Assembly: GCA_013204595.1 (NCBI GenBank)
Contig: JABMNK010000118.1
Coordinates: 1-64,000, forward strand
DNA length: 64,000 nucleotides
Direction: 5' to 3'
Source: Flammeovirgaceae bacterium
Lineage (GTDB): Bacteria > Bacteroidota > Bacteroidia > Cytophagales > Cyclobacteriaceae
The notes under the pieces were generated by a model. It saw only the letters and a list, made by a program, of their open reading frames with translations, had not been told where the DNA came from and did not search any database. The translations under genes were made by a program, and so were the position numbers. This document shows, piece after piece, positions 1 to 64,000 of the stretch. Position 1 is the first letter of the stretch; the number at the start of each line of letters is the position of its first letter.

Positions 1-704
1 CTGGTATAGCTGAAGGTAGGCATGATCGCAATGTCTCGCTTGTTTTGCCTAGAAAGCTTATTTAAACGTATTTTGTACCCCATATGCCCAGAGTACCGCG
101 TATTGAGGATGTATTCGCTTCCTTCCATAAAGGAGACATCATTCTTGAACAGGTTATGCGCAGCAAAGCCAAACCAAACTTTTTTGGAAAACCCAAGGAC
201 ACCAAAGGAGGCATCAAAATAATTGATTCGTCCATTGGCTAGCGTTTCTCCAGAAGGCCCTATCACATTACCAAAGGGATCAAGCTGATCAGAAAAAAGA
301 AAATTACCGACATTGTAGTTTTGTTCACTATAGGAACCTTGTAAACCAAATCGGAGGCCAAAATCTTTGGAGACACTGAAGTCATAGACTATCGGGATGG
401 CGATTTTGATGTGACGGTAGCCGCTTGTCTCATCAGTTTCATTGATCATCATCAACCCAAAACTGCTATGATAGTCTTTAAAACTGTGGTCAAAGGCAAC
501 TAAAGAGGTAGAATAGGCGGCTAATGAGCCCACCTTTTGCATACGAAAATTGAAGCCAGCGCGACTGAATTCAGAGGCACCTGCAAAGGCAGGATTTAAA
601 AAAATGGGCGCATTGTAGTATTGCGAGAATCCCAAGTCTTGACTTGATAGATGTGTGCTCAACGAGAGTTGTAGGATGAGCAGAGCAAATAGTTTGAATT
701 TCAT
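1..704 (-). CDS. PorP/SprF family type IX secretion membrane protein (3' end off window)
   Basis: The reading frame opens at an ATG at 704 and runs off the left edge, so about 234 codons are visible. Residues 1-20 form a signal peptide ending near LSSQ. Then comes the family hallmark QYYNAPIFLNPAFAGA, followed by alternating beta-strand-like segments (FGLRFGLQGSYSEQNYNVGN). PorP/SprF proteins are outer-membrane barrels of the Bacteroidota type IX secretion/gliding machinery, where they anchor or export surface proteins. Many paralogues exist per genome, often beside large adhesin or PKD-domain genes, which would lie outside this window. The family call is firm. Which paralogue this is, and its partner, cannot be told. 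Confidence 0.9.
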   Translation of the reverse strand, partial: MKFKLFALLILQLSLSTHLSSQDLGFSQYYNAPIFLNPAFAGASEFSRAGFNFRMQKVGSLAAYSTSLVAFDHSFKDYHSSFGLMMINETDETSGYRHIKIAIPIVYDFSVSKDFGLRFGLQGSYSEQNYNVGNFLFSDQLDPFGNVIGPSGETLANGRINYFDASFGVLGFSKKVWFGFAAHNLFKNDVSFMEGSEYILNTRYSGHMGYKIRLNKLSRQNKRDIAIMPTFSYT

Positions 705-751
705 AGTTAGTGTGGCTGGCCGAAGAACACAATTAAATCAAAATCAAATAT

Positions 752-775
752 AAACTTTTAACAATTAAAAAGTTT
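752..775. repeat. Inverted repeat in the divergent promoter region
   Basis: AAACTTTT and AAAAGTTT form 8-base arms around an 8-base AT-rich loop. The repeat lies in the 244-base gap between the PorP/SprF gene and the haem lipoprotein, which point away from each other. It could be an operator for either gene or chance symmetry in AT-rich DNA. No other feature is seen in this gap. Confidence 0.3.
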
Positions 776-948
776 ACCATGACGGTTTAATCATCATTTA
801 ATGCCTTTTTTAGGCGTATTGAGAACATTTGAGGCTACATCTTGCGAGGGCTCAGAAAAAAACACCAAATTGCAGAAAATATAATCAGAAGAAGGATCAA
901 ATAGCAATCCTTCAAATGGCTACAAATAGTCGATAAATCATTCCGGAT

Positions 949-1575
949 TTGAGCAGAAATAAATTAGTGGCATTTGTCTTGTTTTTCTGGGCAATGTCTT
1001 GTGAACCAGCCACGCCAATTGATAGGCAGGCTGTCAAAGAAGAGATGAAATCCAGAGAGATAAGAAAAATCTCGTCTTCAGAGATTACGCTTCGAGCTCA
1101 AGAGTTGAGCAAAAATATTTATGACCAACTGTCAATCCAACATCAGCAGGCGCTCAGTAGTGCTGATGTTGCCATTGAAAATTGTAAAATAGACGCGTTG
1201 CCGGGTGTTCAAGCAGCCAAAAGCTCAGGCATTCAAATTTTGAGATGGACCCAAAAGGCATTAAACACGCCCGAACAAAGAAATTCTTTGGAAAATAACA
1301 TGTTTGAGGCCTATGAATATGCCTTAGCCCACCAGCTACCGATGACCTCGAGTTTATCAGAATTAGATCCTTCAACCCTACGTTATTGGGTGCCCATACA
1401 GATGCAGGAGCAATGCACTTCCTGCCACGGTAAAAAAACCGAAATTCCGCAGGAGATTCAAAGAAAGCTCGCAGCTCGTTATACCCATTTTACTTCTGTG
1501 GATTTTGAAGTAGGCCAACTCATGGGTCTTTGGGAGATTGACCTACCCAAAGAGGTGGTAATCAAGAGTTTTTGA
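949..1575 (+). CDS. DUF3365 (Tll0287-like) haem-binding lipoprotein
   Basis: A 208-residue lipoprotein. Starting at TTG (949) gives a basic n-region (MSRNK), a hydrophobic stretch and a lipobox AMSC with Cys18 as the lipidated residue. The next start (GTG, 967) would remove the basic residues, so TTG is preferred. A c-type haem motif CTSCH sits at about 156-160 within RYWVPIQMQEQCTSCHG, the layout of DUF3365 domains, followed by the family's C-terminal aromatic segment and a GLWEIDLP strand. DUF3365 proteins are extracytoplasmic haem or redox-sensing modules, often fused to kinases. Here the domain stands alone on a lipid anchor, which suggests a periplasmic redox role. The gene overlaps the convergent tag gene by 14 bases. 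Confidence 0.75.
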   Translation: MSRNKLVAFVLFFWAMSCEPATPIDRQAVKEEMKSREIRKISSSEITLRAQELSKNIYDQLSIQHQQALSSADVAIENCKIDALPGVQAAKSSGIQILRWTQKALNTPEQRNSLENNMFEAYEYALAHQLPMTSSLSELDPSTLRYWVPIQMQEQCTSCHGKKTEIPQEIQRKLAARYTHFTSVDFEVGQLMGLWEIDLPKEVVIKSF

Positions 1576-2146
1576 GGCGATTAATTTCCAAATAACGATA
1601 ACAATCAGTCGTGTGGTCATTGACCATTCCCACTGCTTGCATGTAGGCATACATGATGGTGCTGCCTACAAACTTGAAGCCTCTTTTTTTTAAATCCTGA
1701 GATAATTTTTGAGAAATTTTGTTTTCGGAGGGAACCTGAGCAGAATCGGTCCAATGACCAGTTATCGGCTCATGGTCGACGAACCCCCAAACATAGTGAT
1801 CAAAGTCATGAAATTCGTTTTGAATATTCAAAAAGGCCTTGGCGTTGTTGATTACCGAGGCGATCTTCAACTTGTTTCGCACAATAGATGGGTTATCCAT
1901 CAATGAATTTATCGTTGCTTCTGAAAATTTGCTAATCTCTAAAACATCAAAATTCTTAAAGGCGTCGTGATAACCAGCCCTTTTGTTGAGAATAGTTCGC
2001 CAGCTTAATCCAGCTTGTGCGCCTTCCAAAACGAGAAATTCAAAATGTGTTTTATCTTCGTGCACCGGAACACCCCATTCTCGATTGTGGTAATCAATGT
2101 ATGCGTCGTAGGTGCCGGCCGCCCACTTACAAATTTTTGTATTCAT
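1562..2146 (-). CDS. tag: DNA-3-methyladenine glycosylase I
   Basis: A 194-residue protein of normal length for Tag. It removes 3-methyladenine from alkylated DNA in the cytoplasm, starting base-excision repair. It opens with CKWAAGTYDAYIDYHNREWG, matching the family's N-terminal Cys (zinc ligand) and the conserved YHDxEWGxP pattern. It continues with FEFLVLEGAQAGLSWRTILNKR, and has FVGSTIMYAYMQAVGMVNDH near the C-terminus. The late DHTTDCYR segment supplies the remaining zinc-ligand type residues. It is convergent with and overlaps the upstream lipoprotein gene by 14 bases, and seems to be transcribed alone. Confidence 0.95.
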   Translation of the reverse strand: MNTKICKWAAGTYDAYIDYHNREWGVPVHEDKTHFEFLVLEGAQAGLSWRTILNKRAGYHDAFKNFDVLEISKFSEATINSLMDNPSIVRNKLKIASVINNAKAFLNIQNEFHDFDHYVWGFVDHEPITGHWTDSAQVPSENKISQKLSQDLKKRGFKFVGSTIMYAYMQAVGMVNDHTTDCYRYLEINRLKNS

Positions 2147-2204
2147 GAGATACTATTTTGAATGAATTTGGGTTTATAAAGATAGTAAACTTGTAGTGAT
2201 CAGT

Positions 2205-3251
2205 ATGCGAATAAAAATAGTAATAGGCTTATTGATGTCTTTTGTTTCATGGGGGGTGACTGCTCAAATCGTTGAAATCAATTTGTCAGTGCTTACCGAT
2301 GAGCTGCCCGTAGAAATAACCTCGGAGCGGATCGCTGTGGTCATAGATGAGGGATCCGCATGGAAGGCCACGGCACGTTTGCTTCATGCCAATTTCAAAC
2401 AAATGGGAATCGATGCGATGCTCTATTTAAATTATAAAGAAGTTCATGGAGGCCAAGACGTCATGCGCAAAACGCTTAATCTCATGGATAAGCGACAAAT
2501 TAAGTGGGTGATTTTCATCGAACAAAAGACAGCCAAAAGGACCCTCACAATAGCCAAGTTTTCAAAAGACCATTTGGTCGAAGTGGCCTCTAAGGCATGG
2601 CAAGTAACGGGGACCACAGCTATTGAAACACTGCTTCAGCTGGCCGTTAAAATGAGAACGATGGACTTGAGTTATAGCAATTATTTAATTCCTGAATTGC
2701 CAGAATATCTGTTCAAATGGAGTCTTTTTAAGGGCACACAGTATCCTAGCTACCCTTCTCAAGTAAAAAAAGCACCATTGGCGATTTCATTATTTTCCCA
2801 AATCAATATGGATGGGTTAACGCTCAATAGCGAGCAAATGGAATCATTGAAAGCGTACAACCAACAGGTGGAGCGTAATAATGAAAAGATGAAAGCGTTA
2901 TTTCAGGATTATCCGTATAAAGTGGTTTTTATGGAGGACCAAACAGATGAACAATTCTTCGAAAAACGGTATCAATTTGTCTTGCGTTATGCTTATCATC
3001 AAGGGGATCGATTAAGGGAATTGTTGGGTTATCGCTCGGAGCCAACAGCCATCAACTATGTTTCTACGGTGGCTAGCCAGGAGCATCAAGCTGTGAAGGA
3101 GATTCCCAAGGAAACCTACGTGTTTAAATTTTATATTCAACAAACCATCAGTGGGGATATTTATGTAGGTAGCGCCTATGATGCTGACCATACCTGGGAA
3201 GAAGCCCTAAACAATTTCAAAACCGGTATGATGAAGCAATTTGCAAAGTAG
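2205..3251 (+). CDS. Exported protein of unknown function
   Basis: About 348 residues from the ATG at 2205. A GTG at 2196 would add only three residues, and the ATG gives a clean signal peptide (MRIKIVIGLLMSFVSWGVTAQ). I do not recognise the family. The N-terminal half has alternating strand/helix text (ERIAVVIDEGSAWKATARLL, IKWVIFIEQKTAK) like an alpha/beta domain, and reads as a protein that compares two quantities rather than an enzyme with an obvious motif. The C-terminus (YVFKFYIQQTISGDIYVGSAYD) has strand character. No catalytic signature is visible. The stop lies 11 bases from the convergent gene at 3263. Confidence 0.7.
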   Translation: MRIKIVIGLLMSFVSWGVTAQIVEINLSVLTDELPVEITSERIAVVIDEGSAWKATARLLHANFKQMGIDAMLYLNYKEVHGGQDVMRKTLNLMDKRQIKWVIFIEQKTAKRTLTIAKFSKDHLVEVASKAWQVTGTTAIETLLQLAVKMRTMDLSYSNYLIPELPEYLFKWSLFKGTQYPSYPSQVKKAPLAISLFSQINMDGLTLNSEQMESLKAYNQQVERNNEKMKALFQDYPYKVVFMEDQTDEQFFEKRYQFVLRYAYHQGDRLRELLGYRSEPTAINYVSTVASQEHQAVKEIPKETYVFKFYIQQTISGDIYVGSAYDADHTWEEALNNFKTGMMKQFAK

Positions 3252-3262
3252 TGTTGCGTATT

Positions 3263-4120
3263 TCAATACAACAAAGCGGTACGGAATCGGGCAAGGCCCT
3301 CTTTATAAAATTGAAATAGGAATTCCTGCTGCTCTTGGTGTTTTGATAACACATTTAAAGGAAGAATGGCCCCAATCCACGCATCGTTGAACCAATAAGA
3401 TTCAGGGGGAGGTGCTTGGAGCTTTGAGAGCTCGGCATGTGGCCACGAATTGACATAAAAATAGGGCTCATTGATGTCTTGATCTCCGGGTGAATACCCC
3501 AAGGTTATCTTGGTGTCCAATGTAGCCTGTCCAGTATCTTTTAAGATGATGTCTATGGATTGCTTAAGTTGATCGGGCCAAATAATGATCTGAGAGGTTT
3601 GATATAGTTTTTGAAAGTTTTGCATCACAATAAAGCTGTTGTGGTAACAACTGCCAAAGATTTTGAGCTCAGGGAGTGCTATATTTTCAAAGGGGTATTG
3701 ATGGGAGTTTTTAAAAAGATCTAGTTCATGGGGCAGCACCATAGAGAGTGCCCGATGACCCAAATCCAGCAAGCCTATTTGCTCTTCCAACCAGAGCATG
3801 GCTTGACTAAACTTTTTCTTTGATAAAGAAAATTGAGCAAGTGTATTTAGCTTTTGATCCACGATGTAAAGCTCAAAGGAATTAAGCGACAAAGAAGAAC
3901 GAAAGGTTTTGGCACCCGTCACCCAAGTGCCAGCAATTCGCCATAATCCAGGGATCCAATAGAGCGCATGAGGAATAAGGCCAGCTTTGGCAATTGAGTA
4001 ATGATGGCCGACCAAAGCGACATTGTGAAGGGCGAGATGAATTTGAATTTTCATTTCGTGAAAGGCCTCAAGATCAATTGGGGATAGTTGATCCCAATGG
4101 TATCTTATCTGTGGTTTCAT
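3263..4120 (-). CDS. Uncharacterised protein, possibly DUF5996-like
   Basis: A 285-residue soluble protein without signal peptide. The order of segments resembles DUF5996: an N-terminal helix MKIQIHLALHNVALVGHHYS, then ALYWIPGLWR followed by strands (SFELYIVDQKLNTLAQFSL), a long middle helix around FIVMQNFQKLYQ, then LGYSPGDQDINEPYFYVNSWP and a C-terminal ILPLNVL with a closing helix. DUF5996 proteins share the ...PGxxxxEPxFYxYxxP... and ...EFxLPYxxV... pattern, but this is my memory-based alignment and may be wrong. The function of that family is unknown. It probably forms an operon with, and lies downstream of, the TerB-like gene (14-base gap). Confidence 0.6.
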   Translation of the reverse strand: MKPQIRYHWDQLSPIDLEAFHEMKIQIHLALHNVALVGHHYSIAKAGLIPHALYWIPGLWRIAGTWVTGAKTFRSSLSLNSFELYIVDQKLNTLAQFSLSKKKFSQAMLWLEEQIGLLDLGHRALSMVLPHELDLFKNSHQYPFENIALPELKIFGSCYHNSFIVMQNFQKLYQTSQIIIWPDQLKQSIDIILKDTGQATLDTKITLGYSPGDQDINEPYFYVNSWPHAELSKLQAPPPESYWFNDAWIGAILPLNVLSKHQEQQEFLFQFYKEGLARFRTALLY

Positions 4121-4134
4121 CCTCAGGGAACAGC

Positions 4135-4533
4135 TTAACTATTGTATTTTTTTATTAGGTTTTTTAGCGAATCAAGGTCTGTTACAATAGAGGGATCAGC
4201 GTAGATTTCACCTGACATGGCGGCAACGGCACCTGCTTTAAATCCAAGTTTGGTAGCCAATTTTTTACAATGGTTGATTTCAGAGTGATAAATCTCATGA
4301 TCAATTTTCATTAATTGGACGATATTAAATAGGTATTCGAATCGTTCTTCATATGACAGCATATGAATTTCTGGCATAGGAGTAGGATTGACGACGATTT
4401 CTTTAATTTCTGCGGGGCTCAATCCGTTGGCTTGACCGAGCTTTAAAATATGCAATTTTTCTAGCCCATCAAATTCGCCATCTACTTTGGCAAGTTCTAT
4501 CAATGTACTCAGCTGTGCCTTAATGCTATTCAT
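4135..4533 (-). CDS. TerB-family protein
   Basis: A 132-residue all-helical protein. The opening helices AQLSTLIELAKVDGEFDGLEKLHILKLGQANGLS and the later YLFNIVQLMKIDHEIYHSEINHCKKLATKLGF form the two-repeat acidic pattern (A-x-x-D-G-x-x-x-x-E; M-K-I-D-x-x-I) of TerB/DjlA-N-like domains. Some such domains bind divalent metals through these acidic residues. The name comes from tellurite-resistance operons, but isolated single-domain members are common in Bacteroidota and no other ter gene is nearby, so tellurite resistance should not be assumed. It lies 14 bases upstream of the uncharacterised gene ending at 3263. Confidence 0.8.
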   Translation of the reverse strand: MNSIKAQLSTLIELAKVDGEFDGLEKLHILKLGQANGLSPAEIKEIVVNPTPMPEIHMLSYEERFEYLFNIVQLMKIDHEIYHSEINHCKKLATKLGFKAGAVAAMSGEIYADPSIVTDLDSLKNLIKKYNS

Positions 4534-4645
4534 AGGTGCTTGTGTTTAATCAAAAATAACCAAAACATACTAATTTTTTTAGGAAAGGCTTTTAAATAGT
4601 GAAATGAAGTGCCAATGTCCCAAAACCCCCTAGTACGTCATCTTC

Positions 4646-5407
4646 TCAATGGATATAACTGCCCGCATTGATGTCAAAAGTAGTTCCCGTAGCATGGTCT
4701 GCCATGCCAGAGGCCAAAAAGGTGATCAATGGAGCGATGTCTTTGGGCTCGGTCAAACGCTCCAAGGCAATATCTCCCTTGGCATGTTCTTCGCCATATT
4801 GAGACATAAAAGCTTTGGCCATATCCGTTCTTACAAAACCAGGCGCAATGTTGAAGGCCTTGATCCCTTTTTTCCCAAAAGATTTGGCAATGGAACTGGT
4901 CAAGGCGACTAGGCCTGCTTTGGAGCTAGCATAGGCAAGGTACTCAGCCGTCTCACCGCGATAGGCTGCTCTGGAACTGATATTGATGATCCGACCGGAT
5001 GTTTTTTTCTGAATAAAATGCTCGATGGCTTTTTTGCATAAGATGGCAGGACTGGTTAGGTTCATGGCGATCGTTCGGTTCCAAACTTGGTCCCAGTCAT
5101 CTTGTGCGAGCTCTATAGGCGCGGCTTCGGCTATGCCAGCGTTATTGATGAGTATCTCTATACTTCCCAACTCGAGTACGACACGCTCAAAGAGCTTGAC
5201 GGCATCTGCTGGGTCTACAAGATCTGCTTGAAATGCTTTGGATTCGTTTCCTAAGATTTGAGCGAGATTTTCTGCCTCATTGATGTTTTTATGGTAATGT
5301 ACGGCAATGGTTGCACCAGCTTCGGCCAGCTTGGTGGCTATTGCCTTTCCGATGCCGCGGCTTGCTCCAGTTACTAAAATATTTAATCCTGATAGATTGA
5401 TATACAT
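4646..5407 (-). CDS. Short-chain dehydrogenase/reductase (FabG-like SDR)
   Basis: A 253-residue classical SDR. The NAD(P)-binding motif TGASRGIG is at about 14-21, NNAG at about 88-91, and the catalytic Ser-Tyr-Lys set appears as NISSRAAYRGETAEYLAYAS then SK. The post-catalytic segment IAPGFVRTDMA is typical of FabG-type oxidoreductases. It would reduce a 3-oxoacyl or similar carbonyl with NAD(P)H, but the substrate cannot be read from the sequence. It is not next to fatty-acid synthesis genes, so a housekeeping FabG role is less likely than an accessory one. It stands alone, with 112 bases to the next gene downstream. Confidence 0.9.
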   Translation of the reverse strand: MYINLSGLNILVTGASRGIGKAIATKLAEAGATIAVHYHKNINEAENLAQILGNESKAFQADLVDPADAVKLFERVVLELGSIEILINNAGIAEAAPIELAQDDWDQVWNRTIAMNLTSPAILCKKAIEHFIQKKTSGRIINISSRAAYRGETAEYLAYASSKAGLVALTSSIAKSFGKKGIKAFNIAPGFVRTDMAKAFMSQYGEEHAKGDIALERLTEPKDIAPLITFLASGMADHATGTTFDINAGSYIH

Positions 5408-5648
5408 GGTTTAGGCAGCTTGAAGAATTAAATGAGCACAATTAAGTTTAAATCATAAGTATTCCAGCTAAGTTAAGTGCTAGTTGGGAGTTTTGACCGA
5501 TGCAACCTAAATAAAGAGGAATAAAAAGGAATTGGTCAATGTTGGTAGGGTAGTTTTTTTAAACAGAACGTATTACTTTTGTTAAAAATCATTAAAGCAG
5601 CACGCACTGAAAAAGCCCCCAAGGGCGAAACGAAAATTGAAGAATTAA

Positions 5649-6833
5649 ATGGGACTACTTATACCGATATTATTGATAGTCATTTGCTGCTTGGTGATTT
5701 GGCGGGCCGGTGATGGCTTTATGCGCGCCTCCGAATATGTTGGTAGAAATCTTTCTGACGGTGTGAGAGGCGCAACGATCAATGCGGTTGCAAGCTCTAT
5801 GCCGGAAGTGTTTACTTCTTTTTTCTTTCTTTTTGTACTTAATGATGCCAATGGGTTTTCTGGAGGAATAGGGACGACAGCAGGAAGTGCCATTTTCAAC
5901 AGTATGGTGATCCCTTCTGTTTCTATCATTGCCGTTATTTCTTTAGGAAAAGTTAAAAAAATACAGGTATCGCGAAAGGTGCTTTTAAGAGATGGTATCG
6001 CTTTAATTATAGCTGAGCTCATTTTTTTAATTCTGATAAGTGGCGATTCTCTTGACTGGTATCATGGCCTGTTGTTGATGTCGGTATACGTTTTTTATAT
6101 TTTTTATATGTTTTCTTCGATGGGCAAAAAGGAGCCTTCAGCTAGCCTAGACAGTCAGAATACACCCATAGAAAATAATGAAATTCAAGGATCATTTGCA
6201 AGGGCGGTTTTGACCCTGGACCTTGAACGTATTTTTATTGGCTCATTTCAAATCAATAGCAAACGCGCCTGGTCTCTTTTAATTACCTCAACTTTGGCGA
6301 TTGCCGGGGTTTGTTACTGGTTGGTCTTGGCCTGTGAATGGCTAGGACAAAAAACATACGAAGTTCCGTATTTAGGCACTTTTGAAGGATTGGATATTCC
6401 CGTCATGTTCGTGGCATTGATTTTGGCATCAGCGGCGTCAAGTTTTCCGGATACTATTTTTTCAATTAAAGATGCCAAAAAAGGCAATTATGACGACGCG
6501 ATTTCCAATGCGTTGGGAAGCAATATTTTTGATGTCTGCTTTGCATTGGGCTTACCTCTTTTTGTTTTCACCTTAATCAAAGGACCCATTCTCATGTCTC
6601 CCGACATTATTGACATGAGCAGTGAGTTGCGATTACTGTTGCTCATTTTAACGATCATTGCCTTGATTATTTTCACGACAGGAAAATACATGGGGAGAGC
6701 GAAAGCCATTCTATTACTGAGTATTTATGTCTTTTTTGTGATTTACATTGTGGGTCGTGCTAGAGGCAATGAATTGGCGCTGACTTTTGCAGATTGGCTT
6801 GTGTCGATCGTGCATTATTTTAATATCAACTAA
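5649..6833 (+). CDS. Sodium/calcium exchanger family membrane protein (CaCA)
   Basis: A 394-residue multi-pass inner-membrane antiporter. The two alpha repeats of the CaCA family are both visible: GATINAVASSMPEVFTSFFF near residues 41-60, and ILASAASSFPDTIFSIKDAK followed by SNALGSNIFDVCFALGLPLF near 257-300. The acidic residues in each repeat (SMPE, SFPD) are the positions that bind the cation in characterised exchangers. It would extrude Ca2+ (or another cation) in exchange for Na+ or H+. A hydrophilic loop separates the halves at about 158-185. It seems to be monocistronic. The 240 bases upstream hold no other gene I can support. Confidence 0.9.
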   Translation: MGLLIPILLIVICCLVIWRAGDGFMRASEYVGRNLSDGVRGATINAVASSMPEVFTSFFFLFVLNDANGFSGGIGTTAGSAIFNSMVIPSVSIIAVISLGKVKKIQVSRKVLLRDGIALIIAELIFLILISGDSLDWYHGLLLMSVYVFYIFYMFSSMGKKEPSASLDSQNTPIENNEIQGSFARAVLTLDLERIFIGSFQINSKRAWSLLITSTLAIAGVCYWLVLACEWLGQKTYEVPYLGTFEGLDIPVMFVALILASAASSFPDTIFSIKDAKKGNYDDAISNALGSNIFDVCFALGLPLFVFTLIKGPILMSPDIIDMSSELRLLLLILTIIALIIFTTGKYMGRAKAILLLSIYVFFVIYIVGRARGNELALTFADWLVSIVHYFNIN

Positions 6834-6963
6834 CAGGGTAGGTTTCTCTCTTTTTAATCAAGCCAAATCCAACAGGTATTGCTTGTTTTATGCACTTACT
6901 TTTTCAGAAGCAGAATGTTTTTTGACCAATATACCTACTATATTTCCTTAATATTGTCATAAC

Positions 6964-8103
6964 ATGAAATGTCAACGAGATAAATTTTTATTGCAAGGGA
7001 AGGTGACCTACTTGAATGGGGCCTATATGTCGCCGCTACTGAAAAAAGTAGAGAAGGCAGGGATCAAAGGAATTATCGGTAAAAGGAAGCCGTATCGAAT
7101 CCCACCAGAAGATTTTTTTGGCGAATCAGAAACCTTAAGGAGGTTATACGCCTCTTTAATAAACGTTTCGGACCCATCTCGAATAGTCATTATTCCGTCA
7201 GTTTCCTATGGGATGGAGAACGCGGTAAAAAATTTGCCCAAAAAAAAGGGAACGATCATAGCAGCGGGAGGGCAGTTCCCTAGCAATGTATATCCTTGGA
7301 GAGCGAATTCAGCATATCAGATCAACTTCATAGCACCGCCGATTTCACATAATATTGGGTCTTTGTGGAATGAAAGAATTTTGGATGCCATAGACCAAGA
7401 CACGGCTGCCGTCTCTTTGGGTCAGATACACTGGGTCACGGGCATTAAGTTTGATTTACAGGCGATTAGGAAGCGAACGAGAGAAGTAGGAGCTGCGCTT
7501 ATCATTGATGGCACCCAGTCTATCGGAGCCTTGCCGTTTGACACAGAACAGATACAGCCAGATGCTATAATAACGGCTGGTTATAAGTGGTTAATGGGGC
7601 CTTATTCGTTGGGATTGGCTTATTATGGTCCTATTTTTGATGACGGATTGCCGATAGAAAACAATTGGATTAACCGATTGGGTGCGGATGACTTTTCTTC
7701 ATTGATCAATTATCAAGACAAGTTTATGCCAGGGGCATTGAGATATGAAGTAGGGGAGCACAGTAATTTTATTTTGGTGCCCATGCTCATTGCCGCGATT
7801 AAGCAGCTTTTACAATGGCGTCCGGAAGAGATTCAGCAATATTGTGAGGAATTATTTGTTGATGCTATTGAGGAATTGGGCTCATTGGGATATGTTATCG
7901 AAACACAAGAAGCAAGGGCAAGTCATCTTTTTGGAATCAACCTGCCTGAAAACATTGAAATGGATCGAGTCAAAAAGGCGTTATCAGTTCATAAAATCAA
8001 CATTTCTATTAGAGGAAATGTGCTTCGAATTTCTCCAAATGTATATAATGATCAAAAAGATGTGCAAAGATTGTTGCGTGCCTTAAAAGAAGCAATTATT
8101 TGA
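6964..8103 (+). CDS. Class-V aminotransferase (PLP enzyme)
   Basis: A 379-residue PLP-dependent enzyme. The N-terminus (VTYLNGAYMSPLLKKV) matches the YLNxAxxGP-type opening of class-V aminotransferases/cysteine desulfurases. ALIIDGTQSIGALPFD is the cofactor-binding segment (Asp for the pyridine nitrogen, Gln for the ring hydroxyl), and ITAGYKWLMGPYSLGLAYY holds the Schiff-base Lys. An RYEVGEHSNF segment precedes the small domain. There is no obvious active-site Cys loop of the IscS type, so desulfurase activity is unlikely. The substrate is unknown. A different, bona fide desulfurase-like gene lies at 44169. Confidence 0.9.
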   Translation: MKCQRDKFLLQGKVTYLNGAYMSPLLKKVEKAGIKGIIGKRKPYRIPPEDFFGESETLRRLYASLINVSDPSRIVIIPSVSYGMENAVKNLPKKKGTIIAAGGQFPSNVYPWRANSAYQINFIAPPISHNIGSLWNERILDAIDQDTAAVSLGQIHWVTGIKFDLQAIRKRTREVGAALIIDGTQSIGALPFDTEQIQPDAIITAGYKWLMGPYSLGLAYYGPIFDDGLPIENNWINRLGADDFSSLINYQDKFMPGALRYEVGEHSNFILVPMLIAAIKQLLQWRPEEIQQYCEELFVDAIEELGSLGYVIETQEARASHLFGINLPENIEMDRVKKALSVHKINISIRGNVLRISPNVYNDQKDVQRLLRALKEAII

Positions 8104-8131
8104 TTTATATTTACGGCTAAATTGAATTCAA

Positions 8132-8272
8132 ATGGAAATTACAAATCCTGCCGTGACTGATGGCGTAAACTTATTTGTCAACATTGTGGTGATCCTACTA
8201 GGTATTGTGGTAGCGCTATCTATGATCGATGCCAAGAAGGTGCACGATCATGAAAAAGGTAAAAATGCCTAA
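8132..8272 (+). CDS. Small single-pass membrane protein (46 aa), unknown
   Basis: An ATG at 8132 opens 46 codons: a short polar N-terminus (MEITNPAVTDGVNLF), one hydrophobic helix (VNIVVILLGIVVALSMID) and a charged, His/Lys-rich tail ending at TAA 8270-8272. It starts 28 bases after the aminotransferase stop and could share its transcript. The clean helix and charged tail, in a 400-base region with no other gene on this strand, make it plausible. There is no family recognition, and a chance ORF cannot be excluded. Confidence 0.45.
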   Translation: MEITNPAVTDGVNLFVNIVVILLGIVVALSMIDAKKVHDHEKGKNA

Positions 8273-8283
8273 ATGCAATTAAT

Positions 8284-8391
8284 TTATTTGATGTGATCTC
8301 TTTTGTGGGAACTTACCTTTTCATTAGGTAAAATATAGGGACACACAATTGCCAATACAAAAAGAAAACCGATAACGCCTAACATTGCCAT
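8284..8391 (-). CDS. Very small putative membrane protein (35 aa), unknown
   Basis: An ATG at 8391 opens 35 codons: MAMLGVIGFLFVLAIVCPYI, one hydrophobic helix, then a basic tail (SSHKRDHIK) ending at the stop 8284-8286. It converges with the 46-residue ORF, 11 bases away. One hydrophobic helix with a positive tail is typical of real microproteins, but the length alone is weak evidence. The bases 8392-8506 upstream hold nothing else I can support. Confidence 0.3.
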   Translation of the reverse strand: MAMLGVIGFLFVLAIVCPYILPNEKVSSHKRDHIK

Positions 8392-8506
8392 AGCTCTAAA
8401 TTTTTGTTCCAAAGTTAACAAGTTTCCTTTTTAGAATACTATTAATTATCTCTTAAGGATTATTTTTTGAGAAATAACAATACAAAAAGTATTGCGTGCC
8501 AAAAAG

Positions 8507-10408
8507 TTATCTTTGAGAGATTACGATAATGGTATCTCCAGGATTCATGATGAGGGAAGCTGATTTTGCCGGATTCACAACTACGCCATATCCTTTTTTT
8601 ATGTCTTTTGCATACTTCATATTGCGGTAGCCAATGGCCGTTTCATTTCTTCTAGCAGCAGACTCTAGTATGGTATAGAAATTAACAGGGGTATCTATTT
8701 GTACATACTCAGCGGCGTCTCGTGTGTAAATTTCTGATCCGGAAGAATTAAATAATTCTTCGAAAACACGCATTAAAAATTTGTTTTCACTTACCTGACT
8801 CATCAACAAACTGACCAAGTTGTCGCTGACCACAAAGTCATCGGCGCTAGTGATATTGGCCAATATTCTGTTTTTCATATCCAACATTTCACTGACGATT
8901 TTGAAGTTCGTTTCGTTTCGTTCGGAAAAATTTCTTAGATGGAGTAGGGTGATTAAGGTTTGAGCGTCTGCTTCTTGAATCGGGTAATGGCTCTTGTAGC
9001 TCAATAAGATCACATAGTTGAAGGTAGCCAAATCCAATTGCTCTAAGGAGGCCCGATCAGTGGTATCCATAAGCTCGGTGGTCAAGGTGATGTTTTTAAG
9101 TTCGGTTTGCAGTTGTTCTATTTCAAGTTTTGATTCTTCAAATTTTGAAACCACTTTTACATTTGAACCTGGGCTAACATAATTGTCGAGTTCAGAAATG
9201 ATTAGTGTGCCTCTGAAATTCCAACCGAGTATCAAAATGTCTTCGGGATGGGCAGGTTCCTTTTCAGTATAGAGGATATTGTCATCTTGAATATCGATAG
9301 CCTTTTTTTCATCTGGAATCAACGTGTCATCGTCTTCGGTGATGCCTATGACTTTGTCCCCGAGTGCAAAAACGGAATCCATTGGTGGATTAAGGACAAC
9401 CGAGTTATTGGCTAAATGAATTCCAATAATCGCGGAGTCGTGATAAGCAAAAAGAAGTTCTCGATAAGTTTTACCAATCAAACTAGGCGCCTCAGCAAAA
9501 TAAATTTCATCGCCATCAAAATCCATAAGTTCTACATAGACCACACTCAATCCTGACTGACGACTGGTTTGAACCATGATTCTTGAAATGATTTCATCAG
9601 ATAAGATAAGTTCGACTTCATTTTTGCCCACCATTTTTGCGACCTCAAGATTTTTTCTGTCTTTGATTTCTGCGGTAATGTGATAAGGTTTTGCCCTTTT
9701 AAACGAGTGGGTGGTAATGGCCACGATGGTCTTGATGATTTGGGAATCAGAACTGGCATTGTCTTTATCTAAAATGATGATGGACTTACTTTCGGTGGGG
9801 TTGGTTATTTGAAGATCATCCAAATCGATCGGATTGCCCGTTCGACAAATGATGCGAGTGGTATCAAAAGACTTGACTTTATCCCTGATTTCGTCTTCCA
9901 TTGCCACCTTGTCTTTATCGGCTAATATGACGATTGCAGCATCTTTTCGGTTAGCATTTGCAATGATTAATTCAGAAATAATAGTAAATATTTTTGACGA
10001 CCAGCCTAAAATAACGACATGATTTTGTTCAATGACAAATGACCTGCCTTTGCGAAGTGTTTCAATTTTATCCATGATACCGTTGGAAATCAATCCAATC
10101 AGAATCGTAATAATGATCAGACCGGTAAGCGTCACGGTCATCATGAAGATCAGAAAAGGCCAGCCACCCTCGTTACCACCGACCGTTCCAGGATCTAACA
10201 CGTGGGTAAGGTTCAGCCAAATAGATTCAGGAAGGTTCATGCCATCTGAACCCTCTGGCCGAAAACCAACAAATAATAATAAGGTTGAGCAAAATAAGAT
10301 AAAGGCGACAGAAAATAGCCCAAGTCCATAGATCATTTGACCAGTGCCTTTTGAAACGAAATTGTCAAATTTATAGCGTGCTTTAGCTGAAAAGGTAACT
10401 TTTTTCAT
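8507..10408 (-). CDS. CASTOR/POLLUX-related ion channel
   Basis: A 633-residue membrane protein. Two hydrophobic segments flank a pore-like loop in the first 130 residues (IYGLGLFSVAFILFCSTLLL and FLIFMMTVTLTGLIIITILI). Then come two RCK/TrkA-N-like Rossmann units: HVVILGWSSKIFTIISELI with VILADKDKVAMEDEI near 150-190, and ILILGWNFRGTLIISELDNY near 395. The ILGW replacement for the usual GxGxxG and the layout are typical of the CASTOR/POLLUX family, which in plants are nuclear-envelope cation channels. Bacterial members are presumed K+ or Ca2+ channels gated by ligand binding to the RCK domains. No ion-channel partner gene is adjacent. Confidence 0.85.
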   Translation of the reverse strand: MKKVTFSAKARYKFDNFVSKGTGQMIYGLGLFSVAFILFCSTLLLFVGFRPEGSDGMNLPESIWLNLTHVLDPGTVGGNEGGWPFLIFMMTVTLTGLIIITILIGLISNGIMDKIETLRKGRSFVIEQNHVVILGWSSKIFTIISELIIANANRKDAAIVILADKDKVAMEDEIRDKVKSFDTTRIICRTGNPIDLDDLQITNPTESKSIIILDKDNASSDSQIIKTIVAITTHSFKRAKPYHITAEIKDRKNLEVAKMVGKNEVELILSDEIISRIMVQTSRQSGLSVVYVELMDFDGDEIYFAEAPSLIGKTYRELLFAYHDSAIIGIHLANNSVVLNPPMDSVFALGDKVIGITEDDDTLIPDEKKAIDIQDDNILYTEKEPAHPEDILILGWNFRGTLIISELDNYVSPGSNVKVVSKFEESKLEIEQLQTELKNITLTTELMDTTDRASLEQLDLATFNYVILLSYKSHYPIQEADAQTLITLLHLRNFSERNETNFKIVSEMLDMKNRILANITSADDFVVSDNLVSLLMSQVSENKFLMRVFEELFNSSGSEIYTRDAAEYVQIDTPVNFYTILESAARRNETAIGYRNMKYAKDIKKGYGVVVNPAKSASLIMNPGDTIIVISQR

Positions 10409-10491
10409 AGGGTGCGATTGGGTTCAATTTTGGAATTTAAAGATAGTGCTAAATTAAAGAATGGGGAAATGAATTCAAGACGTTTGTGAGA

Positions 10492-11100
10492 TCAACGCTT
10501 TTCTAAAACGAGAATGGCATGGGCGTGTTCATTGTTAAAACGAATGGTTTTAATAGGTTCCAGCAATTTAAAGTGGGTAGTTAGCTGGATTTGTTCTAGC
10601 AATTTTTCAGTCAAAACAAGGCGTAGCGATTGATCGTTGAATTGGGCAATGTCTTCGGTGATTTTTACTGCGATATCTTCGTTTTGCAGAATGGCATCCA
10701 TGCTCATATAAAGTAATCCACCTTTTTTTAAAACCCGAATTTGTTCCTCCCATTGTTTTTTAAATACCTTGATGGACGTTGCAAAATGCATGACACGGCA
10801 ATTAATGATGGCGTCGAAAAAATCATTTTCAGCGGGAATCATACTGGCGTCCGACTGCTTAATATAGGCAGGATTACCCCCCAAGGAGCGGGCAATAATG
10901 CGACAGACTTCCACATTGGCCAGGTCGATATCTATACCATAAAGGGCTTTTTTTAAGTTTAGAAAAGGGATCATATTGCGGCCCAGCCCACAACCAATTT
11001 CTAAAATAGTATGACGCTGGGAAAAGTTCCCCTTTAGTAGTTGGTCAAGGAGCTCTAGGTCTATATCACCGATAAAATTATTGATGTCATCGAGAGTCAT
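10492..11100 (-). CDS. Class I SAM-dependent methyltransferase
   Basis: A 202-residue protein with a Rossmann-type methyltransferase core. Motif I ILEIGCGLGRNMIPFL is at about 34-49, an acidic residue ending strand 2 (LYGIDIDLANVEVC) follows, and DFFDAIINCRVMHFA is motif IV. RVLKKGGLLYMSMD matches the post-motif region. It resembles UbiE/Methyltransf_11-type small-molecule methyltransferases. The substrate is unknown. It lies alone between the channel gene and the LD-carboxypeptidase, with 82- and 111-base gaps. Confidence 0.88.
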   Translation of the reverse strand: MTLDDINNFIGDIDLELLDQLLKGNFSQRHTILEIGCGLGRNMIPFLNLKKALYGIDIDLANVEVCRIIARSLGGNPAYIKQSDASMIPAENDFFDAIINCRVMHFATSIKVFKKQWEEQIRVLKKGGLLYMSMDAILQNEDIAVKITEDIAQFNDQSLRLVLTEKLLEQIQLTTHFKLLEPIKTIRFNNEHAHAILVLEKR

Positions 11101-11211
11101 GTTTCAAAAGGATTAAGGGACTGATATGGATGTGAGCCAATGAAAAGGGTTTGATGGAGACAAAATTAGCAGAAGTATTTATTAGATGATTCGAAAATTG
11201 GTTCTATATAG

Positions 11212-12213
11212 TTAATGTTTGACAGCCGATTCCAAAAGGGCTAATTGACTTGTTTCTGTATCTAATGATGCCAAGATGCCAATAGGAAGTGTGGCATTAT
11301 CCTCCTCATGGCCAAAAGAAAATCCAGCGAGTACTGGAATTCCCAAATCCCCGAGGCGATCATGAAACACCTCATTTAATGCAATTGAATATTTGAAATT
11401 AGGATCACCTGGCAATGTATCACCTTTGGTGAAATTGCCCAAGGCAATACCTTTTACCCCGCGAAGCTTCCCAGAGGACCGCAGTTGGGTCAACATGCGG
11501 TCGATGCGATAGGTAGACTCAGAGACCTCTTCAATAAATAAAATATGATCTTTCCAGGAAGGGTCATGTCTCGTGCCGATCATACTGACCAATAGGGATA
11601 GATTTCCTCCTATGAGTCTCCCCGAGGCCTTTCCAGGGACAATGATATTGGGAGTATTCGGGGCTAGTTTGATCTTTTCGCCATTGGTCAAAACGGCGTT
11701 AAAATGACTTAAAGTGTATTCATTGAAGGTGGAAACGCCTACAGGGCCATGGAAACCGACGTGTCCGCAGTTTTTGTAAAAGGCAAGGAGCAAGGCAGTA
11801 ATATCGCTATAGCCAATTAAGGGTTTGGGATGCGCCGCGATAATGGAATAATCTATTTGGTCCAATAATCGAGTGGCACCATACCCTCCCCGGGCACAGA
11901 TGATGGCGGAGATTTTAGGGTTTTGGTACATCGCGTGAAGATCTTCAATTCTTTGTTCATCCGTACCTGCGAGAAATCCATTATGTGCTCTTAAATGGGT
12001 TGATTGAACGAGCTTTAATCCCAAAACCCCAAAGTTTTCAAGGAGCTTTTTATACTGTAACTCGCTGATGGAACTTGACGGGGAGATTACGCCAACAAGG
12101 GCTCCTGATTTAAGGGCATTGGGTTTGATGACGCTCGAAGTTATCTTAAAAGACGAGAGCATGGGGACCACGCCGATTAGAGTACTTGATTTGATAAAAT
12201 TTCTACGATCCAT
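11212..12213 (-). CDS. LD-carboxypeptidase (S66 family), Tat-exported
   Basis: A 333-residue peptidase. The N-terminus MDRRNFIKSSTLIGVVPML has a twin-arginine (RRNFIK) plus hydrophobic segment, so export by Tat is likely; tatC is present at 26614. The S66 features follow: GVISPSSSI near the start of the domain, ICARGGYGATRLLDQIDY, then PKPLIGYSDITALLLAF with the nucleophilic Ser. LFIEEVSESTYRIDRML supplies the catalytic Glu region, and GFSFGHEEDNATLPIG the His. The enzyme cleaves the L,D bond of murein tetrapeptides during peptidoglycan recycling. Periplasmic placement by Tat is unusual, since the well-known E. coli LdcA is cytoplasmic. Confidence 0.9.
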   Translation of the reverse strand: MDRRNFIKSSTLIGVVPMLSSFKITSSVIKPNALKSGALVGVISPSSSISELQYKKLLENFGVLGLKLVQSTHLRAHNGFLAGTDEQRIEDLHAMYQNPKISAIICARGGYGATRLLDQIDYSIIAAHPKPLIGYSDITALLLAFYKNCGHVGFHGPVGVSTFNEYTLSHFNAVLTNGEKIKLAPNTPNIIVPGKASGRLIGGNLSLLVSMIGTRHDPSWKDHILFIEEVSESTYRIDRMLTQLRSSGKLRGVKGIALGNFTKGDTLPGDPNFKYSIALNEVFHDRLGDLGIPVLAGFSFGHEEDNATLPIGILASLDTETSQLALLESAVKH

Positions 12214-12318
12214 AAAAGTAAAATTATAGAAATCTTCTGAGGAATCTGATGATGCTACTTGATGCCAGTCAAATTATGACGATCTGCCCCAATAAATTTG
12301 ATATCATCAGAAATGAAG

Positions 12319-13203
12319 TTATTGAGATTTTTTATGCCAGTAACGGATGAGTCCAGCCACACTCATCCATGAAGGATTAGCGGCTTCATATTGTTTAACC
12401 CCGAGTTCGTCTACACCCATTGTCAAGAGTTGCTCGGTGGTGTATTTGCTAAACATAGGGGTGAGTTGTTCGGCGGTCCATCCTTTATCCCAGTAATTTT
12501 TTATCCAATCTGCCCAATCATGCATCACAGATTTAAGTTGTGACATATGGTCTTCTATAGCTTCAATCCGCCCATAATGGGTGAGGTAAATCGCTATTGG
12601 TTTTCGGTCGATAATGAGGTTTATTGATTCGATCCAGTCTTCTAAGTTAATATCAGGAGGAGGGCAAGGAGGGACCACAGGGCCGTCCTTTATTTTTACT
12701 CCTGCCACATCGCCAGTGAAGATGGTATCTCCGATTTCCCAAGCTATATGATGTTTGGCATGACCGGGCGTGTGTAATGCCCTTATAAGGGTGTCGCCAA
12801 TTCGGATAGCTTGTAAGTGGGTCACGGGCTTTAGTTGGGCCTCGGGTATGGGTTTCATTTGCCCCCACAAGACGTCCATTTGATCTTGATAGATCTGTTT
12901 GGCCGAAGCCATTAATTTTTCAGGATGGGCCAAATGAGCCTCTCCAAAAGGATGTAAATAGATTGTTGCGCCAGTTTGCGCCAATACCCAGGCGGCTCCG
13001 GCGTGGTCCAGATGGATGTGACTTAAAAAGACGTGTTGAATTTCTTTTAACTGAAAACCTACACGGACGATCTCTTTTTCCAGCGCGCTCAATGTTGAGT
13101 GTGGGCCAGTTTCTATCAGTATCGGGCCTTCGGAGGTTTCGATAAGAAATGCAGCAATGGAGGCTGGATAACCTTGAAATTTTAAATCTAATGTATGGAT
13201 CAT
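12319..13203 (-). CDS. MBL-fold metallo-hydrolase
   Basis: A 294-residue metallo-beta-lactamase-fold enzyme. The metal motif HVFLSHIHLDHAGAAW (HxHxDH) is near residue 60, ALHTPGHAKHHIAWEIGDTI gives the next His, IFTGDVAG the bridging Asp, and YLTHYGR the last His. The C-terminal 80 residues are helical and Trp-rich (MHDWADWIKNYWDKGW), possibly covering the active site. No signal peptide is visible, so it is cytoplasmic. The substrate is unknown, and glyoxalase-II-like or lactonase activity is possible. It starts 51 bases from the divergent thioesterase gene, so they share a promoter region. Confidence 0.9.
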   Translation of the reverse strand: MIHTLDLKFQGYPASIAAFLIETSEGPILIETGPHSTLSALEKEIVRVGFQLKEIQHVFLSHIHLDHAGAAWVLAQTGATIYLHPFGEAHLAHPEKLMASAKQIYQDQMDVLWGQMKPIPEAQLKPVTHLQAIRIGDTLIRALHTPGHAKHHIAWEIGDTIFTGDVAGVKIKDGPVVPPCPPPDINLEDWIESINLIIDRKPIAIYLTHYGRIEAIEDHMSQLKSVMHDWADWIKNYWDKGWTAEQLTPMFSKYTTEQLLTMGVDELGVKQYEAANPSWMSVAGLIRYWHKKSQ

Positions 13204-13254
13204 GTCAAAAAAAGAGTTTGAATGAGTAATTTAGCCTGAGTGTAAGAATCTCTA

Positions 13255-13740
13255 ATGAACGATAAAGAATATTTTCAAGATTATATGCCGGGCAATGTAT
13301 GTTTTGGTTGTGGATCGCAACATCCAGAAGGACTGCGCATTAAAAGTTTTTGGGAGGGAGACAGCGCCATTTGTATATGGCAGCCGGATGAAAAATACCA
13401 TGGATGGGCAAATTTGTTGAATGGGGGGATAATCGCTGCACTTATTGATTGTCATTGTATGGGCACTGCGATGGCTTACGCCTATCAACAAGAGGCTAGG
13501 GCATTGGATTCAACCCCGATTTATAGATATGCGACTGGCGGTTTAAATGTAACTTACATGAAGCCTACTTCAACCCATGAATTGGTGACTTTAAGCGCGC
13601 AGATTGTATCGGTAGCGAGAAAAAAAACCATCTTAAAATGCACATTGTCAAGTGCGGGCATCATTACTGTTACGGCAGATGTTGTAGCCATACGTGTCTA
13701 TGATAGTTCCATACCCCAAAAACAAAATTCTTTTATATAA
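13255..13740 (+). CDS. PaaI-type hotdog thioesterase
   Basis: A 161-residue hotdog-fold protein. NVCFGCGSQHPEGLRI near the N-terminus is typical of a thioesterase subgroup that starts with a CxxCG turn. YHGWANLLNGGIIAALIDCH forms the central hotdog helix with the HG..NGG catalytic pattern, and GGLNVTYMKPT follows. It would hydrolyse acyl-CoA thioesters, with unknown preference. It is directly upstream of lgt with a 3-base gap and almost certainly cotranscribed with it, although the functional link is unclear. Confidence 0.88.
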   Translation: MNDKEYFQDYMPGNVCFGCGSQHPEGLRIKSFWEGDSAICIWQPDEKYHGWANLLNGGIIAALIDCHCMGTAMAYAYQQEARALDSTPIYRYATGGLNVTYMKPTSTHELVTLSAQIVSVARKKTILKCTLSSAGIITVTADVVAIRVYDSSIPQKQNSFI

Positions 13741-13743
13741 GCG

Positions 13744-14532
13744 ATGCATCCAGAATTAATACATATCGGAGGAATTACCATTTATGCGTATGGGTTTATG
13801 ATTATGATAGGCGCTCTTACGGCCTATGCCTTTGGTGCTAAAGTATTCAAAGCCGAATTGGGTATTGAGCCTGAAAAGGTACAGACCCTAACCATTCTGA
13901 TTATTTCAGCCGCAGTGATTGGGGGGAAGTTATTTTTCTATTTGGAAGATCCCCAATTCTATTTCGGAACACCCGCTAATTTACTAAAGAATTTTCGCCA
14001 AGGATTTGTATTTTATGGATCCTTTATACTTATTGTACCCACATTAATTTGGTTTTTCCGAACAGAAAAGTGGCCTGTATGGCCGATGATGGATATTATT
14101 TCCATTTTGGCTCCGATCATTCATGGGTTCGGTCGTCTGGGTTGTTTTTTTGCGGGGTGTTGTTATGGCTTGCCTACGAATTCCTTTTTGGGGGTTACTT
14201 TTTCTGCGGATAAATCGCAGGCCAAGCCGCTGGATACTCCTTTACATCCGACGCAGCTATATGAGTTTTTTTTGCTGGCAGGCATCTTTTTGATCTTGCT
14301 GCAGGTAAAACGTGTTCAAAAGTTTAAGGGGCAATTATTTTTCTTGTATGTGATGCTCTATGCGTTTGGGCGATCGGTAATTGAGGTTCTTCGTGGAGAT
14401 CTTCGACGAGGATTTATTATCGATGAGGTACTTTCCCATTCACAGTTCATTTCCATTATTTTAATCGTATTGGCGGGCATCGGATATAGGTGGTTCAGTA
14501 GTCGCAATCAATATAAAATTAAGAAGTCCTGA
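13744..14532 (+). CDS. lgt: Prolipoprotein diacylglyceryl transferase
   Basis: A 262-residue inner-membrane enzyme that attaches diacylglycerol from phosphatidylglycerol to the lipobox Cys of preprolipoproteins, the first step in making lipoproteins such as those at 949 and 32988. YAYGFMIMIGALTAY opens the protein. The Lgt signature IHGFGRLGCFFAGCCYG carries the catalytic Arg/Gly set, and LHPTQLYEFFLL the later conserved motif. About seven membrane segments are visible. Its last 14 bases overlap the convergent lipid kinase gene. Confidence 0.97.
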   Translation: MHPELIHIGGITIYAYGFMIMIGALTAYAFGAKVFKAELGIEPEKVQTLTILIISAAVIGGKLFFYLEDPQFYFGTPANLLKNFRQGFVFYGSFILIVPTLIWFFRTEKWPVWPMMDIISILAPIIHGFGRLGCFFAGCCYGLPTNSFLGVTFSADKSQAKPLDTPLHPTQLYEFFLLAGIFLILLQVKRVQKFKGQLFFLYVMLYAFGRSVIEVLRGDLRRGFIIDEVLSHSQFISIILIVLAGIGYRWFSSRNQYKIKKS

Positions 14533-15397
14533 TCTGAAGGGCTGCGGGTAACACGCTTATTTGAAAGGGGGGCTTATTAAAGTATTCACCGTCAATATGC
14601 GCCTCCAATAGAGGATTGGCGCCTATGGTGATTTTACGGGCATGATACAAAGAAACGGCCTTCAAGCGGTCATGCGTTCCGTTCTGGAGGGTATGGATCT
14701 TTAAAAATCGCATCAGTGGGGAAAGCGTCCCAATGGTACATATGGCAAGATTTCCATCAGCTAATTTTGCGTGAGGGGTCAATTGAAATCCCCCACCAAA
14801 AGTGGTCCCTTTGGCAACGGTGAGCAGAATCATTTTTTGTTTTTTTTGTAACTCATCAATGGTTAAATCAAATATACGTGGTCGGTAAGAGCCCAAAATA
14901 CGAAGGACATGGTAATAATATTTGACATGACCGGAGAGAAAAGGGACGCGATGTTGTAGCATATCTGCTGAAATTTGTCCATCAAAACCGATTCCTACTC
15001 CATTTATGAATTTTCGATCATTACAGAGACCGAGGTCAATTCTTGAAATGACCCCATGCACAGCGGTATGGAGTTGACTTACAAGGGTATGGCCAATGTT
15101 GATGTTTTTTACGAAATCATTACCGGTTCCCATCGGAATGAACGAAACAGGTAGGTCAAGCGTCATGCCGTTGATTACTTCATTGATGGTTCCATCCCCT
15201 CCAACGATCATCAAATCGGTGTAAGAAGGGTCAAGATATTGCGCTACGGTTTGAGTGCCACGCAAATCAGGTAGGGTTTCAAAAATCCTGAATTTTAATC
15301 CTTTAGAAGCAAGAAAGGTGGCCACTTGAGCCAGTGTAGCCTTGGTTTTTCCAATCCCTGAGGCGGGATTGCCAATGACAAAAATATTACGCGCCAT
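14519..15397 (-). CDS. Diacylglycerol kinase family lipid kinase (YegS/DgkB-like)
   Basis: A 292-residue kinase. The opening NIFVIGNPASGIGKTKA matches the NPxSGxG nucleotide motif. LMIVGGDGTINEVINGM is the GGDGT motif and FIPMGTGNDFVKNI the GTGND motif. LTPHAKLADGNLAIC and a C-terminal AHIDGEYF match the family's ADDG/DGE tail. It would phosphorylate diacylglycerol or a related lipid alcohol, perhaps recycling diacylglycerol. Its neighbour lgt consumes phosphatidylglycerol, but the two genes are convergent and overlap at the 3' end, so no operon is implied. Confidence 0.92.
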   Translation of the reverse strand: MARNIFVIGNPASGIGKTKATLAQVATFLASKGLKFRIFETLPDLRGTQTVAQYLDPSYTDLMIVGGDGTINEVINGMTLDLPVSFIPMGTGNDFVKNINIGHTLVSQLHTAVHGVISRIDLGLCNDRKFINGVGIGFDGQISADMLQHRVPFLSGHVKYYYHVLRILGSYRPRIFDLTIDELQKKQKMILLTVAKGTTFGGGFQLTPHAKLADGNLAICTIGTLSPLMRFLKIHTLQNGTHDRLKAVSLYHARKITIGANPLLEAHIDGEYFNKPPFQISVLPAALQIRTS

Positions 15398-15504
15398 GAG
15401 AGTTACTCATTTATTTTTTATTGAAGTTTCCAGGTAAATATGGCGAAACAAAATTAAATGACGCAATACACCCCAAAACGATTATTTTAACGGTCTTTCG
15501 GCCG

Positions 15505-16455
15505 TTAAGAGAACGGTAAATTCCCCAAATCTACGTTACCTCCTGTCAGAATGATACCTACTTTTTTTCCAAGAAAGAGTTCTTTCCTGCGAAGTACGGC
15601 AGCAAAGGGGACGGCGCAAGAGGGTTCTATGATGATTTTCATTCGCTCCCAGATCATGCGCATAGCAGCTATGATTTCTTCTTCAGAAACGGGGATTACT
15701 TCTTTCACATTTGCGCTAATGATCTCATAGTTTAATTTTCCGATGGTGGTTTTAAGACCATCGGCAATGGTGTTGGTATTGGTGACGGGGATGATTTTTC
15801 CAGCTTTTAGGGAAAGATAGGTGTCGTTCACAATTTCCGGCTCACCTAATATGACTTGCGTAGTGGGAGAAATGTATTTGACGGTAAGGGCAGTGCCGGA
15901 GGCTAATCCACCGCCACCGACTGGGGCCAATATAAAATCTAAATCGGGGATCGATTCCAATAATTCTTTCGAAGCAGTAGCCTGACCCGTTATTACTGCG
16001 GCATCATCAAAGGGAGGTATGAAAACGGCACCAGTTCTAGCGATGATGTCTTGACAAGTTTTTAGTCTAGCGGCTTCGTTGGGCTCACAAAAATGGATCT
16101 CTCCATCGTAATTTCGTACGGCGTCAATTTTAACTTTGGGCGCATTATGTGGCATCACAATATAAGCCTTAACACCGGCGGTTTTACAGGCGTATGCAAC
16201 GGCTTGAGCATGATTTCCTGATGAGTGCGTCGCGAATCCATTGAGGCGCTTTTCGGGGGGCAAAGAAAAAATGGCATTTGAGGCGCCACGCATTTTGAAC
16301 GATCCTGTTTTTTGAAAATTTTCACATTTGAAAAAAAGGGTAGCTCCGGTGATATCATCAATCGTGGAGGAGGTGATGGTGGGGGTTTCGGTAATGTATT
16401 TTTTTATCCGAGAATGTGCGATTTTTATATCGCTCCAAGAAGGTATAGTGCTCAT
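15505..16455 (-). CDS. Threonine/serine dehydratase or serine racemase (PLP)
   Basis: A 316-residue fold-type II PLP enzyme. FFKCENFQKTGSFKMRGASN carries the Schiff-base Lys, ATHSSGNHAQAVAYA the Asn that contacts the ring, and LAPVGGGGLASGTAL the phosphate-binding glycine loop. AEEIIAAMRMIWERMKIIIEPSCAVPFAAV is family-typical. The short form, without a C-terminal ACT regulatory domain, fits catabolic threonine ammonia-lyase, serine racemase or hydroxyaspartate ammonia-lyase. Sequence alone cannot choose. It follows polA on the same strand by 15 bases, an arrangement that suggests cotranscription. Confidence 0.9.
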   Translation of the reverse strand: MSTIPSWSDIKIAHSRIKKYITETPTITSSTIDDITGATLFFKCENFQKTGSFKMRGASNAIFSLPPEKRLNGFATHSSGNHAQAVAYACKTAGVKAYIVMPHNAPKVKIDAVRNYDGEIHFCEPNEAARLKTCQDIIARTGAVFIPPFDDAAVITGQATASKELLESIPDLDFILAPVGGGGLASGTALTVKYISPTTQVILGEPEIVNDTYLSLKAGKIIPVTNTNTIADGLKTTIGKLNYEIISANVKEVIPVSEEEIIAAMRMIWERMKIIIEPSCAVPFAAVLRRKELFLGKKVGIILTGGNVDLGNLPFS

Positions 16456-16470
16456 GTAGTTTAATTATTA

Positions 16471-19245
16471 TCAGTGTGCCTCAAGCCAATTGCGTCCCAA
16501 GCCCATGCCAACATCCATAGGTACGTCCATTTTAATGGCATTCATCATCATTTCTTTAACATTTTGCTTTACAACTTCAATTTCTGAATGATGGACTTCA
16601 AAAACAAGCTCATCATGCACTTGCATGAGCATTTTGGATTTGAGCTTTTCACTTTTCATCCATTTATGAATATTGATCATAGCGACTTTGATTAAGTCCG
16701 CAGCAGAACCTTGAATGGGGGCATTGATGGCATTGCGTTCATCGAAACCGCGCATGGTGAAATTACCCGAATTGATATTTCTCAAAAAACGACGACGTCC
16801 TAAAATGGTTTCTACGTATCCCCTTTCTTTGGCAAGTTCGATGCACTGGTCCATGTACGATCGCACAGATGGAAATTCTTTCCAGTAGGCGGCTATAATT
16901 TCACTAGCTTCTGATCTTGAGACAGAAATATTTTGTGCCAATCCAAAGGCGGACATGCCGTAGATAATTCCGAAATTTACTTCTTTGGCTTTACGACGCA
17001 TGTCCTGATCAACACTTTCTAAGGGGACACCGAAAACTTTACTGGCAGTATTGGCATGGATGTCTTTACCGGCTCTAAAAGCGGCCATCATACTTTCATC
17101 TTTTGAGAAATCTGCCATTATTCTCAATTCTATTTGAGAGTAATCAGCAGCGAGTAATTGAAAGTCATCACTTATTGTCACGAAGGCTTTTCGAATTTCA
17201 CGTCCTTTTTTGGTACGTATGGGAATGTTCTGCAGATTGGGATTGTTGGAGCTTAAGCGACCAGTAACGGCGACCGTTTGTCTATAATCCGTATGGACCC
17301 GTTGGTCTTTTGGACTGACCATTTTGGGCAAGGCGTCAACATAGGTTGATTTAAGTTTTTGGTATTCCCTAAATTCCAAAATCTTATCGGCAATCGCGTG
17401 TTCATGGGCAAGTTTGGAAAGAATGTCTTCGCCGGTGGCATATTGTCCTGTTTTGGTAGTTTTGGGCTTCTCAATCAATTTAAGCTTATCAAAAAGGATG
17501 GCACCTAATTGCTTAGGGGAACCTATATTGAATGTTTCTCCAGCGATTTCGAAAATTTCAGTTTGTACCCGAAGACTTTCGGTCAGTAGTTCTTTACTCA
17601 AGGCGCTCAAAGCTTCCTGGTCGATGCTTACCCCGCTATACTCCATATCGGCCAGTACAAAAGACAAAGGTTCTTCTACCTCGTGTAACAGTTTGTCTAG
17701 GTGATTTTCAGAGATTTCGATGGCCAACTTTTCTTTCAATTGTAACGTGATATCAGCATCTTCACCTGCATATTCCAACACCTCTGCCAGGGCCACGTCT
17801 CGCATGTTTTTTTGATTTTTACCTTTTGGCCCGATGAGCTTCTCGATGCTTACAGGAACATAGTTTAAATAGGCTTCTGCCATAGCATCCATGCCATGGG
17901 CTTGCTCTGGATCGATGAGATAATGTGCCAACATGGTGTCAAATATTTTACCCTTTACTTCAATATCATAGTTGCGAAGTATTTGGATATCGTATTTTAA
18001 GTTTTGGCCGATTTTTAGAATTTCTTCGGCTTCAAAAACAGGTCTGAATTCATTAATCAGGGAATGTGTTGATTTGCGATCTTCAGGGAATGGGATGTAA
18101 AAAGCGGTTCCTTTTTCATATGAAATAGCAAGACCGACTAGTTCTGCCTCGATGGTGTCCAAACTAGTTGTTTCTGTATCAAAACAAAACTCCTTTAACG
18201 TCAAAAGCTTTTTAATAAGCGTATTGCGCGCTGCTTCAGTGGTTACGCTTTGGTAATTGTGTGGAGTAGAGGAGATGTTTTTTTTAAGCTCATCCGATGG
18301 TGCGGCGCTAGGTGATGCGGGCGAATCAAAAAGACCAAGTTGACTTGAGATTGTTTTTTGTGCGGCAGTTTCTCCGAAGATTCTTTTGGCGATGGTTCTT
18401 AGTTCGAGTTCCTGAAGGATAGGGACAATTAATTTTTCGATAGGGCCTGTGTACCGCATGGTTTTTTCATCGAAACTGATGGGACAATCGGTCTTGATAG
18501 TAGCCAATTGTTTCGAGAAGATTCCTTGCTCGCCAAAGGCGGCAACTTTCTTCTTAACACTTCCCACGAGTAAGTGCGTATTAGCTACGATGTTTTCGAC
18601 ACTTTCGAATTCTTTCAGTAATTTGGACGCCGTCTTATCCCCGATACCTGGAATACCAGGTATGTTATCAACGGCATCTCCTTTAAGGCCTAAAATATCG
18701 ATGACCTGATGGACTTCTTGAATGTCAAATTTTTGTAAGACTTCGGGGATTCCGAGAATGTCAACGCCATTGCCCATAAAGGCTGGTTTGTACAGAAAAG
18801 TATATTCATTTACCAATTGCGCATAGTCCTTGTCAGGGGTCATCATAAATATTTGATAGCTGCTCCCTGCTTGCCTCACTAGGGTGCCGATAAGATCATC
18901 CGCCTCAAACCCATCTAATTCGATAACAGGGATGCCAAAACCCCTAACAATGTCTTTGCAGTAGGGGATTGCAATTCTTATTTCTTCTGGTTGCTTTTCG
19001 CGTTGCGCTTTATAGGCTGGATAGGCTTCGTGCCGGAAGGTAGGGGCAGGGGTGTCAAAGGCGACTCCGATGTGAGTAGGTGCTTCCTTATTAATGATTT
19101 CTAGGAGGGTGTTGGTAAAGCCCATAATAGCACCGGTATTGATGCCGTTTGAATTAATTCTTGGATTTTTATTTAAGGCGAAATGAGATCGATAAATCAA
19201 TGCCAATGCGTCGAGTAAAAATAATTTTGAAGGACGGTCACTCAT
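16471..19245 (-). CDS. polA: DNA polymerase I
   Basis: A 924-residue three-domain polymerase. The 5' nuclease domain (1 to ~290) holds ELDGFEADDLIGTL and KGDAVDNIPGIPGIGDKTA. The 3'-5' exonuclease domain (~340-525) keeps its catalytic DTE (residues 356-358), IGQNLKYDIQ and YAGEDADITL, so proofreading is likely active. The polymerase domain has motif A LLAADYSQIELRIMADFS, motif B RRKAKEVNFGIIYG and motif C MQVHDELVFEV. It does Okazaki-fragment processing and repair synthesis. A linker at ~300-330 is Ser/Pro/Ala rich. It leads a probable two-gene transcript with the dehydratase. Confidence 0.98.
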   Translation of the reverse strand: MSDRPSKLFLLDALALIYRSHFALNKNPRINSNGINTGAIMGFTNTLLEIINKEAPTHIGVAFDTPAPTFRHEAYPAYKAQREKQPEEIRIAIPYCKDIVRGFGIPVIELDGFEADDLIGTLVRQAGSSYQIFMMTPDKDYAQLVNEYTFLYKPAFMGNGVDILGIPEVLQKFDIQEVHQVIDILGLKGDAVDNIPGIPGIGDKTASKLLKEFESVENIVANTHLLVGSVKKKVAAFGEQGIFSKQLATIKTDCPISFDEKTMRYTGPIEKLIVPILQELELRTIAKRIFGETAAQKTISSQLGLFDSPASPSAAPSDELKKNISSTPHNYQSVTTEAARNTLIKKLLTLKEFCFDTETTSLDTIEAELVGLAISYEKGTAFYIPFPEDRKSTHSLINEFRPVFEAEEILKIGQNLKYDIQILRNYDIEVKGKIFDTMLAHYLIDPEQAHGMDAMAEAYLNYVPVSIEKLIGPKGKNQKNMRDVALAEVLEYAGEDADITLQLKEKLAIEISENHLDKLLHEVEEPLSFVLADMEYSGVSIDQEALSALSKELLTESLRVQTEIFEIAGETFNIGSPKQLGAILFDKLKLIEKPKTTKTGQYATGEDILSKLAHEHAIADKILEFREYQKLKSTYVDALPKMVSPKDQRVHTDYRQTVAVTGRLSSNNPNLQNIPIRTKKGREIRKAFVTISDDFQLLAADYSQIELRIMADFSKDESMMAAFRAGKDIHANTASKVFGVPLESVDQDMRRKAKEVNFGIIYGMSAFGLAQNISVSRSEASEIIAAYWKEFPSVRSYMDQCIELAKERGYVETILGRRRFLRNINSGNFTMRGFDERNAINAPIQGSAADLIKVAMINIHKWMKSEKLKSKMLMQVHDELVFEVHHSEIEVVKQNVKEMMMNAIKMDVPMDVGMGLGRNWLEAH

Positions 19246-19337
19246 GGAAGTAAAGGTATGCGGATTCGGTTGTTTTTCTAGGAGGATAAAGAAAAATTCC
19301 TAAACAAGAACCTCATGGGCGGCGTTAAAAAGGAGGA

Positions 19338-19347
19338 GGGGGGGGGG
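19338..19347. repeat. Run of ten G residues between polA and the nitroreductase gene
   Basis: Ten consecutive G follow a purine tract (AAAAAGGAGGA). The run lies in the 274-base divergent intergenic region, about 90 bases upstream of the polA start and about 170 upstream of the nitroreductase start. The context GTTAAAAAGGAGG recurs imperfectly about 48 bases later (19371). Homopolymers of this length can vary by slippage and are prone to sequencing error. Nothing else recognisable is in this gap. Confidence 0.6.
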
Positions 19348-19519
19348 CTATCGCCAAGAACATTTTCTTACGTTAAAAAAGAGGGTATTTGCATCTTGAT
19401 CTGTTGGGACGCTCTCGAGAACCGGTGTAGAGAATCCTATTGCTAAATAAAGGGTCGTTCTTTTTAGCATCATTCAAGATCAATGGTTAAATTCCGCTTT
19501 CAAATCAATAATTAATAAT

Positions 19520-20107
19520 ATGAATTCTTTGATATTAAATGAAATTATTCAATCGCGAAGATCTGTTTTTCTTAAGGATTATAATGGAACACAAATCGAG
19601 GATGAAGTGATTTGGCAAATTTTGAAAAATGCCAATTGGGCACCCAACCATAAATTGACTGAACCCTGGCGCTTTAAAGTGTATACAGGAAAAGGACTGA
19701 TAACCCTCGGTAAGTTACAGGCAGAGACATATAAAACAAGGGCAGATCAGGACGGGACGTTTACAGAAGCAAAGTATCACAACTTGGCAACGAGTCCTCA
19801 AAAGGCATCTCATGTAATTGCGATTATCATGAAACGCAGTTTGGAGGTGAAAATCCAAGAGATAGAAGAAATTTCCGCGGTAGCATGCGCCGTCCAAAAT
19901 ATGTATTTGACAGCAACAGCATATGGATTAGGGGCTTATTGGGGTACCGGAGGGATGACGTATATGCCCGAAGCCAACGCAGCCTTACAATTGGGAGTGC
20001 AGGACCGTTTAATGGGATTTTTTTACTTAGGGAAAACTGATGAACCGCTTAAGGCAGGAAAAAGAGGTCCGATTGAACAGAAGGTGGAATGGATTAAGAG
20101 CCAATAG
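19520..20107 (+). CDS. Nitroreductase family protein (YdjA-like)
   Basis: A 195-residue flavin reductase-fold protein. The N-terminal IQSRRSVFLKDY is the FMN-phosphate binding Arg motif (usually RRSxRxF), and NWAPNHKLTEPWRFKVY is the family's second motif. SAVACAVQNMYLTATAYGLGAYW followed by GTGG is the dimer/FMN segment. Length and order fit short YdjA/NfnB-like members using FMN and NAD(P)H. The substrate is unknown. It is convergent with the SNF2 helicase gene, 27 bases apart. Confidence 0.92.
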   Translation: MNSLILNEIIQSRRSVFLKDYNGTQIEDEVIWQILKNANWAPNHKLTEPWRFKVYTGKGLITLGKLQAETYKTRADQDGTFTEAKYHNLATSPQKASHVIAIIMKRSLEVKIQEIEEISAVACAVQNMYLTATAYGLGAYWGTGGMTYMPEANAALQLGVQDRLMGFFYLGKTDEPLKAGKRGPIEQKVEWIKSQ

Positions 20108-20134
20108 GTCGAAAGGTTTTAGGGAGCAGAGAAC

Positions 20135-23056
20135 TCACTCAAAAAGCTTTTGTATATCCGTGGTAGTAAGGCTTTTCACAAAACTCTCTTCAACGGAGAT
20201 AAGCTCACTGGCCAATCTTATTTTGGAATTTTGTAGTAATAGGATTTTCTCTTCTAAAGTGTCTTTGGCGATAAATTTGTAAGTAAAGACTTTATTTTTC
20301 TGTCCGATTCGGTGTGCACGGTCAATGGCCTGTGCTTCGGCCGCAGGATTCCACCAAGGATCCAATAAGAAAACATAATCTGCTTTGGTTAAATTCAGGC
20401 CCAATCCACCTGCTTTTAATGAGATCAAAAAAACATTAACCTCTGGATTGTTCTGAAATTTTTCTACTTCACTTTGACGATCTTTTATAGACCCATCTAA
20501 ATAAGCGAAAGGAATTTTTTGAGTAATTAGATGATTTTTGATGATTTTCAAGTGCTTTACAAATTGTGAGAAAATCAAAATGTTATGGTCTTTTCCAAGA
20601 GCATTATCCAGCATATAGATGATTTCTTCAAGTTTTCCCGAATCACCGGTATAATGCTCATCTACCATGGCCGGATGATTTGCGATTTGTCTCAACCGCG
20701 TGAGTCCTTGTAGTAAAATGATGTGAGATTTTTTCAAGCCGTCTTTTTCGATACTCGTTAAGATTTGATTTCGAAAAAGACTCTTTTCGCTTTCATAATA
20801 CTCTTTTTGTTTCTCAGTCAGTGTGCAATATTTGATACTGATGGTTTTTTCGGGTAGATCTTTGGCCACTTGAGACTTATCTCTCCTTAGGATAAAAGGC
20901 TTAATCAAGGCATTGAGGCGTAAGGTTTTATTAAAATCTTGACGCTTTTCAATGGGGATTTGATATTCGCTTTTGAAAAAGCTCTTGTTGCCCAATAATC
21001 CTGGATTCACAAAGGACAATTGAGACCACAAATCGAGTGTGCTGTTTTCGATGGGGGTACCCGTTAAGATGAGCCTTCGACGGGATCTCAATTTCCTTAC
21101 CTCCATCGAAATCAATGAATCGGGATTTTTGATGGCCTGCGATTCGTCTAGGACTACGTAGTTAAAGAAAAATTGGCTGAGGATCTTGCTAGCGTCTATT
21201 CTGCTAATGCCATAACTGGTGATGATCAGGTCATATTTTGAGAAGCGAGAGACATCTTTGATTCTGTCGGATCCTGTATAGACCAAGACATTTAAATTTG
21301 GAGTAAATTTTTTTGCTTCAATGTGCCAATTATAAATTAAAGAGGTTGGCATGATGAGTAAGCTGGTCGTTCCAGGATTTAGTTCATGCTCATATTGGAG
21401 TAAGGCCAATGTCTGGATGGTTTTTCCGAGGCCCATATCGTCTGCCAAGCATCCGCCGAAATTAAATTCATTTAGAAATAACATCCAGTCAAAACCGGCC
21501 TTTTGATAAGGACGTAAGACCCCTTTAAAGCTTATAGGCAGTGGCTTTTCCTCAATTTGGTTGAATGCCAAAAGCTTTTCGAGCTTTTTGCTCATAATTA
21601 CTTGTGCATTTTGCTGCTCTTTGAGGTTTTGAACAAGGGCGACATGGTGTTTTTGCAACCTTGATTCGGAGCCATCATTTTCTGAAAACATGAAGAGGTC
21701 TTTATACTCTTCTGCCCAAGAGGAGGGAATGATGCCAATCTCACCATTTGGTAAAGTAATTTCATTTTTTCCCTTGATGATTAGTTTTCTTATTTCCATG
21801 AAGGAGATTTCAAAATCACCAAAAGAGATGATGGCTTTAATGTCAAACCAATCTATTTTTTCTTCAATACGGATGGAAATTTTGGATTGACCCAAAAAAT
21901 ATTTCTTATCGTCTCCGGCACTCTGCTGAATAGTAAATCCATTTTCATTCAAAATGGATTGATTACGATTAAGCCATTCAAAAGCTGCGGGAGCGGAAAG
22001 GGTTACGCGTGAGTTCTTTAAACTGAGACCTATTTGGGTTAAAAAATTGAGCAATGCAACTTCTCTCTCTTTTTTCCGCTTTATGCGATAAAAGGTATAT
22101 TGCTCTTTTTCCTTTTTTACTGACACATTTACCTTCGAAAGCTGATCCGCTTTAAATTTATAGTTCCCATAACGATAGCTTAGCTCAAGGAGAATTTTTG
22201 ATTCAGTTTGTTGAGGGTCACGTTGATTAAAGAGGGTTTGGTTTGTTTTTACCACCTTTAATTCGGACAACGTCAGGATAGGTTGCGGGTCAAAAGCTTC
22301 TGTTTTGATTTCAAATCCTTTTGCATAGACATCATGAGAAGCGATTAAAGGAGCGATAAATTTTTGATAATAAGTGTCTTCCATACTTTTGGGAATCAAG
22401 ATAAACTTCTTGCTAAGGAAAGGCTTCAGTTTTCCCCCGCTTATCGGAATTTGGAAGGTAAATAATTGGTTATTTACCATGAGCCACGCGGGCTCATTAC
22501 TGATGATATGGCTGTTTTGATGGCGAAATTCAAGGGGCTGTCCATCCAATTTAATGGTTGGAAAATAGTGGGTATTCTCTTCATTTTTTCTAAAATGAAA
22601 GAGGATTGTTGCTTGTTCAGACAATACTTTTATACGCTTGAAGGTAGGCTCTCCATCCGCACCCATTTCATAAACATTTTTGCCAATTAACATAGGCATG
22701 ATTTTGCTTCTGCGCTTTTCTAAGTAATGGGCAATTTCTTGCTGTAAAACCTTATCTCCATTTTTTTGGTCATAGGTTTTTAGAAAAAACTCTTCTGTTT
22801 TTAATTTCTTTCTTGAGAAATAACTGGCCAGGACCTCATGTTGCATGGTATCCATTGTTTCAATGAGCGAATAATCATTTTTATCTAATTCAGCATTGAA
22901 TTCCTTGGCGTTTTTTGAAGAAATATTTTGATGGGTAAAAGTGAGGTTGCCATTCTCATTCAGCTGTACTGCAAAAGATTCAAACAGGAACCCGATATAC
23001 TGATGCTCATAAAGAGCATAAATAATTTTAAAGGGATGATCGGGATTAACTTTCAT
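20135..23056 (-). CDS. SNF2-family DEAD/DEAH-box helicase
   Basis: A 973-residue protein with an uncharacterised 490-residue N-terminal region and a C-terminal SNF2 ATPase. Motif I is ADDMGLGKTIQTLALL, motif II DESQ, motif III LTGTPIENSTLDLWSQ. The second RecA domain carries LIFSQFVKHLKIIKNHL, GLGLNLTKADYVFLLDPWWN and AIDRAHRIGQ. These proteins are double-stranded DNA translocases; bacterial members (RapA, HepA) are linked to transcription recycling or chromatin-like remodelling. The N-terminus lacks an obvious SWIM zinc motif (no CxC...CxH seen). It lies downstream of the FtsX/LolE permease gene, 60 bases away. Confidence 0.93.
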   Translation of the reverse strand: MKVNPDHPFKIIYALYEHQYIGFLFESFAVQLNENGNLTFTHQNISSKNAKEFNAELDKNDYSLIETMDTMQHEVLASYFSRKKLKTEEFFLKTYDQKNGDKVLQQEIAHYLEKRRSKIMPMLIGKNVYEMGADGEPTFKRIKVLSEQATILFHFRKNEENTHYFPTIKLDGQPLEFRHQNSHIISNEPAWLMVNNQLFTFQIPISGGKLKPFLSKKFILIPKSMEDTYYQKFIAPLIASHDVYAKGFEIKTEAFDPQPILTLSELKVVKTNQTLFNQRDPQQTESKILLELSYRYGNYKFKADQLSKVNVSVKKEKEQYTFYRIKRKKEREVALLNFLTQIGLSLKNSRVTLSAPAAFEWLNRNQSILNENGFTIQQSAGDDKKYFLGQSKISIRIEEKIDWFDIKAIISFGDFEISFMEIRKLIIKGKNEITLPNGEIGIIPSSWAEEYKDLFMFSENDGSESRLQKHHVALVQNLKEQQNAQVIMSKKLEKLLAFNQIEEKPLPISFKGVLRPYQKAGFDWMLFLNEFNFGGCLADDMGLGKTIQTLALLQYEHELNPGTTSLLIMPTSLIYNWHIEAKKFTPNLNVLVYTGSDRIKDVSRFSKYDLIITSYGISRIDASKILSQFFFNYVVLDESQAIKNPDSLISMEVRKLRSRRRLILTGTPIENSTLDLWSQLSFVNPGLLGNKSFFKSEYQIPIEKRQDFNKTLRLNALIKPFILRRDKSQVAKDLPEKTISIKYCTLTEKQKEYYESEKSLFRNQILTSIEKDGLKKSHIILLQGLTRLRQIANHPAMVDEHYTGDSGKLEEIIYMLDNALGKDHNILIFSQFVKHLKIIKNHLITQKIPFAYLDGSIKDRQSEVEKFQNNPEVNVFLISLKAGGLGLNLTKADYVFLLDPWWNPAAEAQAIDRAHRIGQKNKVFTYKFIAKDTLEEKILLLQNSKIRLASELISVEESFVKSLTTTDIQKLFE

Positions 23057-23116
23057 TAGAATTCTCAGCGAACAAAACTTCGAATTTAAGGTATTTAAAC
23101 CACAATTGTCGCAGAT

Positions 23117-24340
23117 TTATAAGGTATGAGTAGAAAGATTTCTGGCTGCGATGAATGCAGGCTGTATGGCCGCTAGAAAAGTAATGAGGATGATAGAGCC
23201 TGCGGTTAAAAAGACATCTAGTGGATTTATTTCGACGGGATAGGCATTCATGAGAGCAGATTGCATACCCATGGTGATAAAGCCATATTTCTGCTGAAGA
23301 CTAGCGATGCTTAGGCCGAGCAAAAGACCAAGTCCAGCGCCTGTAAAGGCGATGATCATACCTTCATACAAGAAAATATTGCGAATCATGCGAAAGGGAG
23401 CACCTAGGGCACTTAGGATTGCGATATCTTTTTTCTTGTCTATCGCGAGCATCGTCAGTGAAAAATAGATATTTATGGAGGCAATGGCAATGATTAAGGA
23501 AAAAGTCAAAAACACAATAAGTTTTTCCCATTTCATAAATTTAAATAAGTCGGCATGCAGTTCATCCCCCGTCAGAACGTTAAAGTCATCTCCCAAAAGA
23601 GCGCTCAATTTTTTGGCGGTAGCGGCGGCATCGGCACCTTCAATTAAACTTATTTCTAGGGCCGTTCTTTTTGTGCCATAATTCATCAGTGAGGCAGCAA
23701 ATTCGAGGGAAACAAACAGATAATTTTCATCTATATGTTTTTCAATAGCAAAAATGCCAGCGGGCATTACTTGTTGTACGGTATAAATTTTGCTGGGATT
23801 GCTCAATCCAGGCTTGATCTGGTTTGGATAATATACCTGGATGGAGTAAAACTCATTATTAGGATTGATCAATAAATCAAACTGCACACCCCTTCCTACG
23901 AGGGCATAATTGAGGTTGCCTTCCGACAATTTGAAATCACCATATACCATTGAGCCTTGTAATCGCTTTTGATGGATAAAGTCGTCTGAAACCCCTTTCA
24001 GGCGAACCACTCTTTGCGCATTGTTGTATTTTATAAGAACATTGTCTTCAATGATGATTGCTACCAGGTCTACGGCTTCTATACTACGTACCTTTTGGCT
24101 TAAGGTGTCTGAATAAATAAAGGATTTACCAATTTTTGGTGTGATAATTATTTCGGGATCAAAGTTGCCATAGGTGGACTTTAGTAGCCCCTCAAGCCCA
24201 TTGAACACCGATAACACAATGATCAGGGCCATGGTCCCAATGCCTACGACAACCATTGAAATCAAAGAGATGACATTAATAAAGCTTTTCTTCCTTTTCG
24301 AAAGGAAATAATTTTTAGCAATAAAAAATGAGGTATTCAA
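23117..24340 (-). CDS. FtsX/LolE-type ABC transporter permease
   Basis: A 407-residue inner-membrane permease with the MacB/LolE layout. An N-terminal helix follows the basic FLSKRKKSFINVISLISMVVV, then a ~230-residue periplasmic domain, then three C-terminal helices (LIVFLTFSLIIAIASINIYF, MIRNIFLYEGMIIAFTGAG, FLTAGSIILITFLAAIQPAF). LolE/LolC proteins extract lipoproteins from the inner membrane, but no ATPase (LolD) gene is adjacent, so the partner is elsewhere. It is 3 bases downstream of rbfA and probably cotranscribed with it. Confidence 0.9.
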   Translation of the reverse strand: MNTSFFIAKNYFLSKRKKSFINVISLISMVVVGIGTMALIIVLSVFNGLEGLLKSTYGNFDPEIIITPKIGKSFIYSDTLSQKVRSIEAVDLVAIIIEDNVLIKYNNAQRVVRLKGVSDDFIHQKRLQGSMVYGDFKLSEGNLNYALVGRGVQFDLLINPNNEFYSIQVYYPNQIKPGLSNPSKIYTVQQVMPAGIFAIEKHIDENYLFVSLEFAASLMNYGTKRTALEISLIEGADAAATAKKLSALLGDDFNVLTGDELHADLFKFMKWEKLIVFLTFSLIIAIASINIYFSLTMLAIDKKKDIAILSALGAPFRMIRNIFLYEGMIIAFTGAGLGLLLGLSIASLQQKYGFITMGMQSALMNAYPVEINPLDVFLTAGSIILITFLAAIQPAFIAARNLSTHTL

Positions 24341-24343
24341 TAC

Positions 24344-24706
24344 TTATGATTTTTCTGGCGGAATGTTCAGCTTGCGAATGATGTGATCCATTCGACTAGC
24401 TTCTTCGGCAGTGTCATCAATGAAGAAGGCAAGTTCTGGTACTTTGCGAATGTATTTGCCGATCTTATTGCCTAGTTTTCCACGAATTTCGCTTTTCTTT
24501 AAATTCAAGTTTTCCAGAACGTCGGGTCCATTTTTCACAGGAAACACGCTGAAATATATTTTTGCCAAACTCAAATCAGGGGCCGTTTCTACACCCATAA
24601 TGCTCACAAGATTTTGCTGAAAGAATTGATGCACATCGCGTTGAAAGATTTCTCCAAGATCTTTTTGAATTTGACGGCTGTATTTATGCTGCCTCTTTGA
24701 TTCCAT
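24344..24706 (-). CDS. rbfA: Ribosome-binding factor A
   Basis: A 120-residue KH-fold protein of normal length. The opening RQHKYSRQIQKDLGEIFQRD is the family's helical N-terminus. PDLSLAKIYFSVFP is the central strand pair, then GKLGNKIGKYIRKVPELAFF followed by DDTAEEASRMDHI is the KH turn and C-terminus. RbfA binds the 30S subunit near the 5' helix of 16S rRNA during maturation and cold adaptation. It is the first gene of a probable rbfA-permease-SNF2 transcript. Confidence 0.95.
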   Translation of the reverse strand: MESKRQHKYSRQIQKDLGEIFQRDVHQFFQQNLVSIMGVETAPDLSLAKIYFSVFPVKNGPDVLENLNLKKSEIRGKLGNKIGKYIRKVPELAFFIDDTAEEASRMDHIIRKLNIPPEKS

Positions 24707-24808
24707 ACGGCAAAATTATCTATTATTTATTTGTTAATTTGCTCTTTTTGAATTCAAATGCCTTTTGGTCATCAATGATTGCTTTTTTTATAATAAATAG
24801 ATTGTCCT

Positions 24809-26191
24809 TTGCTACGCTTCTTTAGAGTAAACGATTCGAATAGGTTAATAGTAATTTTCTTAATCTTAATAGTACTGAGGTCTATTTTGAGTTGGCAAGG
24901 AGTTCCTTTGAACTTTTTTGAACTCAAATGGCTATTGATTGGTCAGCGGATGGATGAGGGGTTTATGATGTACAAAGAGATTTATGACTATTGTGGCCCG
25001 CTTTCTGTTTTTATGTATTGGTTGCTTGATGCTCTTTTTGGCAAATCGTTGGTGGCGCATCACATCATTAGTTCCCTCTTGATTTTCTTGAATGCCGTTA
25101 TTTTTAATTTGCTCTTGATTCGCAATAGGGTTTATAAGGAGAGCAGTTATCTGCCAGCTTTATTTTTTGTGCTCATGGTCTTAGCTTTCCCAGATTTTAT
25201 GGCGTTGTCTCCTCAGTTAATGGCGATGACCTTTATCCTGTTAGCGTTAAATAATGTCTTCAAAAGAATTGCAAATGAAGTGACCGATGATCTCTTTCTT
25301 ATTGCGGGTCTTTATTTGGGAATTGCGGTGTTATTTTACCCACCCGCGATTGTTTTTTTTGTCTCCCTGCTGCTTTCTTTTTTTATTTTTAGTACGCCGA
25401 TCTTAAGAAGGGTTGCGCTTTACTTTAATGGATTTTTTATTCCGCTGGTCATGGCTTATTGTTTTTACTACTGGAATGACAGTCATTATTATGCTTGGGA
25501 TTCGCTGATAATGAGGGGTTTTTTTGGCTCCAGGGTTGTTTATTTTAACATTTTTGAAAATATGAAATTCCTAGCAATCCCTATATTTTGGGGATTGTAC
25601 GCGATGCTCAATACTTTTGCTGTAGGGAGATTGACTAGTTTTCAGCTTAAAATTGCACAAACCATGTTGTTGATCTTTTTAAGCAGTTTGGTAGTGATTT
25701 GGCTAGATGTTGAATTTTCTTCTGTACAGTTGCTGTTTTTTGGGCTTCCTATGAGTTTTTTTTTAACGCATTACATTTTGAGTATAAAAAAGCGCCGGGC
25801 TCGAGCGATTATTCCTAACCTGATCTTTATTTCGCTAATAATCACCCCCTATATAGTTTATAACCAATTGCAAAATGACGTGTGGGCGGTCACGCCCAAG
25901 CAGCGATCATTCTCAGAGTCGTCGTTTATGATACTATCAGATCGCGTGGACGCATTGAGAGAAGGGGATATCAGGGGCCCTTTTTTCGATCCAGCCCTTT
26001 CAAAGCAAAGGCTCAAGGAGTTATCAGATCCAATTAGGGCGGCAGCGATGATAAAAGCAATAGACAAGGCGCTTCCGACAGTGATTATAGATGATTGGTC
26101 AAAGGTTCCCCTGTTGTTTAGGACATTTCCGGACTTGGGAAGCAAGTACGAATTAGAAGCGGAAGGATATTATCGCAAGATCAGCAACTAA
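24809..26191 (+). CDS. Multi-pass membrane protein, GT-C-like, function unknown
   Basis: A 460-residue protein starting at TTG (24809), with about ten hydrophobic segments. The first periplasmic loop GQRMDEGFMMYKEIYDYCGP followed by LSVFMYWLLDALFG is like the acidic loop of GT-C glycosyltransferases and ArnT/PMT proteins (D/E-x-x-x-Y-x-D-x-x-x-x-x-P). The C-terminal soluble tail (~370-460, ending WSKVPLLFRTFPDLGSKYEL) is short. It may transfer a sugar from a lipid carrier, but the catalytic Asp pair is not certain and no polysaccharide genes are nearby. Its end overlaps rpiB (convergent) by 11 bases. Confidence 0.7.
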   Translation: MLRFFRVNDSNRLIVIFLILIVLRSILSWQGVPLNFFELKWLLIGQRMDEGFMMYKEIYDYCGPLSVFMYWLLDALFGKSLVAHHIISSLLIFLNAVIFNLLLIRNRVYKESSYLPALFFVLMVLAFPDFMALSPQLMAMTFILLALNNVFKRIANEVTDDLFLIAGLYLGIAVLFYPPAIVFFVSLLLSFFIFSTPILRRVALYFNGFFIPLVMAYCFYYWNDSHYYAWDSLIMRGFFGSRVVYFNIFENMKFLAIPIFWGLYAMLNTFAVGRLTSFQLKIAQTMLLIFLSSLVVIWLDVEFSSVQLLFFGLPMSFFLTHYILSIKKRRARAIIPNLIFISLIITPYIVYNQLQNDVWAVTPKQRSFSESSFMILSDRVDALREGDIRGPFFDPALSKQRLKELSDPIRAAAMIKAIDKALPTVIIDDWSKVPLLFRTFPDLGSKYELEAEGYYRKISN

Positions 26192-26609
26192 TTTTATTGA
26201 CTCTTGTCAGGTGGCGGCCACCCTCAAAATCGGTAGTTAAAAAGGTGGTTACAAAAAGCGCCACCTTTTCAAAGGAAAGAAAGCGGGCGGGTAGACAAAG
26301 GACATTGGCATTATTGTGTTGTCGAGCAAGTTTTGCCACTTCGTCCTCCCAAACCAAGGCAGCCCGAATTCCTTGATGCTTATTTGCCGTAATACAGACA
26401 CCTTGCCCACTTCCACAAATTAAGATACCAAAGGCAGCAAGACCGTTTTCTACGGCGGCGGCTAACGGATGGACGTAGTCTGGATAATCTACGCTTTCAT
26501 CAGAGAAAGGGCCAAAATCAATGATTTCATACTGGAGGGGCTCCAAAAACGATTTCAATTGTTCTTTGTATAAAAAGCCCGCGTGATCACCCCCTATAGC
26601 AATTTTCAT
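26181..26609 (-). CDS. rpiB: Ribose-5-phosphate isomerase B
   Basis: A 142-residue RpiB/LacAB family protein. KIAIGGDHAGFLYKEQLK and GILICGSGQGVCITANKHQG (catalytic Cys and GxGxG phosphate loop) are diagnostic, and NVLCLPARFL follows. It interconverts ribose-5-phosphate and ribulose-5-phosphate in the pentose phosphate pathway. It is last in a glyA-tatC-rpiB transcript, with only 4 bases after tatC. Its 3' end overlaps the convergent GT-C-like gene by 11 bases. Confidence 0.96.
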   Translation of the reverse strand: MKIAIGGDHAGFLYKEQLKSFLEPLQYEIIDFGPFSDESVDYPDYVHPLAAAVENGLAAFGILICGSGQGVCITANKHQGIRAALVWEDEVAKLARQHNNANVLCLPARFLSFEKVALFVTTFLTTDFEGGRHLTRVNKISC

Positions 26610-26613
26610 AGCA

Positions 26614-27450
26614 TTAAGTTTTTGATTTTTTCAATTCTTGTTTACGATCATTTTTCTCTATTCTTAAGGCAATAACAATTCCAACCTCATATAAAAGTGT
26701 CAAAGGAAGCGCGATAAATATTTGACTAAATGGATCCGGTGGGGTCATTATTGCTCCTAAAATTAATATGGCGACAATGGCATGTTTGCGATAAGTTTTG
26801 AGAAATGAAGCTGAAACCAAGCCTGCTTTGGTCGCAAAATAGACGACGATGGGGAGTTGAAACAGCACGGCGCATGCCAAAACAAGCGTCATTACGGTAT
26901 TGACGTATGAGATAATATCAAACTCATTTAGGATTGAGGCATCCAATTGATAGTTTGCCAAAAAGTTTATGGAAAGAGGGGTTACTACAAAATAACCAAA
27001 GAAAACACCTAGCATAAAAAGCAGGCTGACAAAAAAAGTAGCACCTGAGGCTGCTTTTTTTTCTTTATCATAAAGACCAGGCTTAACAAATCTCCAAATC
27101 TCCCAAAAAGCATAGGGAAAGGCACATATGAGCCCAATAACAAATGAGGAAGTTACGTGCATTGAAAATTGGCCTGTCATTTCGCGACTTTGGATGACAA
27201 AGGGGAGCTGTTCAATACAAAGTGACGGAGAGGAAAAATAAGCACTCAATTCGCAGAGCATGCGATAGGTCCAAAACGTTGTTTTAGAGGGGCCTAATAT
27301 GATTTGTCCAAAAACAATTTCTTTAGAAACAAATGCCAAAATAGTAAAAACAAAAATGGCAATTAGAGACCTAACGAGATGCCACCTTAATTCTTCAAGG
27401 TGGTCAAGAAAAGACATTTCAGCCTCTTCTTCTATCTGATCTAATGGCAT
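26614..27450 (-). CDS. tatC: Twin-arginine translocase subunit TatC
   Basis: A 278-residue, six-helix inner-membrane protein. The family motif MSFLDHLEELRWHLVRSLIA is near residue 12, and FVKPGLYDKEKKAASGATFF the second conserved block. The C-terminal half GAIMTPPDPFSQIFIALPLT is standard. TatC recognises RR signal peptides and, with TatA-type subunits (not in this window), moves folded proteins across the membrane. A likely substrate here is the LD-carboxypeptidase at 11212. It lies 7 bases after glyA and 4 bases before rpiB. Confidence 0.97.
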   Translation of the reverse strand: MPLDQIEEEAEMSFLDHLEELRWHLVRSLIAIFVFTILAFVSKEIVFGQIILGPSKTTFWTYRMLCELSAYFSSPSLCIEQLPFVIQSREMTGQFSMHVTSSFVIGLICAFPYAFWEIWRFVKPGLYDKEKKAASGATFFVSLLFMLGVFFGYFVVTPLSINFLANYQLDASILNEFDIISYVNTVMTLVLACAVLFQLPIVVYFATKAGLVSASFLKTYRKHAIVAILILGAIMTPPDPFSQIFIALPLTLLYEVGIVIALRIEKNDRKQELKKSKT

Positions 27451-27457
27451 TGGTCTA

Positions 27458-28729
27458 TCATTTGAATAAAGGATAGTCGCATACCCAGGTTTTAATTTCT
27501 GCTTTAATAGCTGCTATTTTTTGCTCATTTGAGGTATTGGAAATGACCTCATCTATGTAATCAACAATACGGATCATATCCGTTTCTTCGAAGCCTCTAG
27601 AGGTCATAGCAGCCGTACCCACTCTGATACCTGAGGCAATAAACGGGGATTGATTATCGAAGGGAACCATGTTTTTGTTAACTGTGATTTCCGCTTTCCC
27701 TAATGCTGCTTCGGCCTCTTTTCCAGAAACTCCTTTGGATCTTAAATCAATTAACATGAGGTGGTTATCAGTACCACCAGAGATAATGTGATATCCTTTT
27801 TCAATTAATTTATTGGCCATTACAGCAGCATTCTTTTTTACTTGCATGATGTAGGTCATGTAGTCATCCGAAAGCGCTTCTTCGAAGGCGATGGCTTTGG
27901 CCCCAATAACATGCTCCAAAGGGCCCCCTTGCGTGCCAGGAAAGACACCAGAATCGAGTATGGAGCTCATCATCCTTAGTTTTCCTTTTGGCGTAGTGAG
28001 GCCAAAGGGATTTTCAAAATCATCGCGCATCATGATGACACCTCCTCTTGGTCCTCGAAGGGTTTTGTGCGTGGTGGTGGTCACTATGTGACAGTATTCC
28101 AATGGATCATTTAATAATCCTCTTGCAATTAATCCGCTAGGGTGAGACACATCAGCCAAAAGAAGGGCGCCTACTTCATCGGCAATTTCACGAAATCTTT
28201 TGTAGTCCCAATCTCTGCTGTAAGCGGACGCGCCACAGATGATAAGTTTTGGCTTTTCTTTTAATGCTTGTTCTTCTACTTGTGCCCAATTTATAAGGCC
28301 GGTTTCTTCTTCAACACCATAAAAATACGGCCGATAGATTTTACCAGAAAAATTGACAGGGGATCCGTGGGTAAGATGTCCACCGTGCGCAAGATTGAAT
28401 CCTAATATTTTGTCCCCTGGCTGGATAACTGCGAGCATAACCGCGGCGTTGGCTTGGGCGCCAGAATGAGGCTGGACGTTCGCCCATGTGGCGCCAAAAA
28501 GTTGTTTAAGCCTTTCGATTGCCAAAGTTTCGATTTCATCAACGACCTCACAGCCACCATAATATCTTTTACCAGGGAGTCCTTCGGCATATTTATTGGT
28601 AAGAATACTGCCAGCGGCTTCCATTACTTGCGGGGAAACAAAATTCTCAGAGGCGATTAGTTCAATGCCTTGTAGCTGGCGAGAATTTTCTTTGGCAATT
28701 AATTCAAAAATTTTGTAATCTCTTTGCAT
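27458..28729 (-). CDS. glyA: Serine hydroxymethyltransferase
   Basis: A 423-residue PLP enzyme. It interconverts serine and glycine with tetrahydrofolate, feeding one-carbon units into the cell. [20 protein letters not shown] is the opening family motif, [18 protein letters not shown] the next, and [17 protein letters not shown] holds the cofactor Lys. The length is close to 420, as usual. It starts the glyA-tatC-rpiB transcript and is divergent from pheA with 88 bases between. Confidence 0.98.
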
Positions 28730-28817
28730 GGTGCAAAAATAAGAGAACCAAATGAATTCACATGAAAAATTCGTTTACCGGCAAATGATTTTTAAATTTA
28801 TTACTTGATTTAGTATT

Positions 28818-29879
28818 ATGTTAGAAGATTTACGAAAAGAGATTGATAAGATTGACGATCAATTACTCAAATTACTCAACGAAAGAATACGCGTAGTCAA
28901 TGAAGTAGGAGCCTTTAAAAGGCATACCCAAGCGCCTATATATAGACCAGAAAGAGAAAAGGCCATCGTCGAAAGATTATCCCGTCAGCATGAGGGGCCT
29001 TTAACAAAAGCAGCCATAGAGGCAATCTTTTTAGAAATATTTGCTGTAAGCCGAAATTATGAGCTTCCCGAGAGAATTGCTTATTTGGGACCCGAGGGGA
29101 GCTTTACTCACCAAGCAGCAGAATCACGTTATGGAGGTATAAGCGATTATATACCGCTAGAGTCTATAGCCTCTATTTTTGAGGCAGTGGCAACGGAAAG
29201 AGCCAAATACGGCGTGGTGCCCATTGAAAACAACCAAGAGGGCACCGTCCAAGAAACCATTGATTACTTAGGGGTGCACCAACTCAATATCGTTGCCGAG
29301 ATGGCCTTGCCTATTCATTTTTCAATTGCTACTTTGGAGGAGGATTTATCCAAAGTAACGACGATTTTTAGTCGAGACATTGCATTTAGGCAATGCAAGA
29401 ATTTTATAAATGATTATTTTCATCATGAAGTAAAGTTGGTCTCTGTTAGCTCCACAAGCAAGGCGTGTCAAATTGCCTTTGAAGAAAAAAATGCGGCGGC
29501 CATTTGTGCCCCGATAGCCGCAAGACAATATGGGCTTCCTATTTTGTACAACAATATTCAAGATTCGGCAGACAATACTACGCGATTTTTAATCCTTAGT
29601 CAGAAATTCTATAATGAACCGAGTGGAGCAGATAAAACATCATTAATTGCGAAATTGCCAGATGAAGCAGGCGCATTGGTTTCTTTTTTGCAAAAGTTTC
29701 GGGAAGCAGGAATTAATTTATGTAAAGTAGAAAGTCGTCCTGCTAAAATTGGGACAAAGTTCAAATATGTATTTTTTATAGAATTAAATGGTCATTTCAA
29801 TGATCCTAATGTTCAGGAAACCATTGCTCCCTATAAGGATCAGATCAAATGGTTGGGATCCTACGTACGTATGTGTTGA
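28818..29879 (+). CDS. pheA: Chorismate mutase / prephenate dehydratase (bifunctional)
   Basis: A 353-residue bifunctional enzyme for phenylalanine biosynthesis. Residues 1-85 are an AroQ chorismate mutase (LRKEIDKIDDQLLKLLNERI). From about 92, YLGPEGSFTHQAAE opens the prephenate dehydratase, GVVPIENNQEGTVQETIDYL and DNTTRFLIL follow, and an ACT domain (SLIAKLPDEAGALVSFLQKF, then KVESRPAKIGTKFKYVFFIE) closes it and likely mediates phenylalanine feedback. It is transcribed alone. The 100 bases downstream hold no gene. Confidence 0.96.
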   Translation: MLEDLRKEIDKIDDQLLKLLNERIRVVNEVGAFKRHTQAPIYRPEREKAIVERLSRQHEGPLTKAAIEAIFLEIFAVSRNYELPERIAYLGPEGSFTHQAAESRYGGISDYIPLESIASIFEAVATERAKYGVVPIENNQEGTVQETIDYLGVHQLNIVAEMALPIHFSIATLEEDLSKVTTIFSRDIAFRQCKNFINDYFHHEVKLVSVSSTSKACQIAFEEKNAAAICAPIAARQYGLPILYNNIQDSADNTTRFLILSQKFYNEPSGADKTSLIAKLPDEAGALVSFLQKFREAGINLCKVESRPAKIGTKFKYVFFIELNGHFNDPNVQETIAPYKDQIKWLGSYVRMC

Positions 29880-29979
29880 TTGAGTTGAGCTCACGGGCCG
29901 ATAATGTGGAATCAGATGTGACTTTTTAGAGGCGATTATGAAAAAATCTCAATAATTTAGCGATTCACCTAAATTCAAT

Positions 29980-31344
29980 TTGTTGAACAAGCAAAAGAGT
30001 ACTTTTTATTGTCAAAACTGTGGGACCAGCTCAGCAAAATGGATTGGAAAATGTCCTTCTTGTCTAGAGTGGAACAGCTATATTGAAGAAATTGCCGTCA
30101 AGGAGGGACCCAATAAGACCCTTTGGAAGGGAGATCAGGAAAGAAGGGCAGTGCCCCAACTTGTGCAAGAGATTACCAGTGAAAACATAGATCGAATTTC
30201 TTCCCAAGACGAGGAGTTGGATCGGGTGCTGGGAGGAGGCATTGTAAGAGGCTCTTTGGTGTTAATTGGAGGAGAACCAGGCATAGGCAAGTCCACCTTG
30301 ATGCTTCAGGTAGCTATTCAGCTGTCTAAATTAAAAATTCTCTATGTTTCTGGTGAAGAAAGTCCCCAGCAAATTAAAATGCGGGCAGATAGGATCGGTG
30401 TGCGTTCTGAAAAATGTTACTTACTTTCCGAAACGGACTTGTCTCAAATATTCAATCATATAACTCAATTGAAACCAGATTTGGTGGTGATAGACTCTAT
30501 TCAGACCATTCATAGTGTTCAGATTGAATCTGCTCCAGGGTCGGTCTCGCAGGTCAAAGATTGTACTGGCCAGTTGCTTCGGTATGCAAAAGAATCCAAT
30601 AGACCGGTCTTTTTGATTGGCCATATCAATAAGGATGGCAACATTGCAGGCCCTAAGGTACTTGAGCACATGGTAGACACTGTGCTACAGTTTGAAGGCG
30701 ATCGCAATCATATATATCGCATTTTGCGTACGATTAAGAACCGATTTGGATCGACTTCGGAACTAGGGATTTATCAAATGTCGCAAGAGGGGCTAGTGCA
30801 AGTGAAGAACCCATCAGAAATATTGCTTTCAGATCAATCTATCGATCGCTCTGGCGTTGCTATTGGTGCATCAATTGAAGGAAACAGGCCACTTATGATT
30901 GAAGTGCAGGCTTTGGTGAGCCCCGCCAATTATGGCACCCCACAACGAACGACTACTGGATTTGATTTGAAGCGACTGCACATGTTGCTGGCTGTGTTAG
31001 AGAAACGGATGGGGCTGCGTTTAGGTGCCCAGGATGTTTTTTTAAATATCACAGGAGGGATAAGGGTTGATGATCCATCCATAGACATGGCGGTATGCGC
31101 TGCCGTCTACTCTTCCTATCATGACATTATAATCTCAAGGGGGGCTTGTTTTGTAGGCGAAATTGGCCTTGGTGGAGAAGTTCGAACCGTAAATAGATTG
31201 GAAAGTCGAGTAAAGGAAGCTGAGAAGCTAGGGTTTATGGAGATTTATTTAGCTAATAAAACGGGAGAGGCAAATAGAAAACTGAAAATAAAACTTATTA
31301 GTGTGAAACTTCTAAGAGACGTTTTGGCACATCTTTTTGGTTAA
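29980..31344 (+). CDS. radA: DNA repair protein RadA
   Basis: A 454-residue RecA-related ATPase for branch migration in recombination. An N-terminal zinc finger (FYCQNCGTSSAKWIGKCPSC) is followed by the ATPase domain with Walker A GGEPGIGKSTLM and the RadA-specific KNRFGS motif. The C-terminal Lon-protease-like domain starts near 345 (DVFLNITGGIRVDDPSIDMA). The start is TTG at 29980; a second TTG follows directly and no in-frame ATG is available nearby. It converges with the DUF5723 gene with no gap. Confidence 0.95.
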   Translation: MLNKQKSTFYCQNCGTSSAKWIGKCPSCLEWNSYIEEIAVKEGPNKTLWKGDQERRAVPQLVQEITSENIDRISSQDEELDRVLGGGIVRGSLVLIGGEPGIGKSTLMLQVAIQLSKLKILYVSGEESPQQIKMRADRIGVRSEKCYLLSETDLSQIFNHITQLKPDLVVIDSIQTIHSVQIESAPGSVSQVKDCTGQLLRYAKESNRPVFLIGHINKDGNIAGPKVLEHMVDTVLQFEGDRNHIYRILRTIKNRFGSTSELGIYQMSQEGLVQVKNPSEILLSDQSIDRSGVAIGASIEGNRPLMIEVQALVSPANYGTPQRTTTGFDLKRLHMLLAVLEKRMGLRLGAQDVFLNITGGIRVDDPSIDMAVCAAVYSSYHDIIISRGACFVGEIGLGGEVRTVNRLESRVKEAEKLGFMEIYLANKTGEANRKLKIKLISVKLLRDVLAHLFG

Positions 31345-32991
31345 TTATCTTTTCCTTTTGAGTTTCGCCGGTTTGGATGGTTTCCCTTTTTTATTAGACG
31401 GGTTAGGTGAATTCGGGACGTTTTTGAATTTCTTTCCAACTTTATTGGCTCGTGATGAATTACTGTTGATCATTGCTGCAGCGCGTCTGAATCGGTTTTT
31501 CCCATCAAAAATGCCTGCACGTTCTTGCTTTTTTTGAATGGGAACAATGGTGTATATAGATTCATATCTTTTGGACTTAATCTTTGTGCCATGTAAGCTG
31601 TAAGTTCCAACACCTTTTGCTTGATTTTGAACACCATCCTTCTTGAAGAACCTTTTTTGTTCACCTTTAGAGTCTCCATTTTCTCCACGCCCAAAGGCCA
31701 AATTGATGCCAAACTGGAACGATGCCCATTTCATGTTTGGTACGGAGTAACCAAAGATCTTGTCCGTACCTGCGTAAAATTGAACAGGCCCGGTACTTGC
31801 GGCAAAGGAAACTCCCAAATTAACGAATTGTTGTGGTAGTTTGGTAATGGTCGCCGAGGCAAGGAGATTGGGACTTATTTTTTTTCTGATACCTAAACCA
31901 AAAGCAGTATTGAAATGACTTTTTATGATTCTAGTATTCAATGTGGCAATAACATCGGTCCCATCAAATGGAGTATAAGTGAAGCTGCCGATCAGATTGC
32001 TAGGCAATAACGAAGTATACTGCTCATAAGTAGTATCTAATTTAACATCTGAGAAGGTCGGTAAGGAGTCAATAATACTTTCACCTTGCAAATCGACGCC
32101 GTTATAAATAAAAGAGGTATCATTTAATCCATAGGTTTGAACATTCTCTTTCCACCCGATGAAGCCAAGATCATTTATCGCCAATGAAATTGATTGGTTA
32201 GGTTTTATTCGATATTCCAGGCCAAGGTCAAGGCCAAAACCGATATTATCATTAGAAAGCAAATAATTCACTACGTCTTCGCTGTTGGTCGACTCATCTT
32301 TGAATTGAGATAGACCGGCAGTTTGGAATTTTAAATTTTGCCAGTTTACGTCTAATTGATAGTATTCGTCATAGGTAGACGCAACAGCCTTAAGATTATC
32401 AGGGGTATTCATGTTTACAATTCCCTGCAAATATTTGATTCGGGCACCTAATTTTAGCCGCTTATCAGTCGTCTCAAAGGCCATCCCCAATCCGATCTCT
32501 CTGAAGTAATTAATATTGGCCCCTAACGCGCTAAAATTAATTTCCTTGCCTATTAACCCCCCATTTCCTTTCCAAAGGAGATTCAGGATCTCGTCTGAGT
32601 AAATGAAGTCGGTAGCGATCTTTTCGTTTATAAAAAAACTTAACCCTATGCCATAGGGAGTTCGATAACCTAATTGTAATAAATTGATATTGGTATGAGC
32701 GCTTACGCCATTGTTGATATCCAATGTTGAGAGTAAATTATCTATATCGAATGATTTTATGCCATCCTGAACAGCGATAATGTCATTGTAGCTAAACTGA
32801 TTGTTAAAGTATACGTTAACGCCTGAAATAACAGGAAGCCCTATAAAAAAGGTACCATTCGGAAAATAGGAAGCATTGTAGGTGGTACTTTGTAAAGTAG
32901 CCCCTCCTAAATGATAAAAAGAAGTGCCCCCTTGTCCAGAAGCAGATACTATGAAAAAAAGTAACAGAAGACCTAGCCCAAATCTTTTCAT
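31345..32991 (-). CDS. DUF5723 family outer-membrane barrel protein
   Basis: A 548-residue exported protein. A signal peptide (MKRFGLGLLLLFFIVSASGQ) precedes beta-barrel-like strands typical of DUF5723 (FYHLGGATLQSTTYNASYFP, VISGVNVYFNNQFSYND, LGYRTPYGIGLSFFINEKIA). The function of the family is unknown. The last ~95 residues depart from the barrel: they are Lys/Arg/Ser/Pro/Asn rich and disordered-looking, with no strand pattern. Its start overlaps the stop of the upstream lipoprotein gene by 4 bases (ATGA), so the two are translationally coupled. It ends adjacent to radA. Confidence 0.85.
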   Translation of the reverse strand: MKRFGLGLLLLFFIVSASGQGGTSFYHLGGATLQSTTYNASYFPNGTFFIGLPVISGVNVYFNNQFSYNDIIAVQDGIKSFDIDNLLSTLDINNGVSAHTNINLLQLGYRTPYGIGLSFFINEKIATDFIYSDEILNLLWKGNGGLIGKEINFSALGANINYFREIGLGMAFETTDKRLKLGARIKYLQGIVNMNTPDNLKAVASTYDEYYQLDVNWQNLKFQTAGLSQFKDESTNSEDVVNYLLSNDNIGFGLDLGLEYRIKPNQSISLAINDLGFIGWKENVQTYGLNDTSFIYNGVDLQGESIIDSLPTFSDVKLDTTYEQYTSLLPSNLIGSFTYTPFDGTDVIATLNTRIIKSHFNTAFGLGIRKKISPNLLASATITKLPQQFVNLGVSFAASTGPVQFYAGTDKIFGYSVPNMKWASFQFGINLAFGRGENGDSKGEQKRFFKKDGVQNQAKGVGTYSLHGTKIKSKRYESIYTIVPIQKKQERAGIFDGKNRFRRAAAMINSNSSRANKVGKKFKNVPNSPNPSNKKGKPSKPAKLKRKR

Positions 32992-34202
32992 AAATCGATA
33001 TTGAGTTGTACGAGTACAGAAAGTTTGACATCTAAATAATAGGTACTTAGAAGTGGTGTGTAATTTAAGCTGCCACTTTCACTGGAATTCAATGTAAAAA
33101 GTAACTTTATGGTTTCGGTATTTGGTAGCGCGGCGATACCGGCGGCACTTAACGGGATAAAAGCCTCTTCTGTTCGAGCGCTTTCGACTTGATAACTAGC
33201 ATTTAAATAAGGTGCCGCCATAATCTGGGTGGCATTATTAATGGTAAATAACACAACGGAATCAGCACTTAAAAATTGAACATCCAAGGTGCCAAAAAAG
33301 GGCAAATAATTATAGGTTACAATTTTAAATTCAAGGGAGTCTATCCGTTCTAATAGATCTAGGTCAATTGATATCGAATCAATCTCTATTTCTACGACCA
33401 AGTCCTCAAATACAACAGTTAAAGGCATATTGAACTCAATGCCACTATAAAACATTGCATCTTCATTAAACGCTCTGTCAGGAGACGTTTCTCCTGAGCT
33501 AAAATCCAATATTTCGTCGTCATTTAAATCCGGATTAGCTACCATGAAGGGTTCAATATAAATCATTTCAGGAGTCCAGCTCAAAAATTCATCTAAGTCG
33601 GAATTCGATTTATCCAGCGTGATCATGGTTATTTCTGCATTAGTAGCCCCAATTTGGGGGTTCGAAATGGCTATTAGGCCATCCGTTGCGTAATCATAAA
33701 AATTATTATATATAAGTAATTCTCGTCTCAGGGTATCCCCGTCACTATTGATTTTGGTCCCATAAAACGAAGTGAAGCCGACGGCCGTAGGAAGATGTAA
33801 TTCATTAGTGAAATTGAAAATAATTTCAGGTTTTTCTATCAAAAAAGAGCCACTTTCGAAAGTTTCAAATAGAGGACTCTCAATGCTTATAGCGGGGAGC
33901 GCGAAGCTTTGTTTGGTGAAGATGGTTAGATCCATGCCTTCATTAGTGCTTTCCTTGGCCAAGGAAAGCGTATCCTGTACCTTCAGACTTAAGTAAATAA
34001 GTTGTGATTCATCGTATTGAATATCTTGAGTGGAATCACCATCAAGGAGCAAATCGACTAAAGTGTAAAAAGCCTCACCTATTGGTTGGGCCAATAAACC
34101 TTTATAGGGTGGATTTTGAATGTTATCAAAATCCAATTTGTTTAAATTACACCCAACGATACAGAGGGTTAAAAACAATAATGACACATACAATTTTTTC
34201 AT
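32988..34202 (-). CDS. Putative outer-membrane lipoprotein, unknown function
   Basis: A 404-residue protein with a lipobox (LFLTLCIVGC, Cys18) and a mature chain rich in Asp, Glu, Ser and Leu. The strand-like text (GFTSFYGTKINSDGDTLRRE, LDVQFLSADSVVLFTI) suggests an all-beta fold. I recognise no family. It is coupled by an ATGA overlap to the DUF5723 barrel downstream, an arrangement that suggests a lipoprotein/barrel pair working at the outer membrane. Lipidation would need Lgt (13744). It follows the ACC-deaminase family gene, 14 bases downstream of its stop on the same strand. Confidence 0.7.
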   Translation of the reverse strand: MKKLYVSLLFLTLCIVGCNLNKLDFDNIQNPPYKGLLAQPIGEAFYTLVDLLLDGDSTQDIQYDESQLIYLSLKVQDTLSLAKESTNEGMDLTIFTKQSFALPAISIESPLFETFESGSFLIEKPEIIFNFTNELHLPTAVGFTSFYGTKINSDGDTLRRELLIYNNFYDYATDGLIAISNPQIGATNAEITMITLDKSNSDLDEFLSWTPEMIYIEPFMVANPDLNDDEILDFSSGETSPDRAFNEDAMFYSGIEFNMPLTVVFEDLVVEIEIDSISIDLDLLERIDSLEFKIVTYNYLPFFGTLDVQFLSADSVVLFTINNATQIMAAPYLNASYQVESARTEEAFIPLSAAGIAALPNTETIKLLFTLNSSESGSLNYTPLLSTYYLDVKLSVLVQLNIDL

Positions 34203-34216
34203 AAAAATAAGGAGCC

Positions 34217-35131
34217 TTACAATACGGGTAAATGTTGACTGTATTTTTGATTAAAGCCTATCGTTCCTTGCAATCCGCCCGTGTGGAGCAAAAGTAATGT
34301 TAATCCCGCGGCAATTTCATCATTTTTGATCATTTCCCAAAGTAAGAAACACATCTTTCCTGTATAAATCGGCTCAAGTGGAATATATTTTGTTTCAACA
34401 AACTGCTTTATGAATTGAAGCAGTGACTCATTGTATTTGCCATAACCGCCAAAGCGCTCATCAGTGAATAGTTGATAATTAGGGGCGGTTACCTTTTCCA
34501 ACTCAAGTAATTTCGCGATTGAAGAATGTATCCAATCCCCTTTGAGAGCAGAAAATCCCCAAACATTTTTCGTGCCTTGGAGCCCTTTTAAAAGCCCAGC
34601 AAGGGTTCCACCTGTGCCTACAGGAGTACAGAGAATATCATAAGAACAGTCAATTTCTGAAATAAGTTCTGCACAGCCTTTTATCGCAGCGCCATTCGTG
34701 CCTCCTTCTGGAATGACAAATAAATTAGATTCTAGGTCTTTTGGATAGGTCAAACTATTTTTCATTTCCTGATAATCGGGGCGGGGCAAAAAAATTAATT
34801 TCATTCCTAAATCAGACGCATTCTTCAAGGTATTATTGCTCGTCTTTGTTAGTTCTTCTCCTCGGATTAATCCTATCGTTTTGAATCCGTATTTTTTTCC
34901 GGCAGCGGCAGTAGCCGCAATATGATTGGAAAAAGCACCGCCATAGGTGAGTAAGGTGTCTGCGCCAATTTTTTCTGCTTCGTACAAGTTATATTTGAGC
35001 TTTCTATATTTATTACCCATGATTAGTGGATCATTTTGATCTTCTCTTTTGATCAAAACCCTAATCTTTTTTTGATCAAAAAGTGGGTCAAATAGCTCTT
35101 GGACAGGAGTTTTAGGAATTTCAATAAGCAT
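34217..35131 (-). CDS. 1-aminocyclopropane-1-carboxylate deaminase / D-cysteine desulfhydrase family
   Basis: A 304-residue fold-type II PLP enzyme. IMGNKYRKLKYNL carries the cofactor Lys, followed by TLLTYGGAFSNHIAATAAAG, the substrate-binding Ser/Asn region. CTPVGTGGTLAGLLKGL is the glycine-rich phosphate loop. Some members are D-cysteine desulfhydrases and others ACC deaminases. The residues that separate them are not decisive by eye. It is divergent from the RluA-family gene with 26 bases between. Confidence 0.9.
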   Translation of the reverse strand: MLIEIPKTPVQELFDPLFDQKKIRVLIKREDQNDPLIMGNKYRKLKYNLYEAEKIGADTLLTYGGAFSNHIAATAAAGKKYGFKTIGLIRGEELTKTSNNTLKNASDLGMKLIFLPRPDYQEMKNSLTYPKDLESNLFVIPEGGTNGAAIKGCAELISEIDCSYDILCTPVGTGGTLAGLLKGLQGTKNVWGFSALKGDWIHSSIAKLLELEKVTAPNYQLFTDERFGGYGKYNESLLQFIKQFVETKYIPLEPIYTGKMCFLLWEMIKNDEIAAGLTLLLLHTGGLQGTIGFNQKYSQHLPVL

Positions 35132-35157
35132 ATCACAAGTATACTTAAATTTGCAGT

Positions 35158-36201
35158 ATGTCAGATAGTGAGTCAGACCTTATCGAAGAGGAATTATTCG
35201 AACATTTTAGAATTGTTATAGACCCTAAGCAATCCCCAATACGGATTGATAAGTTTTTAATAGAGCGATTACCTAGTACTACGCGGAACAAAATTCAGGA
35301 CTGGATTAAATCAGGACTTGTGCGCGTCAACGAAAAGGAGGTTAAGGTTAATTATAAAACCAGACCGCTAGATGAAATTGTAGTAGTTTTTCCTGAGCCT
35401 CAGCGAAATGATGAGCTGATACCTGAAGAGATACCCCTCGATATTCGATTTGAGGATGAACATCTTCTGATCATCCATAAGGCGGCCGGAATGGTGGTAC
35501 ATCCAGCGTACAAAAACTGGGAGGGGACATTGGTCAATGCGCTGGCTTGGCATTTTAAGCAACTACCAGAAATGCAAGGAAATGAGGGGCGTCCTGGCTT
35601 GGTACATAGAATTGACAAGGATACTTCAGGTCTATTGGTAATTGCCAAATCAGAGGTGGCGATGAATGAATTAGCCAAACAATTTTATGACCATTCGATT
35701 GCTCGAACTTACTATGCCTTGGTCTGGGGCGAACCAGATCCCGCTGAAGGAACCATTGACGTGCCCCTAGGAAGAAGTCTTAAAGATAGACGGATAACCA
35801 CCGCATTCCCTTTAGGCGATTTTGGTCGACGTGCAGTTACTCATTACACCACCTTAAGATCCTTTAGGTATGTGAGTTTGGTTCAATGTAATCTCGAAAC
35901 GGGAAGAACACACCAGATAAGGGCCCATATGAAATACATTGGTCACCCCATATTTAATGATGTTACCTATGGCGGGGATCAAATTCTTAAAGGAACCCTA
36001 TTTACCAAATACAAACAATTTGTACAAAACTGCTTCAACATTATCCCTCGTCAGGCATTGCATGCTAAGACATTAGGATTTTTACATCCCTTTAGCCGTG
36101 AGCGAATGAATTTTGATTCGGAGTTGCCGGATGATTTTAAGAATGTTATTGAAAAGTGGGATCGTTATGTCAATTATCTGGAGGATGAGCGTGACCTATA
36201 A
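35158..36201 (+). CDS. RluA-family pseudouridine synthase (RluD-like)
   Basis: A 347-residue protein with an N-terminal S4 RNA-binding domain (~20-85, RIDKFLIERLPSTTRNKIQD followed by WIKSGLVRVNE) and an RluA catalytic domain. GLVHRIDKDTSGLLVIAK holds the catalytic Asp. The domain set is that of RluD, which modifies helix 69 of 23S rRNA, but RluA/RluC-like targets are possible. Its last 32 bases overlap the convergent GH3 gene. A perfect Bacteroidota -7-like box (TAAATTTG) lies at 35146-35153, but no matching -33 box is seen at the usual distance. Confidence 0.93.
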   Translation: MSDSESDLIEEELFEHFRIVIDPKQSPIRIDKFLIERLPSTTRNKIQDWIKSGLVRVNEKEVKVNYKTRPLDEIVVVFPEPQRNDELIPEEIPLDIRFEDEHLLIIHKAAGMVVHPAYKNWEGTLVNALAWHFKQLPEMQGNEGRPGLVHRIDKDTSGLLVIAKSEVAMNELAKQFYDHSIARTYYALVWGEPDPAEGTIDVPLGRSLKDRRITTAFPLGDFGRRAVTHYTTLRSFRYVSLVQCNLETGRTHQIRAHMKYIGHPIFNDVTYGGDQILKGTLFTKYKQFVQNCFNIIPRQALHAKTLGFLHPFSRERMNFDSELPDDFKNVIEKWDRYVNYLEDERDL

Positions 36202-37708
36202 GGGTTAAGATTTCATCTAGGTATTCTCTATTATTGGCAAGGCGAGGGACTTTATTTTGACCGCCAAGCTTGCCTCTTCCTTTCATCCAATTATGAAAAA
36301 CGCCAGGATCTACCACATAGACGATGGGGCTAACTAGCGCGATATCTTTATGTCGTTTGGCATCATAATCAGAATTGATTTCTCGTAAGGTTTCATCGAG
36401 GATTTGGGTAAATCGATTGAGGTCATCTGGGCGGCGATGAAACTCAATGACCCATTCATGACAGCCTTTTTGACCCTTATTTAAATATCGAGGGCCCGCT
36501 GTGAAGTTACTTATTTCGGCCGCTGTTTTCATGCAAGCCACGGAAATGGCGTTTTCAGCGTTTTCTATCATGACCTCTTCCCCAAATGCATTTATAAAAT
36601 GTTTTGTTCTGCCGACAATTCTTATTCTATGGGGGTTTAACGAAGTGAACGTAATGGTATCGCCAATCCTATAACGCCATAAGCCAGCATTGGTGGTAAT
36701 GATCAACGCATAAATTTTGCCTATTTCAACACTGCTGATGTCTAATACCTTGGGATATTCGGAGTCTATTTCATGAAAGGGGATAAATTCATAGAAAATC
36801 CCATAATCAAGCATCAGTAGCATGTCTTTGCTATCTTTTTGATCTTGAATGCCAAAAAATCCCTCAGAGGCATTATAGGTTTCCAAATAATGCATTTTAT
36901 TACTAGGAATCAGTCTTTTGAATTGACTTTCGTAAGGGCCGAAAGCTACTGCACCGTGGAAAAACACTTCAAGATTTGGCCAAATATCCATTAGATTATC
37001 AGCGCCTTTGGCGGCAAGAATTTTTTCTAAAAGCACCATGGCCCACGTGGGGACGCCAGAAATACTCGTTACATTTTCATGGAGACAATTCTCTACCATT
37101 TTTTCGAGTTTGGCTTCCCATTCGTCCATCAAAGCAATTTCTAGACTTGGCGTTCTAACCAATTGTGCCCACCAGGGAAGATTGCTTATCAAAACAGCGG
37201 AAACGTCCCCATAGAAAGAATTGGCATTTTGATTAAGTTGATTGACTTGATGACTTCCGCCTATTACCAGGCTTTTGCCGGTGAACATTTTTGTGTCCTC
37301 ATAATTATTAAAGTAAAAGGACAACATGTCTTTACCGCCTTTGAGGTGGCAATCATTCAATGCCTCATTTGAAACGGGAATGAATTTACTGCGGGAATTG
37401 GTGGTACCTGATGACTTTGCAAACCATTTAATTTCAGTTGGCCATAAAACATTTTTTTCGCCATGCATGATACGGTCAATATAGGGAAATAGGTCTTGAT
37501 GGTTTTGAATAGGAAGTTGCTTCTGAAAATCACTTACGGATCGGATATTGCTAAAGCCAAACTTTTGCCCATAGACTGTCTTGGCCGCTTTGTTAATAAG
37601 CGATCCCATAAGTTCTGTTTGAACTTCATATGGATATTTCTGAAAGAGCTCAATTTGGTGAATTCTTTTTTTCATCATCCAGGTAAATATCGAATTGAAA
37701 AGCGCCAA
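36170..37708 (-). CDS. GH3 auxin-responsive promoter family protein
   Basis: A 512-residue adenylating enzyme of the plant GH3 superfamily. WFAKSSGTTNSRSKFIPVS is the ATP-binding segment, LETYNASEGFFGIQ and GLWRYRIGDTITFTS (Tyr/Arg/Asp motif) the rest of the adenylation site. Plant members conjugate amino acids to hormones. Bacteroidota members are widespread but their substrate is unknown. It sits 1 base after lptB in a recJ-lptB-GH3 run, and its 3' end overlaps the convergent RluA-family gene by 32 bases. A cell-surface or LPS-linked acyl role is conjecture from the neighbour only. Confidence 0.9.
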   Translation of the reverse strand: MALFNSIFTWMMKKRIHQIELFQKYPYEVQTELMGSLINKAAKTVYGQKFGFSNIRSVSDFQKQLPIQNHQDLFPYIDRIMHGEKNVLWPTEIKWFAKSSGTTNSRSKFIPVSNEALNDCHLKGGKDMLSFYFNNYEDTKMFTGKSLVIGGSHQVNQLNQNANSFYGDVSAVLISNLPWWAQLVRTPSLEIALMDEWEAKLEKMVENCLHENVTSISGVPTWAMVLLEKILAAKGADNLMDIWPNLEVFFHGAVAFGPYESQFKRLIPSNKMHYLETYNASEGFFGIQDQKDSKDMLLMLDYGIFYEFIPFHEIDSEYPKVLDISSVEIGKIYALIITTNAGLWRYRIGDTITFTSLNPHRIRIVGRTKHFINAFGEEVMIENAENAISVACMKTAAEISNFTAGPRYLNKGQKGCHEWVIEFHRRPDDLNRFTQILDETLREINSDYDAKRHKDIALVSPIVYVVDPGVFHNWMKGRGKLGGQNKVPRLANNREYLDEILTLIGHAHPPDN

Positions 37709-37709
37709 T

Positions 37710-38444
37710 TTATATTTTTCGTTTTAGCTCAAAATTTTTCCCTAGGTAAACGCGGCGTACTTGCTCATCGTTGGCAAGTTCTTCTGCGGTACCGGCCTTT
37801 AAGAGTTTGCCTTCAAACATCAGGTAGGCCCGATCGGTGATGGATAGCGTTTCGTTGACATTGTGATCGGTAATCAGAATGCCAATATTTTTTTCTTTTA
37901 GTCGTGCCACAATTCCTTGAATTTCCTCTACGGCAATGGGGTCAACCCCTGCGAACGGCTCATCTAATAAAACAAACTTAGGATTAACAGCCAAGGCTCT
38001 GGCGATTTCCGTACGTCTGCGTTCGCCTCCGGAAAGCACCATGCCAAGATTTTTCCGTACATGCGTGAGACTGAATTCTTCCAAGAGCGTTTCTAGTTTT
38101 TCTGATTGTTCTTTTTTGGAAAGGGTCGTCATTTCTAAAACAGCTAGGATGTTGTCTTCTACAGAGAGCTGTCTAAATACCGAGGCCTCTTGTGCCAGGT
38201 AGCCAATACCTTTTTTTGCACGACGGTACATGGCCAAGTGGGTGATGTCTTTATTATCTAAAAAGATTTTACCGTCATTTGGCTTGATCAGGCCCACAAT
38301 CATATAAAAAGAAGTGGTTTTCCCAGCCCCATTTGGGCCTAATAAACCTACTATTTCACCTTGTTTTACCGACACGCAGACGTCATTTACTACCTTTCGG
38401 CCCTTATATTTTTTTACAAGATTTTCGGCTCTCAATTCCATCAT
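37710..38444 (-). CDS. lptB: LPS export ABC transporter ATP-binding protein
   Basis: A 244-residue ABC ATPase for lipopolysaccharide transport from the inner membrane. Walker [21 protein letters not shown], signature [15 protein letters not shown], Walker [14 protein letters not shown] and switch His in [13 protein letters not shown] are all present, and [17 protein letters not shown] is the LptB-typical Q-loop. It acts with LptF/LptG, which are not in this window. It is 10 bases downstream of recJ and directly followed by the GH3 gene. Confidence 0.95.
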
Positions 38445-38454
38445 AGCCTGTAAA

Positions 38455-40155
38455 TTAATTATAGTATTTAATATCCTTGATGATTAATTGAAGTCTTTTA
38501 TTTCCCCTGAAGTCGTTGAGCGAAATATGATAGGCGATTTGGAAAGTTTCTACTGCGCCGATGGCCGCGAACTGATCGCCAAAACCAAATCCAATGGCGT
38601 CAAATTTGACTTCTGATGATGAATGTCCGATTTCGATTTTTAAATGTTTTTCTTTAATTAGGGTGGGCGGTTTTGCGAGCCGTACGTTTTCGGTAATAAA
38701 GACGGGTTGCATATTTGCAGGACCAAAGGGTTCCATTTGAGTCAGGATATTGAAATTTTTAAAATTAATAAATGAAAGAGCTACAATTGAATCCACCATT
38801 AATTTTTGTGTTTGCGACTCGAGATCAATTGTACTGGCCACGACCTGCTCAAATTTTTCTTGAAAGTGTGGGACGTTGGTTAAGGCCAGTGACATACCTG
38901 CGGCGTGGGCATGGCCTCCATATTGAATAAGTAGATCAGCACATTGCCCAATGGCCTGATGTACGTCAAAGCCATCTACTGATCGAGCAGAACCAGTCGC
39001 TACGCCGTTACTCTCGGTGAGTATAATGGTGGGACGATAATATTTTTCAATACACCGAGAAGCGACAATTCCTACGATCCCCTTGTGCCAATTGGGATCA
39101 AATAGTACGGTGCTTTTTGCTTGATCAGCTATCGTTTCCTGAATCATTTGTAAGGCAGATTCGGTTATAGATTGATCGACATCTTTGCGTTGGTTATTGA
39201 CTTGATTTAATCCGTTTGAGAAGGATTCTAGCTGCTCGGGATCTTGGCAAATCAATAGTTGAACTGATTCGGATGCATGGCGCATTCGACCGGCGGCATT
39301 TATTCTAGGTCCGATATAAAAAACCACGTCCGAAATGCTTATCGGACTTTTGATTCCGGCAATTTTAATTAGGGAAGCGAGACTTAGGTTGGGATCTTGG
39401 TTTAATTTCCGCATACCAAAATAAGCCAAAATACGATTTTCACCGATGATCGGCACGATATCTGATCCTATGCTTACCGCGACGAGGTCTAGATATTGGT
39501 AGAGGATGCTTAAGTCGATGGTATTTTGAAGACAAAATCCCTGCAATAATTTAAACCCTACCCCGCATCCACTAAGTTCCTTAAAGGGATAGGGGCAATC
39601 CGACCTCTTGGGGTCCAATATGGCTAGGGCATCAGGAAGTTCAGGCCCAGGAATATGGTGGTCGCAAATGATAAGATCAACGTTCAATTTTTTGGCTAAA
39701 CTGGCCATTTTATTGGCGCGAATACCACAATCCAACGCAATCACCAGGTGACAACCAGTGGACGCAGCATGATTGATTCCCTTTTCAGAAATGCCATAAC
39801 CCTCGGTATAACGATCCGGAATATAAAATTCGATGTTTTGGGTGAATTTTTTTAGAAATAAATACATAACAGAGACCGCTGTGGTCCCGTCCACATCATA
39901 GTCTCCATAGATCAAAATCTTTTCTTGATGGGCAAGGGCTTGAGAGAGTCTGTTTACCGCAAGATCCATGTCTTTCATTAAGAAGGGATCATGGAGGCTT
40001 TCTAAGGAGGGCCTAAAAAAAGTACGTGCCCCTTCAAAGGTTTCAATTCCTCGTTGGATCAATATACTCCCAATTATGGGATCAATATTTAGTTCTGCGC
40101 TGAGCGCCTTGGCTTTTGCGGGATCAGCAGCGGTGTGTACCCATTTTCTCTGCAT
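38455..40155 (-). CDS. recJ: Single-stranded-DNA-specific exonuclease RecJ
   Basis: A 566-residue DHH-family nuclease. [20 protein letters not shown] is motif [15 protein letters not shown] motif [16 protein letters not shown] motif III (the DHH), and [17 protein letters not shown] the next. Asp and His in these bind catalytic metals. [13 protein letters not shown] is the DHHA1 segment. It digests 5' single-stranded DNA in recombination and mismatch repair. It leads recJ-lptB-GH3. Confidence 0.97.
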
Positions 40156-40260
40156 ATAGATTCAATTATACGAATTATGTTCAGTAATCTCCGATAAAAA
40201 GTAATGAACTCGCCATGCCATGTTACAAATGATCATTATTTTAACGAAATTTAAAAAATT

Positions 40261-40911
40261 ATGGAAATTCCAATCAATCAAATCGGAAATTTTATTGCCA
40301 TTGCACATGTTAACGGGTCTCGTTGGAAGTTTACGCTCCATGCGGCACATGTAAGCGTCGAGGATCTAGATGAGATGACGGTAAAGGAGTTGGCAAAAGG
40401 AGCCGGATATGACACGGAGCTATTGCCTTCTTTGTTTACCTATAGAGAAATATTATGGCAACCGAACGTCTTCAAAGAGTCCCGCCAATGCTTACCTGCC
40501 ATTCGCATCTTTAAAGCGTTCTGTGATGAAAAGGCTCAGGAGTATGAGCTGACCAAATCTAAACCCAATCAAATTTATAGCGCATTGCTTAAGGGACTTT
40601 CTGAAAACTGCGAGAAGGCGGTGAAAGACATTGAGAAAAAACGGCAACCAGAAAGTTTGAACAGTATTTTGAAAGAATTTAGAAAGCGGTGTTTCCCTAT
40701 TATTAAATTTTTTATAGATCATCCACAAAATCGAGGGAATTATCATCAAGAAGCGATGAATCGCTTGAACTATGCTATTAAGATTTCGATCATTGATTTT
40801 CATAGTCATTTTACAGAATTTAAGGAACCTTTTTGGCGTCTTCATGAAGAGAAACCAACTGATTTGAAAGAAAAAGTAGTTCGTAAAGCAAAGGATGTCT
40901 TGATTGATTGA
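40261..40911 (+). CDS. Uncharacterised protein, about 216 aa
   Basis: A soluble, helix-rich protein with no signal peptide, domain or motif that I recognise. It is Lys/Glu/Phe rich, with helical text throughout (KPNQIYSALLKGLSENCEKA, KRQPESLNSILKEFRKRCFP, YHQEAMNRLNYAIKISIIDF). It starts at ATG 40261, 105 bases from the divergent recJ. Its stop is 80 bases from the next gene. It might be lineage-specific. Nothing in the sequence points to a function. Confidence 0.65.
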   Translation: MEIPINQIGNFIAIAHVNGSRWKFTLHAAHVSVEDLDEMTVKELAKGAGYDTELLPSLFTYREILWQPNVFKESRQCLPAIRIFKAFCDEKAQEYELTKSKPNQIYSALLKGLSENCEKAVKDIEKKRQPESLNSILKEFRKRCFPIIKFFIDHPQNRGNYHQEAMNRLNYAIKISIIDFHSHFTEFKEPFWRLHEEKPTDLKEKVVRKAKDVLID

Positions 40912-40991
40912 TATTATTGTGGAGCGATCTTTTTGATGCGCAACTTTTTAAGAATCATTTCTGTTACACAGTAATCATGAGCAATTAACTC

Positions 40992-41570
40992 TTGGAAAAA
41001 AAGCACAATAAAATCAAATTTTTAGCTAAAAATTTGGCACGAGGTTTTTTTTGGCTGGCCATCATGTTAGGGGCGTATTTTTTTGTTCAAAAGCATTTTG
41101 GTTTCGATCTTAAGGAATTGTTGGGTCCGTTCTATGAAAATACAGCAGCGATTTATCTTATATTTTTGATATCTGAAACGGTTTTTGGCATCATTCCGCC
41201 TGAATTTTTTATGTTTTGGGCGGTTCGCCCTGGAATCATGGAACTGTATGCGCAGCATGTGGCGGCATTAATGCTTGTTTCTTATTGTGCGGGTATCGTG
41301 GGGTTTTTTATAGGATCGAAATTTGGAGGCACGCGATTTTATAGATATCTGCGAAGAACCTATCTGGGAAAGGTTGAATCTTATTTTAATGAATATGGAG
41401 GGTTTTTGATTGTTGTAGCGGCGGTAACGCCAATTCCTTTTTCAGGGGTTTGCATATTGATAGGCGCCGTAAATTATAATTTCAAGAAATTTTTATGGAT
41501 TTCTTTGACTAGGTTTTTAAGATTTATTGTATACGCCGCCATTATTTGGGAGGCAAATTCGTTAAGTTAA
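40992..41570 (+). CDS. VTT/SNARE-associated (DedA-like) membrane protein
   Basis: A 192-residue inner-membrane protein starting at TTG (40992). About four to five membrane segments are visible, with the VTT-type core FGIIPPEFFMFWAVRPGI, then SYCAGIVGFFIGSKFGGTRF followed by YRYLRRTYLGK and VVAAVTPIPFSGVCILIGAV. The re-entrant, Pro-containing segments are typical of the DedA/VTT superfamily, some members of which flip lipids. The TAA stop is directly followed by the hemH ATG (TAAATG), so the two genes are coupled. Confidence 0.85.
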   Translation: MEKKHNKIKFLAKNLARGFFWLAIMLGAYFFVQKHFGFDLKELLGPFYENTAAIYLIFLISETVFGIIPPEFFMFWAVRPGIMELYAQHVAALMLVSYCAGIVGFFIGSKFGGTRFYRYLRRTYLGKVESYFNEYGGFLIVVAAVTPIPFSGVCILIGAVNYNFKKFLWISLTRFLRFIVYAAIIWEANSLS

Positions 41571-42578
41571 ATGAGTAAAAAAGGCATTTTATTGGTCAAT
41601 TTGGGAACGCCTGATTCTACCAAAGTTTCAGATGTGAGGAAGTACCTACGAGAATTTTTGATGGACAAACGAGTGGTAGATATTCCGTTTTTATTCAGAT
41701 GGATCCTGGTCAATTTGATTATCGCTATTTTTCGGGCACCTAAATCGGCAGCAGAATATAGAAAACTGTTTACCGAGCGAGGATCCCCACTAAAATTTTA
41801 TACTGATGATCTGACCAAATTGGTTCAGCAAAAATTATCATCTGAATATGTAGTGGAGTTCGCTATGAGATACCAAAGCCCTTCGATAGAAAGTGCTCTA
41901 GATAGATTAAGCGCACATAATGTGTCGGAAATACAAGTCATTCCTTTGTTTCCTCAGTATGCGTCGGCCTCTACGGGATCTGTAATAGACAAGGTGATGG
42001 AACTGACCAAGAAATGGCAAATCATTCCTAATATCAGTTTTGTGTCTCAATTTTTTGATCATCCCCTTTTGATCGAAACAATTGCCGATCAGGCACAACC
42101 GTTTTTAGAAGCCAATACTTACGATCATTATGTCTTTAGCTACCATGGCCTGCCGGAACGACAGATAAAAAAGGGATCGGTAGGGTCGCATTGCAAATTG
42201 GGTGCTTGTTGTGAAAGTTACGGACCCAAAAACCAATTTTGTTACCGTGCTCAGTGTTTTCAAACTACGCGACTTATTGCGGCAAAACTAGGGATTTCAG
42301 CGGCAGATTATACTGTTTGCTTTCAAAGTCGCCTAGGTAGGGACGAATGGATAAAGCCTTATACTGATGAACGATTAGTAAAACTTGCGCAAACAGGTAA
42401 GAAACGGATACTGGCTTTTTCGCCGGCATTTGTATCCGATTGCCTTGAGACAACCGTCGAGGTAGGAGAAACCTACCATGAAGACTTCACTAAGGCAGGG
42501 GGTGTTCAATGGGATTTGGTGCCTTCTTTGAATACAGAGGAGAAGTGGGTCGCCTGTTTGGTGGATCTGATCCGCTAA
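41571..42578 (+). CDS. hemH: Ferrochelatase
   Basis: A 335-residue enzyme that inserts Fe2+ into protoporphyrin IX, the last step of haem synthesis. GILLVNLGTPDSTKVSDVRK opens it, VFSYHGLPERQIKKG holds the catalytic His (about 193), CFQSRLGRDEWIKPYT and AFSPAFVSDCLETTVEVGET are the further signatures. A Cys-rich stretch (C208, C213, C214, C224, C229, C250) is present near the middle, as in ferrochelatases that carry an iron-sulfur cluster. Whether a cluster is bound is an inference. It is coupled to the upstream VTT gene. Confidence 0.96.
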   Translation: MSKKGILLVNLGTPDSTKVSDVRKYLREFLMDKRVVDIPFLFRWILVNLIIAIFRAPKSAAEYRKLFTERGSPLKFYTDDLTKLVQQKLSSEYVVEFAMRYQSPSIESALDRLSAHNVSEIQVIPLFPQYASASTGSVIDKVMELTKKWQIIPNISFVSQFFDHPLLIETIADQAQPFLEANTYDHYVFSYHGLPERQIKKGSVGSHCKLGACCESYGPKNQFCYRAQCFQTTRLIAAKLGISAADYTVCFQSRLGRDEWIKPYTDERLVKLAQTGKKRILAFSPAFVSDCLETTVEVGETYHEDFTKAGGVQWDLVPSLNTEEKWVACLVDLIR

Positions 42579-42639
42579 CGTTAGCTGTAGGAATCACTAG
42601 AACAGTTGAATTGATGTTAAATTCCGTTATATTACTTTT

Positions 42640-44154
42640 ATGAGAATAGTTATCCTTGTCTTTGTGACATTTTTTTTTGGTCAGTTAAAGGCCCAACCGG
42701 CGATCAAGATTTTTGAAAATTATCTTTCGGCTCACGGCCCACAGATTGTCTCCGATTATGTGACCTTGCTTTCCATACCCAACGTAGCTAATGATCTGGT
42801 CAACATCAATCGGAATGCTGACTATCTGGTGAATCAATTGAATCAGAGAGGTGTGGAGACCCAACTTTTAACCATAGACGGCGTTCCTCCTATTGTATAT
42901 GGGTATTTGCCAGGAAAGAACGCCAAAAGGACGATAGCACTGTACGTTCATTACGATGGTCAACCGGTGGATAAAACGCGCTGGGCACATGATCCTTGGG
43001 ATCCCAAATTGTACGACAAGGCCATGGTAGACGGGGGTCAACCGATTCCTTTTCCTGTATCGGGAACTTTAATTGATCCTGAGAATCGTATTTATGCTCG
43101 ATCGACGGGTGATGATAAGGCCCCGATCATTTCCATATTGGCGGCCTTAGATGCCATTAAAGAACAAGGATTGACGCTTACCTCCAATTTTGTTTTTTTC
43201 TTTGAAGGTCAGGAAGAGGCAGGTTCACCACAATTAAGAACGTATTTGGAAAAATATTCAACCTTATTGGATCAGGTGGACTTGTGGATGTTTTGTGATG
43301 GCCCCGTACATCAATCGAGACGGCCTCAATTGGTCTTCGGTGTGCGTGGCGTTACCGGGTTTGAGGTGACCGTGTACGGATCGAATAGGTCTTTGCATAG
43401 CGGACATTATGGAAATTGGGCGCCGGTTCCAGGCCAGATGATTTCCACTTTGATTGCAAGTATGAAAGACGCCAATGGCAATGTGATTATTAAGGGATTT
43501 TATGACGATGTCGCACCCTTAAGTACTTATGAGATTGAGGCTATGGCGAATATTCCTCAAATAGACGTCGAGTTGCGGCGAGAATTGGGGCTGAACGATA
43601 CGGAAGGTACGGAATCGTTGTATGAACGTTTATTGTACCCGTCTTTGACCATTAAGGGGCTTAGTAGTGGCAATGTGGGAGCTCAAGCAGCGAATGTTAT
43701 CCCTGACATTGCGACGGCAGCTATAGGGGTAAGATTGGTCAAGGGGAATGATCCTGAAAAGATGGTGGATTTAGTGGAGCGACACATAGAGAGCCAAGGA
43801 TATCACATCGTACGCAATGATCCGGACCAAGCAACTAGGCTTGCCTATCCCAAGATTGCCAAAATTACCCGAGAGGAGGGGTACCCAGCAGCAAGGACTT
43901 CTATGACCAATCCTTTTGCGCAGCAAGTGGTTGCTAGAGTAAAGGATGTTGCCGGACAGGATTTAATCCTTTTGCCTACTTTGGGGGGCTCTTTGCCGCT
44001 TTATTTATTTACGGATGTTTTGAAAAAGCCAGCCATAGTGGTGCCTATTGCCAATCATGACAATAATCAGCATGCGGCTAACGAAAACATCAGGATTGAA
44101 AATCTTTGGTATGGTGTTAAATTGATGGGGGCGATAATGACGATGAATCCCTAG
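42640..44154 (+). CDS. M20 family metallopeptidase, exported
   Basis: A 504-residue zinc peptidase with a signal peptide (MRIVILVFVTFFFGQLKAQ), hence periplasmic or secreted. Metal and catalytic motifs are visible: ALYVHYDGQPVDKTRW (His), YARSTGDDKAPIISIL (bridging Asp), FFFEGQEEAGSP (Glu pair), HSGHYGNWAPVPGQMI, and ANHDNNQHAANENIRI (last His). M20 dimerisation-domain text lies between. It would cleave dipeptides or similar substrates as an amino- or carboxypeptidase, and the exact specificity is unknown. It is monocistronic and convergent with the desulfurase gene, 14 bases apart. Confidence 0.92.
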   Translation: MRIVILVFVTFFFGQLKAQPAIKIFENYLSAHGPQIVSDYVTLLSIPNVANDLVNINRNADYLVNQLNQRGVETQLLTIDGVPPIVYGYLPGKNAKRTIALYVHYDGQPVDKTRWAHDPWDPKLYDKAMVDGGQPIPFPVSGTLIDPENRIYARSTGDDKAPIISILAALDAIKEQGLTLTSNFVFFFEGQEEAGSPQLRTYLEKYSTLLDQVDLWMFCDGPVHQSRRPQLVFGVRGVTGFEVTVYGSNRSLHSGHYGNWAPVPGQMISTLIASMKDANGNVIIKGFYDDVAPLSTYEIEAMANIPQIDVELRRELGLNDTEGTESLYERLLYPSLTIKGLSSGNVGAQAANVIPDIATAAIGVRLVKGNDPEKMVDLVERHIESQGYHIVRNDPDQATRLAYPKIAKITREEGYPAARTSMTNPFAQQVVARVKDVAGQDLILLPTLGGSLPLYLFTDVLKKPAIVVPIANHDNNQHAANENIRIENLWYGVKLMGAIMTMNP

Positions 44155-44168
44155 GAACCCTCCAATAC

Positions 44169-45308
44169 TTAGTTAAGGACTATTAGTTCGTGGAGCTTTG
44201 CAACTGTGTAATCAACTTCTTCTATAGTATTGTATTTACAAAATGAAAATCTAATGGCGGGCCGATTAGAATCTCTATCTAAGACGGCAAGTACGTGAGA
44301 GCCAATATTTGAACCACTTGAACAGGCGCCTCCACCAGAGGCAGAAATCCCGGCAATATCCAAATTAAAAAGGAGCATTTCATTATGTGGGGTTGGTGGC
44401 AGACAAACATTCAATACGGTATAAAGGCTGTTTTCAATTTCAGCGCATTTCCCATTAAACTGAACATCTGCGATCTTATTTTTCAGTTTATTAATCATGT
44501 ATTTTTTGATGCCTTTGATGTATTGGGTCTGCTGATCCATTTCAGTGTAGGCAATTTCCAATGCTTTGGCCAAGCCTACAATGCCATAAACATTTTCTGT
44601 CCCACCCCTCATATTTCTTTCTTGCGCACCGCCATGAATGAAAGGGTCAATTTTATTTCGGTAATTCACGTACAAAAACCCAATACCTTTTGGCCCATTA
44701 AATTTATGAGCAGATCCAACTAAAAAATCCACGGGAAGGTTAGATAAATCGTGGGGTAAATGGCCCATTGTTTGAACCGTATCTGTATGAAACAGGGCAC
44801 CATAGCTATGAGCCATTTTCCCGATTTGTTGCAGATCAATGAGGTTACCAATTTCATTGTTCCCATGCATTAGCGTGACCAATGTTTTGTTAGCAGGCAG
44901 TTTTAGGAGTGTTTCTAGATTGTCCAAATCAATACATCCGTTTTTGTCCAAGGCCACGAAACTTACTTTTATCGCCTTTAATTTGGCCAATAACTCTACG
45001 GTATGTAATACCGCGTGGTGCTCAATTTTTGAGGTGATAATGTGGTCGACCCCTAGGGTTTCTACACATCCGAAAATAGCTGTATTATCCGCTTCTGTTC
45101 CGCCAGAGGTAAAAAAGATTTCTGAGGGGGATGTTTTAAGTAGTGAGGCGACTTTGCTTCGGGCACGTTCTACGTAGGACCGGACCTCCCTGCCATGACC
45201 ATGGATAGAAGAGGGGTTGCCAAAAAAATCCGTCATGAGCGGTTTCATGACTTCAAACACGAGGGGATCTAATGGCGTTGTAGCCGCATTGTCCAAATAT
45301 ACTTTCAT
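44169..45308 (-). CDS. Cysteine desulfurase (IscS/NifS-like)
   Basis: A 379-residue class-V PLP enzyme. MKVYLDNAATTPLDPLVFEV opens it, TLVTLMHGNNEIGNLIDLQQ is typical, and FLVGSAHKFNGPKGIGFLYV holds the cofactor Lys. ASGGGACSSGSN carries the active-site Cys that carries the persulfide. It supplies sulfur for iron-sulfur clusters and thio-nucleosides. No SufBCD or IscU gene is next to it. It lies 22 bases downstream of glmM on the same strand. Confidence 0.94.
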   Translation of the reverse strand: MKVYLDNAATTPLDPLVFEVMKPLMTDFFGNPSSIHGHGREVRSYVERARSKVASLLKTSPSEIFFTSGGTEADNTAIFGCVETLGVDHIITSKIEHHAVLHTVELLAKLKAIKVSFVALDKNGCIDLDNLETLLKLPANKTLVTLMHGNNEIGNLIDLQQIGKMAHSYGALFHTDTVQTMGHLPHDLSNLPVDFLVGSAHKFNGPKGIGFLYVNYRNKIDPFIHGGAQERNMRGGTENVYGIVGLAKALEIAYTEMDQQTQYIKGIKKYMINKLKNKIADVQFNGKCAEIENSLYTVLNVCLPPTPHNEMLLFNLDIAGISASGGGACSSGSNIGSHVLAVLDRDSNRPAIRFSFCKYNTIEEVDYTVAKLHELIVLN

Positions 45309-45330
45309 TTTTCAGGCTTAATTTACAACA

Positions 45331-46713
45331 TCAGCTAGAGATTATTTCCTTGATATCTAAAATAATTTTATTGGCTAGGTGATCGGCAGTTACTTGATTT
45401 TCTGACTCAGCAAAAATTCTGATAATAGGTTCAGTATTCGATTTTCTTAAATGTGCCCAGTCTTGGCCAAACTCTATCTTGAGGCCGTCGATGGTGTTGA
45501 TAGGATTTTTAATATATTTATTTTTGAGAAGATCTAGAATATTGTCAATGTCAATGTCGGGGGTCAATTCTATTTTATTTTTGGAAATGAAGTAGTTGGG
45601 ATAAGTCGCGCGCAGCATAGAAGCTTGTCTACCATACTGGGCCAAGTGAGATAGAAATAAGGCAATGCCGACCAATGCGTCTCTTCCATAATGCAATTCA
45701 GGCAAGATGATGCCACCGTTGCCTTCTCCTCCTATTACTGCATTGACTTCTTTCATTTTTTCTACCACATTGACTTCGCCAACGGCTGCAGCGTGATAGC
45801 TACCGCCACGTTTTTCTGTCACGTCACGCAATGCCTTTGTAGAGCTAAGATTGGATACTGTATTGCCTTTTCTTTTGGAAAGGACATAATCACTGACGGC
45901 CACCAAGGTATATTCTTCCCCAAAGGGAACGCCATCTTCGCTAACCAATGCCAGACGATCGACATCCGGATCCACTACGATCCCTAAATCAAATCGACCA
46001 CCTTCAATCTCTTGACATATATGCGTGATATTTTCAGGTAAGGGTTCTGGATTATGGGCAAAGAGTCCATTCGGTTCGCAATGGAGTTCGGTAACGGTTA
46101 CACCTAGTTTACTAAGCAAGCGGGGCACAGCGATACCACCTGTGCTGTTGATGGCATCTACGATGACGTTGAATTTCCTTGCTTTGATGCCGTCGACGTC
46201 TACCAAATCTAAAGCCAATATTTTTTCAATGTGCGCATCAATATGTGTATCATCGAAAGTAATTTTACCCATTTTCTTTTGCTCTATAAAAGTATATTTT
46301 GACGAATCAGCTATTTGAAGTATTTGCTCCCCGATGGCAGCAGAGATAAATTCACCTTTTTCGTTAAGTAATTTCAAAGCGTTCCATCCAGAAGGATTGT
46401 GACTCGCAGTTATGATCACGCCCCCTTGCGCGTTTTCTGCAGTAACGGCCATTTCTACAGTTGGTGTGGTGCTTAAGCCAAGATCGATTACGTTGATGCC
46501 TTGTGCGCATAAGGTATGAGACAATAAAGAGGCGATCATCGGCCCTGAGACGCGCGCATCTCGGCCAATAACTACTTTTGGACGGGGATGAAGGGTTTTC
46601 ATTATTTCTCCAAAAGCAGCGGCGTATTTAACCACATCAATGGGAGATAATGTTTCGCCGGGCGCACCGCCAATCGTGCCACGGATGCCCGCTATGGATT
46701 TGATAAGTGTCAA
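45331..46713 (-). CDS. glmM: Phosphoglucosamine mutase
   Basis: A 460-residue phosphohexomutase. The active Ser lies in GGVIITASHNPSGWNALKLL, the Mg site in GIVVDPDVDRLALVSEDG (DxDxD), and GGEGNGGIILPELHYGRDAL is the sugar-binding loop. KSIAGIRGTIGG opens the protein. It converts glucosamine-6-phosphate to glucosamine-1-phosphate for peptidoglycan and LPS precursors. A phosphomannomutase/phosphoglucomutase role is possible in Bacteroidota, so the exact substrate is inferred from the Ser-loop context. It is upstream of the desulfurase gene. Confidence 0.9.
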   Translation of the reverse strand: MTLIKSIAGIRGTIGGAPGETLSPIDVVKYAAAFGEIMKTLHPRPKVVIGRDARVSGPMIASLLSHTLCAQGINVIDLGLSTTPTVEMAVTAENAQGGVIITASHNPSGWNALKLLNEKGEFISAAIGEQILQIADSSKYTFIEQKKMGKITFDDTHIDAHIEKILALDLVDVDGIKARKFNVIVDAINSTGGIAVPRLLSKLGVTVTELHCEPNGLFAHNPEPLPENITHICQEIEGGRFDLGIVVDPDVDRLALVSEDGVPFGEEYTLVAVSDYVLSKRKGNTVSNLSSTKALRDVTEKRGGSYHAAAVGEVNVVEKMKEVNAVIGGEGNGGIILPELHYGRDALVGIALFLSHLAQYGRQASMLRATYPNYFISKNKIELTPDIDIDNILDLLKNKYIKNPINTIDGLKIEFGQDWAHLRKSNTEPIIRIFAESENQVTADHLANKIILDIKEIISS

Positions 46714-46742
46714 TTTTTTATAATTTGATTATAGTGATATGA

Positions 46743-46973
46743 TTAGCTGAATTTAGCCATTACTTTGTCAATTTCTGAATTGCTATTCTCACAATTTTCA
46801 CCAGGGATAAAGGTTTTGCCGCAATAGCTACATGGGGCACCGTCCTTATTCAAGTAAGGGTTTTGTGACGCACAAGTTCCTTTAAATTCTCCTTTTTTAA
46901 GGAATAGCAGGCGGACTGACATCCCTACAAAAAACAAGGCAATTAAACCGATAGCGAATAAAAATGTGGCCAT
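46743..46973 (-). CDS. NqrM-like small membrane protein (DUF539-type)
   Basis: A 76-residue protein with one N-terminal helix (ATFLFAIGLIALFFVGMSVR) and Cys residues at 34, 48, 51 and 61 in KGTCASQNPYLNKDGAPCSY. NqrM proteins have this helix followed by a KGSCGG...C..CG set and deliver iron to the Na+-NQR complex. This one has four Cys rather than the usual count and a longer tail, so it is NqrM-like rather than certain. No nqr gene is adjacent. It lies 29 bases upstream of glmM on the same strand, and it is divergent from mazG. Confidence 0.65.
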   Translation of the reverse strand: MATFLFAIGLIALFFVGMSVRLLFLKKGEFKGTCASQNPYLNKDGAPCSYCGKTFIPGENCENSNSEIDKVMAKFS

Positions 46974-47046
46974 GTTGAATTTTTTACAAATTTAGTTATT
47001 CGCTAGATTAACTTTACATTAATTAGAGATAAGATTTAATTTTTGA

Positions 47047-47871
47047 ATGTCAAAAAAGAGCAATACGCCCCTAGACCCAGACAGGACTGCTAAATTAGCT
47101 GCCTTCGACCGACTGCTGACCATTATGGATGAGCTCAGAGAAAATTGTCCTTGGGATAAAAAACAGACGTTAGCTTCCTTGCGTCACCTGACCATCGAGG
47201 AAACCTATGAGTTATCAGATGCCATACTGGAAGGAGACTTGCATGAGGTTAAAAAGGAATTAGGCGATTTGATGTTGCATTTGACCTTTTATGCCAAAAT
47301 AGGATCTGAAAAAGGAGATTTTGACATAGCGGATGTATTAAACGGTATTTGTGACAAATTGATCAGGCGACATCCGCACATTTATGGCGATACCGTTGCA
47401 GAGGATGAGGAGACTGTTAAAGCCAATTGGGAACTTATTAAACTTCAAGAAAAGGGCAATGATTCTGTATTGGGGGGTGTGCCCAACTCGTTGCCAGCGT
47501 TGATTAAGGCAATGCGGATTCAAGAAAAGGTACGAGGTGTTGGTTTTGATTGGGACAATAAAGATCAGGTGTGGGCGAAAGTGCAGGAGGAGCTAATGGA
47601 ATTTAAGGTGGAAATCGAAGACACCTCAACGGATCCATTGCGTCATGAAAGGGCGCAAGGGGAGTTTGGAGACCTTCTTTTTTCTTTGATTAATTATGCG
47701 CGTTTTGTGGATCTAAATCCAGAGGAGGCGTTGGAGCGGACCAATAAAAAATTTATTAAAAGATTTCAATACTTAGAAGCAGCTACCGCAAAGGAGGGTA
47801 AAAAACTATCAGAGATGACCTTAGTCGAAATGGATGCCTATTGGGAAAGAGCAAAGCGCCTCAATTATTGA
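47047..47871 (+). CDS. mazG: Nucleoside triphosphate pyrophosphohydrolase
   Basis: A 274-residue two-repeat MazG protein. CPWDKKQTLASLRHLTIEET followed by YELSDAI opens repeat 1 with its EExxE metal motif, KKELGDLMLHLTFYAKIGSE the ExxD part. Repeat 2 (about 150-265) has WAKVQEELMEFKVEIED and GEFGDLLFSLINYARFVDLN. It hydrolyses NTPs to NMPs and pyrophosphate, clearing non-canonical nucleotides. Start ATG 47047. The 760 bases that follow hold no gene I can support. Confidence 0.95.
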   Translation: MSKKSNTPLDPDRTAKLAAFDRLLTIMDELRENCPWDKKQTLASLRHLTIEETYELSDAILEGDLHEVKKELGDLMLHLTFYAKIGSEKGDFDIADVLNGICDKLIRRHPHIYGDTVAEDEETVKANWELIKLQEKGNDSVLGGVPNSLPALIKAMRIQEKVRGVGFDWDNKDQVWAKVQEELMEFKVEIEDTSTDPLRHERAQGEFGDLLFSLINYARFVDLNPEEALERTNKKFIKRFQYLEAATAKEGKKLSEMTLVEMDAYWERAKRLNY

Positions 47872-48633
47872 TTTTCATAATGTTTTATACTTGAATTTAT
47901 AAACACTTATTATTGTCTTTTTGATCTCATCCGCAGGATTCAATTGGCCCATGATTTTAGCTACTTTTTATTAATGATCGTTCCAGTTTGGGATTATCAA
48001 AAAGGGGTTGCGCATTTTGCATACTAGTGGTCGGGCTTTTCGGCTGACATCCCAATATCAACCAACATTGGAAATGGCATCCAAAATAAAATTTTGACGA
48101 TAAGAGAAATGTAAATAAAAAGTTCAGCCTGTCTCATAATCCGAACGGCCAGTGACATGCAATGCGCATTGGAATATGAATTAATAAAAAAAGAGTTGCT
48201 ACCAACTCAGATCAAATGCACTTGCGAGCAACCAATAATCAATCGAAGACCAGAGGTGCTGGTGAGAACTAAATAAATCAGGGTGTCCGCTTTCCATTAA
48301 TGTTTTTATTCATGGTGAAGACAGATGCTTAAAAGCCCCGTTTAGCAAATGCTCCTATCGCGCCGAAAAGGGATTAATTTCAATTCACTAATATAGGGTG
48401 GGGATTATAGTTGCATAAATAGTGCGCCTGAATGACCAAAAGGGCATCAATGGTCCAATAGCGTACAAATCTGCCCACTACTAAAAAGAAAAAGGTATCT
48501 TGATTTTTAGATATTAAAGAGTGTTCCAAGGACAAAACGAATATAAAAAGCTGTTAATATAATATTTGATTTATTTAAGATTAAGCTTGACAGATGCTTA
48601 AAATATTGCTAGATTACTACCTTGAACAATCAA
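47872..48633. other. Gene-free stretch of about 760 bases
   Basis: All six frames are broken here and I see no tRNA, rRNA or known RNA fold. It contains a 15-base direct repeat (see 48320-48603), a short inverted element near 48027-48050 (GTCGGGCTTTTCGGCTGAC) and AT-rich DNA just before the small ORF. For a genome this dense it is a long gap. A small RNA, a decayed gene or a regulatory region for the SulP locus are all possible. Confidence 0.6.
48320..48603. repeat. 15-base direct repeat (GACAGATGCTTAAAA)
   Basis: The 15-mer occurs at 48320-48334 and again at 48589-48603, 254 bases apart, in the gene-free stretch. The second copy lies 30 bases upstream of the proposed ATG of the small ORF. 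A 15-base exact match is not expected by chance in under 800 bases. Possible roles are a regulator-binding site or the footprint of a lost element. Confidence 0.6.
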
Positions 48634-48966
48634 ATGAATCGATCTAGAAACGCTGTTATGACACCTTTGAACTACTTAAGGTGCCTTTATTTGTTCGTGT
48701 TTATTGTTGTTTTTGATGGACAGAATTTAAAGTTACTTTCTTTGATGCCCATTGGGGAAATATCTAGAGCAGTAAATTTTCATGATTTCGAGGCTGGAAA
48801 TGAGGCTGGAAATGAGGAAGAAAACACGCTCCAGGATGATTATTTACTTCCGATGGGAAGGGCCCATTTTAATATGATTTCCTTTTCCGTAAAAGGGATT
48901 AGAACTGACCGGTTATTTGGTTCCCTTGCTCTTGACATTACCAGCCCTCCGCCTAAAATCTCTTAA
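48634..48966 (+). CDS. Small hypothetical protein upstream of SulP
   Basis: About 110 residues from ATG 48634. An in-frame TTG at 48622 and an ATG at 48658 are alternatives. The last gives MTPLNYLRCLYLFVFIVVFD, which looks like a signal or membrane anchor. Inside, a 12-base tandem duplication (GAGGCTGGAAAT twice) encodes EAGNEAGN, then EEEN. The rest (DYLLPMGRAHFNMISFSVKG) is unrecognised and the C-terminus is LDITSPPPKIS. It lies 90 bases before the SulP gene and might be cotranscribed. A chance ORF is not excluded. Confidence 0.45.
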   Translation: MNRSRNAVMTPLNYLRCLYLFVFIVVFDGQNLKLLSLMPIGEISRAVNFHDFEAGNEAGNEEENTLQDDYLLPMGRAHFNMISFSVKGIRTDRLFGSLALDITSPPPKIS

Positions 48967-49056
48967 TAGCAGGTATATTAATCCCATCCTCAGTAGAGAC
49001 TAGGGGGTTTCCATTAATTTTTTTCAATTGTAACTTTTGATAATAACAATACGATT

Positions 49057-50895
49057 ATGTTAAATAAGGGCTCGAAATATTTTGATTTTTCCCATTTTAA
49101 AGGAGATTTTCTAGGTGGTATTACCGCAGGAGTAGTCGCCTTGCCACTTGCTTTGGCGTTTGGTGTAAGCTCTGGGCTAGGAGCTGCAGCGGGCCTCTAT
49201 GGGGCCATATTTGTTGGTTTTTTTGCGGCGCTATTTGGTGGAACCAATACGCAGATTTCCGGCCCAACGGCTCCGATGACTGCCGTAAGTATGATGGTCA
49301 TCGCAGGAGTCATTGCCAGTTTTGATGGGAATATAAGTCAAGCGCTTCCTACTATTTTAACTGTTTTTTTACTGGCAGGAGTTCTTCAGATTGTATTGGG
49401 CTTGCTGGGGATCGGAAGATACGTCAGTTATATACCAGCGCCGGTAATTTCGGGATTCATGACGGCCATCGGCGTTATTATATTGATCACGCAAATTCTG
49501 CCTGCAGTGGGATACAATCCCATTGAGGATCGTAGGTTGGTTGAAAAATTTAAACCACAGGCCGAAGAAAATATCTTAGAAAAAATATTGGTTCACGAGG
49601 TTATGGAAAACATAATGGTGCTTGAGCGTTTTGACGAAACTATTGAAAGGGCCCAGAATGTACCCTTGACGGAAATTCAAAAAGAAGCCGAGTTTTTGGC
49701 AGGACAATATGCAGGAGGAGTAATGGGCGTTTTAAGGGTTTTGCCAAGGGCATTAGTGAATATAAGATGGGTGGAATTATTCATTTGTTTGGCGACCATC
49801 TTGTTGATTTTTGGTTTCAAGCGGATTATAAAAAGCATCCCGAGTACCCTATTGTCCCTTATCGTGGTTTCATCTATAGCGTATTTTTTCCATTTGGATT
49901 ATGTTAAAATTAGCGTCATACCACAGGGGCTTCCCGTTTTAAATTGGGGCATATTTTCTGAATTTGATTTTGTTGAGGTTCGTCCATTCATTTTTTCAGC
50001 AGTGACGTTAGCCTTATTGGGAACTATTGACTCATTGCTTACTTCTTTAGTGGCTGATAATATGACCAAGACCAAGCATTTACCCAATAAGGAATTGATG
50101 GGTCAAGGAGCAGGCAATATCATGGCGGCCTTATTTGGTGGAATCCCCGGTGCAGGCGCCACGATTAGGACGGTGGTAAATATTAAATCTGGCGGAAAGA
50201 CTCGGATATCAGGAATGATTGCGGGCTTATTTTTGTTATTTATTTTATTGGCTATTGCGTCAATTGCCTCTAATATCCCAGCTGCAGTACTTGCAGGTAT
50301 ATTGATTACCGTGGGGATTGATGTAATGGATTACAAAGGACTTCGCGCCCTTCCTAAAATGGCGAAAAGTGAAGTTGCAGTCATGATCGTGGTGCTGACA
50401 CTTTCTGTTTTTTGGAATTTGGTTTACGCTGTGGGTATTGGACTTATTATGGCAGCACTGGTATTCATGAAAAAAATGGGAGATATAGGATTGCGCAATA
50501 GCAATTTGTTCAAAGGGGATACCGCTAGCGAAGTAGCGGACGTAGTGCCCGCCGTCATTAATAATCTCTATATTCATCATTTGTCGGGGCCCTTGTTTTT
50601 TGGCTCTTCCGATCAACTTTTTCGGTATACTGATGAATTGCAGCCGGAGCAGCCGGTTATTTTGAATTTTGAGGAGGTACCTTATCTTGATCAGTCGGGA
50701 CTAGCCCTTTTGGAAGAATCTCTTCAGCAGATGCATCAAAAAAAATGTCTTATTTTGGTTTGTGGCTTACAAAAGCAGCCAGCTGATTTACTGAGAAACA
50801 TGGAGGTAATTCCACAGTTGATTTCTTTTAATCAGTTATTTGAGGATGTTAAGAGTTGTTCAGCTTCTCTGAAAGGAGGAAAATTTGTAACATAA
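49057..50895 (+). CDS. SulP family inorganic anion transporter with STAS domain
   Basis: A 612-residue inner-membrane transporter. GDFLGGITAGVVALPLALAF is the SulP opening motif, FFAALFGGTNTQISGPTAPM the TM3 half-helix region and GTIDSLLTSLVADNMTKTKH the second conserved block. The C-terminal STAS domain (~500-612) has LNFEEVPYLDQSGLALLEES at the usual phospho-site position. About 14 helices with a UraA-like fold are expected. Sulfate or bicarbonate are the usual substrates and cannot be separated here. An insert of ~65 residues (LVEKFKPQAEENILEKILVH onwards, ~165-230) is longer than in many SulP proteins. Confidence 0.93.
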   Translation: MLNKGSKYFDFSHFKGDFLGGITAGVVALPLALAFGVSSGLGAAAGLYGAIFVGFFAALFGGTNTQISGPTAPMTAVSMMVIAGVIASFDGNISQALPTILTVFLLAGVLQIVLGLLGIGRYVSYIPAPVISGFMTAIGVIILITQILPAVGYNPIEDRRLVEKFKPQAEENILEKILVHEVMENIMVLERFDETIERAQNVPLTEIQKEAEFLAGQYAGGVMGVLRVLPRALVNIRWVELFICLATILLIFGFKRIIKSIPSTLLSLIVVSSIAYFFHLDYVKISVIPQGLPVLNWGIFSEFDFVEVRPFIFSAVTLALLGTIDSLLTSLVADNMTKTKHLPNKELMGQGAGNIMAALFGGIPGAGATIRTVVNIKSGGKTRISGMIAGLFLLFILLAIASIASNIPAAVLAGILITVGIDVMDYKGLRALPKMAKSEVAVMIVVLTLSVFWNLVYAVGIGLIMAALVFMKKMGDIGLRNSNLFKGDTASEVADVVPAVINNLYIHHLSGPLFFGSSDQLFRYTDELQPEQPVILNFEEVPYLDQSGLALLEESLQQMHQKKCLILVCGLQKQPADLLRNMEVIPQLISFNQLFEDVKSCSASLKGGKFVT

Positions 50896-51000
50896 CATTT
50901 GCCATCGCAGTGGGGGATCGTATTGAATGAATTTGACTTATTTTTTTAGACTTTGGATTCAATCAATCGTCTCAATTGGCCTTATAATTAGTCCAAAATA

Positions 51001-51160
51001 CAATTATTTCATTATCCACATTTTTGATAGTTATCCACCAAGTAAATTATATATGATCATAACTTGTTGATTAACAATAGTATATGAAATAATAATTGAT
51101 TAAATATTTTGTGGATAAGTATTAACTTACTGATTGTTAACTTATTATGAAATTAATGTT
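51001..51160. other. AT-rich DnaA-box cluster, candidate replication origin
   Basis: Between the SulP and ClC genes lies DNA of about 80% A+T (counted by hand over 51001-51170). Two perfect DnaA boxes are present: TTATCCACA at 51012-51020 and, on the other strand, at 51110-51118. A one-mismatch box (TTATCCACC) lies at 51031-51039. The stretch between them (AT-rich, with TTGTT...AACAA inverted arms at 51064-51077) could be the unwinding element. The cluster is dense for chance, but dnaA is not in the window and skew could not be measured, so this remains a candidate. Alternatively it could be a DnaA-regulated promoter or DnaA-titration site. Confidence 0.5.
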
Positions 51161-51162
51161 AA

Positions 51163-52947
51163 CTATTCTTTGGTCTGACGAATCAAGTGGGTTCGATAAG
51201 TATTAAAAATTCTAGATTTTGACAAAAAACCGATGTATTTACCTTCATCAATGACTGGCAAGTTCCAAGCTTGTGAAATTTCAAACTTGTTCATTACTAT
51301 TTGCATGCTGTCATGACTTGAGACATGGGCGGGGACTTCAGTCATAAGTGTACTGACGAGTACGGAAGTCCTTTTGGATTCGTCAAACATAATTTCTCTA
51401 ATGTGATCCAAGGTAATTATTCCTTTTAGTTCGCCTGTTTCTGTTACCACTGGGAAGATATTTCTTGTGCTCTTTTTTACTAGATTAATTAGTTGGTCCA
51501 ACGTTGCATCAGGGTTAATGGTCAGAAGATCTTTTTCGATTATTTTTTCTAAATTGATCTTATTCAATACCATTTTGTCTCGGTCACTTACAACGATGTC
51601 TCCTCGACGGATCAAATTACGGGTGTAAATTGAGTGTTTATCAAAATAGGTCACCGTACTATAAGAAATGGCAGAGACCAACATTAATGGGACGAAAAGC
51701 ATATAGCCACTGGTAATTTCGGCAATTAAAAAGATGGCGGTCAGCGGCGCATGAAGAACACCACTCATAACCCCGCACATACCTACTAAGGTAAAATGAC
51801 TCAAGTTGATGGGTGCCGATGGGTAAATTAATTGAATCACAAGACCAACAAAAAATCCAACGAGCCCACCCATATAAAGTGAAGGAGCAAAAATACCACC
51901 ACTTCCTCCCGATCCGATGGTTAAACCCGTCGCGATGGGCTTTAACAAGATGACACCCATCAATGCCAAAGGCAAAAACAAGAAACGACCACTACTGAAA
52001 AGATCATTTAAAATATGGTGTTTAAATAACGCTGAAGGAGCATCATTTAATAATTTTATCACCATGGCATAGCCTTCTCCATATAATGAGGGAAAAATGA
52101 GGATGATCAGTCCCAAGGACATGCCACCCAATAGGGCCCTTACCAAGACGCTTTTTATTTTAGAAACCCCCTCGTCCACTTTGGTCAATATCTTGGTAAA
52201 GTAAAGAGAAGCACCCCCACACAAAATCCCAAGTAGTAGATAATAAGGCGTTTCACTTGCTGAAAAACCGTCGGTGAGACGAAAGGCGAATAAAATGTCA
52301 TCTCCTAGTAAAACTAAAGACACTAATTGGCCACAGACTGAAGCAATCAGAATGGGAATGAACTTATTAATGGTGACATCGGTAAGCATTACTTCCACCG
52401 CGAATATCACCCCTGCGATTGGCGAGTTAAAGATGGCTGAAATGGCTCCCGCAGATCCGCAGCCGATGAGCAAGGTTCTTTTTTTGTAATCAAGGTGCAC
52501 CAATCTGGCCAAATTGGATCCAATGGCAGAACCCGTGACGACAATGGGGGCCTCAAGTCCAACAGATCCACCAAAGCCTACCGTAATTGCACTGGTAAGC
52601 ATATTGGAATACATGCGGGTTTTACGAATGACTGACGATCTTTTGGAGATCGCATAGAGCACCTTACTGATGCCATGTCCGGTGCTCTCTTTAATTATGA
52701 ATTTTGAAATAATGACCGTGAGTAGGATGCCAATAAGGGGATAAAAAACCCATAAATAATCAAAACCAGTGACTTCAATGTTGTTTTGAAGCAAATGTTC
52801 TATTAAATGAACGGTCGTCTTTAGCGTTACTGAGGCGAGCCCAGCCAACAGCCCGACAAACCCCGCCATTATTAAGGTGAAATTTGTATCGCTGACATGT
52901 TTTAATCGCCAGATCAAAAACGGGACCAATAGTTTTTGCAGATTCAT
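51163..52947 (-). CDS. ClC-family chloride channel/antiporter with CBS pair
   Basis: A 594-residue protein from ATG 52947. The open frame extends upstream into map, but the residues before this ATG (Lys/Ser/Thr rich, not membrane-like) would overlap map by 101 bases, so the internal Met is preferred. Helices carry the filter motifs GSVGLEAPIVVTGSAIGS (gating Glu) and GSGGSGGIFAPSLYMGG. Two CBS domains fill the C-terminal ~130 residues (INPDATLDQLINLVKKSTRN, VSSHDSMQIVMNKFEISQAW), which often bind nucleotides. It would move Cl- or other anions, in exchange with H+ or as a channel. It is 31 bases downstream of map. Confidence 0.92.
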   Translation of the reverse strand: MNLQKLLVPFLIWRLKHVSDTNFTLIMAGFVGLLAGLASVTLKTTVHLIEHLLQNNIEVTGFDYLWVFYPLIGILLTVIISKFIIKESTGHGISKVLYAISKRSSVIRKTRMYSNMLTSAITVGFGGSVGLEAPIVVTGSAIGSNLARLVHLDYKKRTLLIGCGSAGAISAIFNSPIAGVIFAVEVMLTDVTINKFIPILIASVCGQLVSLVLLGDDILFAFRLTDGFSASETPYYLLLGILCGGASLYFTKILTKVDEGVSKIKSVLVRALLGGMSLGLIILIFPSLYGEGYAMVIKLLNDAPSALFKHHILNDLFSSGRFLFLPLALMGVILLKPIATGLTIGSGGSGGIFAPSLYMGGLVGFFVGLVIQLIYPSAPINLSHFTLVGMCGVMSGVLHAPLTAIFLIAEITSGYMLFVPLMLVSAISYSTVTYFDKHSIYTRNLIRRGDIVVSDRDKMVLNKINLEKIIEKDLLTINPDATLDQLINLVKKSTRNIFPVVTETGELKGIITLDHIREIMFDESKRTSVLVSTLMTEVPAHVSSHDSMQIVMNKFEISQAWNLPVIDEGKYIGFLSKSRIFNTYRTHLIRQTKE

Positions 52948-52978
52948 GACCTTTGAAATAGGTTGGCGTTCAGCATCG

Positions 52979-53770
52979 TTAAATGAAGGAAGCGTGCACC
53001 TTGCTAAGAGCCTCTTCAATATATTGAAAAGTGGAAAGAATTTCTGGCTGGCCATTGACCACCGCAATATTGTGTTCAAAGTGGGCGGAAGGCTTTCTGT
53101 CAGCGGTCACAATGGTCCAACCATCAGAAAGTTGAATCACGTTTTTTGTTCCTAAATTAATCATGGGCTCAATAGCAAGAACGAGACCTTCCTTGATTTT
53201 CGGACCACTTCCACGTCTACCGAAGTTGGGGACCTCAGGAGATTCGTGCATTTTCTTGCCAAGGCCATGTCCCACGAGCTTCCTAACCACACCATATTTA
53301 TGTAGCTCGGCATGGCTTTGTATCGCATGACCGATGTCTCCTATTCGATTGCCAGCGACCATCTGCTCAATGCCCAAATAGAGGCTTTCTTTGGAGACTT
53401 TCAGCAATTGTTTGATTTCATCGGAGATTTCCCCTACGGCAAATGTGAAGGCATGATCCCCATAGAATCCATTTTTTAATGATCCACAGTCTACTGAGAT
53501 AATGTCTCCATTTTGAAGGGGTCTTTTGTCTGGGATACCGTGAACGACTTGTTCATTGACTGAAATACAAAGTGTAGCAGGGAAATCGTACAAGCCTAAA
53601 AAACCTGGAATGGCCCCTTCATCACGAATACATTGTTCCGCAACCTTGTCGAGCTCTAAGGGAGTGACGCCGGGCTTGATCATTGTCGCAATCGTACCAA
53701 GGGTACGAGAGACGATGAGGGCACTTTCCCTCATCAGTTCAATTTCTTCGCTATTTTTATAATGAATCAT
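52979..53770 (-). CDS. map: Type I methionine aminopeptidase
   Basis: A 263-residue metalloprotease that removes the initiator Met from nascent proteins. NGDIISVDCGSLKNGFYGDH (two metal Asp), VGHGLGKKMHESP (His), LVLAIEPMIN (Glu) and SAHFEHNIAVVNGQPEILS (Glu) form the dinuclear metal site. VNEQVVHGIPDKRPLQNGD holds the substrate His. Length and spacing match type I. The ClC gene follows on the same strand. Confidence 0.97.
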   Translation of the reverse strand: MIHYKNSEEIELMRESALIVSRTLGTIATMIKPGVTPLELDKVAEQCIRDEGAIPGFLGLYDFPATLCISVNEQVVHGIPDKRPLQNGDIISVDCGSLKNGFYGDHAFTFAVGEISDEIKQLLKVSKESLYLGIEQMVAGNRIGDIGHAIQSHAELHKYGVVRKLVGHGLGKKMHESPEVPNFGRRGSGPKIKEGLVLAIEPMINLGTKNVIQLSDGWTIVTADRKPSAHFEHNIAVVNGQPEILSTFQYIEEALSKVHASFI

Positions 53771-53792
53771 GGAATTTCCCAGCCAAAGTTAA

Positions 53793-53825
53793 CAACAAAA
53801 AACCCCGACATTTACTGCCGGGGTT
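53793..53825 (-). terminator. Rho-independent terminator after the SPOR gene
   Basis: Arms AACCCCG (53801-53807) and CGGGGTT (53819-53825) form a GC-rich stem with an 11-base loop. Read on the minus strand, it is followed by a T-run (53791-53802 on the plus strand is A-rich). It lies about 20 bases after the stop of the SPOR-domain gene, the right place to end its transcript, and separates it from map. Confidence 0.8.
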
Positions 53826-53844
53826 GCAAATATTGCAAAGTTTA

Positions 53845-54450
53845 TTACGATTTTGGCACGTTATCTAACACTTCCTTAAGTGGAACCCTAACACCATCGT
53901 TGTAAGAGACAATCCAAGCATCAGAAACACCCATTTCTCGCATGTATTTTTTGAAATTGTCTGCTTCTGGATAGTCTCGGAAAATACCTAAAGTATATCT
54001 CATCAATCCATCCTCACCTACTTCACCAAAGAAACTATCTGAATTTTCTAAAAATTTGGACAAATCTTTTCTCTCGAAAGCACCTATTTGGACTTTAAAG
54101 ACAACTCCTTTTTCGGTGGGACGCTTGGCGCTAGCCAATGCGGAAGCTTTACCGGCGGCCGCGATACTGTTTCTCAATGCGTCGGCTTGTTTTTCAAATT
54201 GACTGATTTGATCATCCTTTTCTTTAATCATTTGGTCAATTCCAGACAATTCGGCATTTAAAGCCGTCATTTGACTTTTCAAGTTTTTGTTTTCGTCCAA
54301 TAAGGATTTGTATTGCTCAGGCGTCAAAGACTTCATTTTTTTCTTCCATTCCTTGGCTTCTTGCTTTTCTTCTTTTGACATTTGCCCCAAAACAGTGAAT
54401 GAGCCAGAGAGGCAGAAAACGATGAGGAATAAGGTTGTATATTTTTTCAT
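53845..54450 (-). CDS. SPOR-domain exported protein with coiled coil
   Basis: About 201 residues from ATG 54450, which gives a clean signal peptide (MKKYTTLFLIVFCLSGSFTV). An in-frame ATG further up (54483) would put eleven polar residues ahead of it. A Lys/Glu-rich coiled coil (~25-100, SKEEKQEAKEWKKKMKSLTP, LNAELSGIDQMIKEKDDQIS) is followed by an SPOR-like C-terminus (~112-195: VVFKVQIGAFERKDLSKFLE, YTLGIFRDYPEADNFKKYMR). SPOR domains bind denuded peptidoglycan glycans, often at the septum. It is followed by a clear terminator and preceded by fumC on the same strand. Confidence 0.85.
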   Translation of the reverse strand: MKKYTTLFLIVFCLSGSFTVLGQMSKEEKQEAKEWKKKMKSLTPEQYKSLLDENKNLKSQMTALNAELSGIDQMIKEKDDQISQFEKQADALRNSIAAAGKASALASAKRPTEKGVVFKVQIGAFERKDLSKFLENSDSFFGEVGEDGLMRYTLGIFRDYPEADNFKKYMREMGVSDAWIVSYNDGVRVPLKEVLDNVPKS

Positions 54451-54519
54451 TTTACAGATTGTTTCGTAACTACTAATATCCAACCATAAAGTAAGTTAAT
54501 AAGCTGTTAATATCCAAAA

Positions 54520-55923
54520 TTAACTTTTTAACGAACCAATCATATCTTCGGGACGGACCCATTCAGTGAATTGTTGATCTGTCACTAGTCCAAGGGATAC
54601 GGCAGCTTCACGCAGTGTAGACCCTTCTTTATGTGCTTTTTTGGCAATTTTTGCTGCGTTTTCATAACCAATATGAGGATTGAGAGCCGTAACGAGCATT
54701 AAAGATTTTTCAACCTTTTCTTTTATAACGGTATGATTGGGGATAATGCCAATTGCACAGTGGTCATTAAACGAACGACAAGCATCTCCGATAAGGCGTG
54801 CGGAAGTGATCAGATTATAGATCATCATGGGTTTAAATACATTTAATTCAAAGTGCCCACTCATGCCGCCGACAGTGACCGCAACGTCATTGCCCATGAC
54901 TTGTGCACAGACCATTGTCAGGGCTTCACACTGGGTAGGATTGACTTTACCGGGCATGATTGATGACCCGGGCTCGTTGTCTGGGATGATGATTTCACCA
55001 ATACCACTTCTGGGGCCCGAACTGAGCATGCGGATGTCATTAGCTATTTTCATGAGACTGACCGCGAGTTGCTTTAGCGCGCCGTGGGATTCCACAATGG
55101 CATCATGGGCGGCCAAGGCTTCAAATTTATTTGGCGCTGAAATAAAGGGTAATCCAGTATTTTTGGCAATATATTTTGCTACCAGATCGGCATAACCCGG
55201 AGGCGTATTAAGTCCCGTTCCAACTGCGGTCCCCCCCAGTGCAAGTTCAGATAAATGCTCAAAAGTGTTTTTTAATGCTTTCATGCCATGGTCCAATTGG
55301 GCGACATAGCCTGAAAATTCTTGCCCTAGGCTGAGAGGTGTTGCATCCATAAAATGGGTTCTACCGATTTTGACAACGTCGCCATAGGCTTTTGCTTTGC
55401 TGTCAATTGTATTGCGGAGCAATTCAATCGCCGGTAGGGTTAATTCTGTCAATATTTGATAGGCCGCAATGTGCATGGCGGTAGGGAAGGTATCGTTTGA
55501 TGACTGACTTTTATTGACATCGTCATTGGGGTGAATGATTTTGTTGTCGTCGGTGAGTGCGCCCCCACGCAATAGATGAGCACGATTGGAAATAACTTCA
55601 TTACAATTCATATTGGACTGGGTACCGGAACCCGTTTGCCAGATGACCAATGGAAAATGCGTATCCAAAGAACCGGTTAAGATCTCGTTACATACCGTAG
55701 TGATCAGATCAGATTTTTCTTGACTAAGCACGTTCAGTTCACAATTGGCTTGGGCTGCTGATTTTTTAAGGATAGCAAAAGCCCGAATGATTTCTTGGGG
55801 CATTTTCATATTGGCACCTCCTATTTTAAAATTGTTTCGGGAGCGTTCGGTTTGTGCACCCCAATAGGCTGTTATTGGGACTTTAACTTCGCCCATTGTG
55901 TCGTGTTCAATGCGGTATTCCAT
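54520..55923 (-). CDS. fumC: Fumarate hydratase class II
   Basis: A 467-residue fumarase from ATG 55923, giving [20 protein letters not shown], the usual start; the open frame continues 33 codons upstream, but those residues are not family-like. [20 protein letters not shown] and [20 protein letters not shown] (the fumarase/aspartase signature) are present. It hydrates fumarate to malate in the TCA cycle and needs no iron-sulfur cluster, unlike class I. It is divergent from the response-regulator operon at 56078 with 154 bases between. Confidence 0.96.
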
Positions 55924-56023
55924 TTTTGATAGGTTATGTATGGAGACAAAAATAATAGATTGTATCAAGTATCTAGGGATTCTTGCCAAAGTGCTTGGTA
56001 AATAAAAATTTTCTAGCAGCAAT

Positions 56024-56055
56024 TTTGTTTCATAACGGGTTTGATGGTAGCTTTG
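56024..56055 (+). promoter_or_regulatory. Bacteroidota-type promoter for the regulator-feo operon
   Basis: TTTG (56024-56027), 20 bases, then TAGCTTTG (56048-56055) matches the Bacteroidota -33/-7 pattern TTTG / TAnnTTTG in both sequence and spacing. The palindromic operator starts directly after it, so a bound protein would cover the start of transcription. This is seen in the sequence; the promoter role is inferred from the pattern. Confidence 0.65.
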
Positions 56056-56078
56056 TTATTTAGAATGATTCTAAATAA
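56056..56078. promoter_or_regulatory. Palindromic operator (Fur-superfamily geometry), regulator-feo operon
   Basis: A perfect 23-base palindrome centred on G56067, with core TTTAGAATGATTCTAAA (56059-56075). It ends at the A of the regulator's ATG. The 7-1-7 symmetry (TTAGAAT-N-ATTCTAA) is the pattern known for Fur, PerR and Zur sites. An almost identical site lies at 62225-62247. It would repress feo genes when metal is plentiful. Which member of the family binds is unknown; no fur gene is in the window. Confidence 0.7.
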
Positions 56079-56716
56079 TGAGCGCCATTAAAGTATTACT
56101 TTCTGATTTTCAGTTTTTAACTAGACGAGGACTCATCGCATTGATAGAACAATCAACCGAATTTGAACTAATAGGGGTGATTGAAGATATTTCACAGTTC
56201 TCAAAAAAAAGGCAGCTCCCTGGGCCGGAAGTATTGGTGATGGATTTGGCAGGTCAAAATCAGGAGGTTTTAGATCAATTGAACGCGTATATTGAACATC
56301 AAGAAGCAAACGTGTTGATCATTACCAATGATTATGATAGGGAGTATCTTCAGCAATTATTGGCGATGGGAGTAAAAGGTATTATCACCAAGAGATGTAA
56401 TGAGAAGGAAATCGTACATGCCATTGAATCAGTGGCCCAAGCCAATCGTTTTTTTTGCAATACTATTTTGGATAAGTTGATGATTACCCATCAAGAAGCC
56501 GATCAAAGCTGTGAACCAACCACCTTAACGAAGCGTGAATTTGAGGTATTGGAGCTCATTGCCAAGGGGTATCGTACATCAGATATGGCTGAGCTATTAT
56601 TTGTCAGTATTCATACGATCAACTCTCACCGAAAGAACATTCTTAAAAAATTGAATTTAAAGTCACCAGCGCAACTAATCCTCTATGCGATCGAAACTAA
56701 ATTGGTCAAATTGTGA
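56078..56716 (+). CDS. NarL/LuxR-type response regulator upstream of feoAB
   Basis: A 212-residue protein: receiver domain (1-~120) and LuxR HTH (~145-212, LTKREFEVLELIAKGYRTSD, then SIHTINSHRKNILKKLNLKS). The receiver keeps Asp56 (phospho-site), Thr83 and Lys105, but the first acidic pair is Ser9-Asp10 instead of Asp-Asp. No partner histidine kinase is adjacent. The ATG overlaps the operator by one base, so its own synthesis is controlled by that site. It precedes feoA by 78 bases, and may be an iron-responsive regulator of the region, though this is inference from location. Confidence 0.88.
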   Translation: MSAIKVLLSDFQFLTRRGLIALIEQSTEFELIGVIEDISQFSKKRQLPGPEVLVMDLAGQNQEVLDQLNAYIEHQEANVLIITNDYDREYLQQLLAMGVKGIITKRCNEKEIVHAIESVAQANRFFCNTILDKLMITHQEADQSCEPTTLTKREFEVLELIAKGYRTSDMAELLFVSIHTINSHRKNILKKLNLKSPAQLILYAIETKLVKL

Positions 56717-56794
56717 ATGTTTAATAATTAATTATTGTTTCGGTATGCTACTATTTTTAAATGCCTTTAAGTTTGCGCTTCAAAATTTTGTCCA

Positions 56795-57016
56795 CTGACA
56801 ACATTAGATCAAATATCGAATTTTACTCTGGCTTATATCATTAAGGATATTAAGGAAGACCTGCTTGCGTCTAAGTTGGTCGATATGGGATTATTTCCGG
56901 GTAAAGAAATCAGGGTGCTTTTTAAGGCCCCTTTTGGAGATCCAATTGCCATAGACGTGCACGGTTATACTTTAGCGCTTCGAAAGAACGAAGCTGCCTT
57001 AATTGAATTAGAATGA
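56795..57016 (+). CDS. feoA: Ferrous iron transport protein A
   Basis: A 73-residue FeoA with an SH3-like fold. The protein reads TTLDQISNF, then LVDMGLFPGKEIRVLFKAPF and GDPIAIDVHGYTLALRKNEA, clear FeoA text. No ATG, GTG or TTG is available between the upstream in-frame stop (56768-56770) and this text. CTG at 56795 would give M-TTLDQI, which fits the usual N-terminus, so a CTG start is proposed. The stop overlaps the feoB ATG by four bases (ATGA). It acts with FeoB at the inner membrane. Confidence 0.85.
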   Translation: MTTLDQISNFTLAYIIKDIKEDLLASKLVDMGLFPGKEIRVLFKAPFGDPIAIDVHGYTLALRKNEAALIELE

Positions 57017-58968
57017 AAGCAGTACTCATTGGCAATCCCAATTCAGGAAAAAGCTCTGTTTTTAATTTACTCACAGGCCTCAATCAGAAGGTAGGTAATT
57101 ATCCCGGCATTACGGTTGACAAGAAGACGGGATCTTTTACCCATAAAGGCAAAATCATTGAATTATTAGATCTTCCGGGGATTTATAGTATTTATCCAAA
57201 ATCACAAGATGAAGAAATTGTCTATCAGGTACTGAGTCAAAAAGCGCATGAAGACCATCCTGATTTAGCCATTGTGGTCATGGATGCCACCAATATTGAA
57301 CGTAATTTATTTTTGGCCACTCAAATTTTGGATTTGGGGATACCTACCTTATTTCTGGCAAACATGGTAGATGTAGTCGAAAAGGAGAACATTCTTCAAT
57401 TGAACTACACTAAGCTTAGTGAATTACTAGGGGGGGTAACCATTCTCCCTTTTAGCGCAAGATTGGGAAAGGGCTTGGAAGACTTAAAGGAAGCAATTAG
57501 TAATTTCTCTCCAGACTTAGCCTTGATCCCAGTCATTCCAGATGAATTTTCTGGTGTGACTGATTGGAATAAAAGTGCCAATGATCAGGTCGCTTTTGGT
57601 CAAGCCAGATACAAAAAAATCGGACAAATTTTAAGTTTTTGTTTGCAAAAGCAAGCGCAAAAGGACACGCGTCACAGCAAGTTTGATCGGATTGTGACCC
57701 ATCGATTTTGGGGCTATGTGATATTTTTGTCCATTTTAGCCTTTATTTTTCAGACTATTTTTGCTTGGTCAGAGTGGCCAATGCATCTGATTGATACCGT
57801 GTTTTTGTCATTGAGTCAATGGACCAAAGAATTTTTGCCTGCGGGTCCGGTGACCAATCTGATTGCCGAAGGAGTCATTCCTGGACTAGGGGGTGTCATG
57901 ATTTTTATCCCTCAAATCGCCTTGCTTTTTGGGTTTATCTTTTTTCTTGAGGAAACGGGATATATGGCCCGAGTGGTCTTTATTACAGACCGACTCATGC
58001 GACCTTTGGGATTAAATGGAAGAAGCATTGTGCCCTTGATCTCCGGTGTAGCGTGTGCCATACCTGCCGTGATGGCTACACGAACCATTGATAACTGGAA
58101 AGAAAGGATTATTACCATTATGGTCACGCCCTTAATGAGCTGCTCTGCGCGCTTGCCGGTATATACATTGCTAATCGCTTTGGTCGTACCAGACGTCCAA
58201 ATGGGATTTTTTAATCTGAAAGGCCTAGTGCTTATGGCGCTCTACTTAGTGGGCTTTATTGCAGCATTATTGTCTGCTGTAGTGTTTAAATTCATTTTGA
58301 AAAACAGTGAAAAGAGTTTTTTGGTAATGGAACTTCCCAACTATAAGACACCTAGGTGGTCAAATTTGTGGATTACTATGGTGGAAAAAATCAAAATTTT
58401 TGTTTGGGAGGCGGGCCAGGTTATCATGGCGATTTCTGTGGTATTGTGGGTGCTGGCTAGTTATGGGCCAGGAGATCGAATCGAGCAAGCGGTGGCACAA
58501 ATTCCGGTTGCGGCGGCTGGCGTGTCGGATGAGTTGTATCAAAATAAGGTAAATGCGGTGGCATTAGAGCATTCCTATATTGGCATTGCCGGAAAATGGA
58601 TTGAACCAGCCATCAAGCCGCTTGGTTACAACTGGCAGATAGGCATTTCGCTTATTACCTCTTTTGTAGCAAGAGAAGTGTTTGTGGGCTCTATGGCGAC
58701 CATTTATAGTGTCGGAGAAAACTTCGAATCGGGTAATACGCTACTTGAGCGTATGTCGGCGCAAAGGGATCCTCAAGGTCAGCCCGTTTATACGTTGGCA
58801 TCAGGTTTTTCCTTGATGTTGTTTTATGCCTTCGCAATGCAATGCATGAGTACGTTAGCGGTGGTGCGCCGGGAAACCAAAAGTTGGAAATGGCCAATTA
58901 TTCAACTCGTTTATATGACATCTTTGGCCTATATTAGTGCCTTAATTGCCTTTAACCTATTAAATTGA
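57013..58968 (+). CDS. feoB: Ferrous iron transport protein B
   Basis: A 651-residue inner-membrane Fe2+ transporter. The N-terminal G domain has GNPNSGKSS (G1, ~7-15), GNYPGITVDKKTG (switch), DLPG (G3), NMVD (G4) and FSARLG (G5). The membrane core carries GVACAIPAVMATRTIDNWKE and MSCSARLPVYTLLIALVVPD, with the usual gate residues, and SFVAREVFVGSMATIYSVGE near the end. It is shorter than E. coli FeoB. It is coupled to feoA by ATGA overlap and to the next microprotein by a TGATG overlap. Confidence 0.97.
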   Translation: MKAVLIGNPNSGKSSVFNLLTGLNQKVGNYPGITVDKKTGSFTHKGKIIELLDLPGIYSIYPKSQDEEIVYQVLSQKAHEDHPDLAIVVMDATNIERNLFLATQILDLGIPTLFLANMVDVVEKENILQLNYTKLSELLGGVTILPFSARLGKGLEDLKEAISNFSPDLALIPVIPDEFSGVTDWNKSANDQVAFGQARYKKIGQILSFCLQKQAQKDTRHSKFDRIVTHRFWGYVIFLSILAFIFQTIFAWSEWPMHLIDTVFLSLSQWTKEFLPAGPVTNLIAEGVIPGLGGVMIFIPQIALLFGFIFFLEETGYMARVVFITDRLMRPLGLNGRSIVPLISGVACAIPAVMATRTIDNWKERIITIMVTPLMSCSARLPVYTLLIALVVPDVQMGFFNLKGLVLMALYLVGFIAALLSAVVFKFILKNSEKSFLVMELPNYKTPRWSNLWITMVEKIKIFVWEAGQVIMAISVVLWVLASYGPGDRIEQAVAQIPVAAAGVSDELYQNKVNAVALEHSYIGIAGKWIEPAIKPLGYNWQIGISLITSFVAREVFVGSMATIYSVGENFESGNTLLERMSAQRDPQGQPVYTLASGFSLMLFYAFAMQCMSTLAVVRRETKSWKWPIIQLVYMTSLAYISALIAFNLLN

Positions 58969-59114
58969 TGATTCAGTTGATCCTACTTATCGTATTGTTT
59001 TTGGCGTCAATGACTTATTTGATTTATAAAATCGTGGGCACTCGGAGTCATAAGAATCAGCCAGGCTGTGCCAAATGTGGGGCAGTGGAATCCTCTGGAC
59101 TCATTGGGAACTAG
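58968..59114 (+). CDS. FeoB-associated Cys-rich membrane microprotein
   Basis: 48 residues starting at ATG 58968, one base into the feoB stop (TGATG). One hydrophobic helix (MIQLILLIVLFLASMTYLIY) is followed by a short basic linker and a CAKC motif (PGCAKCGAVESSGLIGN). Proteins of this kind directly after feoB are known as the FeoB-associated Cys-rich membrane family; the CxxC may bind iron or a cluster. It was found in the region after feoB because it is too short for most gene finders. Confidence 0.8.
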   Translation: MIQLILLIVLFLASMTYLIYKIVGTRSHKNQPGCAKCGAVESSGLIGN

Positions 59115-59348
59115 GCATTAAAATCTGTAGCAAAAGAAATTTGGGCATTACGCAAAATAAGTTCATTCAGGCTGATGAGTGGTTCTGAATACTTTTTAGG
59201 CAATTCAAGATTCCCAAAATTTGGTGATGCGTATGATAGATTGGTGAGATTATAGAATCTTCAAGGGGATCAATTAATATCGTTTAACAGAGCATCATTT
59301 GATAAAATTTTCTTAATTTGTCCATGCAAGGCGTAACTATTTAGACTT

Positions 59349-59879
59349 ATGAAACAGCATTCAAGAAGGCATCAGGTACTGAAGCAAGAGATTATAGACA
59401 TCATTAACAAGCAAATACAAATGGAGGCCCATTCTTCCGCAGGTTATCTAGCTATGGCGGGTTGGTGCGATGTAGCGGGTTATGACAATTGTGCGGAATT
59501 CTTTTTTAAGCAGTCCGAAGAAGAGCGCAAACATCAGCTCAAATTATTTCACTATTTGGTAGATATGGAGGCCAAAGCCATTTCACCAGCCATTGGAGAT
59601 TCCAACCATGCGTTTGATAAACTTAGGACTGTTTTCGAGCATGCCCTTGACATGGAAATAGGCGTCTCAGATGCCATTCATGCAGTGGTGAGGTCTTGTA
59701 GAGAACATGGGGATATTGCCACAGAAGAGTTTATGAGGTGGTTTGTACAAGAGCAAATCGAAGAAGAATATGTAGCCCGCCGAGCCTTGGAGTTATTTGA
59801 CGTACTTGGAGAAGACAAAATCGCTCTTGGTATGATCGAGGAAAGGATTCTAGGGGTAGCCTATGATGGGGGAGTCTAG
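59349..59879 (+). CDS. Ferritin
   Basis: A 176-residue ferritin (four-helix bundle). QIQMEAHSSAGYLAMAGWCD is helix A with the ferroxidase Glu, FFFKQSEEERKHQLKLFHYL holds Glu/Glu-His of helix B, and EEFMRWFVQEQIEEEYVARR the helix-D Glu pair. It oxidises Fe2+ and stores Fe3+ as a mineral in the cytoplasm. It is downstream of the feo operon by 234 bases, with its own region. I do not see the palindromic operator in front of it. Bacterioferritin is excluded as no haem-binding Met is apparent in the usual place. Confidence 0.93.
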   Translation: MKQHSRRHQVLKQEIIDIINKQIQMEAHSSAGYLAMAGWCDVAGYDNCAEFFFKQSEEERKHQLKLFHYLVDMEAKAISPAIGDSNHAFDKLRTVFEHALDMEIGVSDAIHAVVRSCREHGDIATEEFMRWFVQEQIEEEYVARRALELFDVLGEDKIALGMIEERILGVAYDGGV

Positions 59880-59915
59880 GACTATTCGCTAAGATACATT
59901 GTGCGCATTAGGATG

Positions 59916-60428
59916 TCAGCTTTGCTCATTGCTTGGCCTATCCTCAGGCTTCACACAATAATAAATGATGAGCAGGGCAGATGTCAGAAAACTCACGGTG
60001 AGTAGGATGCCCGAGATCATGGCCAAATAGTGCACATAAGGGAGCTCTTTCCAAATTAAATAAATACTACCGAAGGTGATGACGATCGAAAAGAAGGGCT
60101 CGTAAAGCAGCCATTTTTTGAGTATTGGAGCTATCGGCAAAGTTAAGATTAGGATGCCCAAGGCAAAAAATATGAGGGCAAATGAAATGACATGCGTATG
60201 AATGATCACGAGAATTTCTTTTTCAGGCTTTTTGAATTTCATCAAATCGGCTGATGGATTGTGTTCATTTCCCATGTAATTTTCAACGATACCCGTCGCG
60301 CTGAGGGCGGTAGTCTCATAAATCAAATCAAATCCGGTGAAATAGCCTGTCGCAAGACAAAGTACGAAAAGTACGATGAATCTTTTGATCAGTATAGGGA
60401 AGTCTTCAATAGCATTAAGGAAAGTCAT
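59916..60428 (-). CDS. Four-helix membrane protein with helix histidines, unknown
   Basis: A 170-residue protein with hydrophobic segments at about 13-34, 72-97, 109-126 and 131-157. His77 and His79 start the second helix (IIHTHVISFALIFFALG) and His133 lies in the fourth (YVHYLAMISG). The loop between helices 1 and 2 holds ENYMGNEHNPSADLMKFKKP. Such in-helix His pairs can ligate haem or face quinone, but no cytochrome family is recognised. The start overlaps the FMN-binding gene stop by four bases (ATGA). It is the last gene of the porin/FMN operon, a likely electron-delivery partner of the flavoprotein. Confidence 0.75.
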   Translation of the reverse strand: MTFLNAIEDFPILIKRFIVLFVLCLATGYFTGFDLIYETTALSATGIVENYMGNEHNPSADLMKFKKPEKEILVIIHTHVISFALIFFALGILILTLPIAPILKKWLLYEPFFSIVITFGSIYLIWKELPYVHYLAMISGILLTVSFLTSALLIIYYCVKPEDRPSNEQS

Positions 60429-60991
60429 GGTGTGTTAGGATGCGTGTGTTGGATCCCTTGAATAAGGGCAGTAAGTTTATGAATTTCTTGCGTTGCGGAT
60501 CGAACGGAGATTGTCGCACCGCTTATGCCTTGAATGTCTTGGCTCACCTCAATGGGATCCTTGAACGTTTTGTCCATAAATTGTTTCAACCATCTCTCAC
60601 TCATGATTTCACCTCCGTAGTCTTCACGGTAAGTCAAAATTTGAGTTTGCTTGATCCGCAAGGCGGTGTCGTAGCGTACCAGTAGTTCAAAGTGGTTGTG
60701 CCGACTAGGGGCACTACTGATGGCCAGGTATCCAAGGATGTTCTCTCCTTTTTTGAGTCGATAAAAAGTTTCGTTGCCCGTAAGGACCACGCCTTCTGGT
60801 AACTTTGAGAGATTTGGCATCCAAGGTTCTTTCACGGCCTCTTTCATCCCATTTTTTTCTAAGCCTTTGTCTACCTTTTTCCAAAGGCTATCGGGCCAGA
60901 TGACTGGCGCGAAGGTCCAACTTGAGAGCAACAAAAGGGAGAGGCCTAGGGTGACCCACACTTTTTTTAGGTATTTAAAATAGTATTGCAT
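60425..60991 (-). CDS. Membrane-anchored FMN-binding domain protein
   Basis: 188 residues from ATG 60991 (another ATG at 61006 would overlap the porin stop). A hydrophobic segment (~9-30) anchors it, and the rest is extracytoplasmic. Near the end, DIQGISGATISVRSA (SGAT, ~157-160) fits the covalent FMN-attachment motif of FMN_bind domains, where ApbE links FMN to the Thr (Thr160). YREDYGGEIMSERW is the upstream family block. These domains pass electrons outside the cytoplasm, as in RnfG/NqrC and extracellular electron-transfer modules. The gene lies 5 bases after the porin-like gene and overlaps the next gene. Confidence 0.85.
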   Translation of the reverse strand: MQYYFKYLKKVWVTLGLSLLLLSSWTFAPVIWPDSLWKKVDKGLEKNGMKEAVKEPWMPNLSKLPEGVVLTGNETFYRLKKGENILGYLAISSAPSRHNHFELLVRYDTALRIKQTQILTYREDYGGEIMSERWLKQFMDKTFKDPIEVSQDIQGISGATISVRSATQEIHKLTALIQGIQHTHPNTP

Positions 60992-60996
60992 GTCCG

Positions 60997-62208
60997 TTAA
61001 AACCATATCCCGAGGCCCGTATTGATTTGATGTTGATCCATGTTGTTTTGATCGGCATTTTGAAACCGTTGGTAATCTAGTTTGATCACCGCCCCATATG
61101 CGATATGATAAGAAAACCCTGTGGTAATATCGGTGCGGTCAAATGCGGCATTTGTCATGCCTTCTCCAAGCATGACCTTATGGGTGTTGTATTTTTCATA
61201 GCGCGAAAATAAGACCAAGCGTTGCTTGCTTTTAAGCTCAAAAGGACGCAATAGGTCATATCCAACCTCTAAATAATAGCCAAATAATTGGGCGCCAAGA
61301 TCGCGACCGGTGAGTCCGTTGTATTGATCCGTATTATTCAATTGGGCGTTGACCAATTGTCCACGGGCTTGGAAACCACCTTTTTGATAGCGGGCATCCA
61401 ATCCAACCATCGAAATACCAACGACGGAAGAATCGGCGTGTGCGCGTAGGAGGGAATTGTTTTTGTCTAGCTGCTCAAAGAGGGTCGACTGAGATTTGCC
61501 GAAATAGCCGGCAAGGCCGATTTTTAAACCTAGGACACCAAAGTGATCAATTTTGGCCGAGAAATTGGGACTACTCATATATGATTCAGCGCCTTTTTGG
61601 CGCCCTGCCCGTAAGGCGTCATTGCCGCGGAGCATACCGACCCCTTGGTCATAGCCATTAAATCCATTGAAAAGATAGGCTTGGTATCGCAAGGAGGCCG
61701 CAGGTAAGGTCCCCGTCACCCCCAGGCCAAGTTCTCTCCACGTGGAGGGAATGATTTTGCCGTCTAGATTGGGTCTTTCGACACCATTATAAGTGGTGGG
61801 CTCATGGTATTCGTTGATAATACCCATGGGCACCAGCATTAAGCCCCCTCTGAAACTCAAGGCATTATTGATTCGGTGATTAATGAAAGCTTGCTCCACA
61901 TAAACTTCTTTTATATGCTCGAATTCAATTTCAGTGACAAAGTGAGTGTTTTGGCTAAACTGATAGCCCATAAAAAGCACCAATCTATGAACATCCAAGT
62001 TGCCAGTTCGATGGACGTCCTTGGCAAAAGGTTGGTTATAATCCATTTCAGCATAGGCCCCGAGGGTGATGTTTTTGGAACTATTGCCTGCAATGATGTT
62101 ACTAGCAGAGTTCAAGGGCTGGTTGGTCAACGTATCGACATTGTTTACCTGTGCCTGTAGGGTGAGTCCCCAACAGCAAGAAATGATCAAGAGCCAAGAT
62201 GCTTTCAT
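60997..62208 (-). CDS. Phosphate-selective-porin-like outer-membrane protein
   Basis: A 403-residue barrel with signal peptide (MKASWLLIISCCWGLTLQAQ). LGAYAEMDYNQPFAKDVHRT, LFMGYQFSQNTHFVTEIEFE, RGGLMLVPMGIINEYHEPTT and RELGLGVTGTLPAASLRYQA fit the OprO/OprP-like (porin O/P) family, and the C-terminus ends in Phe. Although named for phosphate, such porins in Bacteroidota take other solutes; here the iron-type operator and the FMN partner suggest an iron or other redox substrate. It is the first gene of the operon, 16 bases from the palindrome. Confidence 0.82.
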   Translation of the reverse strand: MKASWLLIISCCWGLTLQAQVNNVDTLTNQPLNSASNIIAGNSSKNITLGAYAEMDYNQPFAKDVHRTGNLDVHRLVLFMGYQFSQNTHFVTEIEFEHIKEVYVEQAFINHRINNALSFRGGLMLVPMGIINEYHEPTTYNGVERPNLDGKIIPSTWRELGLGVTGTLPAASLRYQAYLFNGFNGYDQGVGMLRGNDALRAGRQKGAESYMSSPNFSAKIDHFGVLGLKIGLAGYFGKSQSTLFEQLDKNNSLLRAHADSSVVGISMVGLDARYQKGGFQARGQLVNAQLNNTDQYNGLTGRDLGAQLFGYYLEVGYDLLRPFELKSKQRLVLFSRYEKYNTHKVMLGEGMTNAAFDRTDITTGFSYHIAYGAVIKLDYQRFQNADQNNMDQHQINTGLGIWF

Positions 62209-62224
62209 ATACCGAGAATGTTAA

Positions 62225-62247
62225 TTATTTAGAATGATTCTAAACAA
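62225..62247. promoter_or_regulatory. Palindromic operator (Fur-superfamily geometry), porin/FMN operon
   Basis: The same 23-base palindrome as at 56056-56078, differing at one base; the 17-base core TTTAGAATGATTCTAAA (62228-62244) is identical. It lies between the proposed promoter and the porin ATG (16 bases before it). Two such matching sites 6 kb apart strongly suggest one regulator. Confidence 0.7.
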
Positions 62248-62249
62248 TG

Positions 62250-62281
62250 CAAAGTAAGGGCTTTGCTTGCGCCGGGGCAAT
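62250..62281 (-). promoter_or_regulatory. Imperfect Bacteroidota-type promoter for the porin/FMN operon
   Basis: On the minus strand ATTG (62278-62281), then 20 bases, then TTACTTTG (62250-62257), which differs by one base in each box from TTTG / TAnnTTTG but has the same 20-base spacing as the feo promoter. The operator core starts 5 bases downstream. A GCAAAG/CTTTGC inverted repeat (62249-62266) overlaps the -7 box. Confidence 0.45.
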
Positions 62282-62344
62282 CCCTAGCTCTAGTGAAATC
62301 GTTAGCATCATTTGGGGCAACAAATCACTATAAGTAGTGAGTTG

Positions 62345-62881
62345 TTAGGATCGATGATTACTTTTTTGGAAAAAATCCCAAATGACAATTCCGATACTGA
62401 CCGAAATATTCAGGGAATGTTTGGTGCCAAATTGAGGAATCTCTAGGCAAAAATCAGCTTTTTGGACTACCTGGTCGGTGACGCCAAATACTTCATTTCC
62501 GAAAAAGAAGGCATATTTTTCTTGTTTATTCGGAGTGAACAGCTCAAGACTGGTACTTTGATCCGCCTGCTCAATAGCGATGATTTGATAGCCCTCACTT
62601 TTTAAATGGGTAAGTGCGTCCAAGCTATTTTCAAAATAGACCCAGTCTACAGACTCAGTTGCACCAAGCGCTGATTTGTTAATTTCGCGATGGGGAGGTT
62701 GGGCTGTGATACCGGTCAAAATGATTTTTGTGACCCTAAAGGCGTCTGCTGTTCGAAAAGCAGCTCCCACGTTGTGCATGCTGCGGATATTGTCGAGCAC
62801 GATTACCCAAGGCATTTTAGACGAGGCTTTAAATTGAAGGGGATCCATTCGGTTGAGCTCTTCATTTTTTAGTTTCCGCAT
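62345..62881 (-). CDS. TrmH/SpoU-family RNA 2'-O-methyltransferase
   Basis: 178 residues from ATG 62881; a TTG at 62887 would add two residues. IVLDNIRSMHNVGAAFRTAD is SPOUT motif 1, FFFGNEVFGVTDQVVQKADF motif 2 and IPQFGTKHSLNISVSIGIVI motif 3, making the deep trefoil knot. It methylates a ribose 2'-OH in tRNA or rRNA. The lack of an N-terminal L30e domain makes TrmH/TrmL-like tRNA substrates plausible. It is divergent from mutS, 132 bases apart. Confidence 0.93.
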   Translation of the reverse strand: MRKLKNEELNRMDPLQFKASSKMPWVIVLDNIRSMHNVGAAFRTADAFRVTKIILTGITAQPPHREINKSALGATESVDWVYFENSLDALTHLKSEGYQIIAIEQADQSTSLELFTPNKQEKYAFFFGNEVFGVTDQVVQKADFCLEIPQFGTKHSLNISVSIGIVIWDFFQKSNHRS

Positions 62882-63013
62882 ATACAAATATCAGCCGCAT
62901 CCGCGTTGATTACAAATAAAGCCTTCCAGAGGATAACTTATGCTAAATTTCTAGGAGCTATGTTCGCCTTTCCATTGTGTCATTTATTATTATTGCCCTA
63001 GCTCCCAAAAGAT

Positions 63014-64000
63014 ATGACCAAAACGTTACCCCCAAAGAAAGAAACTCCCTTGATGAAGCAATACAATGCCATCAAAGAGCGCTATCCGGGGGCCTTGCTA
63101 CTTTTTAGGGTGGGGGATTTTTATGAAACTTTTGGCTCCGATGCCATCAAAGCCAGTAAAATTTTGGACATCGTTTTGACCAAAAGGGCTAATGGTGCGG
63201 CCACCCACATCGAGCTGGCAGGATTTCCGCATCATTCACTTGACAATTATCTTTCCAAATTGGTACGTGCTGGACAACGCGTTGCCATTTGCGACCAGTT
63301 GGAGGATCCCAAATCTGTCAAAGGCATCGTCAAACGAGGCGTTACCGAACTGGTCACACCTGGATTGTCCTTAAATGACCAAGTACTCTCAAAGGGCAAG
63401 AACAATTATTTGGCCTCAATTAGTTTTGATAAAGCGGGCAACGGCATCGCCTTTTTGGATCTGTCTACGGGCGAATTTTTTACTACCCAAGGGGATGACG
63501 CCTACACGGCCAAGCTGATTCAAGGATTTCAGCCTTCAGAAATCATTCACAACAAGAAAGGTAAAGAAAGCTATCGACAGCTTTTTGACGTCCAGCACAA
63601 TGCTTATGTACTCGAAGACTGGATCTATGCCTTTGATTTTGGATATCAGAAACTTTTGCAGCATTTTGCCACCACTAGCCTCAAGGGCTTTGGGATCGAG
63701 GATTTGCCGCAGGCCATTATTGCCGCAGGCGCCATTCTGTATTACCTTGAAGAAACCGAACACAAAGAACTTTCTCATATTGCCCAAATCACCCGGCTCG
63801 AAGAAGAGCGGTTCATGTGGCTGGATCGGTTTTCGGTGCGTAATTTGGAATTATTGTCCACGGGTCAGCGGGATGGGGTGCCCCTGATCGATATTTTAGA
63901 CAAAGTGGTCACCCCTATGGGCAGTCGCCTGCTGCGCAAGTGGGTAGTGTTGCCGCTAAAAGAAAAAACGGCCATTGAGGTTCGTTTGGCACGTGTGACA
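63014..64000 (+). CDS. mutS: DNA mismatch repair protein MutS (5' part only)
   Basis: The first 329 codons are visible and run off the right edge. Domain I (~1-125) has FRVGDFYETFGSDAIKASKI with the Phe-x-Glu mismatch-reading motif, and LAGFPHHSLDNYLSKLVRAG followed by QRVAICDQLEDP is the family text. Domain II and the start of the core domain follow (ISFDKAGNGIAFLDLSTGEF, LDRFSVRNLELL). The ATPase domain lies outside the window. MutS recognises mispairs and starts repair; RecJ (38455) is one of the exonucleases used afterwards in other bacteria. Confidence 0.97.
   Translation, partial: MTKTLPPKKETPLMKQYNAIKERYPGALLLFRVGDFYETFGSDAIKASKILDIVLTKRANGAATHIELAGFPHHSLDNYLSKLVRAGQRVAICDQLEDPKSVKGIVKRGVTELVTPGLSLNDQVLSKGKNNYLASISFDKAGNGIAFLDLSTGEFFTTQGDDAYTAKLIQGFQPSEIIHNKKGKESYRQLFDVQHNAYVLEDWIYAFDFGYQKLLQHFATTSLKGFGIEDLPQAIIAAGAILYYLEETEHKELSHIAQITRLEEERFMWLDRFSVRNLELLSTGQRDGVPLIDILDKVVTPMGSRLLRKWVVLPLKEKTAIEVRLARVT

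What the first reader, a model, noticed from the sequence alone, without database searches (positions are those of the whole stretch)
59916..62247. Operon of porin, FMN-binding protein and His-rich four-helix membrane protein: candidate new extracytoplasmic redox/iron system
Three genes lie within five bases of each other: an OprO/P-like porin, a membrane-anchored FMN-binding domain with an SGAT motif for covalent FMN, and an unrecognised four-helix protein with His77/His79 and His133 in helices. The operator is shared with feoAB, and ferritin lies next to it. ApbE-flavinylated domains are known electron carriers outside the cytoplasm (Rnf, Nqr, extracellular electron transfer). I infer that the membrane protein passes electrons from quinol or haem to the flavoprotein, which reduces Fe(III) entering by the porin, and FeoB imports the Fe2+.
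Basis: inference. Interest (0 to 1): 0.75.

Follow-up and report, generated by a model that had tools for sequence, protein, structure and literature searches.

The report
Fur-controlled porin–flavoprotein–membrane iron operon
Three tightly linked genes, kept together in about forty diverse Bacteroidota and usually preceded by an iron-regulator binding site, probably form an undescribed cell-envelope system that reduces ferric iron outside the cytoplasm so that it can be imported as ferrous iron.

Summary
Porin (60997-62208), FMN_bind protein (60425-61006) and a 170-aa four-helix (4TM) protein (59916-60428) overlap on the minus strand. The 4TM protein matches no Pfam, NCBIfam or PDB family, yet occurs in 40 of 395 sampled Bacteroidota genomes, and 37 of 40 loci read carry porin-FMN-4TM in that order. 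In 41 sequences His77, His79 and the GAT of the flavinylation motif are invariant; His133 is not conserved. apbE adjoins the operon in 17 of 40 loci and is present in every other 4TM genome tested. One genome without the 4TM gene also lacks apbE and has a degraded motif. The operator matches the Fur box of Riemerella (18/19 and 17/19) and recurs before the porin in 25 of 38 loci. In Proteobacteria, and once in Bacteroidota, a four-His DUF4405-like protein fills the 4TM slot. Sister species have feoAB-ferritin-spoU without the operon, so it was probably inserted. Best reading: a Fur-controlled, flavin-based periplasmic ferric reductase feeding FeoB, with the HxH protein as membrane electron donor. 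The donor role, its cofactor, the ferric substrate and porin selectivity are inferred. New variant of a known kind.

The parts
62227..62245 (.). Fur-type operator of the porin operon (ATTTAGAATGATTCTAAAC)
   Evidence: 17/19 to the Riemerella Fur box; class conserved in 25 of 38 orthologous promoters
60997..62208 (-). Outer-membrane beta-barrel porin, OprO/P superfamily, with conserved acidic strand E93/E95/E97, H98, E101, E105 and H135
   Evidence: ORF; family alignment; Pfam for family members
60425..61006 (-). Exported FMN_bind protein, predicted ApbE substrate
   Evidence: PF04205 over cut-off; all 22 members of the alignment match PF04205
60512..60523 (-). Flavinylation motif SGAT; FMN would be on the Thr encoded at 60512-60514
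   Evidence: sequence; G-A-T invariant in 41 sequences
59916..60428 (-). Undescribed four-helix membrane protein, proposed electron donor to the FMN protein
   Evidence: ORF; no family; N-in topology by charge
60192..60200 (-). Invariant HxH motif (His77, His79) at the predicted periplasmic start of TM2
   Evidence: invariant in 41 sequences
56058..56076 (.). Second Fur-type operator (ATTTAGAATGATTCTAAAT), in front of response regulator-feoA-feoB and beside fumC
   Evidence: 18/19 to the Riemerella Fur box; kept in sister species
57013..58968 (+). feoB, proposed importer of the Fe2+ produced (functional partner, not part of the operon)
   Evidence: Pfam
59349..59879 (+). ferritin, convergent neighbour; older than the inserted operon
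   Evidence: Pfam; sister synteny

Best explanation
The operon encodes a Fur-controlled, flavin-based extracytoplasmic ferric reductase module that works with FeoB. Shown by sequence: a conserved three-gene unit, an exported protein with a flavinylation motif, an undescribed 4TM protein with an invariant HxH on the predicted periplasmic side, a porin with a conserved acidic strand, and a Fur-type operator. Inferred: when iron is low, Fur leaves the operator; the 4TM protein draws electrons at the periplasmic face of the inner membrane, most likely from quinol through a haem or metal held by the HxH, perhaps across a dimer, and reduces the covalently flavinylated periplasmic carrier; the carrier reduces Fe(III) that entered through the porin; FeoB imports the Fe2+. 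The 4TM protein occupies the place held by a four-His DUF4405-like protein in the Proteobacterial version of the operon.
For: Operon conserved in 37 of 40 loci, FMN/4TM genes typically overlapping by 4 bp, correlated divergence of the three proteins. HxH and GAT invariant. apbE beside the operon in 17 of 40 loci and present in every 4TM genome tested. G124 has no 4TM gene, no apbE, and TGST in place of SGAT. Slot replacement by a DUF4405-like protein, a class known to bind haem b and to cluster with apbE (PMC11334425). Fur-type box conserved in promoters and equal to a Bacteroidota box tested by EMSA (PMC5609570). Same operator before feoAB, hemA, sufS and a ferredoxin gene. FeoB in three other loci, ferritin in one. 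Porin relatives sit with imelysin and di-heme oxidoreductase genes, which are iron-linked (PMC3143127). Flavinylation-iron transporter links are known elsewhere (PMC8238504).
Against: No haem, quinone or ferric-reductase evidence. Only two invariant His, two residues apart in one helix, unlike the four-His di-haem pattern; 9 of 41 sequences have no other His. No detectable homology to DUF4405-like proteins. FeoB is not usually adjacent. The genome's single apbE must also serve Nqr. Structure models were too poor to use. Some exact operator copies elsewhere precede genes with no obvious iron role.
Confidence: 0.55

Rival explanations
1. The module is a flavin electron chain made under low iron that reduces something other than iron (a small organic acceptor, thiols or free flavin), standing in for iron-rich cytochromes as an iron-sparing response.
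For: The same operator precedes multihaem cytochrome (Act-like) operons, hemA and napA-like genes, so the regulon includes respiration, not only uptake. Flavin chains are proposed to be advantageous in iron-poor settings (PMC8238504).
Against: No catalytic reductase gene is shared by the loci. A dedicated porin, and FeoB or ferritin neighbours in several loci, fit metal handling better.
Confidence: 0.2
2. The 4TM protein is not an electron donor but a metal-binding, docking or assembly protein; the FMN protein gets its electrons from Nqr or another chain.
For: The HxH could simply bind a metal; there is no four-His haem pattern; Nqr is present in the window genome.
Against: Its gene overlaps the FMN gene nearly everywhere, a DUF4405-like protein takes the same slot elsewhere, and it is missing in the genome that has lost apbE.
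Confidence: 0.25
3. The substrate is another metal, such as copper, rather than iron.
For: A PCuAC copper-chaperone gene follows the operon in four loci of one genus; multicopper oxidase genes lie beside the Methylocystis plasmid operon. The conserved residues are not metal-specific.
Against: Fur-type operator across the phylum and Feo/ferritin neighbours; copper genes occur in one genus only.
Confidence: 0.08

Closest known systems
DUF4405 / FezC flavinylation-associated cytochromes (PMC11334425), and the porin-FMN_bind-ApbE-DUF4405-like operon seen here on Proteobacterial plasmids
   Same: Exported FMN_bind protein with SGAT, apbE in the cluster, small polytopic membrane partner with conserved His, a related porin in three of the four plasmid operons
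   Different: The membrane partner here has HxH only instead of four spaced His, and shows no detectable homology
PepSY-like and MsrQ-like flavin iron-assimilation systems (PMC8238504), including V. cholerae VciB
   Same: Flavin or haem redox outside the cytosol linked to Fe import, and in some cases Fur control
   Different: No PepSY, MsrQ, DUF2271 or VIT1; dedicated porin; undescribed 4TM partner
NqrC / RnfG
   Same: FMN_bind fold and SGAT motif, ApbE dependence; distant similarity to RnfG models
   Different: Not in an Nqr/Rnf operon and no NqrB/RnfD partner; a separate Nqr is in the genome
Imelysin / di-heme oxidoreductase / porin loci of Bacteroidales (EfeUOB-like parts; PMC3143127)
   Same: A related porin beside iron-linked periplasmic redox proteins
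   Different: Haem peroxidase and imelysin in place of the flavoprotein and 4TM protein

Membership tests
ApbE-flavinylated extracytosolic electron-transfer systems | FMN_bind domain with [S/T]GA[S/T] motif | tested here: met
   PF04205 over cut-off; SGAT; GAT invariant in 41 sequences
ApbE-flavinylated extracytosolic electron-transfer systems | apbE in the genome | tested here: met
   adjacent in 17 of 40 other loci, unlinked in the window genome
ApbE-flavinylated extracytosolic electron-transfer systems | covalent FMN on the protein | not testable with these tools
   needs protein chemistry
DUF4405-like cytochromes | four conserved His in the transmembrane helices | tested here: not met
   only H77 and H79 conserved
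DUF4405-like cytochromes | sequence homology | tested here: not met
   hhalign probability 0.1% against the plasmid DUF4405-like proteins; 0 of 30 members hit any Pfam model
[quoted passage not shown]
   no Pfam match for any of 30 members
FezC-type cytochromes | haem sites formed across a homodimer | tested here: inconclusive
   two conserved His per chain would allow it; the structure model was too poor
Porin O/P superfamily | Pfam PF07396 match | tested here: inconclusive
   8 of 24 relatives match, the window protein does not
Fur regulon | Fur box in the promoter and fur gene in the genome | tested here: met
   17/19 match; conserved in 25 of 38 promoters; two Fur-family genes
Fur regulon | iron- and fur-dependent expression | not testable with these tools
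   needs expression data; DtxR-family genes are also present

The most novel reading that the evidence does not exclude
The HxH 4TM family is a new class of inner-membrane quinol-to-flavin electron donor, unrelated to PepSY, MsrQ, DUF4405, DsbD or Nqr/Rnf, which with a dedicated cation porin makes a complete outer-to-inner-membrane ferric reduction and uptake route into FeoB.
Probability: 0.45. Interest if true: 0.75.

Novelty: new variant of a known kind. Interest (0 to 1): 0.62.

Why it matters
FeoB takes up Fe2+, yet in oxygenated settings bacteria meet Fe(III). The periplasmic reductase that bridges this gap is unidentified in many bacteria; a study of a FeoB-dependent sphingomonad states that no periplasmic reductase like vciB was found in its genome (PMC7376174). 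This operon is a concrete, phylum-wide, testable candidate for that step in Bacteroidota, and its Proteobacterial form suggests that one porin-flavoprotein core is fed by interchangeable membrane donors.

Tried and rejected
AlphaFold2 for the 4TM protein and the porin with two-sequence alignments gave mean pLDDT 59.6 and 35.7, so no fold search was run. PDB sequence searches with family profiles found nothing credible. Plasmid and viral searches for the 4TM protein were empty. Laying the whole genome in Python, and centring a genome search on a Proteobacterium, were not possible, so Proteobacterial chromosomes were not surveyed. Rejected: homology of the 4TM protein to SpoIIM, CrcB or DUF998 (below cut-offs); His133 as a functional residue; the ferritin neighbour as a co-inherited part (sister species have it without the operon; the L047 ferritin is only 35% identical). 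The weaker FMN profile hits in other genomes were Rnf-operon subunits in the five such loci examined.

Full report
Observation. The three ORFs are present and overlapping. FMN_bind passes Pfam's cut-off, the 4TM protein has no family, and the neighbours are FeoB, ferritin, a LuxR-type response regulator and a SpoU methylase. The genome carries one apbE, an Nqr operon with its own FMN_bind subunit (Nqr named from the sequence), two Fur-family and two DtxR-family genes.

Conservation. A first search found one relative of the 4TM protein, in a groundwater Bacteroidetes genome, inside an identical porin-FMN-4TM operon. A two-sequence profile then found it in 40 of 395 sampled Bacteroidota genomes, the window's own included (45 genomes passed E <= 0.01; the five weakest are partial matches that I do not count). 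Of 40 loci read in full (39 of these plus the groundwater one), 37 carry the three genes in the order porin-FMN-4TM on one strand. The exceptions are L047 (DUF6607 in the porin's place) and the diverged L079 and L080, where the order differs. The FMN/4TM junction is typically a 4-bp overlap, and the pairwise distances of the three proteins are correlated (Spearman 0.68-0.77, no Mantel permutation of 200 as high). H77, H79 and G53 of the 4TM protein and GAT of the FMN protein are invariant in 41 sequences; His133 is not conserved. Charge distribution predicts N-in topology, with the acidic first loop and the HxH at the periplasmic side. Thirty 4TM members match no Pfam or NCBIfam model.

Flavinylation link. 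ApbE is encoded next to the operon in 17 of 40 loci. The 4TM-bearing genomes without adjacent apbE that were tested all have it elsewhere. The informative exception is G124: it keeps porin and FMN genes, has no 4TM gene, is the only one of 29 genomes tested without apbE, and its motif reads TGST instead of SGAT. It is a single case, but it is what decay of a flavin chain should look like.

Slot replacement. On Proteobacterial plasmids the FMN relative lies in an operon of outer-membrane protein, FMN_bind, ApbE and a ~145-aa membrane protein. The outer-membrane protein is a relative of the window porin in three of the four; the Sphingomonas one is DUF6662. The small protein has four invariant His and weak, sub-threshold similarity to DUF4405 or cytochrome b561 models. 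In one Bacteroidota genome (L161) the order is porin, FMN, DUF4405-like, ApbE, TonB-dependent receptor. DUF4405 proteins bind haem b and cluster with apbE (PMC11334425). The HxH 4TM protein is not detectably homologous to them, so by position it is a different protein in the electron-donor slot. This is the main argument for its role, and it is an inference.

Iron link. The operator TTTAGAATGATTCTAAA is exact at two places in the window. It recurs as TTTAGAnTnnnTCTAAA in the porin promoters of other loci: 32 strand-matched positions with at most one mismatch against 0.12 expected from the rest of the same loci, in 25 of 38 loci. The window copies match at 18 and 17 of 19 positions the Fur box ATTTAGAATTATTCTAAAT derived for Riemerella anatipestifer, where purified Fur bound promoter fragments in EMSA (PMC5609570). 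In other genomes exact copies precede feoA-feoB, a transport permease, hemA (two genomes), sufS, a ferredoxin gene and Act-like multihaem cytochrome operons; other exact copies have no obvious iron link. FeoB is within a few kb of the operon in three other loci and ferritin in one. Porin relatives elsewhere sit with imelysin and di-heme oxidoreductase genes, which are tied to iron uptake (PMC3143127). The porin has a conserved acidic strand E93-x-E95-x-E97 with H98 and an invariant H135, compatible with a cation path; its selectivity is unknown.

History. Five sister genomes of the same genus have feoB-ferritin-spoU-mutS without the operon, and where the contig extends far enough also fumC-RR-feoA in front. 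The Fur box before the RR gene is present in the four sisters where that region was read. None of nine same-genus genomes has the 4TM gene or a porin of this family at the threshold used. The operon was therefore probably inserted between ferritin and spoU, with its own Fur box. The window neighbourhood alone should not be used as evidence of function; repeated associations elsewhere can.

Judgement. The parts, the linkage, the flavinylation motif and the Fur-type box are shown by sequence. That the 4TM protein is an electron donor, that Fe(III) is the acceptor and that the porin carries iron are inferred. It works like the PepSY, MsrQ and DUF4405 flavin systems, but its membrane component fails the membership tests I could run for them; hence a new variant of a known kind. 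I found no description of this gene trio in the two surveys of flavinylation or the ApbE review that I could search; their supplementary tables were not readable here, so an earlier listing there cannot be excluded.

Noticed in passing
L083 around 5800 (G000:C69:14799); also L108, L120: The same exact operator lies 140-230 bp in front of multihaem cytochrome c genes that look like the start of an Alternative Complex III operon, in three genomes, so the presumed Fur regulon includes a respiratory complex.
   Followed up: partly
window 56768-56830: feoA seems to lack an ATG, GTG or TTG start: the frame runs from a stop at 56768 with CTG at 56795 as the nearest plausible start, where sister species have ATG (MTLDQ...).
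   Followed up: partly
window 56078-56716: An orphan LuxR-type response-regulator gene sits between the Fur-type box and feoA-feoB, conserved in sister species; its role is unknown. The same box lies upstream of the divergent fumC.
   Followed up: partly
L104 and L117: In two genomes the operator sits between hemA and a divergent AraC-type regulator gene.
   Followed up: partly
L057, L059, L061, L064: In one genus a PCu(A)C copper-chaperone gene directly follows the 4TM gene.
   Followed up: no
L096 5001-6164: A stand-alone relative of the porin (30% identity over the whole length) on a Candidatus Manganitrophus plasmid, a manganese-oxidiser lineage, with no FMN gene annotated beside it.
   Followed up: no
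L084 around 5460: A one-mismatch copy of the operator (and a weaker second one) precedes small genes that look like a haem-motif protein, a beta-barrel protein, a YceI-like and a Rieske-type protein in the window genome (named by eye).
   Followed up: no
L157 (G124): Natural loss case: porin and FMN genes kept, 4TM gene and apbE absent, motif TGST.
   Followed up: yes
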